A stretch of DNA of 64,000 nt from Verrucomicrobiota bacterium (GTDB taxonomy: Bacteria; Verrucomicrobiota; Verrucomicrobiia; Verrucomicrobiales; DEV007). The notes under the pieces are model-generated. The model had not been told where the DNA came from and made no database searches. It saw only the letters and a program-made list of their open reading frames with translations. A program made the position numbers and the translations under genes. Positions 1-64,000 of this stretch are shown piece by piece (positions within the stretch are counted from its first letter, which is position 1; each line of letters starts with the position of its first letter). The stretch is taken from assembly GCA_020630975.1 (NCBI GenBank), contig JAHDID010000003.1, forward strand, positions 76,474 to 140,473, in the 5' to 3' direction.

Positions 1-240
1 CACCACTGGCAGATTAGGCTGGTTTTGAGTGATCTGGCGGACCAAGTCGAATCCGCCCACACCCGCGAGCCGGAACTCGGCGAGCACCATATCGAACGAG
101 GTCGAGGCGATCATATCGAGAGCACTGTGGCCATCGTCTACACAGGTGAATCGATGCCCTGAATTTCGAAACCAGTCTTTGAGGAGCTCGCCTGTGAGAT
201 GGTCGGGGTCTACGATGAGGATGTGGCCGGTGGGTTCCAT
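1..240 (-). CDS. Response-regulator receiver protein, C-terminus beyond window
   Basis: Read on the minus strand from an ATG at 240, this gives 80 residues to the window edge with no stop, so the gene is truncated here. It has the alpha/beta receiver pattern: HILIVDPD with the acidic pocket residues near 11-13, then MVLAEFRLAG, where the phosphoacceptor Asp is expected. In this protein that position is Glu (about residue 55), and the usual following Pro and Asp are also changed. The lysine region and any output domain lie outside the window. It diverges from glnB and its sigma-54 promoter, so an NtrC-like or nitrogen-related regulator is conceivable, but that is inference. Confidence 0.8.
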   Translation of the reverse strand, partial: MEPTGHILIVDPDHLTGELLKDWFRNSGHRFTCVDDGHSALDMIASTSFDMVLAEFRLAGVGGFDLVRQITQNQPNLPVV

Positions 241-241
241 T

Positions 242-292
242 GGTAAAAGAGTTTACACTCAATGATAAAAAATTTACCAACTACTTTTTACC
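242..292. promoter_or_regulatory. Cluster of GGTAAA/TTTACC half-sites in divergent intergenic region
   Basis: Between the receiver gene and glnB the hexamer GGTAAA (242-247) is followed by GTTTAC (251-256) and two TTTACC copies (273-278, 287-292). The first pair forms the palindrome GTAAA-AGAG-TTTAC. The cluster lies about 50-100 bp upstream of the sigma-54 promoter, where an enhancer-binding activator would sit. The binding protein is unknown. Confidence 0.45.
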
Positions 293-341
293 AGATAGGC
301 GGGAGCCCGCATGACACCGTGTAAAATAATGATTTCCGAGT

Positions 342-357
342 TGGCATCGAATTTGCA
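342..357 (+). promoter_or_regulatory. Sigma-54 (RpoN) -24/-12 promoter of glnB
   Basis: TGGCAT, five bases, TTGCA matches the sigma-54 consensus TGGCAC-N5-TTGCW with correct GG-to-GC spacing. It lies 66 bp before the glnB start. PII genes are commonly under NtrC/sigma-54 control in other bacteria, which fits the position. Confidence 0.75.
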
Positions 358-410
358 TTACGAAGGGCTATGAAATGCCGATGCCTCTCCAGGCTAGGCG
401 ACAATTCTGA

Positions 411-773
<363 letters not shown>

Positions 774-818
774 TCAGCTAGATTGGTAGTTAGCCAATAC
801 TTTAAGTTAGTGACTTTG

Positions 819-857
819 TGAACCCTGGTGCGCGAGCGCCGGGGTTCATTTGTTTTT
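819..857 (+). terminator. Rho-independent terminator after glnB
   Basis: Ten-base-pair stem TGAACCCTGG / CCGGGGTTCA (one G-U) around a 10-base loop, followed by TTTGTTTTT. The right arm overlaps the stop codon of the convergent YkgJ-like gene. Confidence 0.85.
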
Positions 858-1217
858 CGGAGTTGTGTCTTGGTGATAGATCGGTTTTGCTTCGCAGCTT
901 TTCCGCCAGTCTTTGAAGTTCCACTCATTGGGGAATCCAGCGCACTGTTTGGGTTTCACGGGATTGATGGCGCAGTCCCTTCCGTTCAGAAAGATACAGG
1001 TCGTAGTCTCGGGGTGTTCTTTGAGAGTCAATCCAGTGCGGTTGGCACGGAGGTCGGTGTACTCTGCTACGAAGTCGTAGACCGACATATCTAGAAAAGC
1101 CGAGATCGCTTCTAGATCCGCTTCTTCTAGGACCACATCGCCAGGCCATTTGCAGCATTCCGTACAGCGTTGGCACTGGTAGTAGGCGACAGACTCATCG
1201 ATATCGTAGAGAGGCAT
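846..1217 (-). CDS. YkgJ-family cysteine cluster protein
   Basis: 123 residues with an N-terminal cysteine cluster CQRCTECCKWPGDV and further cysteines in TTCIFLNGRDC and KPKQC. This is the CxxCxxCC zinc/iron-chelating pattern of YkgJ-family (UPF0153) proteins. The biochemical role of the family is not settled. It is convergent with glnB, its stop lying in the shared terminator stem. Confidence 0.75.
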   Translation of the reverse strand: MPLYDIDESVAYYQCQRCTECCKWPGDVVLEEADLEAISAFLDMSVYDFVAEYTDLRANRTGLTLKEHPETTTCIFLNGRDCAINPVKPKQCAGFPNEWNFKDWRKSCEAKPIYHQDTTPKNK

Positions 1218-1418
1218 CAGATTTGATAAATGATGGTTGGGTTGGTGATCAAGTTAGAGAAAGAGGGAATTTCACTAGTTTATAATTTCTATATTGATAA
1301 TCTTTTCAGAAAATTAAGACAGAAAGTTGGTAAACTTCGAGCTTCGTGTTAAATTCATAAACTTAGGTATCCTTAACTAATCAAACCCCACCAATCTGTG
1401 CCCACATATAAAATCTAA

Positions 1419-2453
1419 ATGACAGGAAATCTTTTCGGAGCGATTTCGAATGATATCGGTATTGATCTCGGGACGGCGAACACGCTCGTCTATGTGAAGG
1501 ATCAGGGTATAGTGCTCAGGGAGCCATCTGTAGTAGCAGTGAAGTCAGGAACCAATTCGGTTTTGGCAGTCGGCGACGATGCCAAGCGGATGTTGGGCAG
1601 AACACCAGGCAACATCGTTGCTATCCGTCCTCTACGGGATGGGGTGATCGCAGACTTCGAGGTGACAGAGGCGATGCTGAAGCACTTTGTGAGGAAGGTC
1701 TCGCAGCGTAGCCGGTTTTTCTTTCGGCCTCGCATCATGATCGCTGTGCCATCTGGTATCACAGAGGTCGAGAAGAGAGCTGTCAAAGAGTCGGCCGCTG
1801 CGACTGGTGCTAAGGAGGTGCACTTGATCGAGGAGCCGATGGCGGCCGCGATTGGTGTGGGCCTTCCCGTGCAGGATGCCGCTGCGAATATGGTGGTGGA
1901 TATCGGTGGGGGTACGACCGAGGTCGCTATCATCTCTCTCTCAGGTATTGTATACAGTCGCAGTGTACGTGTGGCTGGGGATAAGCTCGACGAGGCGATC
2001 ATTCAGTACATGCGCCGGGCTTACAATCTCGTGATCGGTGAGCGGACGGCCGAGGAGATGAAGATCCGGATGGGTTCGGCCTACCCGCAAAAGAAAGAAA
2101 CTTCTGTCGAAGTGAAAGGTCGCGACCTGGTCGCTGGTTTGCCCAAGACAATCACCGTCACTTCGACCGAGGTGAGGGAAGCGATGATGGAGCCTCTCAA
2201 TGTCATCATCGAAAGTGTGCGTGCGACTTTGGAGAGATGTCCACCTGAGCTATCCGGCGACTTGGTAGATCGCGGCATCATGCTCGCGGGTGGTGGTGCT
2301 CTACTACGTGGACTTGATCAGTTGCTGACCAAGGAGACGGGTATCCCGATCCACGTGGCCGAGGATCCACTCAGTGCTGTGGCCGAAGGCTGCGGCAAGG
2401 TGTTGGCTGAGCTCGACTTCTTGAAGAAGATGTCTCGCAATAACAAGTCGTAA
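1419..2453 (+). CDS. mreB: Rod shape-determining protein MreB
   Basis: 344 residues, normal length. It is an actin-like ATPase polymerising under the inner membrane to direct lateral-wall synthesis. Phosphate-1 loop [14 protein letters not shown], phosphate-2 [12 protein letters not shown] and adenosine-binding [11 protein letters not shown] motifs are all present. First gene of an mreB-mreC-mreD-PBP2 cluster, all on the plus strand with short or negative gaps. The 200-bp AT-rich region upstream probably holds the promoter, but no convincing -35/-10 pair was identified. Confidence 0.97.
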
Positions 2454-2490
2454 TTGGATTGGGTAAGAGTCGCATTTTGGCCTATACGAG

Positions 2491-3372
2491 ATGAACCGAT
2501 TAAACCTCGCATACGTCGCTATCTTCGTGGTGTTGCTTATCTGGATCGGCTTTTTCGAGTCGCAAAAGGTGGAGCGCATCCAGCGAGGGGCGTTGGCGAT
2601 TTTCTCGCCATTCATTAAAGCATCGGGTCGGGTGTCGAATACAGCGTCCACTCTGGAGGGTAGGCAGATGACTTACTCTCAGCTCGAGGAGGCATACATC
2701 GCATCTCGTCGAGAGCGCGATCAGCTGCGCATCGAAATGCTTCAGCTCGAGGAGGTGACCTCCGAGAATGATGAACTGCGCAAGGCGCTCGACTACAAAG
2801 CTCGATCACCTTTGAACCTTTTGCCGACTAGGGTTGTCAATAGAAAGCCTCTGACTTGGTATAATACAGTAGTGATCAATAAGGGCAGCGCCGATGGTGT
2901 AGCAGCCGATCTACCGGTGATCGCTCCAGTCGGTAAAGACGGAGCAGGTTTGGTCGGTAAGGTCACTGAAGTACTCAGTGCGAACTCGTCGGTAGTTCTG
3001 TTGCTCACGGATGAGATGTGCCAAGTGCCAGCAGTGATGGAAGAGAGCGAAGACCAGGGCATCGTTAGCGGTGAGCGTACTTTAGTCAGGCATAGTCCGA
3101 CTTTGAGACTGCGCTACTTGGCGAAGGAGGCCGATCTTGAGAGTGGGGATCTGGTGGTCTCTTCTGGGGTGGGTGAGGTATTTGGCAAGAATCTGCTGCT
3201 CGGAAAGGTGAGGGAATTTAAGCGCGGTGTCATCGATACCGAGGCGATCCTCGTGCCAGTGGTGGATTTCGAGAATCTGGAGGATGTCTTTATCATGCTG
3301 CCCAATGCGGCAGGTAGTGCCTCGTCGTCAGATCAGGCGAGTGTCAATGTTAGCAGCAGTGTAGGCGGATGA
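2491..3372 (+). CDS. mreC: Rod shape-determining protein MreC
   Basis: 293 residues. One N-terminal membrane segment (about 7-22), then a coiled coil (about 55-100, rich in Glu/Arg/Leu heptads), then the beta-rich periplasmic domain containing TWYNTVVINKGSADGV. It links cytoplasmic MreB to periplasmic penicillin-binding proteins. Its stop overlaps the mreD start by 4 bp (ATGA), indicating translational coupling. Confidence 0.93.
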   Translation: MNRLNLAYVAIFVVLLIWIGFFESQKVERIQRGALAIFSPFIKASGRVSNTASTLEGRQMTYSQLEEAYIASRRERDQLRIEMLQLEEVTSENDELRKALDYKARSPLNLLPTRVVNRKPLTWYNTVVINKGSADGVAADLPVIAPVGKDGAGLVGKVTEVLSANSSVVLLLTDEMCQVPAVMEESEDQGIVSGERTLVRHSPTLRLRYLAKEADLESGDLVVSSGVGEVFGKNLLLGKVREFKRGVIDTEAILVPVVDFENLEDVFIMLPNAAGSASSSDQASVNVSSSVGG

Positions 3373-3959
3373 TTTTTTATGCTTCAGCTTTATTCGTGTT
3401 GATTTGCTCCTTCATTTTTCAGGAGTTTATCCCCGCTCTGCCGTGGGCTCATTATTCGACACTACTATTAGTACACACCATATTTTATACCTCGGCGGTG
3501 TGTGTGCCTTTTCCGATTATGCTGGGATTCGCGTTTGTGGCAGGTTACATCTGGGACTGCCGGTACTATTTACCAGTGCAGACAGGGGAGGCGGCTGCGA
3601 TGACTGGGCAGTTCGAGATTCCGTTTGGGATGACGATTCTGATTTTCGGCATCATGGGTGCTGTGCTCCAGGGGGTTCGACCTTTCTTTGGCCGTGGTCG
3701 TTGGGAGCTTCCGATTTTCATGGTTGGCGTGTGTACGCTGGTTGGTTTGTTGATTCAGTTTTTAGTGATTTCCTTTCAGCGAGGTGATTTCGGAATGGGC
3801 TCGGAGTTTTGGGTCTATGTGTTCCTCACTTCTTTCTTTTCCCTTTTAGTAGCTCCGCTCATTCTGTTTTTGTTCAGCCGTATTGCGGGGGCGCTAAACC
3901 ACAAGATCTATGTGGATGGGATAGCGCGTAGATATAATAGTCATGGTGACACCATTTAA
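3369..3959 (+). CDS. mreD: Rod shape-determining protein MreD
   Basis: 196 residues, strongly hydrophobic with about five or six predicted membrane helices. Identified mainly by position between mreC and the transpeptidase and by hydrophobic pattern, since MreD sequences are poorly conserved. It overlaps mreC by 4 bp and the next gene by 17 bp. Confidence 0.85.
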   Translation: MIFYASALFVLICSFIFQEFIPALPWAHYSTLLLVHTIFYTSAVCVPFPIMLGFAFVAGYIWDCRYYLPVQTGEAAAMTGQFEIPFGMTILIFGIMGAVLQGVRPFFGRGRWELPIFMVGVCTLVGLLIQFLVISFQRGDFGMGSEFWVYVFLTSFFSLLVAPLILFLFSRIAGALNHKIYVDGIARRYNSHGDTI

Positions 3960-6138
3960 AGTTCGACTTTACCTATTGGTAATCATTCTTCTCGGTGGCT
4001 TTTGCCTCTTGTCCTATCGGTTGTACGAGATTCAGATCAATCAGCACCATCATTATTCGAAGCTGGTGCCTGGGAATAAAAGAGAGTCGATTCGTATCCC
4101 TGGTATCCGAGGTGAGATCAAAGACCGAAACGGGGTGACCATAGTAGATAGTACCCCTAACTACGAGCTGCAGTTTGATTTGCGCGAGATAGTTGAGGCC
4201 TACAAAAAGGACCACGAGGAGGTTCCTAAGTTCACTTACGAGTTTGTCACCGGCGGTCTAAAGCGTAGGCGAACAGATGACGACATCGTAGAGATTGTCG
4301 AGACAGTCGCGTTTCCTGGTTTGCAGTCCTTGGGCTTGCTCACGGATTACAGTTCGAAGGCTATGCGGGTTCACTACCGTTCGAATGGTGGAGTGGTGCC
4401 ATTCACTTACCATCGTGATTTGGGCTTCAAAGATTTCGCTCGTTTCGCTGAGCGCAATATCGGTATCCCAGGGGTCAATGTGACTCGGACGGGTCGTCGC
4501 CGGTATTTGTATGATTCCATGGCGTGCCATGTGCTGGGGTATGTGGCTTTGGCAGATTTGGATTTGGTGCCCAAGGAAAAGCAAAGGGAGTACACTTATT
4601 ACGTAGGTGATGATTTTGGTGTCCAGGGTATCGAGAAAACCATGGATGCCTTTCTGCAGGGTAAGCCTGGCCGGATCGTCATCGAGAAGAATGAGAAGCG
4701 GAAGTATATCGGCGAAGTCGAGAAGAAGGAGCCGCAGGCGGGGTCCGATGTGCTTCTGACGATCGATGCCAAGTTACAGTACGCCATGGAGATCGCTCTG
4801 CGCAAAGTGGGGCGAGGAGCAGCGGCGGCTGTTGATCCTCAGACGGGTGAAATTTTGGCGATCGCATCGGTGCCCAGTTTCAATCCCAATGCATTCATCC
4901 CAGGTATCAGTGCCAATGACTGGAAGCGCTACACCACGGATTCGACCAGCCCTTTGCACAATCGTGCTGTCAGCCCCTATGCCCCGGGGTCCACGTTTAA
5001 GATTCCAGTCTCTTTGGGGGGCTGTTACTCCTCATCATGGAGTCGCCACTTTTACTGTGGTGGTGGTGCCAAGTACGGTAGCAAGTTCATGAAGTGCTGG
5101 CATGCCAACCACGGGTCAGTGGATTTGAGTAATGCCATTAAGAGAAGTTGTAATGGCTTCTACTACCGTTATGCGAATGACACCGGCATCGACAATATCA
5201 ATCGGGTGACCGACATGATGGGGCTCGGCTCGAAGACCGGTATTCGCATCACCAATGAGAAGCCGGGCAACGTGCCTAGCCCAGAGTGGTTGCGCCAGCA
5301 GGGTCGGAGCTGGAATACCTCTTGGACCGCATTGACCTCGATTGGTCAGGGTGTGACTGAGGCGACTCCCTTGCAGATGGCCTGCACCACAGCATGGACG
5401 GCAAATGGGGGTAAGATTTATCAGCCCCGTATCATCAAGGCGGTCATCGATCAGAATGGCAACAAGGTGCTCGATGAGAAGCCGGTGCTAAAGTACGATC
5501 TCACCAAGGAGGGTCTGACAGCCGAGCAGGTGGAAACTGTGAAGCGAGGCATGTGGCGCGTGGTCAACGAGCAGGGAGGTACCGCAGGTCGTGCGCTGTC
5601 GACGGTGACCGTGATCTCCGGAAAGACGGGAACGGCCCAGACCGGTGTGGTCGCCGAGCCGACCAATGCGTGGTTCATCGGATTCGCTCCCTATGACAAA
5701 CCCGAGATCGCAGTCTGTGTGTTTGTGCAAAATGGTAAGTCCGGCGGTGGCGCGGCTTCTCCGATTGCTAGAAATATCATCGAAAATTACATGGCTATCC
5801 AAGCAGGTAAAAGCACGCTGGAACTCACCCAGGTGCCTGAAGCTGTCGGAGATCGTACCTTTATCGAGATGACCGAATTCGATGAGGAAGCAGCTGAACT
5901 GGCTGCATTATTTTCAGAAGATCCGGAGGCAGAAGCCGACGCGCTGGCCGCAGATTCGATTGAGTCTGAGGGAGCGATGGCGGTGGATGTGTCGGAGTTT
6001 GTTACTGATATTAAGCCCAAAAAACCCCAGGATAGTTCTTATGCCGAACCCACCATTCAGGAAGAGGCAGACTCTAGGGGCTCTGTTGAGCACTACAACA
6101 GTCAAACTGTCGACCGCCTCCTAGATCCGACCCGATAG
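3943..6138 (+). CDS. mrdA: Penicillin-binding protein 2 (elongasome transpeptidase)
   Basis: 731 residues: an N-terminal membrane anchor (about 8-25), pedestal domain, then the class B transpeptidase domain. The catalytic motifs are STFK (Ser350), SCN (402-404) and KTGTAQ (561-563). It crosslinks peptidoglycan during rod elongation together with MreBCD. It is about 100 residues longer than typical PBP2. The extra C-terminus after about residue 625 is acidic and Ala/Glu/Asp rich, with no recognised domain. rodA is not next to it. Confidence 0.94.
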   Translation: MVTPFKVRLYLLVIILLGGFCLLSYRLYEIQINQHHHYSKLVPGNKRESIRIPGIRGEIKDRNGVTIVDSTPNYELQFDLREIVEAYKKDHEEVPKFTYEFVTGGLKRRRTDDDIVEIVETVAFPGLQSLGLLTDYSSKAMRVHYRSNGGVVPFTYHRDLGFKDFARFAERNIGIPGVNVTRTGRRRYLYDSMACHVLGYVALADLDLVPKEKQREYTYYVGDDFGVQGIEKTMDAFLQGKPGRIVIEKNEKRKYIGEVEKKEPQAGSDVLLTIDAKLQYAMEIALRKVGRGAAAAVDPQTGEILAIASVPSFNPNAFIPGISANDWKRYTTDSTSPLHNRAVSPYAPGSTFKIPVSLGGCYSSSWSRHFYCGGGAKYGSKFMKCWHANHGSVDLSNAIKRSCNGFYYRYANDTGIDNINRVTDMMGLGSKTGIRITNEKPGNVPSPEWLRQQGRSWNTSWTALTSIGQGVTEATPLQMACTTAWTANGGKIYQPRIIKAVIDQNGNKVLDEKPVLKYDLTKEGLTAEQVETVKRGMWRVVNEQGGTAGRALSTVTVISGKTGTAQTGVVAEPTNAWFIGFAPYDKPEIAVCVFVQNGKSGGGAASPIARNIIENYMAIQAGKSTLELTQVPEAVGDRTFIEMTEFDEEAAELAALFSEDPEAEADALAADSIESEGAMAVDVSEFVTDIKPKKPQDSSYAEPTIQEEADSRGSVEHYNSQTVDRLLDPTR

Positions 6139-6333
6139 AGAGCTGATCTGATAGAGCAGAGGAAAGTGTTCGCGCTTTCTGCTTTCCCAATGATCGATTG
6201 TGTTCTTTAGTGCGTTCCTTTTGCTGAGCCCGTTTGCTAACCGTGGTACAGGCTCAGTACGTTCCATTTTCGCCAGTCGGGTGTTTTAAAAATCCACCCC
6301 AACCAATACAACCGCATAAATTTCAAAAGTAAG

Positions 6334-8028
6334 ATGCTTAAGAAGATTCGAAAATATTTCGGGCCAAAAAAGCTGGCAGAGGGCAATAAAATCGTGATCA
6401 ACAGCGAGAAGCTGGAGACGCGAGTTGCCCTTCTCGAGTCCGGTGTGCTCGAGGAGTACACTGTGGAGAGAGTTCACGATGAGCATATCGTGGGTTCCAT
6501 CTACAAAGGTATTGTTCGCAATATCGAGCCTGGCCTTAACGCGATGTTTGTCGACATCGGCCTAGAGAAAAATGCCTTCCTCCACTTTTGGGATGCGATC
6601 CCAGAGGCGCTGGATTCTGGCATGGAGGAGATCCACCGCAACAATCGCAAAGGTGGCGGCGGCGGAGATGGTGGTAAAGGCGGCGGCCAGAACCAACCGC
6701 AAAATCGAGGCCAGAAGGGTCAGAAAGGTCAAGGTGGCGGCGGTCAGGGCAAAGGTCGCGGCAAGAAGAAGGGTGGCAATCGCCCCAAGAAGATTCAGTC
6801 CAAGGACATCCCTGATCTCTATCCAGTTGGATCCGAGGTGATGGTCCAGGTGACTAAAGGACCAATCGGTAATAAAGGTCCGCGCGTGACCACAAACATC
6901 TCGCTGCCTGGTCGCTACATGGTGCTCATGCCTCGGAATGATCAACTCGGGATCTCTCGCAAGATCGAGGACCCCAAGGAGCGCGCACGTCTGCGCAAGA
7001 TCATGGCAGAAAAGATGACCATCCCAGAGGGTAAAGGTGTCATCCTGCGTACCGTGTCTTCCGGGCAAAAGGTTCGCTACTTTGTTCGCGACTTGGCCAT
7101 GCTACTGCAGCAGTGGGACGAGATCGAAGAGAATGCAGCGAGGGAGAAAGCACCAGCATGCGTTTTCCACGAGCCAGATCTCATCGAGAGAACCGTGCGA
7201 GATTTTCTCACAGAGGAGATCGATGAGGTGCTTTGCGATCGCGCCGAGGATGTCGAGCGGATGAAAGAACTGGCTGGTTTGATTTCTCGCCGTTCGAAAA
7301 ATCGGATCACTCACTTCACCACACCGATCCCGATTTTTGAGAAGCTTGGTATCCAGAACCAGATCGACGATGCCTTCTTCCCACAGGTATGGCTGCCTAG
7401 CGGTGGCTATCTGGTGATCGATGAGACCGAGGCATTGATCGCGATCGATGTGAATACCGGTCGTGCCAAGACTCAGGACAAGATGATCCTGCAGACCAAT
7501 ATCGAAGCGGCGGAGGAGATCGCTCGACAGCTGCGGCTGCGCAATATCGGTGGATTGATTGTCTGCGACTTCATCGACATGAAGGCGCGCCGTGATCAGA
7601 ATGCGGTCTACAAAGCGATGCGCGAGCGTGTGCGCCGGGACAAGGCCAAGACACAAGTCCTCCAGATTTCACAGCTCGGTTTGATGGAGATGACTCGACA
7701 GCGCCTGCACGAAAGTCTCAACCTGACTGTCAACGAGCCTTGCCCATTCTGTCAGGGCCGTGGCAATGTGAAGACTGCCGAGTCGATGAGTGTCGAGCTG
7801 CAGCGAAAGATCAATGGTGTGCTCGCCAAGCAAGGAGAGCGGCTCGATGGTTTGATCGTCGTGGTGCATCCGGATGTGTTGGAGCGTATGAAGACTCACG
7901 ATGGCAAACTGTTTGCCGAGCTGGAGCGCAGGCACAATTCTAGGCTGACCTTCCGCAGCGATCCTACCTATCACCGCGAGCAGATGGTCTTTGCTGATCC
8001 TAAGACTCAGCGCGAGATCACTGCTTAA
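6334..8028 (+). CDS. rng: Ribonuclease G/E family endoribonuclease
   Basis: 564 residues. An S1 RNA-binding domain (VGSIYKGIVRNIEPGLNAMFV) leads into the RNase H-like and DNase I-like catalytic core, with the metal-binding aspartates in AIDVNTG (Asp372) and VCDFIDM (Asp412). The zinc-link CPFCQGRG (Cys470, Cys473) holds the dimer together. A Gly/Gln/Lys/Arg-rich insert at about 107-152 interrupts the S1 domain. There is no long RNase E-like C-terminal scaffold, so RNase G or a short RNase E is the best reading. It matures rRNA and degrades mRNA in the cytoplasm. Confidence 0.92.
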   Translation: MLKKIRKYFGPKKLAEGNKIVINSEKLETRVALLESGVLEEYTVERVHDEHIVGSIYKGIVRNIEPGLNAMFVDIGLEKNAFLHFWDAIPEALDSGMEEIHRNNRKGGGGGDGGKGGGQNQPQNRGQKGQKGQGGGGQGKGRGKKKGGNRPKKIQSKDIPDLYPVGSEVMVQVTKGPIGNKGPRVTTNISLPGRYMVLMPRNDQLGISRKIEDPKERARLRKIMAEKMTIPEGKGVILRTVSSGQKVRYFVRDLAMLLQQWDEIEENAAREKAPACVFHEPDLIERTVRDFLTEEIDEVLCDRAEDVERMKELAGLISRRSKNRITHFTTPIPIFEKLGIQNQIDDAFFPQVWLPSGGYLVIDETEALIAIDVNTGRAKTQDKMILQTNIEAAEEIARQLRLRNIGGLIVCDFIDMKARRDQNAVYKAMRERVRRDKAKTQVLQISQLGLMEMTRQRLHESLNLTVNEPCPFCQGRGNVKTAESMSVELQRKINGVLAKQGERLDGLIVVVHPDVLERMKTHDGKLFAELERRHNSRLTFRSDPTYHREQMVFADPKTQREITA

Positions 8029-8460
8029 TTGGTCTTCATAAAACGAATCAGTGTGCCTGAGCGAGTCACAGTTTTAGACCGGATTATCGATTCCGGTTAT
8101 CCGGTTTGGATATCCATGGGGCTTTTTGCCGTGTGGGTGTTTGTGGCGATCAGCTTTCTAACTAACAAGGAGAAAGTTAGCCTGAACACCCTCCTACCCG
8201 TGATGCTTATTCCGCCTTGCCTAGTGGCAGGCGGCGTACTCACTGGGCAGCTCGGCATTATGATGACAGCTGACACCGTAGGACTCTCTGGTGGTATGGA
8301 CCCGGGGAGCATGCTGCACAACTTTGGCCTGGCTGCCTTTGGTAGTGTCTTCGTCACCTTTCTTGGTACCATCAGTACCGTAGGCAGTTGGTTGATCTTC
8401 TTCAGCTCATTTCGCAAGATAGCGCACAGCTTCGTGCAGCAGGAAACAGCGAAGAGCTAA
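8029..8460 (+). CDS. Small membrane protein of unknown function
   Basis: About 143 residues with three hydrophobic segments (roughly 27-45, 58-80 and 100-128). No family was recognised with confidence. A TTG at 8029 follows the RNase G stop directly; a GTG at 8053 is an alternative start and neither has a clear ribosome-binding site. It is probably co-transcribed with rng. Confidence 0.6.
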   Translation: MVFIKRISVPERVTVLDRIIDSGYPVWISMGLFAVWVFVAISFLTNKEKVSLNTLLPVMLIPPCLVAGGVLTGQLGIMMTADTVGLSGGMDPGSMLHNFGLAAFGSVFVTFLGTISTVGSWLIFFSSFRKIAHSFVQQETAKS

Positions 8461-8499
8461 ATGGCAGAAGCGAGCGGTTGCTTCGAAACCCTTAGTGAG

Positions 8500-8573
8500 T
8501 CGGGGTGACTGGATTCGAACCAGCGACCTCCTGGTCCCAAACCAGGCGCACTACCAAGCTGTGCTACACCCCG
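8500..8573 (-). tRNA. tRNA-Pro (anticodon TGG)
   Basis: On the minus strand the acceptor stem CGGGGTG pairs with CACCCCG (discriminator A). The anticodon stem CCTGG/CCAGG carries loop TTTGGGA, and the T-loop reads TTCGAAT. CCA is not encoded. 74 nt. Confidence 0.95.
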
Positions 8574-9028
8574 CTCTTGCACTCCCGACTGGAGTGGCGG
8601 GCGGAACTATCAATCCAACTGGGCTAAGGTGCAAGTCACTTTTGCATTGTCTGGGTAAGATATTTTAATCTTATAACAGAGCCGAAAATTCGACTTGATT
8701 AGCTTTGGGAAACTTAATACTTTTACGGATCGTGTTTGTGGAAAAAATCAGCAACAGGACTCTCGCAATGCCTTCTCCGTTCGGAGGCATGGGCGATTTT
8801 ACAAACTCCACAGATAGAGTCCAGAGACCCATGTCTCGCTGGCTATCATGACTCGGCCCCTGCGTCATAGGTCAGTCGATCCCGTAGCTCCTCTCACCGA
8901 TTTTCCGGTTCTAGAGGCTACTGACCAGACATTACCACTATCCTTTCGAGTCGTCTTTACGAGCTTTGGCCACTTCGGCCAATTCAACCACTCAGTTCTG
9001 AGAAACACCTAAACCGGAGGTAGATACT
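8574..9028 (+). promoter_or_regulatory. Long structured leader of infC
   Basis: A 455-bp stretch without a convincing gene. It holds several possible RNA pairings in the infC sense strand. GGACTCT (8757-8763) can pair with AGAGTCC (8816-8822) around the compact hairpin CTCCG-TT-CGGAG. A long interrupted stem lies at 8870-8926 (GGTCAG/CTGACC, GTAGC/GCTAC, CTCT/AGAG, ACCG/CGGT). TTGGCC-ACTTC-GGCCAA is at 8966-8982. A Shine-Dalgarno GGAGG at 9016-9020 precedes the start. This looks like an autoregulatory leader, but no known Rfam family was identified by eye. Confidence 0.55.
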
Positions 9029-9715
9029 ATCGCTAGAAAACCATATAGAAAACGCCCTAGAGTGCATCGCACCAGGGTAAACGAAAAGATCCGAGTGCCT
9101 GAGATCCGCGTGATCTACGGCGAGGCCAATGCTGTGATGCCTACATCCAAAGCGCTGGCCAAAGCCAAGGAGCTGGGCTTGGATCTTGTAGAGATCGCAC
9201 CCAATGTGCGCCCACCCGTGTGTCGGATCGTCGATTACGGTAAGTGGAAGTACGAGCAATCGAAGCAGAAGAAGAATCAGAAGCCTGCTAAGAAGCGCGA
9301 GAAGGAAGTGAAATTCCGCGTGAACATTGGTCAGCACGATTACAACATCAAGCTGACCCGCGCCGAGGACTTCCTAGCCGCTGGTTTCAAAGTGCGTATG
9401 GCGCTTATGTTCAAGGGACGTCAGATGGCACACAAGAATCTGGGTTTCGATTTGATGAACAAGGTGAGAGAGGATCTCTCTGGCGTCGCGCAGTGCGACA
9501 TCGAGCCCAAGCTCACCAACCGAAACATCATGATGATGCTCTCACCGCTTGCGCCAGAGCGCCAAGTCAGAAAGTTTCGCACTGATGATGAGGAGGTCGA
9601 TCTCGATGCGCATGACGAGGCTGAGGCAGCTGAAGCAGAGGAGCACGATGACGACGACGATATCGATACAGATATCGAGGATGGCGACATCGATGATACT
9701 GCTGCAGACGAGTAG
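9029..9715 (+). CDS. infC: Translation initiation factor IF-3, AUC start
   Basis: Best read from ATC at 9029: it is in frame, 8 bases after GGAGG, and gives the basic N-terminus ARKPYRKRPRVHRTRVNEKI expected before the IF-3 core. The next candidate, a GTG at 9062, would delete this segment and has no ribosome-binding site. 228 residues, longer than usual because of an acidic Asp/Glu tail after about 180. IF-3 binds the 30S subunit and discriminates against non-AUG starts. A rare start codon gives the known autoregulation of infC. rpmI and rplT do not follow. Confidence 0.93.
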   Translation: MARKPYRKRPRVHRTRVNEKIRVPEIRVIYGEANAVMPTSKALAKAKELGLDLVEIAPNVRPPVCRIVDYGKWKYEQSKQKKNQKPAKKREKEVKFRVNIGQHDYNIKLTRAEDFLAAGFKVRMALMFKGRQMAHKNLGFDLMNKVREDLSGVAQCDIEPKLTNRNIMMMLSPLAPERQVRKFRTDDEEVDLDAHDEAEAAEAEEHDDDDDIDTDIEDGDIDDTAADE

Positions 9716-9733
9716 AATCTCACTCCCACTCAC

Positions 9734-10426
9734 GTGGCACTGATATTGTTCGATATCGACGGCACCATGGTAGATACCGGTGGTGCAGGTATTTCGGCTT
9801 TTGAGCGTGGCTTCGGGGATGCTTTCCCTGAGGCCTACGCTAGCCAGCCATTTCCCCAGCTGGAGCTCGGAGGCGCTACCGATGGTGGTCTGGTCGATGG
9901 GTTGTTTGCAGCCTACGGACTGGATCACACGGCAGAGGCGTCTGACCGTTTCTATACCCGTTACCTAGCGCGACTCGATGCTGGTTTAGCCGCTAGCGAT
10001 GGCAGGGGATTACCCGGAGTGGCCGAGCTAGTCACTGCCGTGAAAGACGCCGGGCATCACCTGGGTCTTCTCACTGGCAATGTCGAGGCGGCGGCTCACT
10101 TAAAACTGAAGCACTATGGCTATCAGGTTGCCGACTTTCCCATAGGAGCGTTTGGTGATGATTTCTCCGATCGCAATCGATTAGGCCCTGTGGCCATGGA
10201 GCGAGCTGCCCTAGAGTATGATCGTACTTTCTCCCCAGAGGAGGTCTATGTACTCGGCGATACCCTAAAGGATATCGCCTGTGCGCGGGCGTGTGGGGCG
10301 CAGGCAGTGGCGGTGGCTACAGGGGCTTGTCGTTTCGAGGTATTAGCCGAGGCTCATCCGGATTATCTGTTTCGAGATTTTACCGACACATCGGCAGTGT
10401 TGGCAGCTTTGTCCGGGCTCGAGTGA
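9734..10426 (+). CDS. HAD-superfamily hydrolase, phosphoglycolate phosphatase-like
   Basis: 230 residues from a GTG. HAD motif I is LFDIDGTMVD, motif II is the LLTGN threonine, and motif IV is VLGDTLKDI. A helical cap follows motif I as in Gph/PGMB-type enzymes. A phosphatase on a small phosphorylated metabolite is likely; the substrate is unknown. It lies 18 bp after infC and upstream of gmhA. Confidence 0.8.
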   Translation: MALILFDIDGTMVDTGGAGISAFERGFGDAFPEAYASQPFPQLELGGATDGGLVDGLFAAYGLDHTAEASDRFYTRYLARLDAGLAASDGRGLPGVAELVTAVKDAGHHLGLLTGNVEAAAHLKLKHYGYQVADFPIGAFGDDFSDRNRLGPVAMERAALEYDRTFSPEEVYVLGDTLKDIACARACGAQAVAVATGACRFEVLAEAHPDYLFRDFTDTSAVLAALSGLE

Positions 10427-10498
10427 TAAAGCACTGGCCCATGCTGTAGGCTCCGCGTAGAGTCATACAGTTAGGAAAAATAGACAGACCCACTCATC

Positions 10499-11077
10499 AT
10501 GGCACCAGAGGAACTCATCGAGCAGACCGTAGCTGATCACATAGCAGTGGTGGAGCGTTTTCAGGCAGCGTGTGCGGATGTGATCCGTGAGATGGGTCTG
10601 GTTACTGTCGATACACTCCGCGCAGGAGGCAAGATTTGCTTTTTCGGCAATGGCGGCAGCGCGGCTGATTCTCAGCACCTTGCCACTGAGTTTGTTGTGC
10701 GTTTCACCCGCAATCGTCAGGCACTGGCGAGTATTGCGTTCACCACAGACACATCGATTTTGACAGCCTGTGCCAATGACTTTGGCTATGAGCAGGTCTT
10801 TGCCCGGCAGGTAGAGGGCCTGTGTCAGCCGGGAGATATCGCAGTCGGTATTTCGACATCGGGCACCAGTGCCAATGTGGTGAAAGGCCTAGAGGCTGCT
10901 CGTGCTCGTGGCGTGAAAACGTTTTCTTTCACAGGGGAGAATGTTGGACCCTGTGGCGATCTGTCAGATTTAGCGTTAGCCGTGCCCTCGCCTGTGACGG
11001 CTAGAGTCCAGGAGTGCCATCTCATCGCTGGTCACCTGCTGTGCGACATCGCAGAAGCGGCCCTAGCTGAAGGTTAA
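10499..11077 (+). CDS. gmhA: Phosphoheptose isomerase (SIS domain)
   Basis: 192 residues, normal for sedoheptulose-7-phosphate isomerase, the first step towards ADP-heptose for lipopolysaccharide core. SIS-domain motifs FFGNGGSAADSQHLATE and ISTSGTSANVV are present, with the C-terminal His/Glu region VQECHLIAGHLLCD. DiaA is a related alternative. The HAD phosphatase upstream might act in the same pathway, though it is not clearly GmhB. Confidence 0.88.
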   Translation: MAPEELIEQTVADHIAVVERFQAACADVIREMGLVTVDTLRAGGKICFFGNGGSAADSQHLATEFVVRFTRNRQALASIAFTTDTSILTACANDFGYEQVFARQVEGLCQPGDIAVGISTSGTSANVVKGLEAARARGVKTFSFTGENVGPCGDLSDLALAVPSPVTARVQECHLIAGHLLCDIAEAALAEG

Positions 11078-11151
11078 AGCCCTTTGCGTCTCGTTTAGCC
11101 GGTATAATTCCTCTTTGGCCAAAGCGCCAAATCCAGCCTAACATCCCCGTC

Positions 11152-12453
11152 ATGTCAGCTTCTGTAGATCGCAGTCTTTCGAAAAAACTTTTCTCCACCG
11201 CCAAAGAGCTCATCCCTGGAGGGGTGAATTCACCCGTGCGAGCGTTTCGCAGTGTCGATGGCGAGCCATTTTTCATCCGCCGTGCCCGAGGGGCCAAAAT
11301 CTGGGATGTCGATGGCAATGAGATGGTTGATTATGTAGGGACCTGGGGGCCAGCGATTCTCGGTCATGCGCCTAGCTGTGTGATCGATGCGGTTTCCCAT
11401 GCGGCTAAGGAAGGGGTTAGCTTTGGTATACCCAATCCCCACGAGATCGAGATCGCGCGCAAGATCATCGACTATGTGCCATCGGTTGAGAAGGTGCGCA
11501 TGGTCAATAGCGGCACCGAGGCGACCATGACGGCGATCCGCTTGGCACGCGGCTACACAGGTCGGAACAAGATCATCAAATTCGAGGGTTGCTACCATGG
11601 CCATGTCGATTCGCTACTTGTAGCGGCAGGCAGTGGAGCACTGACGCTCGGCAAGCCGGATAGCGCTGGGGTGCCAGAAGAGTTCGCCGGGCTTACCACC
11701 ATTCTTCCCTACAACGATCCCGAGGCCCTCGAGGCTGCTTTTGCCGAGGATGGCGAGAATATCGCTGCGATTATCGTAGAGCCTTATCCGGCGAATGCAG
11801 GCCTAGTTTTCCCACGCGAGGGTTATCTGGAGCTGTTGCGCGAGATTACCGAGCGGTATGGAGCCCTATTGATTTTCGATGAGGTGATGACCGGCTTCCG
11901 CGTGGCAAAGGGCGGTGTGCAGGAGCGTGTCGGCATCACTCCGGATCTGACGGCGATGGGCAAAGTCATCGGTGGTGGCCTGCCGGTGGGTGCTTTTGGC
12001 GGAAAGGCAGAAATCATGGATCACATGGCGCCGGACGGCCCTGTGTATCAGGCAGGCACCCTATCCGGCAATCCACTGGCGATGGCAGCCGGCCTAGCTC
12101 AGCTCAATGAGATGGAGAGTCGTCAGGGCTGGGAGCAGCTCGAGGATATCGGTCAGCAGTTCGAAGATGGCGTGCGCGCTTGTCTGGAAAAGCTAGGCAA
12201 GCCGCTCACTTTTCACCGAGTCGGTTCGATGTTTTGCCTATTTTTCACCGAGGAAAAGATTTGGAATGTCGACGATGTGAAAAAGTCGGACTTTCAGGCT
12301 TTTAACCGCTTCTTTTGGGCGGCACTGGATGCGGGTGTGTACTTCGCGCCATCGCAGTATGAGGCGGGTTTTATCTCACTCGCACACGGTGCTGATGAAC
12401 TGGACAAAACTATCGCTGCGACTGAGATCGGTCTGCAGGCGGCTTTTTCTTAA
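11152..12453 (+). CDS. hemL: Glutamate-1-semialdehyde 2,1-aminomutase
   Basis: 433 residues, full length. This PLP enzyme converts glutamate-1-semialdehyde to 5-aminolevulinate in the C5 haem pathway. N-terminal PGGVNSPVRAF is typical, MVNSGTEATMTAIRLARG is the cofactor phosphate region, and the PLP lysine is in AMGKVIGGGLPVGAF (Lys271). The haem theme recurs with hemQ at 33 kb. Confidence 0.96.
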   Translation: MSASVDRSLSKKLFSTAKELIPGGVNSPVRAFRSVDGEPFFIRRARGAKIWDVDGNEMVDYVGTWGPAILGHAPSCVIDAVSHAAKEGVSFGIPNPHEIEIARKIIDYVPSVEKVRMVNSGTEATMTAIRLARGYTGRNKIIKFEGCYHGHVDSLLVAAGSGALTLGKPDSAGVPEEFAGLTTILPYNDPEALEAAFAEDGENIAAIIVEPYPANAGLVFPREGYLELLREITERYGALLIFDEVMTGFRVAKGGVQERVGITPDLTAMGKVIGGGLPVGAFGGKAEIMDHMAPDGPVYQAGTLSGNPLAMAAGLAQLNEMESRQGWEQLEDIGQQFEDGVRACLEKLGKPLTFHRVGSMFCLFFTEEKIWNVDDVKKSDFQAFNRFFWAALDAGVYFAPSQYEAGFISLAHGADELDKTIAATEIGLQAAFS

Positions 12454-12614
12454 GACCTGTTAATAGAAAAGATGTTGGCTATTTTAGTAATTACAGAGTA
12501 TCGTCTCGCGGTTCTTCGACCGCTAAATTGACAAATTTGTTTCTGTAAGGGCAGTCCTACCATATTACACTGCTGACCTGTCACTATCCGACCGCCACCC
12601 TTGGATTCTTCGAA

Positions 12615-14540
12615 ATGAGCGACAAAGACGACGCGCCTCTGGAATTTTCTGCTTTAGACCTGATGCCTTCTTGGGCACAGGAGACGACTGAAAACAAACC
12701 TGCTAAAACCAAATACCGTGACCACGATGGTGAAGACCGAGGCTCTCGTGGGCGCCGTGGTGGTGGTAAATTTGAGCGCAGTGACCGACGCCAGGGACGT
12801 GATGGCCGCGGAGGCGGCAGAGACTTCCGTGGGGGAGGTGATCGCAGAGGCGGTGGCGGTGGAGACCGTCGAGGCGGCGGTGGACGCGATTTTCGCGGCG
12901 GCGGCGATCGTCGTGGCGCTGGTGGCGGTGATAGACGCGGCAAGGGTGGTCGATTCGATCAGCGGCGGGATGAGCCTTTTGAGATCAAAGGACTGAAGGC
13001 ATCCTTCGAGCCTACCGAGGAAGCGGTGAAGGGGCTGTCAAAGCACATTCAGGATTCGGTAAAGGCATTTCCAGTGGGCGATTTGGCTCGGATGATTGCC
13101 AGTGCTCGCGAGCGATATCAGATCCGTCTGAAGGCCGATGATAATGGTCCGACTCTTTATCAATGTAAGTCTGACAACTCTGCTTGGTTATCTCGCGATG
13201 AAGCCGTGCGCAATATCCTGAGCTCGCCCAATCAGCTAAAGGAATACTACGCGGTAGAAGAGGTAGAGCTGGAGGCTCCTAAGGGAAATTTTTCCACGAT
13301 CGCTGTCTGTGGATTCAGCGGCGAGATCCTCGGCCCACCCAATCACCACGAGTATCAGAGCAATATCGCTCGTCTACACCGTGAGAAATTTTCCAACATG
13401 TCGATCGAGCGCTACAAGCAGCGCATCCAGACCGAGAGTGGCGAGGAGATCGTAGAGAAGTGGAAAGAGAAAGTCAGTAAGACTCAGCACTATCGCCTGA
13501 AGCCCGATCCACAGGACGCACCAGTGGTCGTAGGGGAAGCAGCGGCGGCAGACGAGCCAAAACTCGTAGAGGCAGTTACTGAGCCAGATGCCGTTGAGGA
13601 AGCTGCAGTGGTCGATGAGACACCAGCCACCGAAGAGGAGCCAACAGCCGAGTCTGCAGCTGCCGAGGTGGAAAGCACGCCCGACGAGGGAGCAGAAGCC
13701 CCAGCAGGCGAAGAGGAGGCCGAGCCCGTAGCCGAAGAGGAAGCAACATCTGAAGCACCAGACGAGAAAGCTGCCGCAGCGCCTGCTGCAGATGAAGGTC
13801 CGGTTTTCAAGACGCTTCAGGAACTGGAGATGCACTTCCGCCAAAATTTTGCAGCGGATGAGATCACCGAAGGCAAGGAAGTGGTCATCCTAGGAAATGT
13901 CCCGGGTAAAAAGCTATCTGCCGATCTGCTGAGTCTGATCAAATACGAAGGTAAAAAACTGCGCAAAGGTTTCCCTTTCGAGATGTTTCAGGCGGTTTGT
14001 AACAGTTTGGAAAAAGAGGGGCTCAAGTTCTTCAAGCGAGGCAAGAAAGCACTACATGTTTCCCTAGTGCGTCCACAGGCGATCAGCCCCAATCTCTCGC
14101 TGACCGATCGCATCATGCAGATCGTAACGATGGTCACCGACAAGCCAGGCACGAAGACTCTCGATGTGATCGATTCTCTATGTGAAAGCTTTCAAAAGCC
14201 GGACCCCAAAGACAAAGAAGCCAAAGTTGAGCTCGACGATGATGCCCGTGATGTATTGAAAGATATCCGCTGGCTAGCGATGGAAGGCTTCATTGTAGAA
14301 TTTCCCGACACCCGTCTCGAGATAGGCAAAAAGCCCAATCCCGATGGCGCCCAAAAGCCGCAGCAGAAGAAGTCTGCTAAGGCGAAGAAGGGCAAGAAAA
14401 CCAAAGGTCCTAGACCGCCTGTAGGAGCCTGTACTTTCACGATAGGCGATTTGGAGAAAAAGGCGGCTGCTAAAGCTAAGCGTAAGCCAAAGCCGAAACC
14501 AGCGAAGGTCCCGCCTGGAGCCTGCACTTTTACGGTCTAG
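12615..14540 (+). CDS. Large Gly/Arg-rich protein with duplicated GACTFT motif, unknown function
   Basis: 641 residues. The N-terminus (about 40-115) is made of RGG-type repeats of Gly, Arg, Asp and Phe, typical of nucleic-acid-binding low-complexity tails. An ordered segment follows (about 125-290), then an acidic Ala/Glu/Pro-rich linker (about 295-390), then a second ordered segment (about 395-570). The Lys/Pro-rich C-terminus carries PPVGACTFTIGDLEKK and ends PPGACTFTV. An RNA-binding role is inference; no named family was recognised. Confidence 0.75.
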   Translation: MSDKDDAPLEFSALDLMPSWAQETTENKPAKTKYRDHDGEDRGSRGRRGGGKFERSDRRQGRDGRGGGRDFRGGGDRRGGGGGDRRGGGGRDFRGGGDRRGAGGGDRRGKGGRFDQRRDEPFEIKGLKASFEPTEEAVKGLSKHIQDSVKAFPVGDLARMIASARERYQIRLKADDNGPTLYQCKSDNSAWLSRDEAVRNILSSPNQLKEYYAVEEVELEAPKGNFSTIAVCGFSGEILGPPNHHEYQSNIARLHREKFSNMSIERYKQRIQTESGEEIVEKWKEKVSKTQHYRLKPDPQDAPVVVGEAAAADEPKLVEAVTEPDAVEEAAVVDETPATEEEPTAESAAAEVESTPDEGAEAPAGEEEAEPVAEEEATSEAPDEKAAAAPAADEGPVFKTLQELEMHFRQNFAADEITEGKEVVILGNVPGKKLSADLLSLIKYEGKKLRKGFPFEMFQAVCNSLEKEGLKFFKRGKKALHVSLVRPQAISPNLSLTDRIMQIVTMVTDKPGTKTLDVIDSLCESFQKPDPKDKEAKVELDDDARDVLKDIRWLAMEGFIVEFPDTRLEIGKKPNPDGAQKPQQKKSAKAKKGKKTKGPRPPVGACTFTIGDLEKKAAAKAKRKPKPKPAKVPPGACTFTV

Positions 14541-14594
14541 GTTGCGGTTAGATACATACTTAGTCTGTATACTTTCTATCGTTTGGCATAAAAG

Positions 14595-15284
14595 ATGTTT
14601 GGCGAAGAAATGATCTGCACCATTAGCGAGCTAGCAGACTTCCTCGGTGTCTACCACCGGGTATGGACAGATTCTCCGGGGCTAAATGCAGATATAGTGT
14701 CCAGAGATCTTCCGGCTCCTCTCAGAGAGTTTTATATCCGCCTTGGAGCCCTAACGCAGATCAGGGAATCGGCTGCGAATGGTCATCGAATTCCAATGGG
14801 AACTCAGGATTACATAGCCTCTCCTGAGCGAATAAGAAGAGTAGACGGATTAGTCGAGTTCCTTTGGGAGAATCAGGACTGCTTCTGGGTAAGAACGGCT
14901 GCGACTGGAGATGACCCAGCGGTGATCACGAATTGGTTAAGGGAGCTTGGAGACTCAGAAAATGACCAAGATGTTGTGTGTGATTCACTTACACACTTCC
15001 TTATTACCTTCGCTTTGCAGGAGGCGGTGATGAGCAGTGCTTACCTTCTTCAACCGGTGAAAGCAACGTTTGATCAACTAAAGGGTGAAGCTGTACCAAT
15101 ATGGCTAAATGGCCTTTACGTTTGCGGGGAGCCTACGCACGATTTTCACTACTTTCCTAAGCTTGAGGTCATTGCTATGAATCTGTGTGGTGATTTATGG
15201 CTGGGGAGTAACTTTTCAGATCCTCGAAAGTTATTGCCATCCGATGTTGGCTCGCGCTGGCTCCATCATCCCACGATATCATAA
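14595..15284 (+). CDS. SMI1/KNR4 (SUKH)-like protein
   Basis: 229 residues. The pattern LPAPLREFYIRLGAL, then YIASPERI, then FLWENQDCFWVRTA with a following DDPAVI resembles SUKH-domain proteins, which are often immunity proteins of contact-dependent or polymorphic toxins. No toxin gene was recognised beside it. First of several orphan genes between the Gly/Arg-rich protein and comM. Confidence 0.55.
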   Translation: MFGEEMICTISELADFLGVYHRVWTDSPGLNADIVSRDLPAPLREFYIRLGALTQIRESAANGHRIPMGTQDYIASPERIRRVDGLVEFLWENQDCFWVRTAATGDDPAVITNWLRELGDSENDQDVVCDSLTHFLITFALQEAVMSSAYLLQPVKATFDQLKGEAVPIWLNGLYVCGEPTHDFHYFPKLEVIAMNLCGDLWLGSNFSDPRKLLPSDVGSRWLHHPTIS

Positions 15285-15425
15285 CCATCAAATAGTAATT
15301 CAAGCTCGTCCTTGGGTCAGGTGTTGATACTTTGCGAAGGGTGATTGAACAATTATATCATCAATCTTTAACGAAGAATTAATTTCATTGCGTGATCTTT
15401 GTGAGATTCGGTTTAGGTCAATAAA

Positions 15426-15857
15426 GTGACGGAAATCCAGCTACATGATAGTGAGATATCAGCTGTCACACCTATAGGTGGCTCTTTATTCATATCTCTT
15501 TCGACCGCTTATATCCATGAATCTAATGGGGTTCCAGGTTGCGACCGAGGGCTGATATGGACGCAGAGTGCGGTGATCAAGATTCGGAGTGTTACTTCGA
15601 TTCCCAATCACGTAGAGTATCCAATTTGGATATTACGGGGCAGTCTGCGTATTGGCGAGACTATCTACGAGGAGTTTGTCCCAGCGCTTGGCGTATTTGA
15701 AGGTGAATCGGAGTTTCGTCTGGAGCTGTCAAATATCGACGATAGTTTCAGAGAGAGTATGATAGTGAAAGGGGGAGGTATCACGATTGAGCTCGAAGGC
15801 GAGCGGTCAAGTGTTGAAGAGTTCGATGGTTCGTCCCCGCGTCGTTCAGTTGATTAA
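15426..15857 (+). CDS. Hypothetical protein
   Basis: About 143 residues from a GTG, with alternating hydrophobic stretches (LFISLSTAYIH, YPIWILRGSL) suggesting a beta-rich fold. No family recognised. The opening LHDSEIS resembles the start of several small orphan or immunity-type families, which is weak evidence. Lower GC than the housekeeping genes around it. Confidence 0.5.
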   Translation: MTEIQLHDSEISAVTPIGGSLFISLSTAYIHESNGVPGCDRGLIWTQSAVIKIRSVTSIPNHVEYPIWILRGSLRIGETIYEEFVPALGVFEGESEFRLELSNIDDSFRESMIVKGGGITIELEGERSSVEEFDGSSPRRSVD

Positions 15858-15955
15858 GATCATTAGATTATTAATCAAATGGCCCACTCAGGAGGTTAAT
15901 TGCCTAGAATGGGATATGTTTACATCACTTTTGTTTTGTGTTATCATGGTGATAG

Positions 15956-16638
15956 ATGGCTGATGAAGGAAAAAAAACTCCGGAGCAGATTCGGGAAGAG
16001 ATGCGGATTGCGCGCTCCGATCAGCCTTTGATTTCATCCGAGGAGTTTGCGATGCAGGTGGAGAGTATGATTGGCTCCACTGGTATGAAAAAATCCCATT
16101 TGAAATCCAAGTGCTCAAACGCTGGGCCAAAGAGTGTCGCTTTGTCCTCCGCGACTTAGATGCGTGGCGAGATCTGGTGATAGGAGGCGGTCAAGAGCAC
16201 GATGTAATTGGAATGGATCGCCAAGAGGTGGTGCACAAACTCACAAAGCGAAATGAGTTTGGCTTGTTCCCTATGTTCGATCGGCAAGATGGCTCGATTG
16301 GTCTCAGACCTGCTACTCCATCTGAGTATTTCGATCGGCTCTTGCTGCAGAATGTGTGGTTTGGCGATGATATTCAGCTTCAGGGGATAGGGATTTCCGA
16401 TGGTGGTTCAACTTACGTTCTGACTTCACAGCCTTTTATTTCTGGTCGAGCCGCAGATCGCGCGGATATCGCCACTCAATTTTCTAGTCTAGGTTTTCAG
16501 GAGATCGATGCTGATCTGGCAGCATGGATCGAACCCAATTCGAAAATCGTTTTATCCGATGCTCATCCCAGAAATGTCATCGTCGACCAGCAGGGGCGGC
16601 TACTGCCGATTGATATCATTATGGGCCGCTATGCTTAG
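15956..16638 (+). pseudogene. Kinase-like (phage polyvalent-protein-kinase type) gene split by a frameshift
   Basis: Two frames carry one apparent protein. From ATG 15956 the first frame gives MADEGKKTPEQIREEM and runs sensibly to about 16055. The next frame back then carries EYDWLHWYEKIPFEIQVLKRW and continues to 16638. The second part ends LSDAHPRNVIVDQQGRLLPI, with the H..N...D pattern of protein-kinase-like folds seen in phage polyvalent proteins. The change of frame lies around 16045-16095 and the sequence includes an A6 run. A mutation or sequencing error is more likely than programmed frameshifting. If translation restarts, GTG 16111 gives a 175-residue fragment. Confidence 0.6.
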
Positions 16639-16672
16639 CCCTATGGTTTGTACGAGAAATATAGGCTAGCGT

Positions 16673-17185
16673 CTAACGATTCGGCACTTCGCTATCTTGC
16701 TTCAGATACTTACGCAGGGTCTCCAGACCATAGCGGTATCGGGAAGCGGCTGTGTTGGCGGATATGTCTAGGGTGTCGCCGATCTGCTGAAACGTCAGCT
16801 CTCCCCAGATTTTCAAGGTAAGGACTTCGCGGAATTTCTCGGGGACTTTGGCCATCGCCACTTGTAGCATGCGCGATTCATCGTCGTCCGGTAGCTCGAA
16901 CCACGAGACGCTTTCGCCCATCTCACGGACGGCGAAATCCTCGCGGATGGAGCGCCTTTGGTTGCTGCGGGCTAGATCGATGGCGCAGCGGCGGATGTTG
17001 GTAAAAGCTAGGCTGACGACTTTGTCATCGGGTGCTCGATCGTGAGTTTTCCAGGTCTTCACCAGAGCCATCTGCAGCACGTCCTCTGCATCGGCCTCGC
17101 AGCGCGTCTGCTGGCGGGCATAGAGCATGAGGCGCGAGCCGTTTTGCTTCAGCCATTCTGTCCAAGCCTGGGTAGATTCGTGCAT
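16673..17185 (-). CDS. RNA polymerase sigma-70 family factor (ECF type)
   Basis: 170 residues. Region 2 is seen in ADAEDVLQMALVKTW and AFTNIRRCAIDLARS. Region 4 is LTFQQIGDTLDISANTAASRYRYGLETLRKYL, a helix-turn-helix for the -35 element. Length fits ECF factors. No anti-sigma gene is next to it; downstream on the minus strand is the end of the kinase-like pseudogene. Divergent from comM. Confidence 0.85.
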   Translation of the reverse strand: MHESTQAWTEWLKQNGSRLMLYARQQTRCEADAEDVLQMALVKTWKTHDRAPDDKVVSLAFTNIRRCAIDLARSNQRRSIREDFAVREMGESVSWFELPDDDESRMLQVAMAKVPEKFREVLTLKIWGELTFQQIGDTLDISANTAASRYRYGLETLRKYLKQDSEVPNR

Positions 17186-17319
17186 GTTCGTGATTTAGAC
17201 GACTGCTTTTTAGTTTCGTTAAATAAAAGTTAAGAAAAGTTACTCTCTTTTGTGCCTGAGAGCAAAGATTCCGACATTGGGTATTGATCACTGCTCAGCT
17301 GAGCACCATAATTCTGCCG

Positions 17320-18876
17320 ATGGCCTTAGTGCAGATACATGCGGGTGCGCTCCATGGAGTCGATGCCCTTCCCGTAGAGGTGGAGGTAGATGCCGCCTCT
17401 AGTGGCAATCTCGATATCAAGATCGTCGGTCTGCCGGATGCGGCGGTGCGCGAGAGCATCGATCGGGTGCGCACAGCGATCAATAACTCTGGATTGAGTT
17501 GGCCAAATAAGCCGATCACCATCAATCTCGCTCCAGCTGACATCAAAAAGGAGGGGCCGATCTACGACCTGCCGATCGCCATCGGTATGGCTGCTCTGAA
17601 TGATAAGAAGAATGGCGCTCTCAAAGAGGGCGCTCTGGAGAAGTGCGCTATCGTCGGCGAGCTGGCTCTGGATGGCCGCGTGCGGCGCGTGAAGGGTATA
17701 CTGCCGCTCACTCTTGAGGCCAAGCGGCAGGGGCGAAAGGCGATCCTAGTGCCAGCGGAAAATGCGGCCGAGGCAGCGATAGTGGACGGCATCTATGTCT
17801 ATGCTATCGAGACTATCTCCGAGGCCTACGCGCTGCTGCGTGGCGATGGCAATGTGAAGCCTGAGCAGCTCGATCGAGAGGCCTTCTTTCAGGCCAATCA
17901 GCAGTACGAGATCGATTTTTGCGATGTGAAAGGCCAAGCCCACGCCAAGCGAGCTATGGAGGTGGCGATGGCTGGTGGGCACAATGTGCTGATGCTGGGC
18001 AGCCCAGGTACGGGAAAATCCATGATCGCTAAGCGGCTACCCACCATCCTACCGATGATGACCGAGGCTGAGGCGATCGAGACGACCAAGATCCACTCGG
18101 TAGCAGGGCTGATCCATGGCGGCGATAGCGGCTTCGTAGCGACGCGGCCCTTCCGCGCTCCGCACCATACGATCTCTGACGCAGGTCTACTCGGTGGTAG
18201 TAGCAATCCCTCACCCGGCGAGGTGAGTCTGGCGCACCATGGCATTCTGTTCCTCGATGAGCTGCCGGAGTTTCGCCGATCGACGCTGGAGGTGCTGCGC
18301 CAGCCGCTAGAGGATGGCTATGTGACGGTGTCGCGCGCTGCGGGCAAGTTCACATTTCCTAGCCGCTTCTCCATGGTCTGCGCCATGAATCCCTGCCCGT
18401 GTGGCTATCTGGGCGATCCTGCGCGCGAGTGCCGCTGCTCGCCCAATCAGATCGAGAAATACCGCCAGCGTATCTCTGGGCCGCTACTCGATCGCATCGA
18501 TCTGCATGTGGACGTGCCGGCGGTGAATTACTCGGAGCTGCGCAGTGACACCGGTGGCGAGAGCTCGGCTGTGATCCGCGAGCGCGTCGAGCAGGCGCGG
18601 AGCATTCAGCTGCAGCGCTTTGTCTCTAGCCCAGATGTGAATACTAATGCCGATATGACTAGCCGCCTGGTCACACAGCACTGCTACATCGGTAAAAAGA
18701 GCGAGCGTATACTAGAGCAGGCGATGGATACGCTCAACTTCAGTGCCCGTGCGCACGATCGCATCCTGAAAGTCTCGCGTACTCTGGCGGATCTAGAGGG
18801 CTCGATGGATGTGAAAGAGCATCACATCATGGAGGCGATCCAGTACCGCACGCTCGATCGCAATCTATGGGTGTGA
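17320..18876 (+). CDS. comM: YifB/ComM Mg-chelatase-like AAA+ ATPase
   Basis: 518 residues from ATG 17320 ([15 protein letters not shown]), the start that matches the family; an upstream TTG at 17284 is less likely. An N-terminal Lon-protease-like fold (about 1-180) is followed by AAA+ with Walker [18 protein letters not shown] and Walker [12 protein letters not shown], zinc cysteines in [18 protein letters not shown]-type spacing, and a C-terminal Mg-chelatase helical domain. ComM acts as a branch-migration helicase in natural transformation. Its last 394 bp are repeated at 22928-23321, so the gene looks reconstituted after an insertion. Confidence 0.95.
18483..18876 (+). repeat. 394-bp direct repeat, copy 1 (3' end of comM)
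   Basis: From GCTACTCGATC to the comM stop codon this matches 22928-23321 with four mismatches and no gaps by eye. The match starts abruptly at 18483 and ends exactly at TGA. This copy is joined to the intact comM reading frame. Confidence 0.95.
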
Positions 18877-19165
18877 AAAATTTCGGATCTGTGTGCAGTT
18901 CTTTTGTGAGAATTTAGCTTTGAATCTCTGGTCACGCATAGAATTGACTGTAATCGAAAGAGTAGACTTAATACACTATGTTATCTGTTGAGGGATATCG
19001 GGTTCGAAATGTTGACTATTTTTGCAAGCCTCAGCTCCCTTATTTGTTTTGATTATAATAAAATCACCACTCCATCTATAAATACCATAAAGTGTTAACA
19101 TCTCAATCAGAAAACACTCCCCATTATTAGCTGACTGCGTTAACGTTCACTAAAGTAAATTGGTT

Positions 19166-19960
19166 ATGAGTGAAGGTGAACCAAAAATTTTTCCACAAGA
19201 CTTACTGCCTGTAGCCCGCAGGTTAAAGGAACAAATAGTAGATTTAGACTCTCAAAATCAAGATCAGCTTATAAAGGTCCCAACTCTTAATGGTGCACCT
19301 TTCGAAGCTCTAGCTAACCTTGATCGATTAGTTAAAACAAACTCGTATCCTAAGACTCCAAATCTTTTAGAAGAGACTGAACAGCTATGGAAACAAAAGT
19401 TACGCCTTCTCACAACCGCTACATATAAACGAGTTACTGATCGTAACAATGCGTTACTCGACCAATCAGTGAAAAACCATTTCCGCAAAATAGAAGCAAA
19501 TACATGGGATACCTTTAAGTCTGGTGGGTTTTCTGAATTAATCTGTGCAAAAGGAAATACGCGAACACTTGATGATCCAGGAGCTCGAGTTTTAAATATT
19601 ATGCTGTTTAAAATGCTAGATTATTGTGACTCAATTTGGGTGACAAACTTACTTTATCCGGAAATTAATTACACCTTTTCTCTTACATTGCTATCAGCTG
19701 CAAAAGTCTCACTTTCGACATTAAATCACTACCAACTTACAATAGTAGAAAATAATAAATTCGAGGGATATACGCTTGAGGAAAGCGGAGTAAACGGATC
19801 TTCATCTGAATCAAGAAGAGCGGGAGGTAGTCGACTAGTGAAAAACTCGTCAAAAAAGATAGAAGGGGCTTTTATCGAAGATCTCAAAAAAAATGACATT
19901 ACTCTTTTTCGCCTCTATAGTCGAGAAGGCAGTCATTCAAAAACTAAAATCACTGCTTGA
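19166..19960 (+). CDS. Unknown protein, first gene of island module
   Basis: 264 residues from ATG 19166 (MSEGEPKIFPQDLL). Mostly helical in look, with Leu/Lys-rich segments in the first half, a hydrophobic stretch around LYPEINYTFSLTLLSAAKV, and a Ser/Lys-rich tail. No signal peptide or known motif. AT-rich codon use differs from the flanking chromosome. The next gene starts 1 bp after its stop, so the two are likely coupled. Function unknown. Confidence 0.7.
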   Translation: MSEGEPKIFPQDLLPVARRLKEQIVDLDSQNQDQLIKVPTLNGAPFEALANLDRLVKTNSYPKTPNLLEETEQLWKQKLRLLTTATYKRVTDRNNALLDQSVKNHFRKIEANTWDTFKSGGFSELICAKGNTRTLDDPGARVLNIMLFKMLDYCDSIWVTNLLYPEINYTFSLTLLSAAKVSLSTLNHYQLTIVENNKFEGYTLEESGVNGSSSESRRAGGSRLVKNSSKKIEGAFIEDLKKNDITLFRLYSREGSHSKTKITA

Positions 19961-19961
19961 T

Positions 19962-21287
19962 ATGAACAAAAGCTTAACTAGTGAACGTGTGACAGTAATT
20001 GGTATTTGTGGTAGTGGTAAAACGAAACTAGCCGGCCTAATCGCACCCGCACAGATTCAAGTCGTTGATAAAGAGATTTTCGTCTCCCCGGAACAGGCGA
20101 AACGATACAAGGAATTTGAAAGAAAATTCGTAGGTGTTTTAGACACGCTATCTTCTTCACAGGATAGGTCTGGATTACAGTCATCACCGCCTCCCATTGC
20201 TCATTTTCAGTCAGGGGTGGCAAGGAGGGTCGTCCCTTCGAGTGTAAAAGCTAAATCAATTAGTAATGTAAATAGAACCTTCACACCAGTGAACCTAGGC
20301 GATATGCAGGCAGATACTACAGTTGATGATAGGATTCCGGTTACCGTGGCAAAGGTTGAAGGTTGTTTACATGATGAAGTGCCAGCTCCTAATCCATATG
20401 AATCAACAGGTCTTTCAGATGCACTTGCCGTATGCGTCTGGCGATTAGGCAAGGGAGGTAGATTCAACACTTCGGGAGTAAGGTATGGTTCACTTAGTAA
20501 TGAAGATCGACAGTGCATATCAGACGACCCAGAAGGTGATCAATCAGATACTAAGTGTGATAATGTTAAGGCCTCAGTCGCCGTGATAGCGGGATTGGGT
20601 TCTTTACATGGTGAATTGCCAGCTTCTATTCCAGGTGAATCATCAAGTCTGTTGGATCTGGTTTCTGAGCGTATTTCGAAGCTAGGGGAGCCTACAGAAT
20701 TCAATAAATCTAGTGCTGCTGGAAGTTTAGTGATGATTGGTGGTGTGAGCTTGATTCATCCTGAGCTGGAACCCCAGTTAGCACAGGAGGATTCTAGGGT
20801 CCCACATAAGGGTAATAGTGAAGATATATTAGAGATTGATTGGATGGTTAACCTTAGAAATAAGTTTGATTCTATAAATTGCGGTTCTGAGGCAATCTCA
20901 AATTTTGCCGTGCTTGATTTATCTGACTTGCCTATCAAGGAAACGAATGTGTTAAATTCGCCTTGCTTCCGACGGGAAAGAAATTTTCCCGCTTATACAT
21001 CTTTATCTGTTACTGAGAGGCGGATGATGCCAGAGTCACGTAAAGGTGATACTCCGCAAGTGGAAGCTGACTTTAGAATTCCTGTGTGTTTAGATTCTGA
21101 CCAGTCTGTGAGCACACGTGATCTCACTGAACGTGACTGTGTACTTATTAACAAGGCGGTAAAAGAAGTTCTTTCTAGTTCTGAGCTCAAAGAATTAGAG
21201 GGTAGGATGGATAATCCAGCTGTATCCCAAACCTGTTTATATACCCTTGTAAGTGATATCGACTTTAACATAAAAGATCGGAACTAG
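19962..21287 (+). CDS. Unknown P-loop-containing protein with internal repeats, second gene of island module
   Basis: 441 residues from ATG 19962. The N-terminus has a P-loop, VTVIGICGSGKTKLAGL (Walker A at 14-21), but no clear Walker B follows. The middle holds a tandem repeat: SLHGELPASIPGES (second copy) matches CLHDEVPAPNPYES (first copy) at a 237-bp offset. The similarity extends through KLG..FN.S..GSL, and a shorter third copy, SLIHPELEP, follows. The rest is polar. Function unknown; a nucleotide-binding role is only suggested by the P-loop. Confidence 0.7.
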   Translation: MNKSLTSERVTVIGICGSGKTKLAGLIAPAQIQVVDKEIFVSPEQAKRYKEFERKFVGVLDTLSSSQDRSGLQSSPPPIAHFQSGVARRVVPSSVKAKSISNVNRTFTPVNLGDMQADTTVDDRIPVTVAKVEGCLHDEVPAPNPYESTGLSDALAVCVWRLGKGGRFNTSGVRYGSLSNEDRQCISDDPEGDQSDTKCDNVKASVAVIAGLGSLHGELPASIPGESSSLLDLVSERISKLGEPTEFNKSSAAGSLVMIGGVSLIHPELEPQLAQEDSRVPHKGNSEDILEIDWMVNLRNKFDSINCGSEAISNFAVLDLSDLPIKETNVLNSPCFRRERNFPAYTSLSVTERRMMPESRKGDTPQVEADFRIPVCLDSDQSVSTRDLTERDCVLINKAVKEVLSSSELKELEGRMDNPAVSQTCLYTLVSDIDFNIKDRN

Positions 21288-21617
21288 ATAAATTAACCTA
21301 GTCGGACATGGTATTACTTAGTGGTTAAGGTGTGGTCTTTTTGATTTTTAGTAGGCTCTTCCGCTAAATTTGTGGGTTCATAATGCAGATCGAATCCGAT
21401 GAGCGCCAACGGCCATTGTTCTGTGCGATTGGACGAGCGGAATAGTGGTCGGACGTCGGACGTCGAAAAGGTTCCGCTTGTGGTATTGTCCGAAAACGGC
21501 CACCGGAGACTCCCTCCTTCAAAACTGGAGGTATCTGGATAGGCACCGTATGTTTGCGGTGCTAAATCCATTAACAAGGGGTGTCCAATCCAGATACAGA
21601 AAATACTCAGTGAATGC
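21288..21617. other. Non-coding stretch before ISL3 remnant
   Basis: About 330 bp with no recognisable gene. It contains the short tandem CGGACGT-CGGACGT near 21451 and minus-strand open frames with no family resemblance. It may include the left end of the decayed insertion sequence, but no terminal inverted repeat could be defined. Confidence 0.4.
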
Positions 21618-22485
21618 TTGCCGATCAAGGGATTCGTTTACGGCGATTCCACGTTCGAAAACGATTTGCTCACGATAAGAATCCTACCCCGAAAAGGGGC
21701 GCTAGCCGTCTGCTCAGGGTGCGGCAAAAAGTGTCCGGGTTACGACAGGCTAAAAGATCGGAGCTTCGGCTTTATCCCGTTCCGGGGCTTGATGGTTAAT
21801 TTTGTCAACACGATGCGTCGGGTTAACTGTAAGAAGTGTGGCGTGAAAGTAGAAAGGGTTCCATGGGCAGATGGCAAGTATCGAATCTGTAATGTGTTCC
21901 GGCTTTTCCTTAGTCAATGGGCTAAGACTTTCATGGTCCGAGACGGCAGAGGCTTTATGCACCTCCTGGGATACCGTGTATAGCTCTGTCCAGTGGGTGG
22001 TAGCCTACAGTAAAGGCCACCAATACATGACGTTAGTCTATCAGATTGATGACGCCAGGAGACGTCTATTTTCGGTAGGCAAAGATCGCTGTGAGGATAC
22101 ATTGAGAGGTATCTTTGACCAGTTAGGGGTAGAAGTCTGTTCTGGGATCGAAGTCGTATGTAGTGATATGTGGAAAGCATACCTCAATGTCATCCCAGAG
22201 AAAAAATCTGACGTCCTCAATATCCTCGATCGCTTTCACATCGTCAATAAACTCAATGAAGCAGTCGACAACGTCTGCCGTGAGGTAGTTAAGAGATGAA
22301 ACAAGAAGTCAAGCTCGACGATTCTGCTGCAGTATGACCTTCGCAGCATCTGAGCCTGCTGTATCAAGGAATCCTTAGATGCGTTTTAGGAATACAAAAG
22401 CCCTTACTGGGCCAAGCGCTTTCGGTACATGTGGTGCACCCGAGCCATGCAAAGCCAGTTACAGCCGATGAAAAAATTTACCTGA
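21618..22485 (+). pseudogene. ISL3-family transposase, frameshifted and internally deleted
   Basis: The first part carries the N-terminal zinc finger (CSGCGKKCPGYDR; CKKCGVKVERVPW). At about 21925 the frame shifts: WAKT continues as LSWSETAEALCTSWDTVY in another frame. VVAYSKGHQYMTLVYQID then shows an internal deletion that removes the segment expected to hold the first DDE aspartate. VCSDMWKAYLNVI and FHIVNKLNEAVDN follow, then stops, then the recognisable EYKSPYWAKRFRYMWCTRAM up to 22485. Inactive. Confidence 0.85.
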
Positions 22486-22927
22486 ACTATCCGCAGCTAA
22501 GAGGACCTCATCATGAACGATTTCAGACTAAATGACGTCTGTGTTTTCTTGCAGGTGTATTGGTTCACTCAAAACACCTAGTGTTTTTTTACAACTGTTG
22601 TGATGAAAAAGTAGATCGTTGCCTTTGTTAGTTCGATGTGGGACTGTGCGGTTCCAAGTTGGTAATAAAAGATAGCTGTTGTGGCATGAATTGTGAATAA
22701 CATAAAAGTTAGTGTGGCGTAAGGCGGTAGAGTTTTCATCAATATAGCCTTCCGCATATTTTGATGTTTGGGTTTTGTTTTATGTTCCTTTGTTATCTTC
22801 TTTTTTGTGCATGCGGATTATTGTTATTTAATTCGTTAACTAATTAAGGTAATTGCTGGGGGTTGGGTTAGTTTTTCAGGCGCTTCTTAACGGTTGGCGC
22901 CATGGTTGCTTGCTACTTTGGCTTCAT
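22486..22927. other. AT-rich non-coding right part of the island
   Basis: About 440 bp between the transposase remnant and the second comM copy. No gene seen. It holds a compact terminator hairpin near 22571. The junction with comM-like sequence is at 22927/22928. Confidence 0.4.
22571..22590 (+). terminator. Terminator-like hairpin
   Basis: AAAACAC-CTA-GTGTTTT, a perfect 7-bp stem running into TTT. It may end transcription from the transposase remnant. Confidence 0.6.
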
Positions 22928-23321
22928 GCTACTCGATCGGATCGATCTGCATGTGGACGTGCCGGCGGTGAATTACTCGGAACTGTGCAGTGACACCGGT
23001 GGCGAGAGCTCGGCTGTGATCCGCGAGCGCGTCGAGCAGGCGCGGAGCATTCAGCTGCAGCGCTTTGTCTCTAGCCCAGATGTGAATACTAATGCCGATA
23101 TGACTAGCCGCCTGGTCACACAGCACTGCTACATCGGTAAAAAGAGCGAGCGTATACTAGAGCAGGCGATGGATACGCTCAACTTCAGTGCCCGTGCGCA
23201 CGATCGCATCCTGAAAGTCTCGCGTACTCTGGCGGATCTAGAGGGCTCGATGGATGTGAAAGAGCATCACATCATGGAGGCCATCCAGTACCGCACGCTC
23301 GATCGCAATCTATGGGTGTGA
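22928..23321 (+). pseudogene. Second copy of comM 3' end (direct repeat copy 2)
   Basis: Encodes the last 130 residues of ComM ([19 protein letters not shown] to DRNLWV) with one amino-acid change (Arg to Cys after SEL). It lacks the N-terminal two thirds, so it cannot be functional ComM. An open frame starting at 22902 reaches into it by chance. The sequence after its stop leads into the YdjY gene, so this is probably the original chromosomal comM end. Confidence 0.92.
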
Positions 23322-23377
23322 GTCTGAGGCGTGTTTATTCCTTAGATTCTTGTCAGTTGGCGCGTTAGTATCGGTGT

Positions 23378-24112
23378 ATGCGTTGTCTCTCATTCGGTAT
23401 CTGTGCGCTCGTTGGTTTCTCTGCGTTTTCTCCTGCAGAGGAGTCGGAAAAGGCGGCTGCTAAGCCTTCGGTCAAAAAGATAGGCGAGACGCGCTACCGC
23501 ATCGGGTTGGTCGAATTCGATGCCAAGACTAAGGCTGTGGAGATACCTGTGGTGGTCAACCAACGCGAGGGTGGACCGATCGAGTACATCCTCGTCAGTG
23601 AAAAGGGCAAGGTGCATGAGGCGATACTCACCACTCAGGCCAGTCCTATGGATATCCAAGTGGCTCTGAAGCTGCTCAAATACGAGCCAGGCAAAGGTAA
23701 GCTCTTTGAAAAACTCACTCTCGGTCAGGATCGCAAAGTGGCTGGCGAAGTCGATAACAAACCTGGGACTTTAGTCGATATCACGATCCAATGGCAGACA
23801 GAAACGGGTGAGAAAAAGACCTCGTCGATCAATGAGTGGGCGCTCGATGGGGCGACTCTCGACCAGACCGGTATCTCTGAGGGGGGCGAGCCGATGGCCG
23901 AGCACCCGTGGACATTTACTGGATCGCAGATATATGGGGGCCAATTCCTAGCTGAGATCGAGGGCTCGATCATCGCGATCTACCTCGATCCGGGAGCGGT
24001 CTTTAATACCGATGCACCCGGCGCTGAAATCGATGAGCGCTGGGGCGCCAACGCTGCCGTGATCCCTGAGATAGGCACCAAGGCGACTCTAGTGATCAAC
24101 CGTCGCGGTTAG
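23378..24112 (+). CDS. YdjY-domain secreted protein
   Basis: 244 residues. N-terminal hydrophobic signal (LSFGICALVGFSAFSPAEE) predicts export. The core KTKAVEIPVVVNQREGGPIEY, KGKVHEAILTTQASP and IQVALKLLKY matches YdjY-domain proteins, found in Verrucomicrobia and Planctomycetes, of unknown role. It originally followed comM directly. Confidence 0.75.
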   Translation: MRCLSFGICALVGFSAFSPAEESEKAAAKPSVKKIGETRYRIGLVEFDAKTKAVEIPVVVNQREGGPIEYILVSEKGKVHEAILTTQASPMDIQVALKLLKYEPGKGKLFEKLTLGQDRKVAGEVDNKPGTLVDITIQWQTETGEKKTSSINEWALDGATLDQTGISEGGEPMAEHPWTFTGSQIYGGQFLAEIEGSIIAIYLDPGAVFNTDAPGAEIDERWGANAAVIPEIGTKATLVINRRG

Positions 24113-24130
24113 CCGGGTAGAAACCCCTCT

Positions 24131-24166
24131 GTTCAATAGGGTACAGTTTTGACTGAATAGGGTACA
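24131..24166 (-). repeat. 21-bp tandem repeat array, locus A (two units)
   Basis: Read on the minus strand: TGTACCCTATTCAGTCAAAAC followed 21 bp later by a second TGTACCCTATT. Same unit as the arrays at 40434 and 54250. Lies 18 bp after the YdjY gene. Confidence 0.85.
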
Positions 24167-24178
24167 ATCGCCTCAAAT

Positions 24179-24361
24179 CTAGTCGAGAGGCGTGCCGATA
24201 TAGGGTTTTGCTACGCCGAGACGCTCGTCGAGCTGGGCTTCTTGCTCCGCTGTGGTCGGCATGAAGCTCTCCATAGCCCATAGCGCTCCCAACAAAACCG
24301 AGTAGGCGATCAATCGATCGACCACTCTGACGTGTGCTTTGCGCTTGTAGAAAACCTCCAT
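24179..24361 (-). CDS. Small hypothetical protein, probable membrane segment
   Basis: 60 residues from ATG at 24361 (MEVFYKRKAHVRVVDRLIAY), with one hydrophobic stretch AYSVLLGALWAMESF and a polar tail. A longer in-frame version starts at 24433. No family recognised. Confidence 0.45.
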   Translation of the reverse strand: MEVFYKRKAHVRVVDRLIAYSVLLGALWAMESFMPTTAEQEAQLDERLGVAKPYIGTPLD

Positions 24362-24479
24362 GCTGAGTAACACTTTTGCGCATATTCTTGATAAAAGCCA
24401 CAAAATTCTTCTCAAAAATACAAATATTCTCAATTATTATATATAAATATTGCGAATATTAAGCTTTTAGCTGTTAGAT

Positions 24480-26474
24480 TTACTGCGCTTCTTCGAGTTT
24501 CTCGATCTCCTCAGTGAGGTCGCCCCATTTCGAGAAGGCTGTCTCTAGAATGGCATCTAGCTCGGCTAGTCGCTCACTGGCTTCGGTAGCTGCAGCTCCC
24601 TCTGTCTTAAAGAATTCGGGGTCGAGGAGCTTCTGCGTGAGGGCCTCTTTCTCGGCTTCGTGGGTCTCGATGTCGGCCTCGAGCTTTTCAAATTCGGCTT
24701 TCAGTGGCTTGAGCTTTTTGGCTTTGGCCTGGCGGGCTTCTGCCTCTAAGCGGCGCTGTTCTTTGCGATTGGCTCCACCGCCACCAGAGGCGCTACCGGT
24801 GGTGGAATTTTTAGAACCAGCGCCTCCTCCGCTAGCTCTACCAGCACGCAGCTCGGCTGCGGCGATGTCGGCGGCTTTCTTTTCCAAGTAGTCGGAGATA
24901 TTGCCATAGTAGAGTTTGGGTGGTGCCCCTGGGATGAATTCGAGCACTTTGGTCACGATCGGATCGAGAAAGGCTCGGCTGTGGCTGACGATCACATAGG
25001 TGCCCTCGTAGCGGAGTAGCGCCTCCTGCAGCACTTCTTGGCTCTGGATATCGAGGTGGTTGGTCGGCTCATCGAGGATCAGGAAATTTGCCGGCTGCAG
25101 CAGCATCTTGGCCAGGGCCAGACGCCCGCGCTCGCCACCAGAGAGTACGGAGACTTGTTTGAAGACATCGTCGCCGCGGAACAGGAAGGCTCCTAGCAGT
25201 GTCCGCAGATTGCCCGCTGCCTCGTCGCGCACGGCTCCCTCGAGCGTCTCCAGCACGGTGCGGGTGGGGTCGAGCTCATCGGCGTGGGTCTGGGAAAAGT
25301 AGGATACGCCGACTTTGTGCCCGGTCGTCAGATCGCCTGCTGAGGGCTCCTCGGCGAGCGAGATCAGGCGGGAGAAGGTGGACTTGCCCGCACCATTCAC
25401 TCCGACGATGGCGATGCGATCGCCGCGCTCGATGGCGAAGTCGACATCGCGCAGCACGTGCAGATCTCCGTAGTGCTTCTGCACGCCCTCCAGCTTCATC
25501 ACCGTCTCGCCAGCGCGCTCGGGCTGAGGAAACTCAAACTTGATGGTGCCCGCCTCGGCTTCCATCTCGATCAGCGCCATTTTTTCTAGCTGCTTGATGC
25601 GCGATTGCACCATCTTTGCTTTCGAGGCTTTGGCGCGGAAGCGGTCGATCAGCTTTTGCGATCTCTCGATCTCTTTCTGCTGGTTCTCGTAGGCGCGCTC
25701 GAGCTGCTGCTTGCGGGCCTCGCGCTCACGCAGGAAGAAAGAGTAATTGCCCGAGTAGAGCTGCACTTGGCCATTTTCAAAAGCTAGGGTGCGGGTGGTC
25801 AGATTGTCGAGCATGGAGCGATCGTGCGAGATCAGTACCACAGCTCCCGGGTAGGTGCGCAGCCAGCTCTCCAGCCATTGCACGGTCTCGATGTCCAGGT
25901 GGTTGGTAGGCTCGTCGAGCAGCAGCACGCTGGGCTCTTTGAGTAGCAGCTTGGCTAGGGCGATACGCATCTGCCAGCCGCCGGAGAATTCATCGCATTG
26001 GCGCTCGAGATCTTTGGGTTTGAAGCCGAGGCCGTTGAGCACTTTCTCGATGCGCGGCTTCATGCGATCGACGTCCTGATTGTCGAGGCGCAGCTGCACA
26101 TCGCCAAAGACCTCGAGCAAGTCGCCATAGCGCTCGCTCTGCGGATCGCAGTCCTCCAGCTCATCCTCCACTTCGGCGAGCTGCTTCTTGAGTTTCAGCA
26201 CATCGTCGAATGCCTTCGAGGCTTCTTCAAATACCGTGGTGCCTTTGTGCTCTACGCCCTCCTGTGGCAGGTAGCCGATGGTGCTCTGTTTGGCTTTGAT
26301 CAGGCGGCCAGTATCCGGCTCCTCCAGCCCGGCGATGATCTTCATCAGCGTAGACTTGCCAGCACCATTCGGCCCGGCTAGAGCCCAGCGTTCCTTCGGA
26401 CGTATGGTAAAACCTAGGTCTTTGAAGAGTGAGCGGGCTCCATACTGGATGGAGAGATTTTCAGCAGCCAACAT
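24480..26474 (-). CDS. ABC-F family ATPase
   Basis: 664 residues with two ABC cassettes and no membrane segments. Walker A is GPNGAGKST and GVNGAGKST, signatures SGGWQMRIALAK and SGGERGRLALAK, Walker B LLLDEPTNHLD and LILDEPTNHLD. The interdomain linker is Arg/Lys rich and the C-terminal extension (about 545-660) is a Lys/Glu/Ala-rich coiled coil as in Uup/YheS-type proteins. ABC-F proteins act on the ribosome E-site; the subgroup is undecided. Confidence 0.93.
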   Translation of the reverse strand: MLAAENLSIQYGARSLFKDLGFTIRPKERWALAGPNGAGKSTLMKIIAGLEEPDTGRLIKAKQSTIGYLPQEGVEHKGTTVFEEASKAFDDVLKLKKQLAEVEDELEDCDPQSERYGDLLEVFGDVQLRLDNQDVDRMKPRIEKVLNGLGFKPKDLERQCDEFSGGWQMRIALAKLLLKEPSVLLLDEPTNHLDIETVQWLESWLRTYPGAVVLISHDRSMLDNLTTRTLAFENGQVQLYSGNYSFFLREREARKQQLERAYENQQKEIERSQKLIDRFRAKASKAKMVQSRIKQLEKMALIEMEAEAGTIKFEFPQPERAGETVMKLEGVQKHYGDLHVLRDVDFAIERGDRIAIVGVNGAGKSTFSRLISLAEEPSAGDLTTGHKVGVSYFSQTHADELDPTRTVLETLEGAVRDEAAGNLRTLLGAFLFRGDDVFKQVSVLSGGERGRLALAKMLLQPANFLILDEPTNHLDIQSQEVLQEALLRYEGTYVIVSHSRAFLDPIVTKVLEFIPGAPPKLYYGNISDYLEKKAADIAAAELRAGRASGGGAGSKNSTTGSASGGGGANRKEQRRLEAEARQAKAKKLKPLKAEFEKLEADIETHEAEKEALTQKLLDPEFFKTEGAAATEASERLAELDAILETAFSKWGDLTEEIEKLEEAQ

Positions 26475-26570
26475 CGCAGGGGATGTTTGGCGATGGGGCG
26501 GGGGTATTCAACTGGATTCCGTAGCGAAAAGTCGATTGGTGAATGCGTGTGAGAAGGGGCACACCTAGAT

Positions 26571-26762
26571 CTAGTTTAGTTTGGACCCAATGAGTTGATA
26601 TAGTTCTTCGATCTTTTTAACTGCCATCTCGTAAGCGGCTTGGACATCTTGGTTGTCTCGAGTAATCGGATGCTCTTCTAGTGCCATCTGCAGGTGTGAG
26701 GACACTATGTGAGTGCGATCGAGAGCTTCATGTAGGAGATCTTTGGGATCAGAATGAGTCAT
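26571..26762 (-). CDS. Small conserved-looking hypothetical protein
   Basis: 63 residues from ATG 26762 (MTHSDPKDLLHEALDRTHIV), all helical in look. A GTG at 26783 overlapping the preceding stop is an alternative start. It directly follows the WbuC cupin and is probably co-transcribed. No family recognised. Confidence 0.55.
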   Translation of the reverse strand: MTHSDPKDLLHEALDRTHIVSSHLQMALEEHPITRDNQDVQAAYEMAVKKIEELYQLIGSKLN

Positions 26763-26779
26763 ATTTTCGGTATTTCCTA

Positions 26780-27274
26780 TCACTCAGCTTTGAATCTTGC
26801 TTCGTATTCCTTCATCAGTTTTTCGGCCTCTGGTGTGCCTTCTTCTGGAGCCCAGTCGGGGAAAACTTTGTCGGTGTCATCGTAGGGGCCGCGTTTTATC
26901 TCCAGTACTACAGTGTCCTCCTCGAGAGCCACCATGCTGTGCCAGAGTCGAGGGACTATATCGATGAAAGCGCCTGCGGGTAGTGCTGTGGTGGAGATCA
27001 CTTGGCCATCTTCCTCGAGATGCAGAAACCCGAGCCGCCCCTGGATGACGAAAATACTCTCGGAAGCATAGTCCCGTGGGTGCATGTGAGGTGGGATATA
27101 GGTGCCGAGTTGGAAAAAGTTGAACATCCGCTGGACCAGATCCTCTTGCTCGCGGTGCACAGGCAGGATCATACGGCGCCGTGGGCTGGTGCGTGATTCG
27201 GCGATGCCGGTGGCGAGCATCTCATCGGCGAGTAGAAAGATATCTCCTGTGGCGTTGGGTAAGGCGAGTTTCAT
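26780..27274 (-). CDS. WbuC-family cupin metalloprotein
   Basis: 164 residues. Metal-binding cupin motif GTYIPPHMHPRDYASESIFVIQG-type sequence and second motif DIVPRLWHSMVAL. The preceding RRRMILPVHREQEDLVQRM is typical of WbuC-like proteins, several of which sit in polysaccharide gene clusters. Here no polysaccharide genes are adjacent. Exact role unknown. Confidence 0.75.
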   Translation of the reverse strand: MKLALPNATGDIFLLADEMLATGIAESRTSPRRRMILPVHREQEDLVQRMFNFFQLGTYIPPHMHPRDYASESIFVIQGRLGFLHLEEDGQVISTTALPAGAFIDIVPRLWHSMVALEEDTVVLEIKRGPYDDTDKVFPDWAPEEGTPEAEKLMKEYEARFKAE

Positions 27275-27340
27275 CTGAGATCAGTCGGTTGTGATTTGGA
27301 TTGGCATCTGGCTTCAGCCTGCGCTCTAATACTAGCTCAT

Positions 27341-27901
27341 ATGAGTGAAGCTGCAGAGCCCAATACACCACCACCAGTCCCCAAGTCCCAAACCAAATGG
27401 CCGATCATTTTGGGGGTGGTTGGCATTATCTTTGGTGGGATCAATGTCCTCACGGCACCGCTGTATTTTGCTCAGGGTATCACCATGGAGATGTCGATGC
27501 AGCCATACGTGGACCAAGGGCTGACTACAGCGGAACAAGTCGAGCAATATGTCGATAAGTGGGCACCTACTATGAAGATGACAGCTATCGTCGGACTGGG
27601 GCTTTCGCTTTTGCTTTTAGTCGGCGGTATTGCTTTGGTGAAACGCAAAAAAATCGGCCACCGGTTTGTACTTGTGTGGGCGGTTTTCGCTATTACTGCG
27701 CTGCCCTATATCATGCTAAAGACCACTGCGATGGTAAGCGATCAATTTTCAATGATCCTACCCGAGGATGGTGTGGAGACTGCCTTAGGTATCGCTAAAG
27801 TCGTCAAGTGGGTCATCCTAGGTGTTTGGATGATTATTCCCACCTTTATCATCTATTGGCTAGTGCGAAAAGATGTTAGGCAGGATGTGAGGAGTTGGTA
27901 G
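27341..27901 (+). CDS. Hypothetical integral membrane protein
   Basis: 187 residues from ATG 27341 (MSEAAEPNTPPPVPKSQTKW); a TTG 45 bp upstream is less likely. A Pro-rich cytoplasmic start is followed by four predicted membrane helices (about 23-45, 85-108, 115-140 and 160-180). No family recognised. Confidence 0.65.
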   Translation: MSEAAEPNTPPPVPKSQTKWPIILGVVGIIFGGINVLTAPLYFAQGITMEMSMQPYVDQGLTTAEQVEQYVDKWAPTMKMTAIVGLGLSLLLLVGGIALVKRKKIGHRFVLVWAVFAITALPYIMLKTTAMVSDQFSMILPEDGVETALGIAKVVKWVILGVWMIIPTFIIYWLVRKDVRQDVRSW

Positions 27902-27922
27902 GATTTTTCGGAGTAAAACCAC

Positions 27923-28411
27923 ATGGAGGACGATCGCTTAGAACTGATCGAAAAGATTAGAAGTGCTTTTAAAGGGGTGACTCTAGAAGATGGAGTTTCT
28001 CTCAATATGACGGAGTACTTCGATTCCAGTGGAATGGTCGAGGATTTTAGACGCAAGGCGAGGTTTGATGAGAGAGAGGATTGGACCCTTATTCCGGATA
28101 GTACCCTAGAGGAATTCCTAGTCACTTTTTGTTTCACTGATCTGAAGGGATACAGGTTTTACCTGCCTGCTTACATGATCTATAATATTAGGAATTTTGG
28201 TATATCAGGTTCCAGTATTACTGAGTTTACGATCTATGCTTTGGATATCGATAGGTACCAGTTTGAGGATAAACCTTTTGTTGAATTCTTTAAGGGGCCT
28301 CAACTGGAGGCGATCTGTGCTTTTTTGGAGTGGACGGCGATCAGTGAGGAGTTCGAGGATGCCGCAGGATTACTTGTGAAAATCCAGAATGCCGTTCGAG
28401 GGAGGGAATAG
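27923..28411 (+). CDS. DUF6714-like hypothetical protein
   Basis: 162 residues. The segment VTFCFTDLKGYRFYLPAYMIYNI and AICAFLEWTA resemble the DUF6714 family, small soluble proteins often found near toxin-immunity type loci. The match is from memory of the motif. It lies just upstream of the convergent rnr end. Confidence 0.5.
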   Translation: MEDDRLELIEKIRSAFKGVTLEDGVSLNMTEYFDSSGMVEDFRRKARFDEREDWTLIPDSTLEEFLVTFCFTDLKGYRFYLPAYMIYNIRNFGISGSSITEFTIYALDIDRYQFEDKPFVEFFKGPQLEAICAFLEWTAISEEFEDAAGLLVKIQNAVRGRE

Positions 28412-28432
28412 TTTAAGGGCACAGATTGCCTG

Positions 28433-30694
28433 CTAGTCCACTACCGCAAAATCAATAAACCCTCGCCCCCTGTCGATACGGACGAGTCGTACCGTGCATC
28501 TGCTAGCGATCGCGAGTTTCTTTTTCTTGGAGATGCCGCTACGAAAGCAGTGGGCATGTCGATCGAAATAGTAAGCGTGTCTGCTAGGTAGATCCATTTT
28601 GCGGACGAGGCCAGAAATCATCAGATCATCCAGTTCTAGGAAGATACCCATCGGTTTTACCTCGGTGACCATAGCCTGGAAAGTCTGATCGGCATCTTTC
28701 TCGAGTAGGCTCTCTAGGTACTCGATCATCTTTAGCTGCTGAGAGTCGCGCTCGGCATCTGCAGCGACGCGCTCGGTGCGAGAGATGTGGGTAGCGATCT
28801 CGCCGACACCAGCCTCGTTGGGTGTTTTGTCTGGTCGCTCGGGAGCGCTAGGTTCTTTGCGACGTGACATCTCGCGTTTGAGCGAACGGTGAACGATGAG
28901 ATCGGCGTAGCGTCGGATCGGACTGGTGAAATGACAGTAGTTGGATTTGGCTAAACCAAAGTGGCCTATTGGATCTTTCGAGTAAGCAGCGCGCTTCATG
29001 CTTTTGAGCAAGGCTAGTTTTAGGCTCTGCTCCTCAGGCTTACCTTTCATGGATTTGGTTAGCTTTTGTACCTCTGCGCGGATAGTAGGATCGCCTATCT
29101 TGTGACCAAAGGAGCGAGCGAGGTCGGCGAATTCATTGAGTTTCTCAAAATCGGGGTCCTCATGTATCCGGTAGATCGATGGCGCTCCGGCATCGCGAGT
29201 ACACTTGGCGACAGCCTCGTTGGCAGCCAGCATGAATTCTTCGATCAGCTGGTGGCTCTCGTCGTGGTTGGTCTTTTTCACCGCAAAAGCGATCCCTTGA
29301 TCGTCGAGCACGACACGAACCTCTGGAAAATCGAGATCGAAACATCCCGCTTTGAACCGACGCTGTCGCAGAATACTAGCTAGGCGCCAGGCTCGGCGGA
29401 CGTGAGCCGTCATGCGGCGCTCGTGGCCATCATCAAAGGCTGCAGCGGCTTTGTCGCTCAGATTTAGGCGGGTGTAGGCCTCCTCATAGGTGTAGCGGCG
29501 ACAGCTATTGATGACAGCGGACACGAAACGAGCACTCTGCAGCGCGCCTTTCTGCGAAAATCGTATCACAGCGGCATGTGTGAGTCGGTCGACGTGTGGA
29601 TTGAGGCTGCACACGCCGTTGGAGAGTTTTTCAGGGATCATCGGAATCACTCGATCGGCTAGGTACACGGAATTGCCCCGGCGGCGTGCCTCTCGATCGA
29701 GAGCGGAGTCAGGTTTCACGTAGTAGCTGACATCTGCGATATGCACGGCTAGTTCCCAGCCTTCGCCATCAGGTAGTTCGGTGACGCAGATGGCGTCGTC
29801 GAAATCACGGGCATCCTCGGGATCGATGGTGAAGACTTCGCGCTCGCGCCAGTCTTCGCGGCGAGCGAGCTCCGACTCGGGGATGATTTCATCAATCAGC
29901 TCCGTCTCGGCCATCACATCGTGAGGGAACTCGAGAGGCAGTCGGTGTTTGTGGATAACGGTCAGCATGTCCACACCGGGCTTGTCGGGGCGGCCCAGCA
30001 CTTCGACCATCTTCGCTGCGGGTAAGCGGCCTGGGTCTGACCAATCGGTAAACTCCGCCACGACCAGATCACCGGGCTTAGCATTTTTGAGTACCTTCTT
30101 AAGGAAGAAGCTAGGTGGTAGTTTTGAGTCCTCTGGGGCGAGATTGGCTTGGTGGCCTTTGCGGTGGTAGGTGCCGACCACAGTGGTGAGACTGCGCTCG
30201 ACCACCTCCACGACTTGCGCCTCCTGACGTTGCCCCTCTGTCTCACGCTCCGCCTGTCGGCGCTCACGTAGGCGTTGGCCTTGGCGGCCCTTGGCATTTT
30301 TGTGCCAGCGAGGAGGTTGTTTTTTGATCAAGGCTACGATAACACGGTCGCCGTGCATCGCTGTGCCAACAAAACGGCCGGGTATGTAGTAGCTCTCGCC
30401 CTCTTTGGCATGATCGGGTGTGAAAAAGGCGGAGCGGCGCTTCCCCTTAGTCGAAAAATGGATAAGACCCTCGAGGGTCTTACCTTTTGCTTTGCTACGG
30501 GGTTTGTAGTAGCGAGCCTTTCGGCCGAGCTCTAGTTCGCCTTGCTCGCACACGATGGCGAGCGCTCGACGGAGGTGGACACGCTGCTTGCCAGATAGGC
30601 CTAGCTCACGGGAGAATTCTGATTTATTCAGGGCACGGTAGTCCGGATCGGCTACCATCTCCCTGACACGATGGACAAGGTGGTCTTTGCTCAC
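28433..30694 (-). CDS. rnr: Ribonuclease R
   Basis: 753 residues: N-terminal helix-turn-helix (RALNKSEFSRELGLSGKQR), two cold-shock domains separated by a basic Arg/Gln/Glu-rich insert (about 130-165), the RNB catalytic domain with IDPEDARDFDDAI, and a C-terminal S1 domain ending in a basic tail. A processive 3'-5' exoribonuclease for structured RNA. LNPHVDRLTHA and HFTSPIRRYADLIVHR are diagnostic. Confidence 0.96.
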   Translation of the reverse strand: MSKDHLVHRVREMVADPDYRALNKSEFSRELGLSGKQRVHLRRALAIVCEQGELELGRKARYYKPRSKAKGKTLEGLIHFSTKGKRRSAFFTPDHAKEGESYYIPGRFVGTAMHGDRVIVALIKKQPPRWHKNAKGRQGQRLRERRQAERETEGQRQEAQVVEVVERSLTTVVGTYHRKGHQANLAPEDSKLPPSFFLKKVLKNAKPGDLVVAEFTDWSDPGRLPAAKMVEVLGRPDKPGVDMLTVIHKHRLPLEFPHDVMAETELIDEIIPESELARREDWREREVFTIDPEDARDFDDAICVTELPDGEGWELAVHIADVSYYVKPDSALDREARRRGNSVYLADRVIPMIPEKLSNGVCSLNPHVDRLTHAAVIRFSQKGALQSARFVSAVINSCRRYTYEEAYTRLNLSDKAAAAFDDGHERRMTAHVRRAWRLASILRQRRFKAGCFDLDFPEVRVVLDDQGIAFAVKKTNHDESHQLIEEFMLAANEAVAKCTRDAGAPSIYRIHEDPDFEKLNEFADLARSFGHKIGDPTIRAEVQKLTKSMKGKPEEQSLKLALLKSMKRAAYSKDPIGHFGLAKSNYCHFTSPIRRYADLIVHRSLKREMSRRKEPSAPERPDKTPNEAGVGEIATHISRTERVAADAERDSQQLKMIEYLESLLEKDADQTFQAMVTEVKPMGIFLELDDLMISGLVRKMDLPSRHAYYFDRHAHCFRSGISKKKKLAIASRCTVRLVRIDRGRGFIDFAVVD

Positions 30695-30819
30695 GGGAAA
30701 TTGGAGTTTAAAGAAATTGATGAAAATGCTAGACGCGACCTAGCAAAATGTGTTTACATTGTATTCAGGCCGAGAGAAGTCATTTGGCCCCACAATAAGA
30801 AAATAATTCGCGGCAGAAT

Positions 30820-31410
30820 ATGAATAGCGCACAATCGAACAAATTGAAAGACGGTTTCACCCTGATTGAGATCTTAGTGGTCATGTCAATCATTGCCGTT
30901 TTAGCGGGAATGGTATTCGCAGGTGCGACTGGGGCAATGAATACAGCCAAAAAAATCGATGCGACAAACACTTGTGCTAATCTTAAGACTGCAATCACCA
31001 CATATTTTACCGATTACCGAAAAGTACCAACTACTGAGGGCGGGCTAGATGATAACTATGTCGACTATGATACAGAAAAAAATGAAGATTTTATGAATAT
31101 TTTGCTGGGTGCTAGTGAGGATAGAAATCCTAGAGGTACTGTGTTTTTTGATGGGAAAACAGCGAAGGGTGGCAGAAATGGTGTGATCCTGAATTCAGAT
31201 GGGGGCGGAAGATTAACAGATCCCTGGGGTAATGGATACCAGATTCGCATTGATCTGACCAGCAAGGGCCGCGTGCCGAGTCCAGAAGATGACAGCACCT
31301 TGCTCTCTGAGACAGTTGCAATCTATTCATTTGGGAAAGTTGACGGTAGTAACGATAACCCCTCTAAATCAGATATCAAAAATTGGGCAAAAACCCCGAA
31401 ATCTTGGTAA
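30820..31410 (+). CDS. Type II secretion/type IV pilin-like pseudopilin (GspG type)
   Basis: 196 residues. Prepilin cleavage site KDGFTLIEILVVM with Glu at mature position 5, then a hydrophobic helix, then a polar globular part ending like GspG (GGRLTDPWGNGYQIRID). Such single pseudopilins are abundant in Verrucomicrobia and Planctomycetes. No other secretion genes are adjacent. Its stop is 3 bp from the convergent cysQ stop. Confidence 0.85.
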   Translation: MNSAQSNKLKDGFTLIEILVVMSIIAVLAGMVFAGATGAMNTAKKIDATNTCANLKTAITTYFTDYRKVPTTEGGLDDNYVDYDTEKNEDFMNILLGASEDRNPRGTVFFDGKTAKGGRNGVILNSDGGGRLTDPWGNGYQIRIDLTSKGRVPSPEDDSTLLSETVAIYSFGKVDGSNDNPSKSDIKNWAKTPKSW

Positions 31411-31413
31411 CCC

Positions 31414-32190
31414 TTACTCCACAAAAAAGAAAGGATTGAGCAAATCCTCTTTATTGTAAACCAGTGGCTGACCAGTTCCGTCAGCCACTACTTTTCTTCC
31501 CGCTTCTAGAGCTACTGCATGTGCAGCGCCAGTATCCCACTCCATGGTGGGACCTAGGCGGGGGTAAACATCAGCTTCACCCTGAGCTACCAGACATAGC
31601 TTCAGTGAGCTGCCTGCGGAAAGGAATTCTACCACTTTGCCTTGCGCTTTGAGATCGTCGACGAACTGCTGCACGGCATCAGTGAGATGTGAGCGGCTAG
31701 CCACCACGGTTACCTCGGATTTCTCTGAGTAGTGTGGGCCGCCCTCGAGTTTTTCTGGAGCTCCTGCACCCGTTGCTAGCCAAGCTCCAGAGCCTTTCAC
31801 ACCCCAAAACATGCGCTCACCCACTGGCTGGTAGACGACACCTAGCACTGGAGTGTCACGGTGGACCAGTGCGATATTCACGGTGAATTCGCCGTTTCGC
31901 TTGATGAATTCTTTGGTGCCATCCAGCGGGTCGACCAGCCAAAAGTATTCCCAATCTTTGCGCTCCTCATAGTCGACGGCTTTTGTCTCCTCTGAGATGA
32001 TCGGGATTTGTGGGTATAGTGATTCCAGAGCAGCTACGATCACATCGTTGCCTCGCTTATCAGCTTCGGTGAGAGGGGACTTATCCTCCTTCACATCCAC
32101 GGAAAACTCGGTGCCATAGACATCCAGAATCTCTGCTCCAGCCTTGCGGGCAGTCTCTTTGATGGCTTCGATATCGATTTGCTCTAGCAT
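31414..32190 (-). CDS. cysQ: 3'(2'),5'-bisphosphate nucleotidase
   Basis: 258 residues from ATG 32190 (a GTG precedes it). Inositol-monophosphatase fold metal sites: ADKRGND, IISEETKAVDY, and WLVDPLDGTKEFIKRNGEFTVNI; the C-terminal EWDTGAAHA is also present. It hydrolyses 3'-phosphoadenosine 5'-phosphate from sulfate assimilation. It may be linked to the sulfate metabolism suggested by the sulfatase at the window end. Confidence 0.92.
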   Translation of the reverse strand: MLEQIDIEAIKETARKAGAEILDVYGTEFSVDVKEDKSPLTEADKRGNDVIVAALESLYPQIPIISEETKAVDYEERKDWEYFWLVDPLDGTKEFIKRNGEFTVNIALVHRDTPVLGVVYQPVGERMFWGVKGSGAWLATGAGAPEKLEGGPHYSEKSEVTVVASRSHLTDAVQQFVDDLKAQGKVVEFLSAGSSLKLCLVAQGEADVYPRLGPTMEWDTGAAHAVALEAGRKVVADGTGQPLVYNKEDLLNPFFFVE

Positions 32191-32240
32191 CACTTTCTGA
32201 TCGGCGAGTTGAGGTAGAAATGAAGGATCAGTTTCTCCTA

Positions 32241-32987
32241 CTACATGACCATACCGCCATCGACAGTCAGAGTCTGACCTGTGATGTAGCGAGCGGCTGG
32301 GCTGGCGAGGAAATTCACGGCATTGGCGATGTCTGCGGTCTCACCGAAAAAGCCTAGAGGAATTTTCTCTTTTACCTTGTCTTGGATCTCTTCATCGAGA
32401 CCACCAGTCATGTCGGTCACGATGTAGCCTGGAGCGATCGCATTCACACATACCTGACGTCCGGCGAATTCTTTGGCTAGGGCTTTGGTGTAGCCGATCA
32501 GGCCCGCCTTACTAGCGGCGTAGTTGGCCTGGCCAGCATTGCCGGTTAGACCGATCACGGAGCTGATGTTGATGATACGTGCGTCTGGCTGCTTGAGCAT
32601 GCCGCGCTGGAAAGCTTTCACAGCGTTGAAGGCGCCTTTGAGATTGGTGTCGACCACGGTGTCCCAGTCTTCCTCGCTCATGCGGAGAGCTAGACCGTCG
32701 CGAGTGACGCCAGCGTTGTTCACTAGGATGCTTACGGTGCCTAGGTCGGCAGCCACTTGCTTGCCAAAAGCTTCGACTGAAGCAAAGTCAGCGATATCCA
32801 CGGCGTAGCCCTTAGCAGTGCCCGGTCCGATGGCATTTAGCTCAGCAGCGGCTTCGCTCGAGTTCTTCTCGGTGCGGCTAGCCACAGCTACCTTGGCACC
32901 TTGCTCGACAAACATCTGGGCGATAGCCTTGCCGATGCCTCGGCCAGAGCCCGTCACTACTACGACACGATCCTGAAAAGTACTCAT
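32241..32987 (-). CDS. fabG: 3-oxoacyl-[acyl-carrier-protein] reductase
   Basis: 248 residues, short-chain dehydrogenase. NADPH-binding VTGSGRGIGKAIA, NNAGVTRDGL, catalytic Ser in NISSVIGLTGNAGQ and YxxxK in YAASKAGLIGYTKAL. The C-terminal YITGQTLTVDGGMVM is typical of FabG of fatty-acid synthesis. It is not in a fab cluster here. Confidence 0.93.
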   Translation of the reverse strand: MSTFQDRVVVVTGSGRGIGKAIAQMFVEQGAKVAVASRTEKNSSEAAAELNAIGPGTAKGYAVDIADFASVEAFGKQVAADLGTVSILVNNAGVTRDGLALRMSEEDWDTVVDTNLKGAFNAVKAFQRGMLKQPDARIINISSVIGLTGNAGQANYAASKAGLIGYTKALAKEFAGRQVCVNAIAPGYIVTDMTGGLDEEIQDKVKEKIPLGFFGETADIANAVNFLASPAARYITGQTLTVDGGMVM

Positions 32988-33029
32988 GAGGCGGTTATTC
33001 CACCAGAGTCAGGCTACCGCAAGGAAAAC

Positions 33030-33893
33030 TTACAGCCCCAGTCGACTAAACAGCTCATTCAGTGGCAGCTGTAGGCCGATGTAAAAGTCGCCAAAGTCCG
33101 CGTAGCGAGAGCTTACCTTATCAAAGCGCATCTCGTAGACGATGCTTTTTATCTCTTGAGTGTTGTGGGCAAAAAGAGTCACTCCCCACTCCATCTCGTC
33201 GAGGCCAGTCGAGCCAGTGATGAGCTGGCGTACGCGGCCTGCGTAGGTGCGGCCGACGCGGGCATGGCCGAGCATCAGTTTGCGGCGGTCCTCATACTCC
33301 ATGTCGTACCAGTTGTCCTGTTCGCCACGCCGCTTGCCCATGGGGTAAAAACAAAAGACCTGCCAGTCTGGCATATTGGGGTAGAGGCGATCTTGGTTGT
33401 ACTTCGCCATTCGCTTGCGGAATTCTTCGATTTTCTCTGTGTGCTCAGGGCTGCCTGCTACCATGCCATCATCGTCTACTAGGGTCTGGCCATATTGCTC
33501 CTCAGTCGTGGTGTACTCGCTGAGCTCGGTCATACTCAGGTAGCTGTAGGTCGGTGTGAGCACATCGGCACCCAGTGAGCGGGTCAGCCGCTTCTCAAAT
33601 TCGTTAGCCTTGTGCAGATCCGCGGTCAGCAGCATAAAGCCGAGATCCGCCTTGGGCGTGACCATGGAGAAAGTCAGCAGCTGCGCATCGTCGGAGCGGA
33701 TGTCCTGCACCAGTTGGGTGAGCGCAGTCTTGGCCTCTAGCTTTTCCTCATCGGAGTAGAGATCCCACTGGGTTTGCTCGATTTTGTAGAAAAGATGCAG
33801 CACATGCCAGCCCTCGTGAGGGATCACTGGCTCGGTCTGAAGGGTGTCATCGTCCTTTACGACGGATAATTGGGTAGGTGGGTCGTGACTCAT
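33030..33893 (-). CDS. hemQ: Coproheme decarboxylase HemQ (chlorite dismutase family)
   Basis: 287 residues. FYPMGKRRGEQDNWYDMEYE and GHARVGRTYAGRVRQLITGS carry the family's haem-site pattern. TGLDEMEWGVTLFAHN and VYEMRFDKVSSRYADFG are diagnostic. The enzyme makes haem b from coproheme in the coproporphyrin-dependent pathway. The N-terminal 25 residues are an extra polar extension. Confidence 0.9.
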   Translation of the reverse strand: MSHDPPTQLSVVKDDDTLQTEPVIPHEGWHVLHLFYKIEQTQWDLYSDEEKLEAKTALTQLVQDIRSDDAQLLTFSMVTPKADLGFMLLTADLHKANEFEKRLTRSLGADVLTPTYSYLSMTELSEYTTTEEQYGQTLVDDDGMVAGSPEHTEKIEEFRKRMAKYNQDRLYPNMPDWQVFCFYPMGKRRGEQDNWYDMEYEDRRKLMLGHARVGRTYAGRVRQLITGSTGLDEMEWGVTLFAHNTQEIKSIVYEMRFDKVSSRYADFGDFYIGLQLPLNELFSRLGL

Positions 33894-34018
33894 GGTGACA
33901 TCTACTGCGTCTTGCAGTGCGTAATGGTTCGTTGGGAAAGAGGCTTGCGTCTACTTGGAAATGCCGCGAACTTTGCCCGAACAGTGTTCAATTTCATCAG
34001 ATATTTTCATCAACCGAT

Positions 34019-34258
34019 ATGGCAGAGCTAGAGTACAAATACGAAGAGAACGTAGCCGGCGCATTTTACGTCGACGACCAGTGCATCGACTGCGATCTCT
34101 GCCGTGAAACTGCAGAGGCCAACTTCACCCGCCACGACGATGGCGGTTACTCCTACGTCTTCAAGCAGCCCACTACCGACGAGGAACGCGCCCTTTGTGA
34201 AGAGGCCATGGAGGGCTGCCCTGTGGAGGCGATCGGCAACGATGGCGAGGGGGGTTGA
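34019..34258 (+). CDS. 4Fe-4S ferredoxin, single cluster
   Basis: 79 residues from ATG 34019. Cluster ligands CIDCDLC plus the distant GCPVEAI; the acidic chain lacks a second full CxxCxxC set. A small electron carrier of unknown partner. Upstream in-frame codons to 33917 do not look like part of the family. Confidence 0.85.
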   Translation: MAELEYKYEENVAGAFYVDDQCIDCDLCRETAEANFTRHDDGGYSYVFKQPTTDEERALCEEAMEGCPVEAIGNDGEGG

Positions 34259-34300
34259 CTTTCTCACCTTCCAAAGCGTCTCTTGTCTTCGAATTCTTGA

Positions 34301-34678
34301 ATGGCAAAGAGACGCAAACGACCTGCTCCTAGCTCAAAGGCCCGTGGCCTAGCGCAGCTTCGTGGCTATTGGGAGCCAGAGGATCTGTCGGAATTTCAGA
34401 ATCCGCTCAGCAGTGTCGTAGAGACAGCCATGAAGGGTCTCGGTCTAGAGGACCGCTTCAATGAGGAACAGGTCTTCGAGGCGTGGAGCACTTTGGTGAA
34501 TCCATTTGTGGCCGAGCATGCGCGCCCTATTTCGTTGGATCGAAAAGTGCTGATCATTCAGGTCCTGCACTCGACCATTCATTATGAGCTCGAGCGGATG
34601 AAAGGTCAGATACTCGCCAAGATGCAGGCTGAATTTGGTGAGAAGAATATTCGAGATGTGAAGTTTCGATTGGGGTAG
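34301..34678 (+). CDS. DciA-family (DUF721) protein
   Basis: 125 residues. Basic N-terminus, then the DUF721 core: FEAWSTLVNPFVAEHARPIS, LIIQVLHSTIHYELE and the closing IRDVKFRLG. DciA is the ancestral replicative-helicase operator/loader in bacteria without DnaC/DnaI. It is convergent with the tRNA-Ser genes. Confidence 0.82.
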   Translation: MAKRRKRPAPSSKARGLAQLRGYWEPEDLSEFQNPLSSVVETAMKGLGLEDRFNEEQVFEAWSTLVNPFVAEHARPISLDRKVLIIQVLHSTIHYELERMKGQILAKMQAEFGEKNIRDVKFRLG

Positions 34679-34715
34679 CCCAATATAAGCTGAGACATAG
34701 GAATGTATATATAAA

Positions 34716-34803
34716 CGGAAGCGGTAGGAATCGAACCTACGCTACTGGGCAATAGTAGGCCATGGGTTAGCAACCCAGCACATTACCACTCTGTCACGCT
34801 TCC
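34716..34803 (-). tRNA. tRNA-Ser (anticodon GCT)
   Basis: 88 nt class II tRNA on the minus strand. Acceptor GGAAGCG/CGCTTCC with discriminator G, anticodon stem CTGGG/CCCAT-type with loop TTGCTAA, long variable arm, T-arm GTAGG-TTCGATT-CCTAC. CCA is not encoded. Reads AGC/AGT. It lies 4 bp after tRNA-Ser(TGA) and behind the Ser-leader attenuator. Confidence 0.95.
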
Positions 34804-34807
34804 AGAG

Positions 34808-34893
34808 AGGAAGGTAGAGGAATCGAACCCCTAGCCGTTTCTCAGGTCTAGCCTGGTTTTCAAGACCAGTTTGCCACCTTGGCGCTACCTTCC
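34808..34893 (-). tRNA. tRNA-Ser (anticodon TGA), slightly aberrant
   Basis: 86 nt on the minus strand. Acceptor GGAAGGT/ACCTTCC, anticodon stem CTGGT/ACCAG with loop CTTGAAA, T-arm AGGGG-TTCGATT-CCTCT. Odd points: the D-loop is very short, the variable arm pairs poorly, and the base after the acceptor stem is T where serine tRNAs have G. It reads UCN codons if functional. Confidence 0.8.
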
Positions 34894-34905
34894 AGAATTG
34901 CGGAC

Positions 34906-34939
34906 ACAAAAAAGCCGAGACGAATTAACGGCTCGGCTT
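34906..34939 (-). terminator. Attenuator terminator before tRNA-Ser genes
   Basis: On the minus strand AAGCCGAG (34939-34932) pairs with CTCGGCTT (34919-34912) around a 12-base loop and is followed directly by a run of six T. It lies between the Ser-rich leader peptide and the two tRNA-Ser genes, so it would cut off their expression unless opened. Confidence 0.9.
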
Positions 34940-34986
34940 CGATATGTTATTTCAGTATACAACAAATCGGACCTAGCCGGTGCTAG
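34934..34986 (-). promoter_or_regulatory. Protector and antiterminator pairings of the Ser attenuator
   Basis: Segment 1, CTAGC (34986-34982, within the last serine codons), pairs with segment 2, GCTAG (34977-34973). Segment 2 extended as CGGCT (34979-34975) alternatively pairs with segment 3, AGCCG (34938-34934), the terminator left arm. CGAT/ATCG (34969-34966 with 34943-34940) and TGTTG/TAACA (34964-34960 with 34949-34945) extend that antiterminator. 1:2, 2:3 and 3:4 are mutually exclusive as in trp/his attenuators. Confidence 0.75.
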
Positions 34987-35023
34987 ATGACGAACTGCTG
35001 GAACTGGAGATGATGTTGATCAT
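34973..35023 (-). CDS. Serine-rich leader peptide (16 aa) of tRNA-Ser genes
   Basis: Minus-strand ATG at 35023 gives MINIISSSSSSSSSTG and stop. The nine serine codons in order are TCC AGT TCC AGC AGT TCG TCA TCT AGC, so all six serine codons occur. It precedes a terminator hairpin and two tRNA-Ser genes. The stop codon lies in the RNA segment that can form the antiterminator. There is no good Shine-Dalgarno; if the promoter below is right the message would be nearly leaderless. The role is inferred: a ribosome short of charged tRNA-Ser stalls here and lets transcription into the tRNA genes. Confidence 0.85.
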   Translation of the reverse strand: MINIISSSSSSSSSTG

Positions 35024-35029
35024 GTGTTT

Positions 35030-35057
35030 AGATTACTCTTGATGACGGTATCGTCAA
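35030..35057 (-). promoter_or_regulatory. Candidate sigma-70 promoter for leader peptide and tRNA-Ser
   Basis: TTGACG (35057-35052), 16-bp spacer, TAATCT (35035-35030) on the minus strand. Transcription would begin at or next to the leader ATG. The -10 is weak; read-through from ribBA is an alternative source of the transcript. Confidence 0.4.
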
Positions 35058-35083
35058 TACAGAAAATTTTCGTATACCTACTT

Positions 35084-36307
35084 TTACAGTCGATGCCCCA
35101 TCTTATCTTTCTTAGTCTGTAGGTAGTCTTCGTTATGCACGTTGGGTTGTGCCTGTATCGCCACTTGCTCGACGATCTCTAGTTCATGCCCTTCTAGTCC
35201 CACGACCTTTCGTGGGTTGTTGGTCATTAGGCGGATTTTTCTGACGCCGACATCGTGGAGGATTTGAGCACCCATACCATAGTCGCGGAGGTCTGGGGCG
35301 AAGCCGAGTTTCTCATTGGCCTCTACGGTATCCAGACCTTCCTCCTGGAGTTTGTAGGCGTGCATTTTGTTTACTAGGCCGATGCCGCGCCCTTCCTGGC
35401 GCATGTAGACGAGTACACCCTTTCCGGCTTGGTCGATCTGGGCGAGTGCTGTGTGTAGCTGGGTGCCGCAGTCGCAGCGGCGCGAGCCAAAGACATCGCC
35501 AGTCAGGCATTCGCTGTGTACGCGTACTAGGGTGGGTTCGTCGGCGCGGATGTTGCCACGCACCATCGCGATGTGGTGCTCGGATGGATCGAGCGTGCTG
35601 ATGTAAGTGTAGAGATTAAATTTGCCGAAATCGGTAGGCATCTCGACTACCTCCACTCGCTCGACTAGCTTCTCGCGGCTGCGGCGATATTCGATCAGCG
35701 CTTCGATGCTGCCGATTTTGAGATCGTGTTTTTCGGCAAAGGCGATTAGCTCGGGTAGTCGTGCCATCGTGCCGTCTTCATTGAGGATCTCACAGATCAC
35801 GCCGGCCGGCTCCAGCCCGGCCATTCGCGCCAGATCGACAGCTGCCTCGGTATGGCCTGCTCGGCGTAGCACGCCGCCCTCGCGTGAGCGTAGCGGTAGG
35901 ATGTGGCCGGGCCGCACCAGATCCTGTGGCTCGGCGAGTGGGTTGGCCAGTATCGCTACTGTCTTGGCGCGGTCTGCAGCGCTGATGCCTGTAGTGATGC
36001 CCTGAGCGGCATCCACTGCCACGGTGAAATTCGTGCCGTGCGATTCGGTATTTCGCTGAGCCATCGGAGGTAGGCCGAGGCGATTGCAGGCGGCCGGCTC
36101 GATAGGGGTACAGATCAGTCCGCGGCCATGAGTGGCCATGAAATTGATCGTCTCCGCCGTGATACACTGTGCGGCACAGATCAGATCGCCTTCATTTTCG
36201 CGATCTTCATCATCCACGATCACCACCATCTTGCCGTGACGGATATCCTCGAGGATATCGTCTACCGTGCTGAACTTATCTTGATAGTTATCAATCAAAC
36301 CACTCAT
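35084..36307 (-). CDS. ribBA: Bifunctional 3,4-dihydroxy-2-butanone-4-phosphate synthase / GTP cyclohydrolase II
   Basis: 407 residues from ATG 36307 ([15 protein letters not shown]). RibB half: [49 protein letters not shown]-type sequence. RibA half from about 205: zinc site [31 protein letters not shown] and [12 protein letters not shown]. It makes the two precursors of riboflavin. Its start overlaps the upstream cupin gene by 17 bp, so they form one transcript. Confidence 0.96.
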
Positions 36308-36653
36308 CTTCTGGATCAAATTTTGGGATAGGGACGTTTAAAATCTTTAAGTCAGCGCCGACCGCTCGGTGGCGGCAGCCTGGTTGGATCAGTATCGACG
36401 TGCCGGGAGAAAGAGGATACGACTGGCCATCCAGCTCGATATGCCCATTTCCTTCTAGGACGTAGTAGACCTCAGTCATCTTACGATGGTAGTGAGTTTC
36501 GCTATCTGCCTTTATCTCGACGAGATGCATCGAGGCCACTTCATTTTGCTCGTTCATGAAAGCGCGCCGCGTCGTGCCGCAGGGGCAGTTGACGGGCTCG
36601 ATCTGACTGAAGTCCGCTATCTGGAAGTTTTTCTCGATGATTTCGGCACCCAT
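36291..36653 (-). CDS. Small cupin-domain protein
   Basis: 120 residues from ATG 36653. Single cupin barrel: [24 protein letters not shown] and [12 protein letters not shown] hold the metal ligands. The substrate is unknown. It overlaps ribBA and is translated before it; whether it has a flavin-related role is open. Confidence 0.8.
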
Positions 36654-36694
36654 CCATGGCAAGCTAAGCCCGAAACACTGGTAAGCAAAGCAAC

Positions 36695-37360
36695 ATGTCC
36701 TCGCGTCTCGGTCTATTTCTCTCCACTCTCATAGCGGCTTTTATCTGTATCGGCTGCGGCGAGAATTCGCCTCCAGACGAGTCTGCTCCACCCGCTCAGC
36801 CTGCTGCCGCTGCTGAGCAAAGCTCAGCCCCTGTGCCAAATTTGCAGAAGGATCCACGAGTAGCAGCTTACCTCCAGCAGCAGGTGCAGATGCAGCGCAC
36901 CGCACTCGATGGTGCTGGGCGCATCGAGGTGCACTCTGCCTGGCATTACACAGGCTTCAGTTTTCTCTCGCCAGATCCCAATGCTCAGGTGCCGGCTCGT
37001 CTCGTGGCTGTCGATGCGACTATCTCGGGGCACACGGCAGCATTCGATATCGATGATGTGGAGATCGTCGATGGAGTCACGAACTATTCCTACGGTAGCC
37101 GCCCCCACTTCGCCTATCTGGATCTGGATACCGGCGAGCTCTTACCTGGCGGGCAAGGACCTGCCCCTGCGCCCAAGGCCCAGCGCGTATTGCTGATCTA
37201 TGGTTTCCCAAAAAATACCAAGTCTCTGAAGCTCGCTTACTGGAATAAGATCCAGACTGCTGAGGCGGTGCCGATCGCCGCATCTGGCTGGGGTATCCCG
37301 CATCCACCTACGGAAAAAACCAACAAACTCGGTGGCCCCGGCCTGAAATTAGGCGACTAA
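36695..37360 (+). CDS. Putative lipoprotein of unknown function
   Basis: 221 residues. Signal peptide ends in a lipobox-like FICIGC, predicting lipid attachment at Cys22 or so, followed by a Pro/Ala/Ser-rich linker. The C-terminal beta-rich domain has no recognised family. Next gene, an L,D-transpeptidase, follows on the same strand 41 bp later. Confidence 0.65.
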   Translation: MSSRLGLFLSTLIAAFICIGCGENSPPDESAPPAQPAAAAEQSSAPVPNLQKDPRVAAYLQQQVQMQRTALDGAGRIEVHSAWHYTGFSFLSPDPNAQVPARLVAVDATISGHTAAFDIDDVEIVDGVTNYSYGSRPHFAYLDLDTGELLPGGQGPAPAPKAQRVLLIYGFPKNTKSLKLAYWNKIQTAEAVPIAASGWGIPHPPTEKTNKLGGPGLKLGD

Positions 37361-37401
37361 ACCTGTAACTCACTTCGTCGACTCTCTCGTTCGTTTTTCT
37401 C

Positions 37402-38136
37402 ATGAGACACTGCCTACTCGCCCTCATCCTGACATTCTGCTGCAGCCTATCAGCCATGGCCCAAGGCATCGGCAAGGAGACTCGCCAGCTACTAGTCGGT
37501 ATCGCTCCCGACTGGAATAGCTCCTACGTCACTCTCTATCAGTACGAAAAAGGCGCCCTCGGTAAATGGCGCAAGACTAGCAGCTGGAAAGGTCGCCTCG
37601 GCAAAAATGGTCTCGCTTGGGGACTGGGCCTGCACCCCGTGCCATCAGGTGCCAAGATGAAGGTGGAAGGCGATGGTCGCACTCCAGCTGGTATCTTCGA
37701 TATCTCGCACGGGGCTTATGGCTACGCCGCTTCAGTTAAGAAAAAAGCCAGCTTGCCCTACCGCCAGATCACCACTCGCAGCCTGTGGTATGAGGATACC
37801 GCCTCTCCCTATTACAATTCCTTTCGCCTGATCAATCACGAGCCCAGCACCACTGCCGAGAAAAAAGCTCAGATGAAACAGGGTGACTATGCCCACTCGT
37901 TGAAGCTGTTTATCTCTCACAATGCGCCACCTCAGGCACGTCCTGGCTATGGTTCGGCCATCTTCTTTCACATCTGGAGGGGCGGCGGCTCTCGTGCTAC
38001 AGCGGGGTGCACTACGATGTCAGAGCCGCATCTGCGCAAGCTGATCGCGAACACGGATCCTGGCAAAAAACCCCGCTATGTGATCCTGCCACAGAGCGAG
38101 TACGATCGCTATCGCCAGGCGTGGAATCTGCCTTAA
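37402..38136 (+). CDS. L,D-transpeptidase (YkuD domain) family protein
   Basis: 244 residues with a signal peptide (LLALILTFCCSLSAMAQG). The catalytic motif FHIWRGGGSRATAGCTTM gives the His and Cys of YkuD enzymes. Substrate-side KVEGDGRTPAGIFDI is typical of the YafK/ErfK branch. It acts in the periplasm on peptidoglycan or protein-peptidoglycan links. Its last 125 bp overlap the convergent sulfotransferase-like gene. Confidence 0.85.
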   Translation: MRHCLLALILTFCCSLSAMAQGIGKETRQLLVGIAPDWNSSYVTLYQYEKGALGKWRKTSSWKGRLGKNGLAWGLGLHPVPSGAKMKVEGDGRTPAGIFDISHGAYGYAASVKKKASLPYRQITTRSLWYEDTASPYYNSFRLINHEPSTTAEKKAQMKQGDYAHSLKLFISHNAPPQARPGYGSAIFFHIWRGGGSRATAGCTTMSEPHLRKLIANTDPGKKPRYVILPQSEYDRYRQAWNLP

Positions 38137-38812
38137 AAGCTGCAGGACCTATTGCAGTCTGCTGCGCGATCCAGTCGATGTCCTCCTCGGAGTAATCCTC
38201 GAGGTATTCGCGGTTGAGGTAGTAGTCACGCCGCGGAAAATCCAGATTGATCAGGCTTTCATCCTCGCGCATCGATGGCAGCAGGCCTCGCACCTCGTCG
38301 AAGCGAGAATAAAAGTAAGCAGCGCCGTGCTCCATCAGCAGATCAAAGGAGATGGTCACTACGGGGCGCCTGCCACTCAGTGCCCACCAGCGGCTGTATT
38401 TCTCTCGCCACATGGTCAGCACATTCGACCAGGGCTGAAAGTCGACATCTTCAGGGATCATCTCGAGCGGCTTCAGCTCTGGCCACCAGCGGCGCAGGGC
38501 GGGTTCATCCATCACCGAATAGGCCTCTGTGCGGATGAAGTCTGCCATTGGCAGATCGCGCAACTGGTGCATATGCCACGGCTTTCGCTGCAGCGAGGGT
38601 ACCCAAGCCAGCGGACTCTTATCGATCACGATGATTAGCGTCTCTGGAGACATGGAGCGTTCATTTTCACTCGTCCATAGGCCGTGCTTCCAGCCTGTTT
38701 CTGTGGAGTTTGATACATTCCGTACATCGGGCAAAACTTCGATCAGGGTATCTCTCAGCCAGCGAGTCGCACTGCCTCTCTCGCCATACACGGCGAATTT
38801 CGTGGGGTTCAT
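38012..38812 (-). CDS. Sulfotransferase-like P-loop protein
   Basis: 266 residues. N-terminal KFAVYGERGSATRWLRDTL is a P-loop-like PAPS-binding start, and IIVIDKSPLAWVPSLQRKPW fits the sulfotransferase-type fold. The donor and acceptor are unknown. The last 40 or so residues (from about 225) are Ser/Cys/Asp rich and are encoded inside the convergent L,D-transpeptidase gene, so the tail may be a chance extension after stop-codon loss. Confidence 0.65.
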   Translation of the reverse strand: MNPTKFAVYGERGSATRWLRDTLIEVLPDVRNVSNSTETGWKHGLWTSENERSMSPETLIIVIDKSPLAWVPSLQRKPWHMHQLRDLPMADFIRTEAYSVMDEPALRRWWPELKPLEMIPEDVDFQPWSNVLTMWREKYSRWWALSGRRPVVTISFDLLMEHGAAYFYSRFDEVRGLLPSMREDESLINLDFPRRDYYLNREYLEDYSEEDIDWIAQQTAIGPAAFKADSTPGDSDRTRSVAGSHSGVFCQDPCSRSACADAALTS

Positions 38813-38955
38813 GATGGTGTGGTGACAAACAGGAGTTATTTGACTTAATATAAATTAATTATAAAAACTTTCAAAATTTTAGAAAACCAAATAAATCGAG
38901 CGGCAAAATTCTTCTGTCGATCCTGCTGAATGGCCGCACAGTCCTGAGCAGCGAT

Positions 38956-39678
38956 ATGTCATTTATCAGCAGACTTTTCGGGAAAGCAGAAAAATCACCA
39001 CCCATGGCACAGCAGAAGCAGCAGCCAAAGCAATCCAAGGACTCCAGTGCCGGCCTGCGCCTGATCGTAGGCCTAGGCAATCCTGGGGCCGATTACGATG
39101 GTACGAGGCACAATGTCGGCTTCGATGCGCTGGATCTACTGGCCGATCGGCAGGGTTTGTCCTGGGAAAAAGATAAAAAATCCAAAGCTCTCGTCGCACG
39201 GCGCGGCTCTGAGCTGATCTTGGTGAAACCCCAGACTTACATGAACCTCAGCGGCAAGTCCGTCGCTCGTCTAGCCGGCTTCTACAAGGTACCCAAGGAT
39301 GGCATCCTGATCATCTACGACGATGTCGATACCCCTCTGGGTAAGATGAAATTCAAACCAAGCGGCTCCGCTGGCGGCCACAATGGCATCAAATCCATCA
39401 TCGAATGCCTAGGCCACAATCAGTTTCCCAGACTCAAAGTCGGCATCGGCGCAGCAGGCGGATCTGGGCAGATGATAGGCCACGTGTTGGGGAAGTTTTC
39501 CGAGGAAGAACGCCCATTGATCGAAAAGTCTCTCCAAGATTCGACCGAGGCAGTTGAGTTTGCCTTGGCAGAGTCTCTCAGCGCCGCGATGAATCAATAC
39601 AACCGCCGCGAAAAGAAACCGAAGAAAAAGGCTGCGAGCGACGACGAGTCTGGCGAGCCTCCTGTTGCTGAGGAGTAG
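38956..39678 (+). CDS. pth: Peptidyl-tRNA hydrolase
   Basis: 240 residues. Core LRLIVGLGNPGADYDGTRHNVGF holds the catalytic His, and VKPQTYMNLSG, IIYDDVDTPLG and GGHNGIKSII follow. The N-terminus has a 30-residue Gln/Lys-rich extension and the C-terminus a Lys-rich then acidic tail. It recycles peptidyl-tRNA. Its 3' end has a diverged second copy at 39957-40100 next to rpsF. Confidence 0.95.
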   Translation: MSFISRLFGKAEKSPPMAQQKQQPKQSKDSSAGLRLIVGLGNPGADYDGTRHNVGFDALDLLADRQGLSWEKDKKSKALVARRGSELILVKPQTYMNLSGKSVARLAGFYKVPKDGILIIYDDVDTPLGKMKFKPSGSAGGHNGIKSIIECLGHNQFPRLKVGIGAAGGSGQMIGHVLGKFSEEERPLIEKSLQDSTEAVEFALAESLSAAMNQYNRREKKPKKKAASDDESGEPPVAEE

Positions 39679-39717
39679 CGGTATCTAACGGGGAAATGAA
39701 TTAGCAACAGGCACGGC

Positions 39718-39885
39718 AAATCTGTGAAATCTGTGCCCCATCTGAGAAAATCTGTGAATAACTGCGGAGACTCCAGATTTAGACTAGAGAGAGGATGATG
39801 CCAGGAGAGTGCTCGATATGGCTTGGGTTGTGAGTTCTTAATTCACAGATTTTTTAGGATTGGGCACAGATTACACAGATTTTTC
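39718..39885. repeat. Long inverted-repeat hairpin built from AATCTGTG units
   Basis: Left arm (39718-39763) reads AAATCTGTGAAATCTGTGCC and continues to GAATAAC. The right arm (about 39838-39885) is its near-perfect reverse complement. About 70 bp of unrelated sequence lies in the loop. It looks like a non-autonomous, MITE-like or palindromic intergenic repeat inserted between pth and its remnant. Confidence 0.75.
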
Positions 39886-39956
39886 TGATGGGCTTTGTGG
39901 CTTGGTTAGTGTGGTTGCTGAAACTGGAATTGACGGTGATTCTACAATTTGCGCGA

Positions 39957-40100
39957 CTGATTGTGGAAAAGTCATTGGCAGAGGCCATAGAGGGTGTAGA
40001 ATATGCGCTCGCCAATTCCCTGAGTTTCGCCATGAATCAGTCTAATCGGCGAGAAAAACCGAAGAAAAAGAGTGCTGAAGATAACGTAGAATCATCATGA
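39957..40100 (+). pseudogene. Diverged 3'-end remnant of pth
   Basis: Encodes LIVEKSLAEAIEGVEYALAN and FAMNQSNRREKPKKKSAED. This aligns with the intact Pth end (LIEKSLQDSTEAVEFALAES; AAMNQYNRREKKPKKKAASD). Its stop overlaps the rpsF ATG as ATGA, so this is probably the original operon end of pth. Confidence 0.85.
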
Positions 40101-40390
40101 AACGGAAATACGAAGGAGTGATCGTGCTGAAGATGCAAGGTGCTGAGGAGAGTCTCGACGAGACTGTCAGCGCAGTGACTAAGGAGCTGGAGGCTGTGGG
40201 TGCCGATATGGACCAGATCGACCGTCTTGGTCGCAAAGAGTTCGCCCACGAAAACCACGCCAAGCAGAAGGCAGGATACTACGTACACTACCACTTCGCT
40301 GCTGAGCCGACTGCGATCAAAGAGATCGAGGACACGCTGAAGCTGAAGATGAAAGACCAGGTGATGCTCCAGCATTACCGCCGCGCCTAA
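40097..40390 (+). CDS. rpsF: 30S ribosomal protein S6
   Basis: 97 residues: KRKYEGVIVLKMQG start, DRLGRKEFAHENHAKQKAGYY centre, LQHYRRA end. It binds S18 and the 16S central domain. The ATG overlaps the stop of the pth remnant. The usual followers rpsR, ssb and rplI are absent here. Confidence 0.93.
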   Translation: MKRKYEGVIVLKMQGAEESLDETVSAVTKELEAVGADMDQIDRLGRKEFAHENHAKQKAGYYVHYHFAAEPTAIKEIEDTLKLKMKDQVMLQHYRRA

Positions 40391-40433
40391 TTATCCGGCT
40401 CGGTTTTGTTTTTCTCCGCCTCGTAGGGGGCAT

Positions 40434-40493
40434 TGTACCCTATTGACTCCAGATTGTACCCTATTCAGTCTGGACTGTACCCTATTGAATCGG
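40434..40493 (+). repeat. 21-bp tandem repeat array, locus B (three units)
   Basis: TGTACCCTATT recurs at 40434, 40455 and 40476 with a strict 21-bp period. The 10-base spacers flanking the middle unit contain complementary CCAGA and TCTGG. Located after rpsF. Confidence 0.9.
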
Positions 40494-40518
40494 CTCTATC
40501 GCGCATGATAGGGCCGAT
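40489..40518. other. Perfect 12-bp hairpin beside repeat array B
   Basis: ATCGGCTCTATC, loop GCGCAT, GATAGGGCCGAT (one G-U). No T-run follows, so it is not a standard terminator. It abuts the 21-bp repeat array. Confidence 0.7.
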
Positions 40519-40630
40519 CCCTGTCCACGAGGCGGCGAGGCGCGCAGGCTCCTAGTCACCTATCCACTAAATCCGTTTTAGGAACACCTTCTGATCAATC
40601 GTCCCGGCTCGCTCGGGGATGGTATACCTT

Positions 40631-41539
40631 ATGTCGACCTCAATACGCTATGGAGCCATCGAAGCTGGTGGGACCAAGGTGATCTGTGGCTGGGCAGATG
40701 AAAAAGGCGAACTCCTCGAGACCACTCGGATCGATACTGGGCTGCCCGAGGAGGTGATCCCTGAGGTGACGCAATTTTTTCTCTCCGTATCGGAGTCGGG
40801 CACTATCGCGCCTGCTGGCATCGGCGTCGGTACCTTTGGTCCTGTCGAGCTAGATGCTGACAATGCCTCCTACGGCTCTATCCTGCGCACACCGAAGCCT
40901 GGCTGGGAGGGCGCCAACTGGGTAGCCCCACTGAAGACGCTTTTTCCCGGTGTGCCGGTGGTCGTCGAGACCGATGTGAATGCTGCCGCGATCGCCGAGA
41001 TGCGCTGGGGTGCCGCGCGCTGGATCGAGGATCTCGTCTACATCACCATCGGCACGGGTATCGGTGCGGGCATCATCACCAATGGCAAGCCGATCCATGG
41101 GCTGACTCACCCTGAGGTCGGTCACATGCACATCCCACGCACCGAGGAGGATAGAAAAGCTTTCGCAGGTCACTGCCCTTTCCACGGCGACTGCCTGGAG
41201 GGACTCGCAGCGGGTCCAGCCATCGAGGCGCGCTGGTCGGAGCCTGCAGAGTCGCTGCCATCTAGCCATCGCGCATGGGGCCCTGTGGCCGATGCGATCG
41301 CATGGGCTTGTGTGAATCTCATCTTCACCGTTTCTCCGCGCCGGATCATCATCGGTGGCGGTGTGTCTCAGGCACCAGGCCTGTTCCCGAAGATCCGCGA
41401 GCGGGTGGTGAAAAACATGGCTGGCTACGTCGATCGCCCCGAGGTGACTGACTACATCGATGAATACATCGTCCCACCCGAGCTGGGCCAGGAGGCGGGT
41501 ATCAAAGGCGCTATCGCCCTAGTCCTACCTGAAGAGTAG
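40631..41539 (+). CDS. ROK-family sugar kinase, fructokinase-like
   Basis: About 302 residues from ATG 40631; an ATG at 40619 is an alternative. ATP-binding GAIEAGGTKVICG, substrate motif TDVNAAAIAEMRWG, phosphate-2 YITIGTGIGAGIITNG and the zinc-binding His/Cys set GHCPFHGDCLEGLAAG typical of ROK fructokinases. It phosphorylates fructose or a related sugar in the cytoplasm. Confidence 0.88.
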   Translation: MSTSIRYGAIEAGGTKVICGWADEKGELLETTRIDTGLPEEVIPEVTQFFLSVSESGTIAPAGIGVGTFGPVELDADNASYGSILRTPKPGWEGANWVAPLKTLFPGVPVVVETDVNAAAIAEMRWGAARWIEDLVYITIGTGIGAGIITNGKPIHGLTHPEVGHMHIPRTEEDRKAFAGHCPFHGDCLEGLAAGPAIEARWSEPAESLPSSHRAWGPVADAIAWACVNLIFTVSPRRIIIGGGVSQAPGLFPKIRERVVKNMAGYVDRPEVTDYIDEYIVPPELGQEAGIKGAIALVLPEE

Positions 41540-41654
41540 AGAGACTTTCCTTTTTTCCACACCACTTTGATCTAGCAAAACCAAACTAGAAAATTTTTCC
41601 ACTACAACAACCAATTCCACACCTCCTTTCCCCCAGACCAACCTGCTACATTTT

Positions 41655-44600
41655 ATGTCCACAGCCACAGTCGATCGAGCCACACTAGATTTCCTGAACA
41701 ACTTCTCAGAGGACGAGCGTAATGAGGGCCAACGCCTGCACAGTGAAGGTGCAGTGGTCCAGATTTTTGGTAATCACCTCGTGATCCAGGGTAAAGTCGA
41801 AGACGGCCCCTGGAGCTGCCGCACCAAGATCCAGCTGACGGGCAATGAGTGGGTCGGCAGTGTGGATGATAAGAGTGAATCTGGTCGCGCCGGTCTCTAC
41901 GCCACCATGCTGGAGAAGATCGAGCGCAAGGGTGATATCCCAGAGTCGCCCAACGAAGTCGGCGAACGATCGCTCACCGAGATCCTCGAGGACAAGCTAG
42001 GCCGCCTGCTGACTGGTATCGAGGATGAGTACCTGAGCAAGCTGGAGAAACGCTACCGCCGCTTCGAGATCAGCCGCGAGATTTTTGATTCAGACATCAC
42101 TCGCCTACAGCCACGCTGGCCGGTCGACGGATTTGAGCCGCTCACCCTCTGGCCCGAGCCGCCGTCTGATATCCTCGAGTTTTGGAATTACCTGAGCCAC
42201 GCCTTCCGCAAGGGGAACTATGATTACCCCGAGTTCATGGAGGCGATCGTCGATCGCGAGTGGACCGATGGCAAGATGCGCGAGTGGGAGCGCCAGCGCG
42301 AGCTGAGTGAGTGGAAGTACCAGGTCGATGTCTACAACAAGCGTCCCAACGACGAGCCAGTCGAGCCAGTCGAGTTTCGCCTGCGTCTGACGAGCCGCGA
42401 GGCACGCCTGATGTGGAAAGGCGAGAGCGAGAGCGAGGAGGCTAGCTTCACCAAAGTGGAGGACGAAGAAGCCTACGATCGCCTGAAGGAGCGCTACACT
42501 TCCGGAGGTCTGCGTATGGACGCTGGCTCCGAGATCCTGTGGAGTAAATTCCTCCGCGCCTCGGCCAAAGAAGACACCGAGGATGGTGCGCTGAGTCTCG
42601 ACAATATCCAAAACTGTCGCCTGCTGAACCGCCTGTTTCACCAGCCCGAGATCGAGGGCCGCATCGTGAATCTGGATGAGAATCCCTACCGCTTCGTCAC
42701 CGATGAACTGACCTGGGAGTGCCGCACTAGCCCGAATGATCCCGAGGACTATCTACTCCAGCTGGTGACAGCCGAGGGTATCGATGTGTCGCACACCATG
42801 CGCCTGCTACCGGGCGATGAGACCATCTACCTGAGCGATGAGACCGCTTTTCCTGGGCCAGAGTTCTGGAATCGCAACGACACGATGATCGAGCCATTCT
42901 ACGAGATCCCGAATAAGGTGATCGAGACCGAGAATGGTGTCGCCTTCATGCACCGCCTCGGTGTGAAGCTGCCTCAGGAGCTCTCCGACCGCATCGTCGA
43001 GGAGGAGCTACATGTGACGCTCGATCTGAAGATCGACGGCAAAGCCACTGGTGCCAGCAGCGATCACATGCTGATCGAGGCGATCGCAGAAAACGCAGCC
43101 GGCACTCGCAAAGAGGTAATGGGCCGCGAGGGCTGGGAGGTCGTCGAGCAGCAGGATGACGAGGGTGATACTCTCTACAGCTACGATCGCCGCGTGCTGC
43201 GCAGCGTCGGTGGAGTGATCGCTCCCATGCAGCCCACCTACGATGCTAATAAGGGCTGCTACCGCGTGCGAGTGACGAAAAACTTTCCCGACAAATACGC
43301 CGAGTGGCGCGAGACCTTTCCAGCAGAGATCAAGGTCACTGCCGATCCCGAGCTATCGACTCTGGAAGCCGATCCGATCGAGGCACAGGTCTCCTTCGAC
43401 GTAGTCGACCAGAATATCGATTGGTTCGACCTGAAGGTGGTCGTGAAAGTCGAGGGCATGGACCTGACTGAAGACGAGATCAAAGCACTCGTGCAGGCGC
43501 GTGGCGGCTTTGTGAAGATGGAAAAGGGCGGCTGGCTGCGCCTGACCATGAATCTCGATGCCGAGCAGCAGGCCGCTGTGAACCGCATCGGTCTCGATCC
43601 ATTTGATCTGACTGGCGAGGTACACCGCATGCACGCGCTGCAGCTGGCCGAGCCGCTGGCCAAAGAAGTCTTCGACGCCAAGGCCTGGGCCAAGATCTCC
43701 GAGCGCGCCGAGTCGCTCAAACTCCAGGTGCGCCCCGATGCGCCGACTGGCCTAAATGTGAACCTGCGTCCTTACCAGTTCGAGGGTTTCCACTTCCTGT
43801 CCTACATCTCGACCAACCGCTTCGGTGGTATCTTGGCCGATGACATGGGTCTCGGTAAGACGATACAGACTCTCACCTGGCTGCTCTGGCTGCGCGACCA
43901 GGCGGGCGACAATCCATCGCCGAGCTTGGTGGTCTGTCCGAAGTCTGTGCTCGATGTCTGGGGCGCTGAGGTGCAGAAAGCGGCTCCCAAGATCCGCGTG
44001 CAAGTGCTGCGCAATAAGAGCGAGCTCGATACCAGCGTGTTGGGCAAAGACATCGACCTACTGGTGATCAACTACAGCCAGCTGCGCACCTGCGCCGACG
44101 ATCTGAAGCCAGTCGAGTGGCTCGCTGTGATCCTCGATGAAGGCCAGCAGATCAAGAACCCAGACTCCAAAGCCGCTAAGTCGGCTCGCGATCTGCAGGG
44201 CGAAAACCGCCTGGTGCTGACCGGTACACCGATCGAGAACCGCCTGCTCGATGTCTGGTCGCTCATGGCATTCGCGATGCCTGGTATCCTCGGAGATAGA
44301 AAGTATTTCCGCGAAAACTTCGACCGCCGCAAAGACCCGCAGAGCCAGACCCGACTCTCCGCGCGTCTGCGCCCATTCCTGCTGCGCCGAACCAAAGGCG
44401 AGGTGGCTCTCGACCTACCACCAAAGGTAGAGGAGGACGTCTACTGCGATCTCGAGGGTGCTCAGCTAGCCGCCTACCAGGCCGAGCTAGAGCGCATCCA
44501 GAAGGTGCTGCTCGGTGTGGAGAACGACGAGAGCCTGCGCAAGAACAGCTTCGTCATCCTGCAGGGTCTCATGCGTCTGCGCCAGATCTGCTGTCACCCC

Positions 44601-45185
44601 GGACTGGTCGAGACCAAGAATCTAGCCGAAGAGAGCGCCAAGATGAATGCGCTTTTCTACCTACTCGATCAGCTACACGAGGAGGGGCACAAGGTGCTGG
44701 TATTCTCGCAGTTTGTGTCGATGCTCGATATGATCCGCGACGAGCTCGAGGAGCGCGATCGTCCGATCAGCTACCTCACGGGTCAGACCAAGAATCGTCA
44801 CGAAGTGATCAGCGACTTCCAGGAGACCAAAGATCCGAAGACCTTCCTGCTATCCCTGAAAGCCGGTGGTAGTGGTCTAAACCTCACCTCCGCGAGCTAC
44901 GTCATCCTCTACGATCCATGGTGGAACCCCGCTGTGGAGAGTCAGGCGATTGACCGTTGTCACCGTATTGGTCAGCAGAGCCGCGTGAATGCCTACCGTC
45001 TCCTCTGCCGCAACAGTGTGGAAGAAAAGATCCGCACCCTGCAGCAGCAGAAGAGCGAAATGATGACCGGCGTCCTTGGCGAAGAATCCTTCACTCGTAA
45101 CCTGGAGATGGACGACCTGAAGTTCCTCTTCAGCATGGGCAAAGAGATCGATCTGCCGAAGAAGAAGAAAAAAGAAGAGGCGTAA
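41655..45185 (+). CDS. SNF2-family helicase/ATPase
   Basis: 1176 residues. The first 690 residues are a long N-terminal region without a clear Cys/His SWIM cluster. The SNF2 motor follows: Walker A LADDMGLGKTIQT (Lys735), motif II with DEGQ (Asp828) instead of DEAH, LTGTPIENRLLDVWSLM, and the helicase C domain with LVFSQFVSMLD, LSLKAGGSGLNL and AIDRCHRIGQ. The role is probably nucleic-acid remodelling. The gene stands alone before a strong terminator. Confidence 0.93.
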   Translation: MSTATVDRATLDFLNNFSEDERNEGQRLHSEGAVVQIFGNHLVIQGKVEDGPWSCRTKIQLTGNEWVGSVDDKSESGRAGLYATMLEKIERKGDIPESPNEVGERSLTEILEDKLGRLLTGIEDEYLSKLEKRYRRFEISREIFDSDITRLQPRWPVDGFEPLTLWPEPPSDILEFWNYLSHAFRKGNYDYPEFMEAIVDREWTDGKMREWERQRELSEWKYQVDVYNKRPNDEPVEPVEFRLRLTSREARLMWKGESESEEASFTKVEDEEAYDRLKERYTSGGLRMDAGSEILWSKFLRASAKEDTEDGALSLDNIQNCRLLNRLFHQPEIEGRIVNLDENPYRFVTDELTWECRTSPNDPEDYLLQLVTAEGIDVSHTMRLLPGDETIYLSDETAFPGPEFWNRNDTMIEPFYEIPNKVIETENGVAFMHRLGVKLPQELSDRIVEEELHVTLDLKIDGKATGASSDHMLIEAIAENAAGTRKEVMGREGWEVVEQQDDEGDTLYSYDRRVLRSVGGVIAPMQPTYDANKGCYRVRVTKNFPDKYAEWRETFPAEIKVTADPELSTLEADPIEAQVSFDVVDQNIDWFDLKVVVKVEGMDLTEDEIKALVQARGGFVKMEKGGWLRLTMNLDAEQQAAVNRIGLDPFDLTGEVHRMHALQLAEPLAKEVFDAKAWAKISERAESLKLQVRPDAPTGLNVNLRPYQFEGFHFLSYISTNRFGGILADDMGLGKTIQTLTWLLWLRDQAGDNPSPSLVVCPKSVLDVWGAEVQKAAPKIRVQVLRNKSELDTSVLGKDIDLLVINYSQLRTCADDLKPVEWLAVILDEGQQIKNPDSKAAKSARDLQGENRLVLTGTPIENRLLDVWSLMAFAMPGILGDRKYFRENFDRRKDPQSQTRLSARLRPFLLRRTKGEVALDLPPKVEEDVYCDLEGAQLAAYQAELERIQKVLLGVENDESLRKNSFVILQGLMRLRQICCHPGLVETKNLAEESAKMNALFYLLDQLHEEGHKVLVFSQFVSMLDMIRDELEERDRPISYLTGQTKNRHEVISDFQETKDPKTFLLSLKAGGSGLNLTSASYVILYDPWWNPAVESQAIDRCHRIGQQSRVNAYRLLCRNSVEEKIRTLQQQKSEMMTGVLGEESFTRNLEMDDLKFLFSMGKEIDLPKKKKKEEA

Positions 45186-45200
45186 GACGACGATTTCGTA

Positions 45201-45220
45201 GATTCGACTTCAGTCGAATC
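45201..45220. repeat. 20-bp palindrome, copy 1
   Basis: GATTCGACTTCAGTCGAATC, two 9-bp arms. Related copies lie at 51549-51568 and 51600-51619. Sits just after the SNF2 stop. Confidence 0.8.
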
Positions 45221-45239
45221 AGCTTCCAATTGGGAATGA

Positions 45240-45267
45240 GGTGCTTTGGTGATCAAAGCGCCTTTTT
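45240..45267 (+). terminator. Terminator after SNF2 gene
   Basis: GGTGCTTTG-GTGAT-CAAAGCGCC (9 bp, one G-U) followed by TTTTT. Confidence 0.85.
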
Positions 45268-45383
45268 CTTGATAGGGGTTTAGGATTTCATCGTAGCTGA
45301 GCAATCAATTGGTCGAAGAGCATTGGCTCAGCCTGCCGGGCGACGAGACGTGCGCCCCTCCTTGGACGCGAGTCTTTGTTGGG

Positions 45384-46814
45384 CTAGGCTGCCGCTTTCA
45401 CTTCTTTGATCAATCCCTTTAGCTCTCGCTGGCTCACTTCGCCCATCTCGGAGGCGCGTTTTAGGACTAGGAGTTCCACCTTGTCGATCTGGCCGTCAGC
45501 CATGGAGTAGAGTATTAGTTTCTTCACGCTTTCCCTAGGTGAGTGATTGGAGCTCTTGTTTGGGTTGCTGAGGATTTCAGCTACCTTCTCTTTACTGATG
45601 CTGCGTTGTTTGGCCCAGTTAGATAGGAGGGTTTCCTCATCGGCGGAGATCACTCCATCGACTTCCGCGAGATGGGCTAATTCGATAAACTCCAGTTCCT
45701 GCAATTCGTTCTGACTGGGCGCGTGGCCGATTTGGTTCTCTACCTGGTGGCGTAGCATCATGCGGCTGCGCATCGCGTGATAGATGATCAGGGTAATGCT
45801 AGCGATGGCAGTAAGGATCACGAGTCCCAGTAGGATGGGTTGGTTGGCTAGGAATCCACAGACGATAGCAAGACCTCCAAAAATCACCCCAAACACCCCG
45901 CCAATAAAGAAAGACAGCTGGCGCGCAGCTGGGCCGATCCACGGTATAAAGAAAAGAAAGCGAGTGATACTAGTGAATAAGATAGCCCAACCGAAACAGC
46001 ACAGTACCACACCGACTATCCGGACGATCGTCTTGGTTCGCTGAAGGTGAGATTTGATACTGGCTAGGGCGGTATCACGATCGCCAGCTACCAGATGGTG
46101 GAGGATACCTTTGTCCCCGATCATGCCAGAGATGATTCCCTCCTTCACCTCTGCTTGGTGAGCGACAGCTTTTTCTTCGGCGAATTTCCCGAAGTAAGTC
46201 GCGACAGCGGGTATGGGTCGGCCACGGTAGCTGATCCGCTCATCACCCAGCTGATCATCTGGATTCTTGTCCCAGTAGAAGTGGTTATCCTGGATGGTGA
46301 GTTCTTTTTGAGTGCCGTCTGGTGTTAGCTCTAGAGTCGATGGGGCTAAGGTATGGCGCCGATTGACGAACTGTACCTTTTGGCTGTCAATCTGGAGATC
46401 GTCGACTTGGTAGTGGTCTGGGGTAAAGGTTTTGGAGCGTAGTTGTTTTTTGAGTCCTGCGTTACGTTTGTTTTTCTGCAGGTGGCTCATCCATTCTTTA
46501 GTCCATGAGACACCATCGTCATCCTCTTTGCGATGCCAGGCATAGATCTCGGCGTCGCGATGTACAGTCAGGTAGCCGACAAATTGCTTCACATACTTTC
46601 CTTGCATCGTGAAGCTCTGGTCCATAGCTCCGGTATAGGAAATGATCTGGTCGTATGCGAGATCATCCACAGCTTTGACAGGTTGCGCCTTTAAAGCTGC
46701 TTTGTGATAGTCGAATCGAGTTTCGTTTTTCCATAGGCCAGAGAGCGAGGCGCCGATTAGGAGCACACCGAAGACAAAGCCGTTGCCCTTCTTTTTGACT
46801 CTTACCTTAGCCAT
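45384..46814 (-). CDS. TMEM43-like membrane protein with TerB-like C-terminus
   Basis: 476 residues from ATG 46814 (MAKVRVKKKGNGFVFG). An N-terminal membrane helix, a large extracytoplasmic region with YDQIISYTGAMDQSF and YTVHRDAEIYAW-type strands as in TMEM43 proteins, then several helices (about 280-380). The C-terminal helical domain with LAEVDGVISADEETLLSNW and MADGQIDKVELLVLKR has the paired acidic pattern of TerB-like domains. Function unknown, possibly envelope stress or metal related. It follows the PQQ lipoprotein by 29 bp. Confidence 0.7.
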   Translation of the reverse strand: MAKVRVKKKGNGFVFGVLLIGASLSGLWKNETRFDYHKAALKAQPVKAVDDLAYDQIISYTGAMDQSFTMQGKYVKQFVGYLTVHRDAEIYAWHRKEDDDGVSWTKEWMSHLQKNKRNAGLKKQLRSKTFTPDHYQVDDLQIDSQKVQFVNRRHTLAPSTLELTPDGTQKELTIQDNHFYWDKNPDDQLGDERISYRGRPIPAVATYFGKFAEEKAVAHQAEVKEGIISGMIGDKGILHHLVAGDRDTALASIKSHLQRTKTIVRIVGVVLCCFGWAILFTSITRFLFFIPWIGPAARQLSFFIGGVFGVIFGGLAIVCGFLANQPILLGLVILTAIASITLIIYHAMRSRMMLRHQVENQIGHAPSQNELQELEFIELAHLAEVDGVISADEETLLSNWAKQRSISKEKVAEILSNPNKSSNHSPRESVKKLILYSMADGQIDKVELLVLKRASEMGEVSQRELKGLIKEVKAAA

Positions 46815-46843
46815 AGCACAGTACCGTTTTATTTGTCGCCACT

Positions 46844-48082
46844 TCACTCCGCTTCGCGGAAGGCATAGACGACACCATCCTGGCCGCAGATGATCATCAT
46901 GCCACGCGAGATCGCTGGCGATGCCTGCACCTTGGTGCCGAGCTGCCAGGTCCATAGCTCGCTGCCATCGGCTGGGTCGATGGCGTAGAGGTAGCCGTCG
47001 GTCCCCGCTTGCCAGATAGTGCTCGGGGTCAGCACGGGTGATGAGTCAAAAGCACGGCGACCGGAGAATTCCCAAACCACTTCACCGGTGACGCGATCGT
47101 AGGCGGTCAGCTTTTTCTCGGGGCAGGGGACGAAGAGCCGCTTCTCTCCCACTGCTGGTGAGCCGGTGTACTCGTAGCCAGTCTGCACCTGCCAGACCGT
47201 CTCACCAGTGGCGATGTCGACCGCTAGCACCTCGCCGCCATTGTGGGCGACATAGGCGATGCCATCGCGGACGGATGAGGAGTTGGCGATATAGGAGCCG
47301 ACCTCGATCGAGCGAGATTCGCCTTCGCCATCCGCAGGCACGATGTGAAACATGCCATCGCAGCCGCCAAAGGTGACCGCCTGCTGGCCGCCGGAGTTGA
47401 CGATCGACGGGGTGGCCATGATGTAGTTGTCGGTCTCGTGTTTCCACAGCATCTCGCCAGTCCCGGCATCGAGACAGTAGAGGTAGTAGTCGTGGCTACC
47501 GAAGAAGACTCGCACCTTGCCATCGTCCGACTCGAGGATATTCACGCCGCCTTCGATCTTGCCCTCCACCTCGAAGCGCCAAGCCTCGGAGCCGTCTTTA
47601 GCATTTAGCCCGTAGAATACCCCGCCGGTATCCCCTAAAAAGACGCGGTCGCCATGGAGAGCGGCCGGTCCAGAGATGCCTGCCTCGGCCTGAAACTGCC
47701 AGCGCAGCTCACCAGTGTCGAGAGCTAGGGCGTAGATGGTGCCTTCCTGATTGCCCACATAGATGGTGCCATCGGAGATCACAGGTGTCGCATCGATGGG
47801 TAGGCGGCGGCGACCATCTTCCACCGGCGGCTCGTAGGACCAGGCGAGATCCAGCGGGTAGGCGAGGTCTTCCTGAGAAATTCCCTGCAATTCTGCATCT
47901 CCACGAAAGATCGGCCACTCCTGATACGTAGGCTGTGGAGTCGTGTCGACATTTTTGTGACTGTCCGCCTCCGATGAGTCGTCTGACTTCTGGCAGCTGA
48001 CATACCCTGCGGATAGGGCTATGATAGCCGTTAGCTTTACCCAAGGTAGTGTGACGGTGGCTCGTTTCATAACTATCGACAT
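46844..48082 (-). CDS. PQQ-like beta-propeller lipoprotein
   Basis: 412 residues (a second ATG 12 bp inside is possible). Signal peptide with lipobox-like AGYVSCQ, then WPIFRGDAELQG and at least six propeller blades with the recurring GxIYA.D..TGE..W pattern (TIYALALDTGELRWQF; YLYAIDPADGSELWTW). Similar to BamB-like and PQQ_2 proteins, very common in Verrucomicrobia and Planctomycetes. Likely a periplasmic scaffold; no catalytic cofactor site was verified. Confidence 0.85.
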   Translation of the reverse strand: MSIVMKRATVTLPWVKLTAIIALSAGYVSCQKSDDSSEADSHKNVDTTPQPTYQEWPIFRGDAELQGISQEDLAYPLDLAWSYEPPVEDGRRRLPIDATPVISDGTIYVGNQEGTIYALALDTGELRWQFQAEAGISGPAALHGDRVFLGDTGGVFYGLNAKDGSEAWRFEVEGKIEGGVNILESDDGKVRVFFGSHDYYLYCLDAGTGEMLWKHETDNYIMATPSIVNSGGQQAVTFGGCDGMFHIVPADGEGESRSIEVGSYIANSSSVRDGIAYVAHNGGEVLAVDIATGETVWQVQTGYEYTGSPAVGEKRLFVPCPEKKLTAYDRVTGEVVWEFSGRRAFDSSPVLTPSTIWQAGTDGYLYAIDPADGSELWTWQLGTKVQASPAISRGMMIICGQDGVVYAFREAE

Positions 48083-48191
48083 GAGAAAACACGTGGCTTC
48101 ACCTCGAGGGAAGTCAAATCAACTCCAGCAAAATAGCAGTACTGAAATGTGGATATTCCGACCAGCAGAGATGATAATCCCTTTTGCTCTT

Positions 48192-49037
48192 ATGAAGTTT
48201 ATCCTCCTCATAACTGCTCTTATATCTCTGTTGGCGACGACGGCTCAGAGAGCAGAGGCACAGGCTGCCGCTCCCGCTGCGCCTAATCCTCAGGCTTGGC
48301 TGGACCGAGTGTCCCATGGCCCTCCTGGACCGAACACCGATATCCGGCCCACGGAGCTTACTTATGAGCTCAGCTGGAAAGGGCGTGTGAAGGCGGGCAA
48401 TATGACTTTCCGTCTGACCGAGCCTCATCAGGGTGTCTATCGCTCCGAGGCTAGCGGCAAGAGTACTGGTCTAGCGCGTGCCTTGTTCCCCTACGACTTC
48501 AGCGGCGCTTCGCAGACCCACGCCGATACGCTCAAGCCGATGGCTTTTAACTTTAAGGACAAGATGAAGACCAAGTCCTACACCTACAAGATCCTCTTTC
48601 AGCCGAATCAGATGATCAGCGAGACAGATCTGAAGGATCACAAGACGGGTGTCACTACTCCGTATCGCAGGGTCTATCGTTTCAATAAAGACGTCGGCAT
48701 GGACATGATGTCTGCTCTGCTCTACATGCGCAGCCTCGAGTTGAAGCAGGGTGAAAAGATCTCCATCGTCACCGCGACTTTTAACAAACCTTACCTCGTC
48801 GATTTCACGGTGCTCGGGCGAGAGAAAAAGAAGGTAAAGCGCACCAACTACAATGCGATCAAACTGGATATGAAGATCCACAAGATCCACTCGGACATGA
48901 CCATCGAGCGCTATGACAAGATCGAGCGTGCTACTATCTGGGTCTCCGATGATGAGTATCGGATACCGATCGAGATGCAGGGCGATATCTTCATCGGCTA
49001 CATCTGCTCACGTTTGTCGAGCCGCCGGTTTCTTTAG
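48192..49037 (+). CDS. DUF3108 secreted protein
   Basis: 281 residues from ATG 48192, with signal peptide KFILLITALISLLATTAQRAEA. ELTYELSWKGRVKAGNMTF, then the segments around SLELKQGEKISI and ERATIWVSDDEYRIPIEM, match DUF3108, beta-rich periplasmic proteins of unknown role. Divergent from the PQQ-like gene. Confidence 0.78.
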   Translation: MKFILLITALISLLATTAQRAEAQAAAPAAPNPQAWLDRVSHGPPGPNTDIRPTELTYELSWKGRVKAGNMTFRLTEPHQGVYRSEASGKSTGLARALFPYDFSGASQTHADTLKPMAFNFKDKMKTKSYTYKILFQPNQMISETDLKDHKTGVTTPYRRVYRFNKDVGMDMMSALLYMRSLELKQGEKISIVTATFNKPYLVDFTVLGREKKKVKRTNYNAIKLDMKIHKIHSDMTIERYDKIERATIWVSDDEYRIPIEMQGDIFIGYICSRLSSRRFL

Positions 49038-49055
49038 CCCTTCCTCTGCGCACTC

Positions 49056-49547
49056 ATGCCCTCTGCCACACCATTGCTCGTGGTATTCGACCTCGATCTC
49101 ACCTTGTGGAGTTGTGGCGGTTTGTGGATCGACTGTACTAGCTACCCGTTTCGCCAGGATGCCGGTGGGCGCATCTGGGATAGCGATGGCCGAGAGATGC
49201 GGCTCTACGCTGACGTGGCGGATATACTCGATCGCTGCGATTTCATGGGGATCGATATGGCGCTTGCCTCGCGCACAGGGCGGCCTGATTGGGCTCGAGA
49301 GATGCTCGATCTGCTAGGCATCCGCGACCGCTTTGTCTACGACGAGATTTTTCCCAGCAGTAAGGTCGCTCACTTTGCCAATCTCAGAGATGCCTCCGGT
49401 TTCGACTATACGGATATGCTGTTTTTCGATGATGAGCCGCGCAATATCATAGAAGTCGGAGCTCTCGGAGTGACCAGTATCGATGTGCCGAGCGGCTTGG
49501 ATATGGCCACCTTTGAGCAGGGGTTGGCGGCTCATGAGAGTCGCTAA
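49056..49547 (+). CDS. Magnesium-dependent phosphatase-1 (HAD) family protein
   Basis: 163 residues. HAD motif I VFDLDLTLWSCG, then ALASRTGRPDWAREML and LFFDDEPRNI, as in MDP-1 type phosphatases, which act on protein tyrosine or sugar substrates. It is 18 bp after the DUF3108 gene and possibly co-transcribed. Confidence 0.85.
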   Translation: MPSATPLLVVFDLDLTLWSCGGLWIDCTSYPFRQDAGGRIWDSDGREMRLYADVADILDRCDFMGIDMALASRTGRPDWAREMLDLLGIRDRFVYDEIFPSSKVAHFANLRDASGFDYTDMLFFDDEPRNIIEVGALGVTSIDVPSGLDMATFEQGLAAHESR

Positions 49548-49615
49548 ACTTAGCTGGTCGAAATCAGCATATCTTACTTCGTCTGTCAGTCATTCTGGGG
49601 TAAGCTGAAATAGAA

Positions 49616-50191
49616 ATGGTAGACTTTCTCAATAGTCCTGATGGCAGGGACAGAATAGCTAGGATCTCGGTGAGTCGCTATCACCAGATGATCGATGCTG
49701 GCTTGTTTGATAATTGGGATGTCGAATTGGTGGATGGATTGCTGGTAAACAAAATGTCAAAAACGGATCTGCACATCCAAGTGGTCGACATCATCCTCGA
49801 GTTACTCGAGGATTTTTGTCCGAGGTCGGAGTATTGGGTGCGGCAGGAGTTGCCGCTCACATTAGCAGAATCGGAGCCGGAGCCCGATGTGTCAGTGGTA
49901 AAAGGTAGGCGGTCTGAGTTGCGTCAATCAAAGCCGACGACTGCAGAGTTTGTGGTAGAAGTGGCGATTTCCTCCATCGCTGTCGATCGAGCCAAAGCTC
50001 AAGACTACGCTAGAGCGGATATACCAGAATATTGGATCATTCGCCCAAAGCACCAGACTGTAGAGGTCTACAGATCGCTAGTGGATGGTGAGTATCAGAC
50101 TCATTTGATCTACGATCAGAGCGATTCTATCGAGGCAAAGGCCCTTCCTGGATTTTCTTTCTGTCTGCGCGATTTTCTCGGCGCTTCGTGA
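49616..50191 (+). CDS. Uma2-family (DUF820) putative nuclease-fold protein
   Basis: 191 residues. PD-(D/E)XK-like core: VELVDGLLVNKM, SEPEPDVSVVKG, FVVEVAISS and AQDYARADIPEYWIIRP. The family expands in cyanobacteria and Verrucomicrobia and its function is unknown. A second, distant member lies at 60520. Confidence 0.85.
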   Translation: MVDFLNSPDGRDRIARISVSRYHQMIDAGLFDNWDVELVDGLLVNKMSKTDLHIQVVDIILELLEDFCPRSEYWVRQELPLTLAESEPEPDVSVVKGRRSELRQSKPTTAEFVVEVAISSIAVDRAKAQDYARADIPEYWIIRPKHQTVEVYRSLVDGEYQTHLIYDQSDSIEAKALPGFSFCLRDFLGAS

Positions 50192-50277
50192 AGTTTGATT
50201 TAGCAAAGAGCTTCAGCTGAACGGCTCCTTGCAGCCGCGCAGCTTTCGCGCGAGTATCGGGCCTCCACTTATTTATC

Positions 50278-51318
50278 ATGCCCGATCTCTATCCACTGGC
50301 TCGCAAGTTTCTCTTTTCGCTCGATGCTGAGCGTGCTCACTACCTGACGCTCGATGGCATGTCGTTGGCGCATCGGCTTGGGACATTGAGCGCTCTCACT
50401 GGCTGTTCGCCTGCTTCATCTGAGAAGTCAGTAAAGGTGATGGGCTTGGATTTCCCCAATCGAGTTGGCTTAGCTGCTGGTCTGGACAAAGGCGGCACAG
50501 CTGTGAATGCACTCGGTGCGGTGGGCTTTGGTCATGTGGAGATCGGTACGGTCACGCCACGGCCGCAGCCGGGAAATGATAAGCCGCGTCTCTTCCGCTT
50601 GATCGAGCACGAGGCGATCATCAATCGCATGGGTTTCAATAATCCTGGCACAGATGGGATGTTGGAAAATCTCAAGTCCTCGACCACTACTGGCAAGCCA
50701 TTCCACGGTGTGCTGGGCATCAATATCGGCAAAAACTTCGACACGCCCAATGAGCAGGCCAACGATGACTATCTGAAGGCGTTTTCCGCAGTCTATGGAG
50801 CGGCCGACTACGTGACGGCGAATCTCTCCTCGCCCAACACCAAGGGCCTGCGTGATCTGCAGAGTGCGCAGACCTGCGAGAGCCTGATCCAGACGCTACA
50901 GGAGAGGCGAAAAGAGCTGATCGATCAGCATGAGGGCAAATACGTGCCGCTAGTCATCAAGATCGCTCCTGATCTGGACAAAGAGGCCATCGAATCCTTA
51001 GCCGAAGTCTTCAGCCGCACCGAGATCGATGGGGTCATCACCACCAATACGACCATCTCGCGCGAGGCTGTGGCTGGTCACCGGCTGGCTGATGAGGCTG
51101 GCGGTCTGAGTGGCGCTCCGCTGACTACGGCTTCCACCGAGGTGGTGGCGACCTTGAGAGCGGCTATGGACGCCGGTGTACCGATCATCGCGGCAGGGGG
51201 TATCATGACGGCGGCTGATGGTCAGGCCAAACTCGACGCTGGAGCGGAGTTAGTTCAGATTTACACCGGTCTCGTCTATCGGGGACCACAGTTGGTCGCT
51301 GATCTGGCTAAACTGTAA
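50278..51318 (+). CDS. pyrD: Dihydroorotate dehydrogenase (quinone), class 2
   Basis: 346 residues. An N-terminal membrane-associating helix (LYPLARKFLFSLDAERAH) marks the class 2 quinone enzyme. FPNRVGLAAGLDKGG, the catalytic Ser in VTANLSSPNTKGLRDLQ, FMN site IIAAGGIMTAADG and QIYTGLVYRGP. Fourth step of pyrimidine synthesis, on the inner membrane. Confidence 0.96.
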   Translation: MPDLYPLARKFLFSLDAERAHYLTLDGMSLAHRLGTLSALTGCSPASSEKSVKVMGLDFPNRVGLAAGLDKGGTAVNALGAVGFGHVEIGTVTPRPQPGNDKPRLFRLIEHEAIINRMGFNNPGTDGMLENLKSSTTTGKPFHGVLGINIGKNFDTPNEQANDDYLKAFSAVYGAADYVTANLSSPNTKGLRDLQSAQTCESLIQTLQERRKELIDQHEGKYVPLVIKIAPDLDKEAIESLAEVFSRTEIDGVITTNTTISREAVAGHRLADEAGGLSGAPLTTASTEVVATLRAAMDAGVPIIAAGGIMTAADGQAKLDAGAELVQIYTGLVYRGPQLVADLAKL

Positions 51319-51409
51319 AATCCTCTCACTTTTCTAAAACAAAAGTTGCGAGATCTCCACAGGATATTATCTTCTCGACCCGATCATTGCACAGCAATCG
51401 ATCATATGG

Positions 51410-51482
51410 GCCAACTTAGCTCAGTTGGTAGAGCAGCTGATTTGTAATCAGCCGGTCAACGGTTCGAGTCCGTTAGTTGGCT
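51410..51482 (+). tRNA. tRNA-Thr (anticodon TGT)
   Basis: Acceptor GCCAACT/AGTTGGC with discriminator T, anticodon stem CTGAT/ATCAG-type with loop containing TGT, T-loop TTCGAGT. 73 nt, CCA not encoded. Followed by a terminator. Confidence 0.95.
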
Positions 51483-51501
51483 TAAAAAAAGAAAAAGAAA
51501 G

Positions 51502-51529
51502 GGGAGTCACTCAGGTGGCTCCCTTTTTT
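51502..51529 (+). terminator. Terminator after tRNA-Thr
   Basis: GGGAGTCAC-TCAG-GTGGCTCCC (one G-U) then TTTTTT. Confidence 0.9.
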
Positions 51530-51548
51530 CGTGTCCGAGAGACCTGGA

Positions 51549-51619
51549 GATTCGACTTTAGTCGAATCCTCAAGTCGAGCCGAAGCCTCTCGACACTATG
51601 AGTCGACTGAAGTCGAATC
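51549..51619. repeat. 20-bp palindromes, copies 2 and 3
   Basis: GATTCGACTTTAGTCGAATC (51549-51568) and GAGTCGACTGAAGTCGAATC (51600-51619), with more partial CTCGA/GTCGA repeats between. Same family as 45201-45220. They lie between the tRNA-Thr terminator and a convergent membrane-protein gene. Confidence 0.8.
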
Positions 51620-52107
51620 TACGCCTCTACCCCGCTCAGTCGCAGGGCCACCAGCAGAGGCACGATGCAGACCAGACCGAAGCTCATATCGATCAGCTGC
51701 CAATAGAATGGGATGCCGCGGATTGGGCCACAGATAGCAGCTAGAGGAATCACGCCGATGCAGGCGGCGACTCCGACCCACAGCACATCGCGGTAGCGCT
51801 GCGGATCTCGAAAGGGCAGCACAAAGAACAAGGCGATCACGATATGACCGAACGCCAGCCAATCGGTGCCATAGGCGAGAAATGGGTAGTCTCGATACGT
51901 TTCATGCAATCCCTCGCGCACCAGTAGGATCCAGTGGGCCAGCCCCGTGTGGCTGGTGGGTGATAGATCCGCATCGCTACCGACCAAGAGTTTGGCCAGG
52001 ATATCCAGCTCGATCGCCAGCGGAAAAGCGGTAAGGCCGCTGACCACCAGGCCAAAGATGACGAAGGCTACGATCGCACGAAACCACAGGGTTTGCTTGT
52101 TACTCAT
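51619..52107 (-). CDS. Hypothetical membrane protein
   Basis: 162 residues from ATG 52107 (MSNKQTLWFRAIVAFVIFG). Four predicted membrane helices (about 8-30, 75-95, 105-122 and 130-155). A stretch PTSHTGLAHWILLVREGLHETYRD lies between the first two. No family recognised with confidence. Confidence 0.65.
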   Translation of the reverse strand: MSNKQTLWFRAIVAFVIFGLVVSGLTAFPLAIELDILAKLLVGSDADLSPTSHTGLAHWILLVREGLHETYRDYPFLAYGTDWLAFGHIVIALFFVLPFRDPQRYRDVLWVGVAACIGVIPLAAICGPIRGIPFYWQLIDMSFGLVCIVPLLVALRLSGVEA

Positions 52108-52165
52108 GCTAGGAAGATGCCTAGCCAGTGCGATGGGCTGATGAAGCGTGTGTGAAAAAAGTAAG

Positions 52166-52198
52166 AAAAAGCCCGCCGAGTAAGGTGCTCGGCGGGCT
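52166..52198 (-). terminator. Terminator after 52239 gene
   Basis: Perfect 11-bp stem AGCCCGCCGAG/CTCGGCGGGCT with a 7-base loop; the T-run is on the minus-strand side. Confidence 0.88.
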
Positions 52199-52238
52199 AT
52201 GGGGAGAGTTTTGTTGTTAGGCGCTATTGGGTTAGGCA

Positions 52239-52901
52239 CTAAAATCGATTAAACAAATAAGTGAAACTATTGAAGGATGTCCGCTCCTGGTGGTAGCGGA
52301 AAGCCATGTAAGCGAAGCCACCATTTCGAGTGGTGTCTACGACTTCTACAGTCTCATCATTTTGGGTGGTTGTCACCTCTTCAACTTCCTCATCATCAGT
52401 TAGAACGGACGAAGGGGTGGTCGTAGCAGGGCGAAACATAAAGAAAGATACCTGCTCACTGGTGTGGCGGCGCTCACTGTCGCGCAGGGTATCCTCATCG
52501 ATGCCGATAGCTAGGCCGCCAGAGTTGCTCTCGCGCAGCACTGCAAAGCCACCATCGCGGCCATCCATGCCCGATTGGGTGACCACCGCACCGCTCGGAT
52601 CGAAGCCATCGACTCCGAGGGACTGGGTGCGGTCGGTGACGTTATCACCCGTCAGGCCCACAGCTATCTCGATGCCATTGATGGTCCAGACACCCGATTC
52701 GATGGCGATGTAGCCGATGGTCTCGTCGAGACGATCACGGTCGCGATCTTCACCGACGTGTTTGCCGATGTAGAAGCTATCACCAGTGGCTGCCTGGGTC
52801 CGCTTCTCGCCTTGGCTGTTGGTCTGGGAGGAAAAGCGGTTCGAACTTTTGAAATATGCAGCAAAACGTAACTTTGGGTTAGGATTATTACGCTGGTTCA
52901 T
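52239..52901 (-). CDS. Hypothetical protein resembling the end domain of large secreted proteins
   Basis: 220 residues without a signal peptide. GDSFYIGKHVGEDRDRDRLD, ETIGYIAIESGVW and RRHTSEQVSFFMFRP resemble a repeat seen near the C-termini of large exported proteins of marine bacteria, with a Thr/Glu-rich linker after. It may be a displaced or truncated domain. Function unknown. Confidence 0.55.
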   Translation of the reverse strand: MNQRNNPNPKLRFAAYFKSSNRFSSQTNSQGEKRTQAATGDSFYIGKHVGEDRDRDRLDETIGYIAIESGVWTINGIEIAVGLTGDNVTDRTQSLGVDGFDPSGAVVTQSGMDGRDGGFAVLRESNSGGLAIGIDEDTLRDSERRHTSEQVSFFMFRPATTTPSSVLTDDEEVEEVTTTQNDETVEVVDTTRNGGFAYMAFRYHQERTSFNSFTYLFNRF

Positions 52902-53035
52902 TTCAGGTTTATATAAAAACTATAAACCTAGGGATTTGGAATCATACTAAAAATTATAAAAATCAAATTCAATTCCCCTGATAGCCATGCCTTTGAGAAA
53001 GCGCGTTGTCCGAAACGTTCAAATTTTGCAAAAGG

Positions 53036-54196
53036 CTAACTATCGCCAAGCAAAAATTGCATGTGCGGCATATACAGCTCTGGCTCGAGTAGGAAGGAGT
53101 CGTGGCCTTTCTCCGAATGCACGGTGATGAACATGTGCTCCACCTCTGCTTCCTTTAGGCCAGCCACCAGAGCGGCCTGCTCTTCTGGGTAGAAGCAATA
53201 GTCCTCATCGATGCTGAATACCAGGTAGCGGTGTCTGGCCTCTTGGCTGCGGCGCAGCAGATCGGTGAAGTCTTTGGCAACGCCTTGCTCGACGGGATCG
53301 AAGGAGCTCCACATCTCGCAGATGCGCAGGTAGGAATTGGGGTCGAAACGATCGGTGAACTTTTTGCCCTGGTGCAGCATGTAGCTCTCCACATGATCAT
53401 GTGGCTGGTACCAGGCGAAGCGCCCCTCAGTAGGTAGCACGACTTTTTTAGCGCGCCGCTCGATCGCATCGAGATGCACAAAGGTCTTGTGGCTCATCAT
53501 CCGAGCCAGACTGAGGCCGGTGACTGGGCGCGCGTCATTGGCATAGAAGTCGCCGCCGCAGAAGTGCGGATCATTCTCGATGGCCAGGATCTGCTCGAGC
53601 AGGATGATGCGGTTGAGCACAGTCGTGCGAGTGCCGGTAGCGATCGGGATGACGCGGCTGGTTCGCTCGGGGAAATTCGTCGCCAACGTCAGACACCCCA
53701 GCCCTCCAGTCGATGGGCCGATCACGGCGTGCAGCTTGTCGATGCCCAGAGTATCCAGCAGATGTATCTGGCTTTTCACCACATCGAGCACACTGATGTG
53801 TGGGAAGCGGCTACCATACGGCTCGCCAGTGGCGGGATCGATCGACGCTGGGCCTGTCGAGCCATAGCAGCCACCGATGTAGTTGGCACAGATCACGCAA
53901 AAGCGATCGGTATCGATCGCTTTGCCCGGGCCGACGAAAGGCTCCCACCAGCCGTAGTGGCACTCCTCGGTCCAGTAGTCAGTGGCGGGGTTCTCCGGAC
54001 AATAGCCTGCCACCAGATGGCTCCCCGAAAAGGCGTGGAACAGCAGGATCGCATTCGACTTATCCTCATTCAGCTCGCCCAGCTGCACATAAGCCAACTG
54101 CGCATCGTCGAGCGATTCACCACTACGAAAGACAAACGGCTCCTCCGGAGTCGCCAGTGTGTGCAATCGAGTCTCGACCTGGGCAATATCAGTCAT
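53036..54196 (-). CDS. metX: Homoserine O-acetyltransferase
   Basis: 386 residues, alpha/beta-hydrolase fold. Catalytic Ser162 in VIGPSTGGLG, Asp in SIDEDYCFYPEEQ and His in HSEKGHDSFLLE. NAILLFHAFSGSHLVAGY and CYGSTGPASIDP are typical of MetX. It acetylates homoserine for methionine synthesis. The nucleophile elbow reads GPSTGG rather than the commoner GGSMGG. No metY or metW is adjacent, and no SAM riboswitch was seen. Confidence 0.9.
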   Translation of the reverse strand: MTDIAQVETRLHTLATPEEPFVFRSGESLDDAQLAYVQLGELNEDKSNAILLFHAFSGSHLVAGYCPENPATDYWTEECHYGWWEPFVGPGKAIDTDRFCVICANYIGGCYGSTGPASIDPATGEPYGSRFPHISVLDVVKSQIHLLDTLGIDKLHAVIGPSTGGLGCLTLATNFPERTSRVIPIATGTRTTVLNRIILLEQILAIENDPHFCGGDFYANDARPVTGLSLARMMSHKTFVHLDAIERRAKKVVLPTEGRFAWYQPHDHVESYMLHQGKKFTDRFDPNSYLRICEMWSSFDPVEQGVAKDFTDLLRRSQEARHRYLVFSIDEDYCFYPEEQAALVAGLKEAEVEHMFITVHSEKGHDSFLLEPELYMPHMQFLLGDS

Positions 54197-54249
54197 AAAT
54201 GTGTGTGAAGAGTGAACGGACCAGCTGGGGAAACGGTAGAGTGAGCGAT

Positions 54250-54310
54250 TGTACCCTATTGAATTTAGACTGTACCCTATTCAGTCTAAACTGTACCCTA
54301 TTCAAATAGG
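54250..54310 (+). repeat. 21-bp tandem repeat array, locus C (three units)
   Basis: TGTACCCTATT at 54250, 54271 and 54292, period 21 bp. Spacers TTTAGAC and GTCTAAA around the middle unit are perfect complements and can form a hairpin. Lies upstream of metX. Confidence 0.9.
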
Positions 54311-54415
54311 AGGCTCCAGTGATATGTTGCACGTTCACCATCTAGGTCACGCGAAACAGATCAGGCCATCGCTAGGCCGTAGCCATGCAGAAATAATCTC
54401 AGGCGCTAGAGCGGC

Positions 54416-55324
54416 CTAGAAATCTTGCTCGCGCCAGGATACGAGACTAGCGCCATTGGGATTGTCGTCCTCTTCCAGAAATGCGTGACTCACTAGGAAT
54501 CGATCAATCAAATTCAGCGACGCCTCGAAAGAGGTGGGATCCATATTCAGGTTAAAGAAATTCGAATCGCGGCCCTCAAAGGCATGAAACTCGAAATAGC
54601 CTTTTCGGCGCTCCATTTTTTCGACAAAGTTCTGCGCATCCTCGAGCACTGTGATGTGATCCTCGGTCCCATGGATCATTAGGATCGGAGATTTGGAGGA
54701 GTGATCGACGAGATTTGATAGGCTCAGTTTTTTCGCATCGCCAGGGGTATCAGAAAACTGTTTGAAGGTGTGGCTCGATTTTTTGATATCGATCAGAGTG
54801 CTGAGCAGCACGGCCGCATCAGGCTGGTCACTGTAGTCATCGTATTCTTCGTGGCCATCTGGCTTTACTTTCACCCCGCCCATCGTGGTGCAGGCAGCGA
54901 TATTGGCTCCAGCTCCAGCTCCGCATACGGTCACTCGATCGGGGTCGATATGGAGCTGCTCAGCGTGGCTACGGGTGCAGCGCACAGCTGCTAGTCCATC
55001 GCGATACGATAGCATAGGGGTAGACAGCGGGTGGCTTTTGCGGGTGCGATACTCGACCAGACCACAGACCGCACCTCGCTCGACAAAGTGAAGGGCCTGG
55101 GGCGCGAATTGCACGACATTGCCGCGATCCCAGCCGCTATTGAAAAAGAATAGGATGACGGGGCGCTGAGGGGTATCGCTATCGATCTCTGCAGCATTGC
55201 CTTCTGGCCGGAAAAAATGGATCTGCAGATCATCCTCGCCATCGAGCCGGCGATAAGTGATTTGCTGTGCTTGATCGAGCAACTCTCGCTGCTGATCGTT
55301 CATCTTTCCAAAAGAGCCTGCCAT
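54416..55324 (-). CDS. Alpha/beta-hydrolase-fold protein lacking the catalytic serine
   Basis: 302 residues from ATG 55324 (MAGSFGKMNDQQREL). It has esterase/lipase layout: VILFFFNSGWDRGNVVQF for the oxyanion loop, nucleophile elbow DRVTVCGAGAGANIAAC, acid region LMIHGTEDHITVLEDA. The elbow reads GAGAG where GxSxG is expected, and the His region reads EGRDSNFFN where GHGFFN is usual. It is probably non-catalytic or of altered chemistry. Confidence 0.8.
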   Translation of the reverse strand: MAGSFGKMNDQQRELLDQAQQITYRRLDGEDDLQIHFFRPEGNAAEIDSDTPQRPVILFFFNSGWDRGNVVQFAPQALHFVERGAVCGLVEYRTRKSHPLSTPMLSYRDGLAAVRCTRSHAEQLHIDPDRVTVCGAGAGANIAACTTMGGVKVKPDGHEEYDDYSDQPDAAVLLSTLIDIKKSSHTFKQFSDTPGDAKKLSLSNLVDHSSKSPILMIHGTEDHITVLEDAQNFVEKMERRKGYFEFHAFEGRDSNFFNLNMDPTSFEASLNLIDRFLVSHAFLEEDDNPNGASLVSWREQDF

Positions 55325-55457
55325 AATGTGTCTGTGTGAGGGTCCTATAGTCGTAATCGAATAAGAACTGGGCTTCAAGGCTGGATACCAACTCGTTACG
55401 CCAGAAAATATAACTCACCCTATCAAAAACACCTCAGGGATGCTACTCTCTTGCGGG

Positions 55458-56354
55458 ATGCGATCACTACTACTTTTCTTTTTTACCCTCGTCTGCGCTG
55501 TCCTTTTCGCTCCTACGAGCTATAGCCAGGTCGAGATACTCCCACCTGCGCGACCTGAGCCTGGCATGCAGGCCGAGCTAGAGCGCACGTATCAGATGTG
55601 GCGCAGTGCTATGCTCAATAGTAACCTGCAGCAGTGGGAGCGTTCGGTAGCGACCTATCGCAAGGTCTACACTCGCAATCGCATCGTCTCGGAGAAGCAG
55701 CCATTCCCCAGTGCGCTTTTCGAAAGTCCGATCCAGCCGCCCTCTCTGGCAGGTCTGCGACCGCTGGGAGTCTATACCCGCCGCGATACAGCTAGTGCTG
55801 TTTACTTTGGCAAAGCAGACTTCGGTGTCGCAGCGCCAGGCGAGATCAAAGATGTGTTCTTAGTGCTGCGCTTTCTGAAAGAGAACAGTGGGTGGAGATT
55901 CGATAACAACCGTATCGTCAAAATCGGCCCACAGAGCGATGTGCTGCACCAGATCCGTATGCAAGATCTGTCATTTCTCAAAGATCCAGAGTTTCAGCCA
56001 CTCGAATCGGTGCCGCAGATCCCCCAAGCTGTGACCGCTCCGGAGCTGATGGCCGAAGCCTGGGTGACGGCGATCGGCTACGAGGCCGAGATCTACATCA
56101 ATGGAGTGAGCCAGGGGAAAATATCCGACCGCTCGGGTCGCGAGCTGGTGATGGGTGGTGTGCGCCGTGGTATCAATCAGATCTCCATCAAAACTCGCCG
56201 TCTGACAGATGTGAAAGTGGAGCCGAGATTCGGCGTAGCGATCTATGCGGCTAAGGGCCCAGGAGAAAAGGCGAATCGCGTCTTTCAGCTAGCACCTGTG
56301 GCCAAGGTGGATGAGCGCATCGAGATGCGTTTCAACGGTGTGGTGCTGAACTGA
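55458..56354 (+). CDS. Hypothetical secreted protein
   Basis: 298 residues from ATG 55458 with a clear signal peptide (MRSLLLFFFTLVCAVLFAP). No known domain; a charged helix (about 20-60) and beta-rich remainder with AEIYINGVSQGKISD. Likely periplasmic. Its neighbour is an M23 peptidase on the other strand. Confidence 0.65.
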   Translation: MRSLLLFFFTLVCAVLFAPTSYSQVEILPPARPEPGMQAELERTYQMWRSAMLNSNLQQWERSVATYRKVYTRNRIVSEKQPFPSALFESPIQPPSLAGLRPLGVYTRRDTASAVYFGKADFGVAAPGEIKDVFLVLRFLKENSGWRFDNNRIVKIGPQSDVLHQIRMQDLSFLKDPEFQPLESVPQIPQAVTAPELMAEAWVTAIGYEAEIYINGVSQGKISDRSGRELVMGGVRRGINQISIKTRRLTDVKVEPRFGVAIYAAKGPGEKANRVFQLAPVAKVDERIEMRFNGVVLN

Positions 56355-56383
56355 TAGTCAGTTAGCAGGCGGGCGCCCCCAGT

Positions 56384-57172
56384 CTATCGGCCGAGGATGC
56401 TATCGAGCACGCTCTTGGATTTGGCCGGTGTGGCATTCTCTGGCTCAGTCTCCTGGGAGATGACCGAGCCCGCTGTCTGTGAGACTGCTGGGCGAGTCGA
56501 TCCGGCTGTGGCCAGTTCGGGAGCCGATATATCTTTCACATAGACCTTGTTAGGATTGCTACGCTGGAAGGTATTGATAGGTACTCGCACCATTCGTGAT
56601 TCGTAGCGGAGGCGTTTGTACTTTTTCATGAAGCTACGCGGATCCTCATAGGTGGCATAAGTCTTGGGGTAGAGGTCGCGGCGCATGCCCACGCGCAGAT
56701 CTTTGCGGATCTCGTAATGCAGGTGTGCGGTGTACATATTGTACGGTCCCCTGCCGATGGTGCCGATCTTTTGGCCGCGCGTCACGCGGTCGCCGACTTT
56801 GTTTAGCCGCACATCTAGGTGGCCATAGAGCGAATCAACAAAGGAGATCTGGCCATTTTTGCCCCGATAGGCATGCCGGATGATGATAACATTGCCCCAG
56901 CCGCGCTTGTAGTCTTCGGAAAAGATCACCACCCCATTGGCCGTGGAGTAGACGGGGTCGCCCAGATCGGTGTTGCCTCCGCCTGTGCCATTCCAGTCCT
57001 CGCCTAGATGGGCTTTGGCGGTGAAGCCGCGATACACGTAGTACTTATATCCATCTGGCTTGCCCACTGGGTGGTCGAAACCATCGGCCAGCTGCACAGT
57101 GGTGTAAGACTGGGCGTAGCCACTCAGCAGTCCTGCCAGGCCTAGACAGCAGTAGAGACAAATCGCACGCAT
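56384..57172 (-). CDS. M23-family peptidoglycan endopeptidase
   Basis: 262 residues from ATG 57172, with signal peptide (AICLYCCLGLAGLLSGYAQ). LytM zinc site: AKAHLGEDWNG supplies His and Asp, YTAHLHYEIRKD the HxH. The C-terminus is a Ser/Thr/Pro-rich tail. It cleaves peptide crosslinks or acts as a regulator in the periplasm. Confidence 0.88.
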   Translation of the reverse strand: MRAICLYCCLGLAGLLSGYAQSYTTVQLADGFDHPVGKPDGYKYYVYRGFTAKAHLGEDWNGTGGGNTDLGDPVYSTANGVVIFSEDYKRGWGNVIIIRHAYRGKNGQISFVDSLYGHLDVRLNKVGDRVTRGQKIGTIGRGPYNMYTAHLHYEIRKDLRVGMRRDLYPKTYATYEDPRSFMKKYKRLRYESRMVRVPINTFQRSNPNKVYVKDISAPELATAGSTRPAVSQTAGSVISQETEPENATPAKSKSVLDSILGR

Positions 57173-57246
57173 GATAAATCCGGGGCTAAAATGAGGAGAG
57201 GAGGAGTAAGCCATGCATAGGCCAAACGCCTCCCGCTAGACCATCA

Positions 57247-58050
57247 TTAGCTAAAAAACTGAAAATAGCAAAAAGCCGCAATACCCGCGACGAAGCAGTA
57301 GATGCCGAAGTACTCGAATTTGCCCTTACGGATCGACTCGAGCACGGCAAATATCGCAATCAGGCCGGAGATAAAGGCCACCGCTGCTCCGGCGATGTAG
57401 GGGCCGAGGAGAGAAGCCTCGACATTGCCGATGTCTTTTACCTCCAGCACGGTCGCAGCTGCGATGGCAGGGATCGCCATGAGAAAGGAGAACTCGGCGG
57501 CAGCAGAGCTCTTGGTGCGGGCCAGCATACCCGACACGATCGTAGAGCCCGAACGGGAGATCCCCGGTAGGATCGCGAATGCCTGGCCGATCCCCATGGC
57601 GATCGCCGACTTCAGCGTGACATCCTCTGTGCTTTTGCCCTTTTTCGCCAAAATCCTAGGTAGGAAAAGCAAAGCGCCAGTTACCAGCAGCAGCAGCGCT
57701 ACGATCGAGGGCTTTTCATACACGCCAGTGAAGGAGTCTTTCAGTGGTGAGAATCCTACAATCGCAGCTGGAATACTGGCAATCATCAGAAACACGATCA
57801 TCCGGCGCTCGCGAGCATACTCTTCTTTAAATGGTGGAATGATCGATAGCACCATCCGCCACAGCGTCTTCCAGAAGTAAATCACCACGGAAAGCAGGGT
57901 GCCGAAGTGAACTAAAATCTCAAAAGTGACACCTTCGTCGGTCACTCCGAGCAGTTTTTGAGTGAGTACGAGGTGCCCAGAAGAGGAAACGGGAAGAAAT
58001 TCTGTCAGTCCCTGGACTAGACCCAGGATGATCGCTTGGAGCCAATTCAT
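57247..58050 (-). CDS. uppP: Undecaprenyl-diphosphatase
   Basis: 267 residues, about eight membrane helices. GLVQGLTEFLPVSSSGHLVL and LPGISRSGSTIVSGML are the two catalytic signatures of UppP/BacA. It recycles the lipid carrier of peptidoglycan synthesis and can give bacitracin resistance. Confidence 0.96.
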   Translation of the reverse strand: MNWLQAIILGLVQGLTEFLPVSSSGHLVLTQKLLGVTDEGVTFEILVHFGTLLSVVIYFWKTLWRMVLSIIPPFKEEYARERRMIVFLMIASIPAAIVGFSPLKDSFTGVYEKPSIVALLLLVTGALLFLPRILAKKGKSTEDVTLKSAIAMGIGQAFAILPGISRSGSTIVSGMLARTKSSAAAEFSFLMAIPAIAAATVLEVKDIGNVEASLLGPYIAGAAVAFISGLIAIFAVLESIRKGKFEYFGIYCFVAGIAAFCYFQFFS

Positions 58051-58728
58051 TGAGAAAATAAGGATAGTATAAAGCTAGAAGAACTCTAAATCTTACAATT
58101 CAGTAATATCAGCTGGCATCACCAAAACAGCTAGATTCGAGTCGAAATGCGATACCACCTACTGTCACAATATCAATCTCGAAGAGAAAGAATGCGCTCC
58201 ACCTTTGACGCAGCTGAATAAGGTAACTCGACTAACATTTATACCAACCACAGTAAGCTAGTTGCACCACGAAAGAGAATAGCCCCTATAATTATAGCAC
58301 TCTGAGCTACTAGTAGAAGCCTAACCAAAGCAAAACAGTGGTTTCCCCAAGCCATCGGACCCTAGAAATTATGGCTGTGCTAGGGCGATATATTTAGGAG
58401 GCCTATCTATCAGTAATGGTACTCTTAATCGATATTACTTGCTTATAGTAGAAGATTAACGACTATTGTGGAAATACGAAGATGCGGAGGTAATTGAGTC
58501 CCCTTAAAGGTTCGCTTCCGTATACTGAGTCTAGTGAAAATTTAAAAACCCCTTCTCACAAGAGAATCTCAGGAGTGAGGTTTTTTTCATTTTTCACTTG
58601 TTATTATAGTGACCATGCATTTTATTAGAAACATGCATGGAAATTGGAATTTTTTATTGAAATTATAACTAGCCAGTCTCCTGTTATTCACCCTTAGTAT
58701 CGTACAAAGTAAACAAACCAGAATTATC
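58051..58728. other. 678-bp stretch without a recognised gene
   Basis: AT-rich sequence with no convincing coding frame on either strand. It ends in a terminator-like hairpin at 58545-58587, so a small RNA or untranslated transcript is possible. The promoter of the HTH-receiver gene should lie after 58590. Confidence 0.5.
58545..58587 (+). terminator. Terminator-like structure in gene-free region
   Basis: Outer AAAACC/GGTTTT and inner TTCTC-ACAA-GAGAA pairings followed by a T7 run. There is no protein gene upstream that it could serve on this strand. Confidence 0.6.
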
Positions 58729-59289
58729 ATGTCAGAAGAAGATGCCCCAGAATTGATGACAGTGAAGGAGACCGCAGAGTATCTGAGGATTCCTCTCCCC
58801 ACTGTGTATTATCTCGTTCAGCGTGGCCAGCTACCAGCTATCCAGATTGGTGGACGTTGGAGGATCAAGCGCAGTCTTCTCGACCGCGACATCCTAAAGA
58901 CCGACGAAGGTGGTCAGCCTACAGTACTAGTCGTGGATGATGATCCTGCACTACAGACTCTTTTTAAGCAGTTCCTCAAGAAGGCAGGTTTCGGCCGCAT
59001 CGTAGTAGGAACTGGTGGCGAGGCTCTCACTTATGCAGAGAAGCAGCGCTTCGACTTGGTCTTCCTCGACCTCAAGCTTCCTGATATCCCAGGTGACGAG
59101 CTCTACGCTAAGCTAAAGGCACAGTATCCAGATCTACCGATCGTTATCATTACTGGTTACCCAGACAGTGATATCCTCACCAAGATCTTGGCTAGCGGCC
59201 CTGTCACAGTGATCAAGAAGCCAATCGAATACGATCAACTCAACCAGACCGTCAAGCAGCTCGGACACAAAGGTGCCGAAGGTATCTAA
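58729..59289 (+). CDS. Excisionase-type HTH fused to response-regulator receiver
   Basis: 186 residues. Residues 8-55 are an excisionase/MerR-like DNA-binding domain (LMTVKETAEYLRIPLPTVYYL then GGRWRIKRSLLD). Residues 65-180 are a receiver with acidic pocket Asp70/Asp71, phosphoacceptor Asp114 in VFLDLKLPD, switch Thr142 and Lys164 in VIKKP. The order DNA-binding first, receiver second is the reverse of common response regulators. No kinase gene is adjacent. Confidence 0.88.
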   Translation: MSEEDAPELMTVKETAEYLRIPLPTVYYLVQRGQLPAIQIGGRWRIKRSLLDRDILKTDEGGQPTVLVVDDDPALQTLFKQFLKKAGFGRIVVGTGGEALTYAEKQRFDLVFLDLKLPDIPGDELYAKLKAQYPDLPIVIITGYPDSDILTKILASGPVTVIKKPIEYDQLNQTVKQLGHKGAEGI

Positions 59290-59304
59290 GTCAGAGTGAC
59301 GCCG

Positions 59305-59332
59305 AAAAAGGAAAGATCGTTTTTCCTTTTTT
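59305..59332 (+). terminator. Terminator after HTH-receiver gene
   Basis: AAAAAGGAAA-GATCG-(T)TTTCCTTTTTT stem with T-run. Confidence 0.8.
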
Positions 59333-59334
59333 AG

Positions 59335-59392
59335 AAAACGGGTGTTTCATTTCTCCTGCCTCGAGTGGGAGATTATGAAACACCGTTTTTTT
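59335..59392 (+). promoter_or_regulatory. Strong hairpin over the start codon of the thioesterase gene
   Basis: AAAACGGGTGTTTCAT pairs with ATGAAACACCGTTTT (one bulged G) and inner TCTCC with GGAGA. The right arm contains both the Shine-Dalgarno-like GGGAG and the gene's ATG (59375). It runs into T8, which is also coding (Phe-Phe). It looks like a terminator and would also hide the start. Confidence 0.8.
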
Positions 59393-59854
59393 TATCGTCG
59401 TAGAGTGGAGTTTTCCGAGACCGATGCCGCTGGCATCATGCACTTTGCGAATTTCTTCCGCTTTATGGAGGCGGCCGAGCATGCCTTTTACCGCGAGCTC
59501 GGATTTTCCGTCCATCCGTTTAGCGATGATGATCGCCCCGGAGAGGCTGCCGAGGAGAAGGTGGGCTGGCCTCGGGTGCACGCATCGGCCGACTACCGCA
59601 AGCCGCTCAAGTTCGAAGAAGTGGTCGAGATCGAGCTGCTCGTCGAGGAGATCCGCAATAAGACGGTGCATTATTACTTCCGCTTCTGGAAGCATCCCGA
59701 CGACTCAGACAAAAGATGTGTCGCCGCCACCGGCCGATTCACTGCCGTGTGCGTATCCTTCGATGCCGAGACGCGCCGGATGAAAGGGGTTGCCATCCCA
59801 GACGATGTGCGCGACAAAATCGAAGCCTGTCCGCCGAGTCTACTCGACGACTGA
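59375..59854 (+). CDS. Acyl-CoA thioesterase, 4-hydroxybenzoyl-CoA thioesterase type
   Basis: 159 residues from ATG 59375 (MKHRFFYRRRVEF). Hotdog fold: VEFSETDAAGIMHFANFFRFMEAAEH carries the catalytic Asp of YbgC-like enzymes, and VHASADYRKPLKFEE the following strand. It hydrolyses an acyl-CoA thioester; the substrate is unknown. Expression should be limited by the hairpin covering its start. Confidence 0.85.
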   Translation: MKHRFFYRRRVEFSETDAAGIMHFANFFRFMEAAEHAFYRELGFSVHPFSDDDRPGEAAEEKVGWPRVHASADYRKPLKFEEVVEIELLVEEIRNKTVHYYFRFWKHPDDSDKRCVAATGRFTAVCVSFDAETRRMKGVAIPDDVRDKIEACPPSLLDD

Positions 59855-59886
59855 GCTGCTAACCTTCATCCAAAGGTGCCACACAC

Positions 59887-60462
59887 ATGTCGCTTTCTTC
59901 TATCGAGCCATTTTTAGCTATGGGAACTTACAGCTGGTTGATCTTCGCCCTGGGTACAGTCGTCACTTGGGGGCTCTACGGTATCTTTCTCCACTCCGGC
60001 CAGGTCGGCATGCAGGACGCTGCCAATGGCCGCTACAAAGCGTTTCTCTTTGTCGGAGTGGCTTACTTCCTGACAGCAGTGCTCGCACCGCTAGCCATCC
60101 TGATCGCTCGTGGGGCTGACTGGAATTTCCCTGCCAAGGGTCTCTGGCTCTCTTTGATCGCCGGTATCCTAGGAGCTATCGGTGCCTTCTTCGTACTGCT
60201 CTCTCTCGGTGCCCTCTTCGCTCAAGGCAACAAGAGTGCTCCAGCGATTGTCATGTCCATCATTTTCGCAGGCGCTCCCGTGGTGAATGCGATCGTCTCT
60301 CTCACCATGCACCCGCCAGCGGGTGGCATCGGCGCATTGCGCTGGCAGTTTGTCTTGGGTATTTTGATGGCAGCGTTCGGCGGCTTCCTAGTGACCAAGT
60401 TCAAACCTGCTCCCGGTGCGCCAGCCAAGAAACCGCCTGCTGCAGAAGTGGAAAAGGCGTGA
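59887..60462 (+). CDS. Hypothetical membrane protein, DMT/EamA-like half
   Basis: 191 residues with about five membrane helices (12-35, 52-75, 90-110, 120-145 and 155-170) and a Pro/Lys/Ala-rich tail. The pattern GIFLHSGQVGM, then LGAIGAFFVLLSLG and GAPVVNAIVSLTMHPP, then GALRWQFVLGILMAAFGGFLV, is like one half of an EamA-type transporter. Substrate unknown. Confidence 0.6.
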   Translation: MSLSSIEPFLAMGTYSWLIFALGTVVTWGLYGIFLHSGQVGMQDAANGRYKAFLFVGVAYFLTAVLAPLAILIARGADWNFPAKGLWLSLIAGILGAIGAFFVLLSLGALFAQGNKSAPAIVMSIIFAGAPVVNAIVSLTMHPPAGGIGALRWQFVLGILMAAFGGFLVTKFKPAPGAPAKKPPAAEVEKA

Positions 60463-60519
60463 AGCCAAGCAATGGCTAGGAGTTTTCTGAAATGCTACCA
60501 GCCTGTGGTATGTTCCTAA

Positions 60520-61107
60520 ATGTCCGATCCGGCTCGTAAATCAGAATACATATCGGTCGAGAGCTACTATCACATAGAATCGACTGCCGAAGGGCGCAGC
60601 GATTATTATGATGGTGAGATGTTTGCCATGGCCGGTGGCACTACGGCACATGCTCGTATTGGCACGAACCTAACGATCGCTTTGGGTAATGCTCTGAAGG
60701 GGAAGAGTTGTGAACCTTTTAATCAAGATCAACGGATCAAATCAGAAGAAACAGGACTGCGCATTTATCCAGATGCGAGTGTGTTTTGCGAGCCGTTGAT
60801 TTACGACGATGAAGATCCTCAAAATCATACGGCTATCAATCCGACTGCACTATTTGAGGTGCTGGCGGAGAGTACCGAAGCCTACGATCGAGGCTTCAAG
60901 TTTGAGTGCTTCCGAAAGTGCTCTCCTCTATCGGTCTACATGTTGATCGCCCAAGATAGGCCTCACGTGGAGATGTTCGTTAGAAATGGCGATGGGGTTT
61001 GGCAGTTAATTGATGTGACTGGTATCGACCAGTCGATTGAGATCCCGGTGATCGACGTGAAACTGCAATTGTCGGATCTGTACGAGCGAGTGGAGTTTAC
61101 GAAGTGA
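60520..61107 (+). CDS. Uma2-family putative nuclease-fold protein, second copy
   Basis: 195 residues. SDYYDGEMFAMAGGTTAHAR, LRIYPDASVFCEP, FEVLAESTEAYDRGFKFECF and SVYMLIAQD fit the Uma2 core. It is only distantly similar to the protein at 49616, so not a recent duplication. Confidence 0.85.
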   Translation: MSDPARKSEYISVESYYHIESTAEGRSDYYDGEMFAMAGGTTAHARIGTNLTIALGNALKGKSCEPFNQDQRIKSEETGLRIYPDASVFCEPLIYDDEDPQNHTAINPTALFEVLAESTEAYDRGFKFECFRKCSPLSVYMLIAQDRPHVEMFVRNGDGVWQLIDVTGIDQSIEIPVIDVKLQLSDLYERVEFTK

Positions 61108-61182
61108 AACTTCGTGGAAGGCTGTTGATTGGCGCATATTTTTGCTACCCGCATCTCCACTTGGCCGCTACCGTAGGCACCG

Positions 61183-62232
61183 ATGAGTAGCCCTGACACA
61201 CCGAGTAGCCCGCCACCTATCCCCACCTCAGACACTCCAGCCGCCCACCAGCAGGAAAAGGACATGGTGGACATGCTGAAAAACGCGCACTCTGCGATCG
61301 ACGCCGAAGTCTCCAAAGTCATCGTGGGGCAGAAGGATGTCATCGAGCAAATGCTCATCGCTATGCTCTCAGGCGGTCACTGTCTACTCACTGGTGCGCC
61401 GGGCCTAGCGAAGACTCTACTGGTCAGCACACTAGGTAAAGTCTTCGATCTCAGTTTTCGCCGTATCCAGTTCACACCAGATCTGATGCCATCCGATATC
61501 ACCGGTACCGAGATCCTCGAGGAAAAGCCGGGCGGTGGTCGTGAGCTCACCTTTAGCAAAGGCCCCATTTTCGCCAACATCATCCTCGCCGACGAGATCA
61601 ACCGGACACCGCCCAAAACTCAAGCGGCTCTGCTCGAGGCGATGCAGGAGAAACAAGTCACGGCTGCCGGCACCACCTTTGAGCTAGAGAAGCCATTCTT
61701 CGTGCTCGCCACGCAGAACCCGATCGAGATGGAGGGTACCTACCCGCTGCCCGAGGCTCAGCTCGATCGCTTCATGTTCAATATCCACGTCGATTACCTC
61801 AGCGAAGACGACGAGGTATCCGTAGTGCTACAGACCACAGCTCCTGAGCAGGAGACTGTTGAGCCGCTATTCAGCGCTGAGGATCTGCTGAAGTGTCACG
61901 ATGTGGTGCGCCGCGTACCGATCGCTGAGGATGTGGTGCGCTACGCTGTGCGCTTAGCCGCGCACTCTCGCCCAGGTAGCGAAGGGACAGATGACTTCAT
62001 CAATGAGTGGGTCAGCTGGGGTGCTGGCACACGAGCCGCTCAGTATCTGGTGCTAGGCGGCAAGACCCGCGCACTGCTAGAAGGCCGCGCCCATGTCACC
62101 CGCGACGATATCGATGCCATGGCTCTACCTGTGCTCCGCCACCGCGTGCTGGTGAACTACCGCGCCGAGGCCGAGGGCATCACAGTGGAGAACGTCGTCG
62201 AGAAGCTCACCGATCTAGCCAAGAAAGCGTGA
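61183..62232 (+). CDS. MoxR-family AAA+ ATPase
   Basis: 349 residues. Walker A LLTGAPGLAKTLLVSTL, Walker B NIILADEINRTPPKTQAALLEAMQE, sensor FFVLATQNPIEMEGTYPLPEAQLDRF. A chaperone-like ATPase usually followed by DUF58 and VWA genes. Here a GxxExxY cassette and a sulfatase follow instead, so the usual operon is interrupted or absent. Confidence 0.93.
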   Translation: MSSPDTPSSPPPIPTSDTPAAHQQEKDMVDMLKNAHSAIDAEVSKVIVGQKDVIEQMLIAMLSGGHCLLTGAPGLAKTLLVSTLGKVFDLSFRRIQFTPDLMPSDITGTEILEEKPGGGRELTFSKGPIFANIILADEINRTPPKTQAALLEAMQEKQVTAAGTTFELEKPFFVLATQNPIEMEGTYPLPEAQLDRFMFNIHVDYLSEDDEVSVVLQTTAPEQETVEPLFSAEDLLKCHDVVRRVPIAEDVVRYAVRLAAHSRPGSEGTDDFINEWVSWGAGTRAAQYLVLGGKTRALLEGRAHVTRDDIDAMALPVLRHRVLVNYRAEAEGITVENVVEKLTDLAKKA

Positions 62233-62243
62233 TCAAATATCGC

Positions 62244-62267
62244 ACGCAGAGCCGCGGAGACGCAGAG
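62244..62267 (+). repeat. Left inverted repeat of GxxExxY cassette
   Basis: ACGCAGAGCCGCGGAGACGC and the next AGAG, 24 bp, matches the reverse complement of 62666-62689 at 22 of 24 positions. Sits 12 bp after the moxR stop. Confidence 0.85.
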
Positions 62268-62275
62268 GCTTGCCG

Positions 62276-62659
62276 ATGGAGGTAAATGAGATAACTGGGA
62301 TTGTGGTTGATCGCTGTATTGCGATTCACAAGGAGTTGGGTCCTGGATTATTGGAGTCGGTTTATCAGCGCATCTTGGCATACGAGCTTCGTAAAGCTGG
62401 ATTATCAGTGGAAACAGAGGTGCCAATTTCGGTAGAATGGGATGGGCGAGTTATTGATGAAAGCTTTCGAGCCGATATCATCTTCGCAGGCAAAGTTCTA
62501 CTAGAACTCAAATCTGTTGAAGACACTCTCCCGGTTCATCAGAAGCAAACGCTGACCTATCTAAAGCTGTCCAAAATACAAATCGGCCTGCTCATCAATT
62601 TTGGCGAACCCCTCCTCAAACACGGCATCCACAGAATCGCCAATGACTTCCATCCGTAA
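62276..62659 (+). CDS. GxxExxY protein (PD-(D/E)XK nuclease-like)
   Basis: 127 residues from ATG 62276 (MEVNEITGIVVDRCIAIHKE). The name motif is GPGLLESVYQ; SFRADIIFAGKVLLELKSVE is the D..ExK nuclease-like core. The family has no established function. It is framed by 24-bp inverted repeats and looks like a small mobile or selfish cassette inserted between moxR and the sulfatase. Confidence 0.88.
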   Translation: MEVNEITGIVVDRCIAIHKELGPGLLESVYQRILAYELRKAGLSVETEVPISVEWDGRVIDESFRADIIFAGKVLLELKSVEDTLPVHQKQTLTYLKLSKIQIGLLINFGEPLLKHGIHRIANDFHP

Positions 62660-62665
62660 AAAAAT

Positions 62666-62689
62666 CTCTGCGCCTCAGCGGCTCTGCGT
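62666..62689 (-). repeat. Right inverted repeat of GxxExxY cassette
   Basis: CTCTGCGCCTCAGCGGCTCT and the next GCGT, inverted partner of 62244-62267. Lies 6 bp after the GxxExxY stop. Confidence 0.85.
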
Positions 62690-62708
62690 GAGACTTTCTT
62701 CTCTGCCT

Positions 62709-64000
62709 ATGAGAATTGCCCAACTGCTGTCCCTATTCACTTTGCTGCAATTAGCATCAGCCGCCGATGAAAAGCTGAACGTGCTTTTTGTCATCTCGGA
62801 TGATCTCAACTACATGCTGAGCCACTCGGGGCATGCGGAGTGTCAGACACCGTATCTCGATGCGTTTGCTCAGCAGGCGGTTTCGTTTTCGCGGGCTTAT
62901 TGCCAGTATCCGATCTGCGGACCATCACGGGCGTCGATCATGTCGGGGCAGTATCCTTTCGCTAATGGGGTGGTAAAAAATGGTAGCTACTTGCCAGAAA
63001 GCTGCGTGACGCTGCCAAAGCACTTTGCCGATCATGGCTACTGGACGGCACGTGTCAGCAAGATCTACCACATGGGCATCCCCGGCGATATCGTGCAGGG
63101 CACAGCGGGGACAGATCACGCTCCATCCTGGCACGCGGCTCACAATATAGCCGCTCTCGAGACGATGACGCCTGGGCGCATCCGCGATTACGATAAGCCA
63201 GCCACTCCAGCCGTCTATCCAGTCGAGCGCTCCCGCTGGTCGGCAGCGCAGCGAGGTGAGATAACCAACTACACGGCACCTGCTAGTGCTCGCGGTCAGT
63301 GGTCCGTAGTCGAGGTGGCCGATGCCGATACCGGCCTGCTGGTCGATACCATCGCCGCCGATCAGGCCATCGATATTTTGAGACAGCGTAGTAGCGGCTC
63401 GGCTGATCCGGAGCAGCGGCAGCCTTTCTTCCTAGCAGTTGGTTTTGTCCGGCCACACTTCCCCTTCATCGCCACAGAGAGCACCATCGCCCCCTATGAT
63501 GTCGAGCAGATCGCTTATCCCGCGATGCCAGACGATGATTATGATGATATCCCTAAAGCCGCGATCAACTCCAGGCGCGAAGACCTGAGCGAGGAGGCTG
63601 TCCGCCAGCTGCGTCGCGGCTACTACGGAGCCGTCACTTATATGGACGAGCAGTTCGGTCGCCTGATGGCAGAGCTCGATCGGCTACAACTGCGAGAGAA
63701 AACCATCGTCGTCTTTGTCTCCGACCACGGTTACATGCTCGGCGAGCACCAGATGTGGAAAAAACACAAATTCTGGGAGGAGGCGATCCACGTACCGTTG
63801 CTCATCGATGCGCCAGGTGCCACCGATGCGACAGCAGGCGAGGTCTGCGATAGCTACGTCGAGCTAGTCGATCTCTACCCGACTTTAGCCGAGCTCGCTG
63901 GCCTACCCGAGAGTCCGAGTACTCAGGGTCTGAGTCTAGCCGGCCTGCTGCAGGATACGACCACGAGCCACCCGAGTCGGGGCGACGCACTGATCCAGAC
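62709..64000 (+). CDS. Sulfatase, iduronate-2-sulfatase-like, cut by window end
   Basis: 430 residues in the window from ATG 62709, no stop reached. Signal peptide (RIAQLLSLFTLLQLASAAD). Metal site VLFVISDDLN; formylglycine motif ICGPSRASIMSG with Cys70 in the CxPSR form; FLAVGFVRPHFPF and VFVSDHGYMLGEHQMWKKH hold the second metal and sulfate ligands. It removes sulfate esters, probably from algal polysaccharides, after export and modification by a formylglycine-generating enzyme not seen here. Confidence 0.92.
   Translation, partial: MRIAQLLSLFTLLQLASAADEKLNVLFVISDDLNYMLSHSGHAECQTPYLDAFAQQAVSFSRAYCQYPICGPSRASIMSGQYPFANGVVKNGSYLPESCVTLPKHFADHGYWTARVSKIYHMGIPGDIVQGTAGTDHAPSWHAAHNIAALETMTPGRIRDYDKPATPAVYPVERSRWSAAQRGEITNYTAPASARGQWSVVEVADADTGLLVDTIAADQAIDILRQRSSGSADPEQRQPFFLAVGFVRPHFPFIATESTIAPYDVEQIAYPAMPDDDYDDIPKAAINSRREDLSEEAVRQLRRGYYGAVTYMDEQFGRLMAELDRLQLREKTIVVFVSDHGYMLGEHQMWKKHKFWEEAIHVPLLIDAPGATDATAGEVCDSYVELVDLYPTLAELAGLPESPSTQGLSLAGLLQDTTTSHPSRGDALIQ

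Follow-up and report, generated by a model that had tools for sequence, protein, structure and literature searches.

Attenuators that work through a leader peptide are known from amino-acid biosynthesis operons, i.e., trp, his, pheA and ilv, and also from pheST. T-box riboswitches bring about antitermination in answer to uncharged tRNA as well; they bind the tRNA directly and do so without a leader peptide.

Two other described systems are close with respect to the genes concerned. The trn operon of Anabaena, as described in the available part of the paper, comprises 26 tRNA genes, is controlled by the protein repressor TrcR and is induced under translational stress (PMC10272220). Like the locus described here, it adds tRNA genes to a housekeeping set; it differs in its use of a protein repressor, and its description, as far as available, contains none of the terms leader, attenuat and terminator (PMC10272220). 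In phages that counter host defences, extra tRNAs replace depleted host tRNAs, according to the portions available of two papers (PMC11555353, PMC10264068). These phage tRNAs are expressed from a strong promoter, as stated in the accessible part of one of them (PMC11555353); neither paper, in the parts available, mentions attenuat or leader (PMC11555353, PMC10264068).

The locus is encoded on the minus strand of the window, i.e., the whole stretch of 64,000 nt that was analysed. It resembles the trp, his, pheA, ilv and pheST attenuators in having a leader ORF with regulatory codons, stems 1:2, 2:3 and 3:4 and a terminator before the controlled genes, and in the placement of the stop codon, where a ribosome finishing translation covers segment 2. 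Unlike these attenuators, the locus would control tRNA-Ser genes and no enzymes, and the amino acid sensed would be serine. We consider it likely that it is a ribosome-mediated attenuator acting on a spare, probably phage-derived pair of tRNA-Ser genes and that it is one of a wider class, encountered here mainly in phage contigs, in which leaders match the tRNAs. The first-pass annotation, made from the sequence alone, had proposed this attenuator and had stated that it knew of no described case in which tRNA genes for the same amino acid are controlled. None was found in the open-access literature either; most subscription journals were outside the scope of that search. A T-box riboswitch or another untranslated, tRNA-binding leader would also respond to uncharged tRNA by antitermination. 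However, no T-box is among the four Rfam matches with E up to 1 between positions 34000 and 36000, and the locus has a leader peptide, which such an element would leave unexplained. This possibility can practically be dismissed.

A serine leader before two tRNA-Ser genes

The leader ORF, MINIISSSSSSSSSTG, followed by the stop codon TAG, occupies positions 34973..35023 (minus strand). Its 16 codons and stop read ATG ATC AAC ATC ATC TCC AGT TCC AGC AGT TCG TCA TCT AGC ACC GGC TAG. Thus, codons 6-14 (34982..35008) are nine consecutive Ser codons, which include all six kinds, exactly as had been claimed from the first inspection. An intrinsic terminator with six U (segments 3:4, 34908..34940, -16.1 kcal/mol) follows, and then tRNA-Ser(TGA) at 34807..34893, of a short-D-arm 8/4 type with T73 and similar to phage tRNA-Ser, and tRNA-Ser(GCT) at 34715..34804, with G73. 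ARAGORN and the sequence agree on this arrangement, which the annotation had also described. The three competing stems it had postulated are present. A hairpin spanning the Ser codons and the stop codon (segments 1:2, 34953..35008) and the antiterminator hairpin (segments 2:3, 34929..34979) both have a predicted energy of -19.8 kcal/mol. The CTAGC/GCTAG pairing named as the first stem does exist as a core; the 1:2 stem is longer. Another terminator in the same genome (L002 1501-1538; G000 C109:27296-27333) is 87% identical to that of the Ser leader over 38 bases.

A candidate promoter, inferred from the sequence, lies at 35030..35057 (minus strand), with TTGACG (35057-35052) and TAATCT (35035-35030) separated by 16 nt. 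It matches the sigma-70 consensus at only 8 of 12 positions and, therefore, is not in the list of the promoter scan. The pattern TTGnnn-N16..19-TAnnnT is found within 80 nt of 10 of the 47 tRNA genes in the genome; in 200 shuffles, the mean was 3.2 and the maximum 8. Since the -10 element is only 6 nt away from the ATG, the leader mRNA may be leaderless. No Shine-Dalgarno sequence before the leader ORF is evident by reading of the sequence; this and the weakness of the promoter count against the attenuator.

The upstream ORF, read as ribBA (35084-36319, minus strand), ends ~150 nt before the terminator. The terminator could, therefore, merely end the ribBA transcript, in which case the Ser ORF would have arisen by chance and the tRNA genes would be served by a promoter of their own. 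Terminators 5' of a tRNA gene without a cognate leader do exist, e.g., before tRNA-Ala(GGC); of 141 genomes of the order, 9 have this arrangement, and these belong to one genus. However, only 14 nt separate the end of the U-tract from tRNA-Ser(TGA), which leaves no room for a promoter, and the promoter scan listed none on the minus strand in this interval. Thus, the tRNA transcript should have to cross the terminator. An intrinsic terminator within 120 nt is found at only 2 of the 47 tRNA genes of the genome, and the Ser run and the stems exceed what chance provides, as detailed below. Termination of ribBA alone is, hence, a very improbable explanation.

The run of nine Ser codons and the stems are not due to chance. 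In 185,495 bases of the genome, 4,549 ORFs with a length of 6-40 codons were counted, and of these the Ser leader is the sole distinct ORF with a run of a single residue longer than 5, the longest run in any remaining ORF being 5. This count covered the window and loci L013-L052, some of which overlap each other or the window. The leader folds with -44.1 kcal/mol (z = -5.8), a value that was equalled by none of 200 shuffles. When the nine Ser codons were permuted, none of 5000 orders reached the energy of the 1:2 stem; 3 of 5000 random strings of Ser codons did so. The energy of the 2:3 stem was reached by 30 of 5000 shuffles of the linker. No cognate run of at least four residues was found within 500 nt upstream of the other tRNA genes in the genome; weak cases are the Arg residues at L034 and the Ser residues at L044 (5 of 10 residues each). 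Thus, the locus has a cluster of regulatory codons, an intrinsic terminator before the controlled genes and mutually exclusive stems beyond chance, as expected of an attenuator.

In the proposed mechanism, RNA polymerase would start just 5' of the leader with a ribosome trailing behind. As long as translation of the Ser codons proceeds at its normal rate, the ribosome would reach the stop codon and cover segment 2, and the terminator would end transcription before the tRNA genes. When charged tRNA-Ser is scarce, the ribosome would wait on the nine Ser codons and cover segment 1, which may allow segment 2 to capture segment 3 before segment 4 exists, and the tRNAs would be transcribed. Since the anticodons TGA and GCT should jointly decode most or all Ser codons by established decoding rules, the product would relieve its own inducing signal, which would create a feedback loop on the capacity to decode serine.

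The position of the ribosome was considered in a co-transcriptional model, in which the footprint was assumed to extend 15 nt past the first base of the P site and the RNA to end just before the 3' arm of the terminator. In this model, the 2:3 stem is dominant with codons 5-12 in the A site and partial at codon 13, the Ser codons being 6-14. It is absent with codons 2-4 or codon 14 to the stop in the A site, and also without a ribosome. When the terminator is defined as in the survey of many loci discussed below, the permissive A-site codons are 3-12. At full equilibrium, the terminator prevails for all positions of the ribosome; hence, the switch must be kinetic. Thus, the earlier claim that stalling on the Ser codons favors read-through is borne out in the model only, for a stall at approximately codons 5-13 and with an assumed footprint. 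The sensor, the switch and the target are present in a workable register, and the principle is found again in tRNA operons of phages, which supports the attenuator as originally proposed. The function of the switch rests on computation, without data on expression, charging or regulation; the promoter, translation of the leader, read-through, the inducing stress and the origin from a phage are all inferred.

Origin and purpose of the two tRNAs

The genome (7.1 Mb in 158 contigs) encodes ordinary tRNA-Ser elsewhere, with anticodons TGA (L035), GGA (L042), CGA (L049) and GCT (L044). The pair at the locus is, therefore, an extra set beside a complete ordinary one. As the extra pair is of the phage type and the ordinary set is full, it probably serves as a reserve or substitute for the ordinary tRNAs and not for the economy of serine in general.

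Among the tRNA-Ser with which the tRNA-Ser(TGA) of the locus aligns are those of Pseudoalteromonas phage XG4 and Acinetobacter phage Aci05. In an alignment of five rows, the family has an 8-bp acceptor stem, a 4-bp T-stem, a short D-arm and a long variable arm; two-sided changes occur in 12 of 24 pairs, with the structure drawn from these same rows. With 12 distinct rows aligned by fitting to the model, two-sided changes are found in 18 of 24 pairs; the eighth acceptor pair is A-U in 10 and G-C in 2 of these rows, and pairs in the variable arm covary. Family members score 61-106 bits with the covariance model R1, against 40.7 bits for the best outsider in the comparison sample. The tRNA-Ser(TGA) of the window has a D-stem of 4 bp with a 3-nt loop. 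Its match to tRNA-Sec (39.2 bits) stays below the Rfam gathering threshold of 47, and the anticodon is TGA and not TCA; a selenocysteine tRNA was, therefore, rejected. With allo-tRNAs it shares the 12-bp acceptor branch divided as 8/4 and the long variable arm; in contrast to them, going by the part of the source available, its D-stem is short, position 73 is T and the anticodon is a genuine Ser anticodon, and it occurs in phage tRNA arrays (PMC7609411). Since it lacks the long Sec-like D-stem and G73, it is called only allo-tRNA-like.

A strict pattern matched six IMG/VR contigs, all six of which contain tRNA genes. A tandem of Ser(TGA) and Ser(GCT) was found by ARAGORN in 6 of 80 viral contigs among the matches listed, vs. 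a single one of the 387 genomes analysed from the phylum. Given the phage-like tRNA-Ser(TGA) and the higher frequency of the tandem in viral contigs than in the phylum, an origin from a phage is probable, and we infer that the locus is probably a domesticated operon of phage origin.

The same arrangement was also sought in related Verrucomicrobiota, as the first-pass annotation had suggested, and this expectation failed: no homologous locus was found in the relatives searched. Consequently, no covariation is available within the Ser leader itself. BLAST in 56 relatives returned only the locus itself and short, unrelated matches in contig C109 of the same genome and in G028. Nine of 141 relatives matched a strict tandem pattern, but eight of these loci, i.e., all but the own one, lack the Ser pair, and a search of 387 genomes from the phylum for the tandem of tRNAs recovered the own locus only. 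R1 detected only the own tRNA and those of G417 and G429 in 386 genomes of the order. A second model, R2, gave 34 matches at E<=1e-8 in 387 genomes of the phylum, and only the same three exceeded 60 bits; the others (44-56 bits) are, by reading, largely ordinary tRNA-Ser. In G417 (L219) and G429 (L218), the tRNA is the compact Ser(TGA) type of the window, by reading preceded by a GCT tRNA in each case, and neither has a Ser run upstream of it. At L218, the compact tRNA sits within a larger tRNA array.

Other routes to homologues were equally negative. In a ribBA synteny search, 53 of 56 genomes had a match, and of 30 loci examined, the 29 from relatives have no adjoining tRNA-Ser. A Ser-rich leader is absent before the one serS gene above the family cut-off. 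The single match from a wider contig scan lies inside an ORF read as sucC of Pontibacillus, without a tRNA, and was discarded. A pattern consisting of a U-tract and a tRNA yielded, in 141 genomes of the order, only the tRNA-Ala(GGC) mentioned above (L501-L509; nine genomes, genus g9). In these, a GC-rich hairpin and a U-tract lie directly before the tRNA gene, and no cognate leader was seen, which sets them apart from the Ser leader; by reading, the terminator apparently lies just 3' of a promoter-like TTGTCA.

That no relative searched has kept the locus would be compatible with a decaying remnant, in which the phage-derived tRNAs are no longer charged and the leader still folds but has no function. 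The presence of T73 in place of the usual G73 indeed makes charging of tRNA-Ser(TGA) uncertain, and tRNA-Ser(GCT) has, by reading, a mismatched pair in the anticodon stem. However, the ORF and all stems are intact with nearly equal energies, tRNA-Ser(TGA) scores 106.5 bits with its own family model, and T73 is common to its closest phage relatives. A remnant is, therefore, unlikely.

If the locus is a working attenuator, its trigger may be a loss of functional tRNA-Ser, e.g., through anticodon nucleases or tRNA-cleaving phage defence, and not serine starvation, with the same switch then supplying replacement tRNAs. The extra tRNA-Ser set is structurally different from the ordinary one, the recurrence of such switches is in phages, and phage tRNAs have been reported, in the parts of the sources available, to counter tRNA-depleting defences (PMC11555353, PMC10264068). 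Arguably, making tRNA is a better remedy for loss of tRNA than for lack of serine. However, the anticodon loops, CTTGAAA and TTGCTAA, are by reading identical to those of ordinary tRNA-Ser, and evasion of an anticodon nuclease is, hence, not obvious; nor can the sequence alone tell loss of tRNA-Ser from serine starvation. Considering the remedy argument and the phage precedents, loss of tRNA-Ser is about as likely a trigger as starvation, and we give it a little short of an even chance.

Leaders matching mixed tRNA operons in viral contigs

First samples of IMG/VR contigs comprised at least 254 loci with at least 1512 tRNAs in at least 483 clusters. The best cognate matches in these samples were mostly a leader and a terminator just 5' of the tRNAs. 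The leader ...SSLSSLYLLSLLS... stands before tRNAs for Ser, Ser, Tyr, Leu, Leu and Leu (L351), MKNNNTYYLSLSWLSLVDDRG before Leu, Leu, Ser, Tyr and Trp (L328), and MRTINTFKHFSKKSFWFSP... before Lys, Phe, His, Trp, Arg, Ser and Ser in L350 and four near-identical loci. Similarly, MKFTSLPTLPLSSSYPLEVFAQG precedes Pro, Tyr, Leu, Leu and Ser (L343), and MKNIIVHMSSSSSHVSV... precedes Ser, Val and His, with a further Ser tRNA seen by eye (L301). The two operons of L149 each have their own leader: MKKCYLQSLSLLPSPLDCGGAGC belongs to Pro, Leu, Leu, Ser, Ser and Cys, and MKKIFIQWQNFTNTFEMYSRSLLF to Glu, Thr, Asn, Trp, Phe, Met and Gln. One of the viral leaders is (LS)6, before Leu and Ser tRNAs. At L213 and L269, the peptides match the tRNAs and hairpins are present but the U-tract is absent. 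At L213 (10368-9810, minus strand), the leader MTNNHTLSLSSYRLSLSS precedes Ser(TGA) and Ser(GCT), with Tyr and Leu tRNAs seen by eye; its strong hairpins without a U-tract suggest that the output is perhaps different.

A second sample, independent of serine, consisted of 113 + 11 contigs in which a U-tract immediately precedes a tRNA, and contained 123 loci with 990 tRNAs in 374 clusters, 57 of which have a terminator. Here, MKTTLSLSLSLSLSLSGWTNRAM precedes Leu, Ser, Ser, Ser, Leu and Leu (L494), MRTFANIFDFAFEFAAEADK... precedes Phe, Glu, Asp, Pro and Ala (L392), MKMLLLFSYCLWSSK... precedes Phe, Tyr, Trp, Cys and Leu (L466), MTNEKSESFKMYESYSIESK... precedes Ile, Phe, Glu and Ser (L431), and MIKVACTHIPTTTPW... 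precedes Thr and Pro (L417).

The match between leaders and tRNAs was assessed by permutation of the amino-acid sets, with candidate ORFs picked identically for observed and permuted data; p-values of single leaders were maximised over segments and were used only against permutations. In the first samples, a terminator within 110 nt was found for 19 of 327 deduplicated clusters among the matches listed. For these 19, which include single-tRNA clusters, the values of log10 best p added up to -62.5 vs. -29.8 (sd 5.0) for permuted sets, with none of 2000 permutations as good. Over all 327 clusters, 9 reached p<=1e-4 vs. 0-7 in 12 reshuffles, a small excess, and 5 reached p<=1e-6 vs. 0-1, a clear excess. 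Adding the window to the 19 and 57 phage clusters gives 77 entries whose terminator lies within 110 nt, from which 38 phage clusters with at least two tRNAs, at most eight amino acids and a candidate ORF were kept; single-tRNA clusters were thus excluded. The sum for these 38 multi-tRNA clusters from both samples was -121.5 vs. -54.3 (sd 6.4), which none of 2000 permutations reached, and 10 had p<=1e-4 vs. a permuted mean of 1.4 and maximum of 6. The 25 usable clusters of the second sample alone were also matched by none of 2000 permutations. The clusters are not all independent, since L380/L382/L411/L440, L336/L283 and L448/L479 are related. A match between leader and tRNAs is absent in some clusters, e.g., L306, L393, L462, L336 and L283, and a cognate leader is absent before many single-tRNA clusters preceded by a terminator, e.g., those for tRNA-Thr.

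The pairing that would constitute the switch recurs in these loci as well. In 39 loci, i.e., the 38 phage clusters and the window, pairing of the stop region with the 5' arm of the terminator amounted to -424.7 vs. -285.5 (sd 16.6) for swapped partners, which was reached in none of 1000 trials; pairing at single loci, e.g., L350, L431 and L494, was no better than in swaps by this short-segment measure. At 36 of the 39, predicted blocking of the terminator arm declines when the ribosome comes close to the stop codon. Cognate codons in those 36 loci make up 298 of 818 codons inside the permissive stretch vs. 44 of 280 outside, and in the 18 strongest loci 182 of 335 vs. 31 of 127.

Among proteins encoded at eight such loci, 8 of 10 matched PHROGs families, which include portal, terminase and tail fibre. 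BLAST of the L149, L350 and L301 regions against named phages identified no host or named phage; the matches listed cover small parts of the queries, mostly annotated tRNA genes or unannotated stretches. Searches with the leader peptides of L411 and L336 and with 4 kb of L336 found no match.

In contrast to classical attenuators, the leaders of the phage operons mix residues of several tRNAs. Leaders composed to match mixed tRNA operons were not found in the open-access literature searched. Hence, leader-peptide attenuators of tRNA operons are apparently an undescribed class, the class of mechanism itself being known. Some leaders contain nearly all amino acids: all 20 occur in 32 residues at L299 (P = 1.8e-4) and in 37 at L308 (1.2e-3). 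The same statistic gave 0.009 for L448, 0.022 for L336, 0.047 for the second array of the window's own genome and 0.2 for L411, a mixed result for cases that were chosen after being seen and with start codons written as M. Possibly, the leaders of L299, L308, L448 and L336 are general-purpose sensors of tRNA shortage.

A broader hypothesis would be that phage and domesticated bacterial tRNA operons sense the shortage of their own tRNAs through ribosomes that stall on leaders spelling their own, or nearly all 20, residues, and that phages in this way notice host defences that deplete tRNAs by the consequences for translation and respond with precisely the tRNAs that are lacking. The window would then be a serine-only chromosomal copy, and the second array, L050, maybe an all-amino-acid version. 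We regard this hypothesis as evenly poised between right and wrong. If leader peptides do control tRNA genes, the old question why phages have tRNA genes and when they use them becomes directly testable, and the codons of a leader name the tRNA shortages that each phage expects. The supply of tRNA would then also be governed by a simple feedback circuit, and its sequence signature would serve to locate tRNA operons of the inducible kind in phages that have not been cultured.

A second tRNA array in the same genome

L050 (G000 C79:159500-167000) has an array with 15 Rfam tRNA matches (5770-1225, minus strand). Located 5' of it are a sequence, TTGACT-TATAGT, that is promoter-like by reading, an ORF of 60 codons with all 20 amino acids (7091-6909, minus strand) and a terminator. 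This is no more than a lead to a second, all-amino-acid leader before a tRNA array. All 20 amino acids in 60 codons are not rare (P 0.03-0.05), and only one weak match was found in 190 genomes, without any further homologue. Pairing between the stop region and the terminator arm beats 38 of 38 swaps and, in the model, holds for stalls up to approximately codon 51; it is weaker at codon 54, and little of it is left at codons 56-58. However, it covers only part of the terminator arm and also forms without a ribosome, other pairs cover the arm at codons 56-57, and some pairing returns near the stop. Furthermore, the first tRNA detected with Rfam is located ~1.1 kb downstream. By reading, the tRNAs of the array are interspersed with FHA-like ORFs, and a segment at ~3850-3660 (minus strand) between them seems to resemble a conserved segment of 23S rRNA (TAACTATAACGACCCTAAGGTAG).
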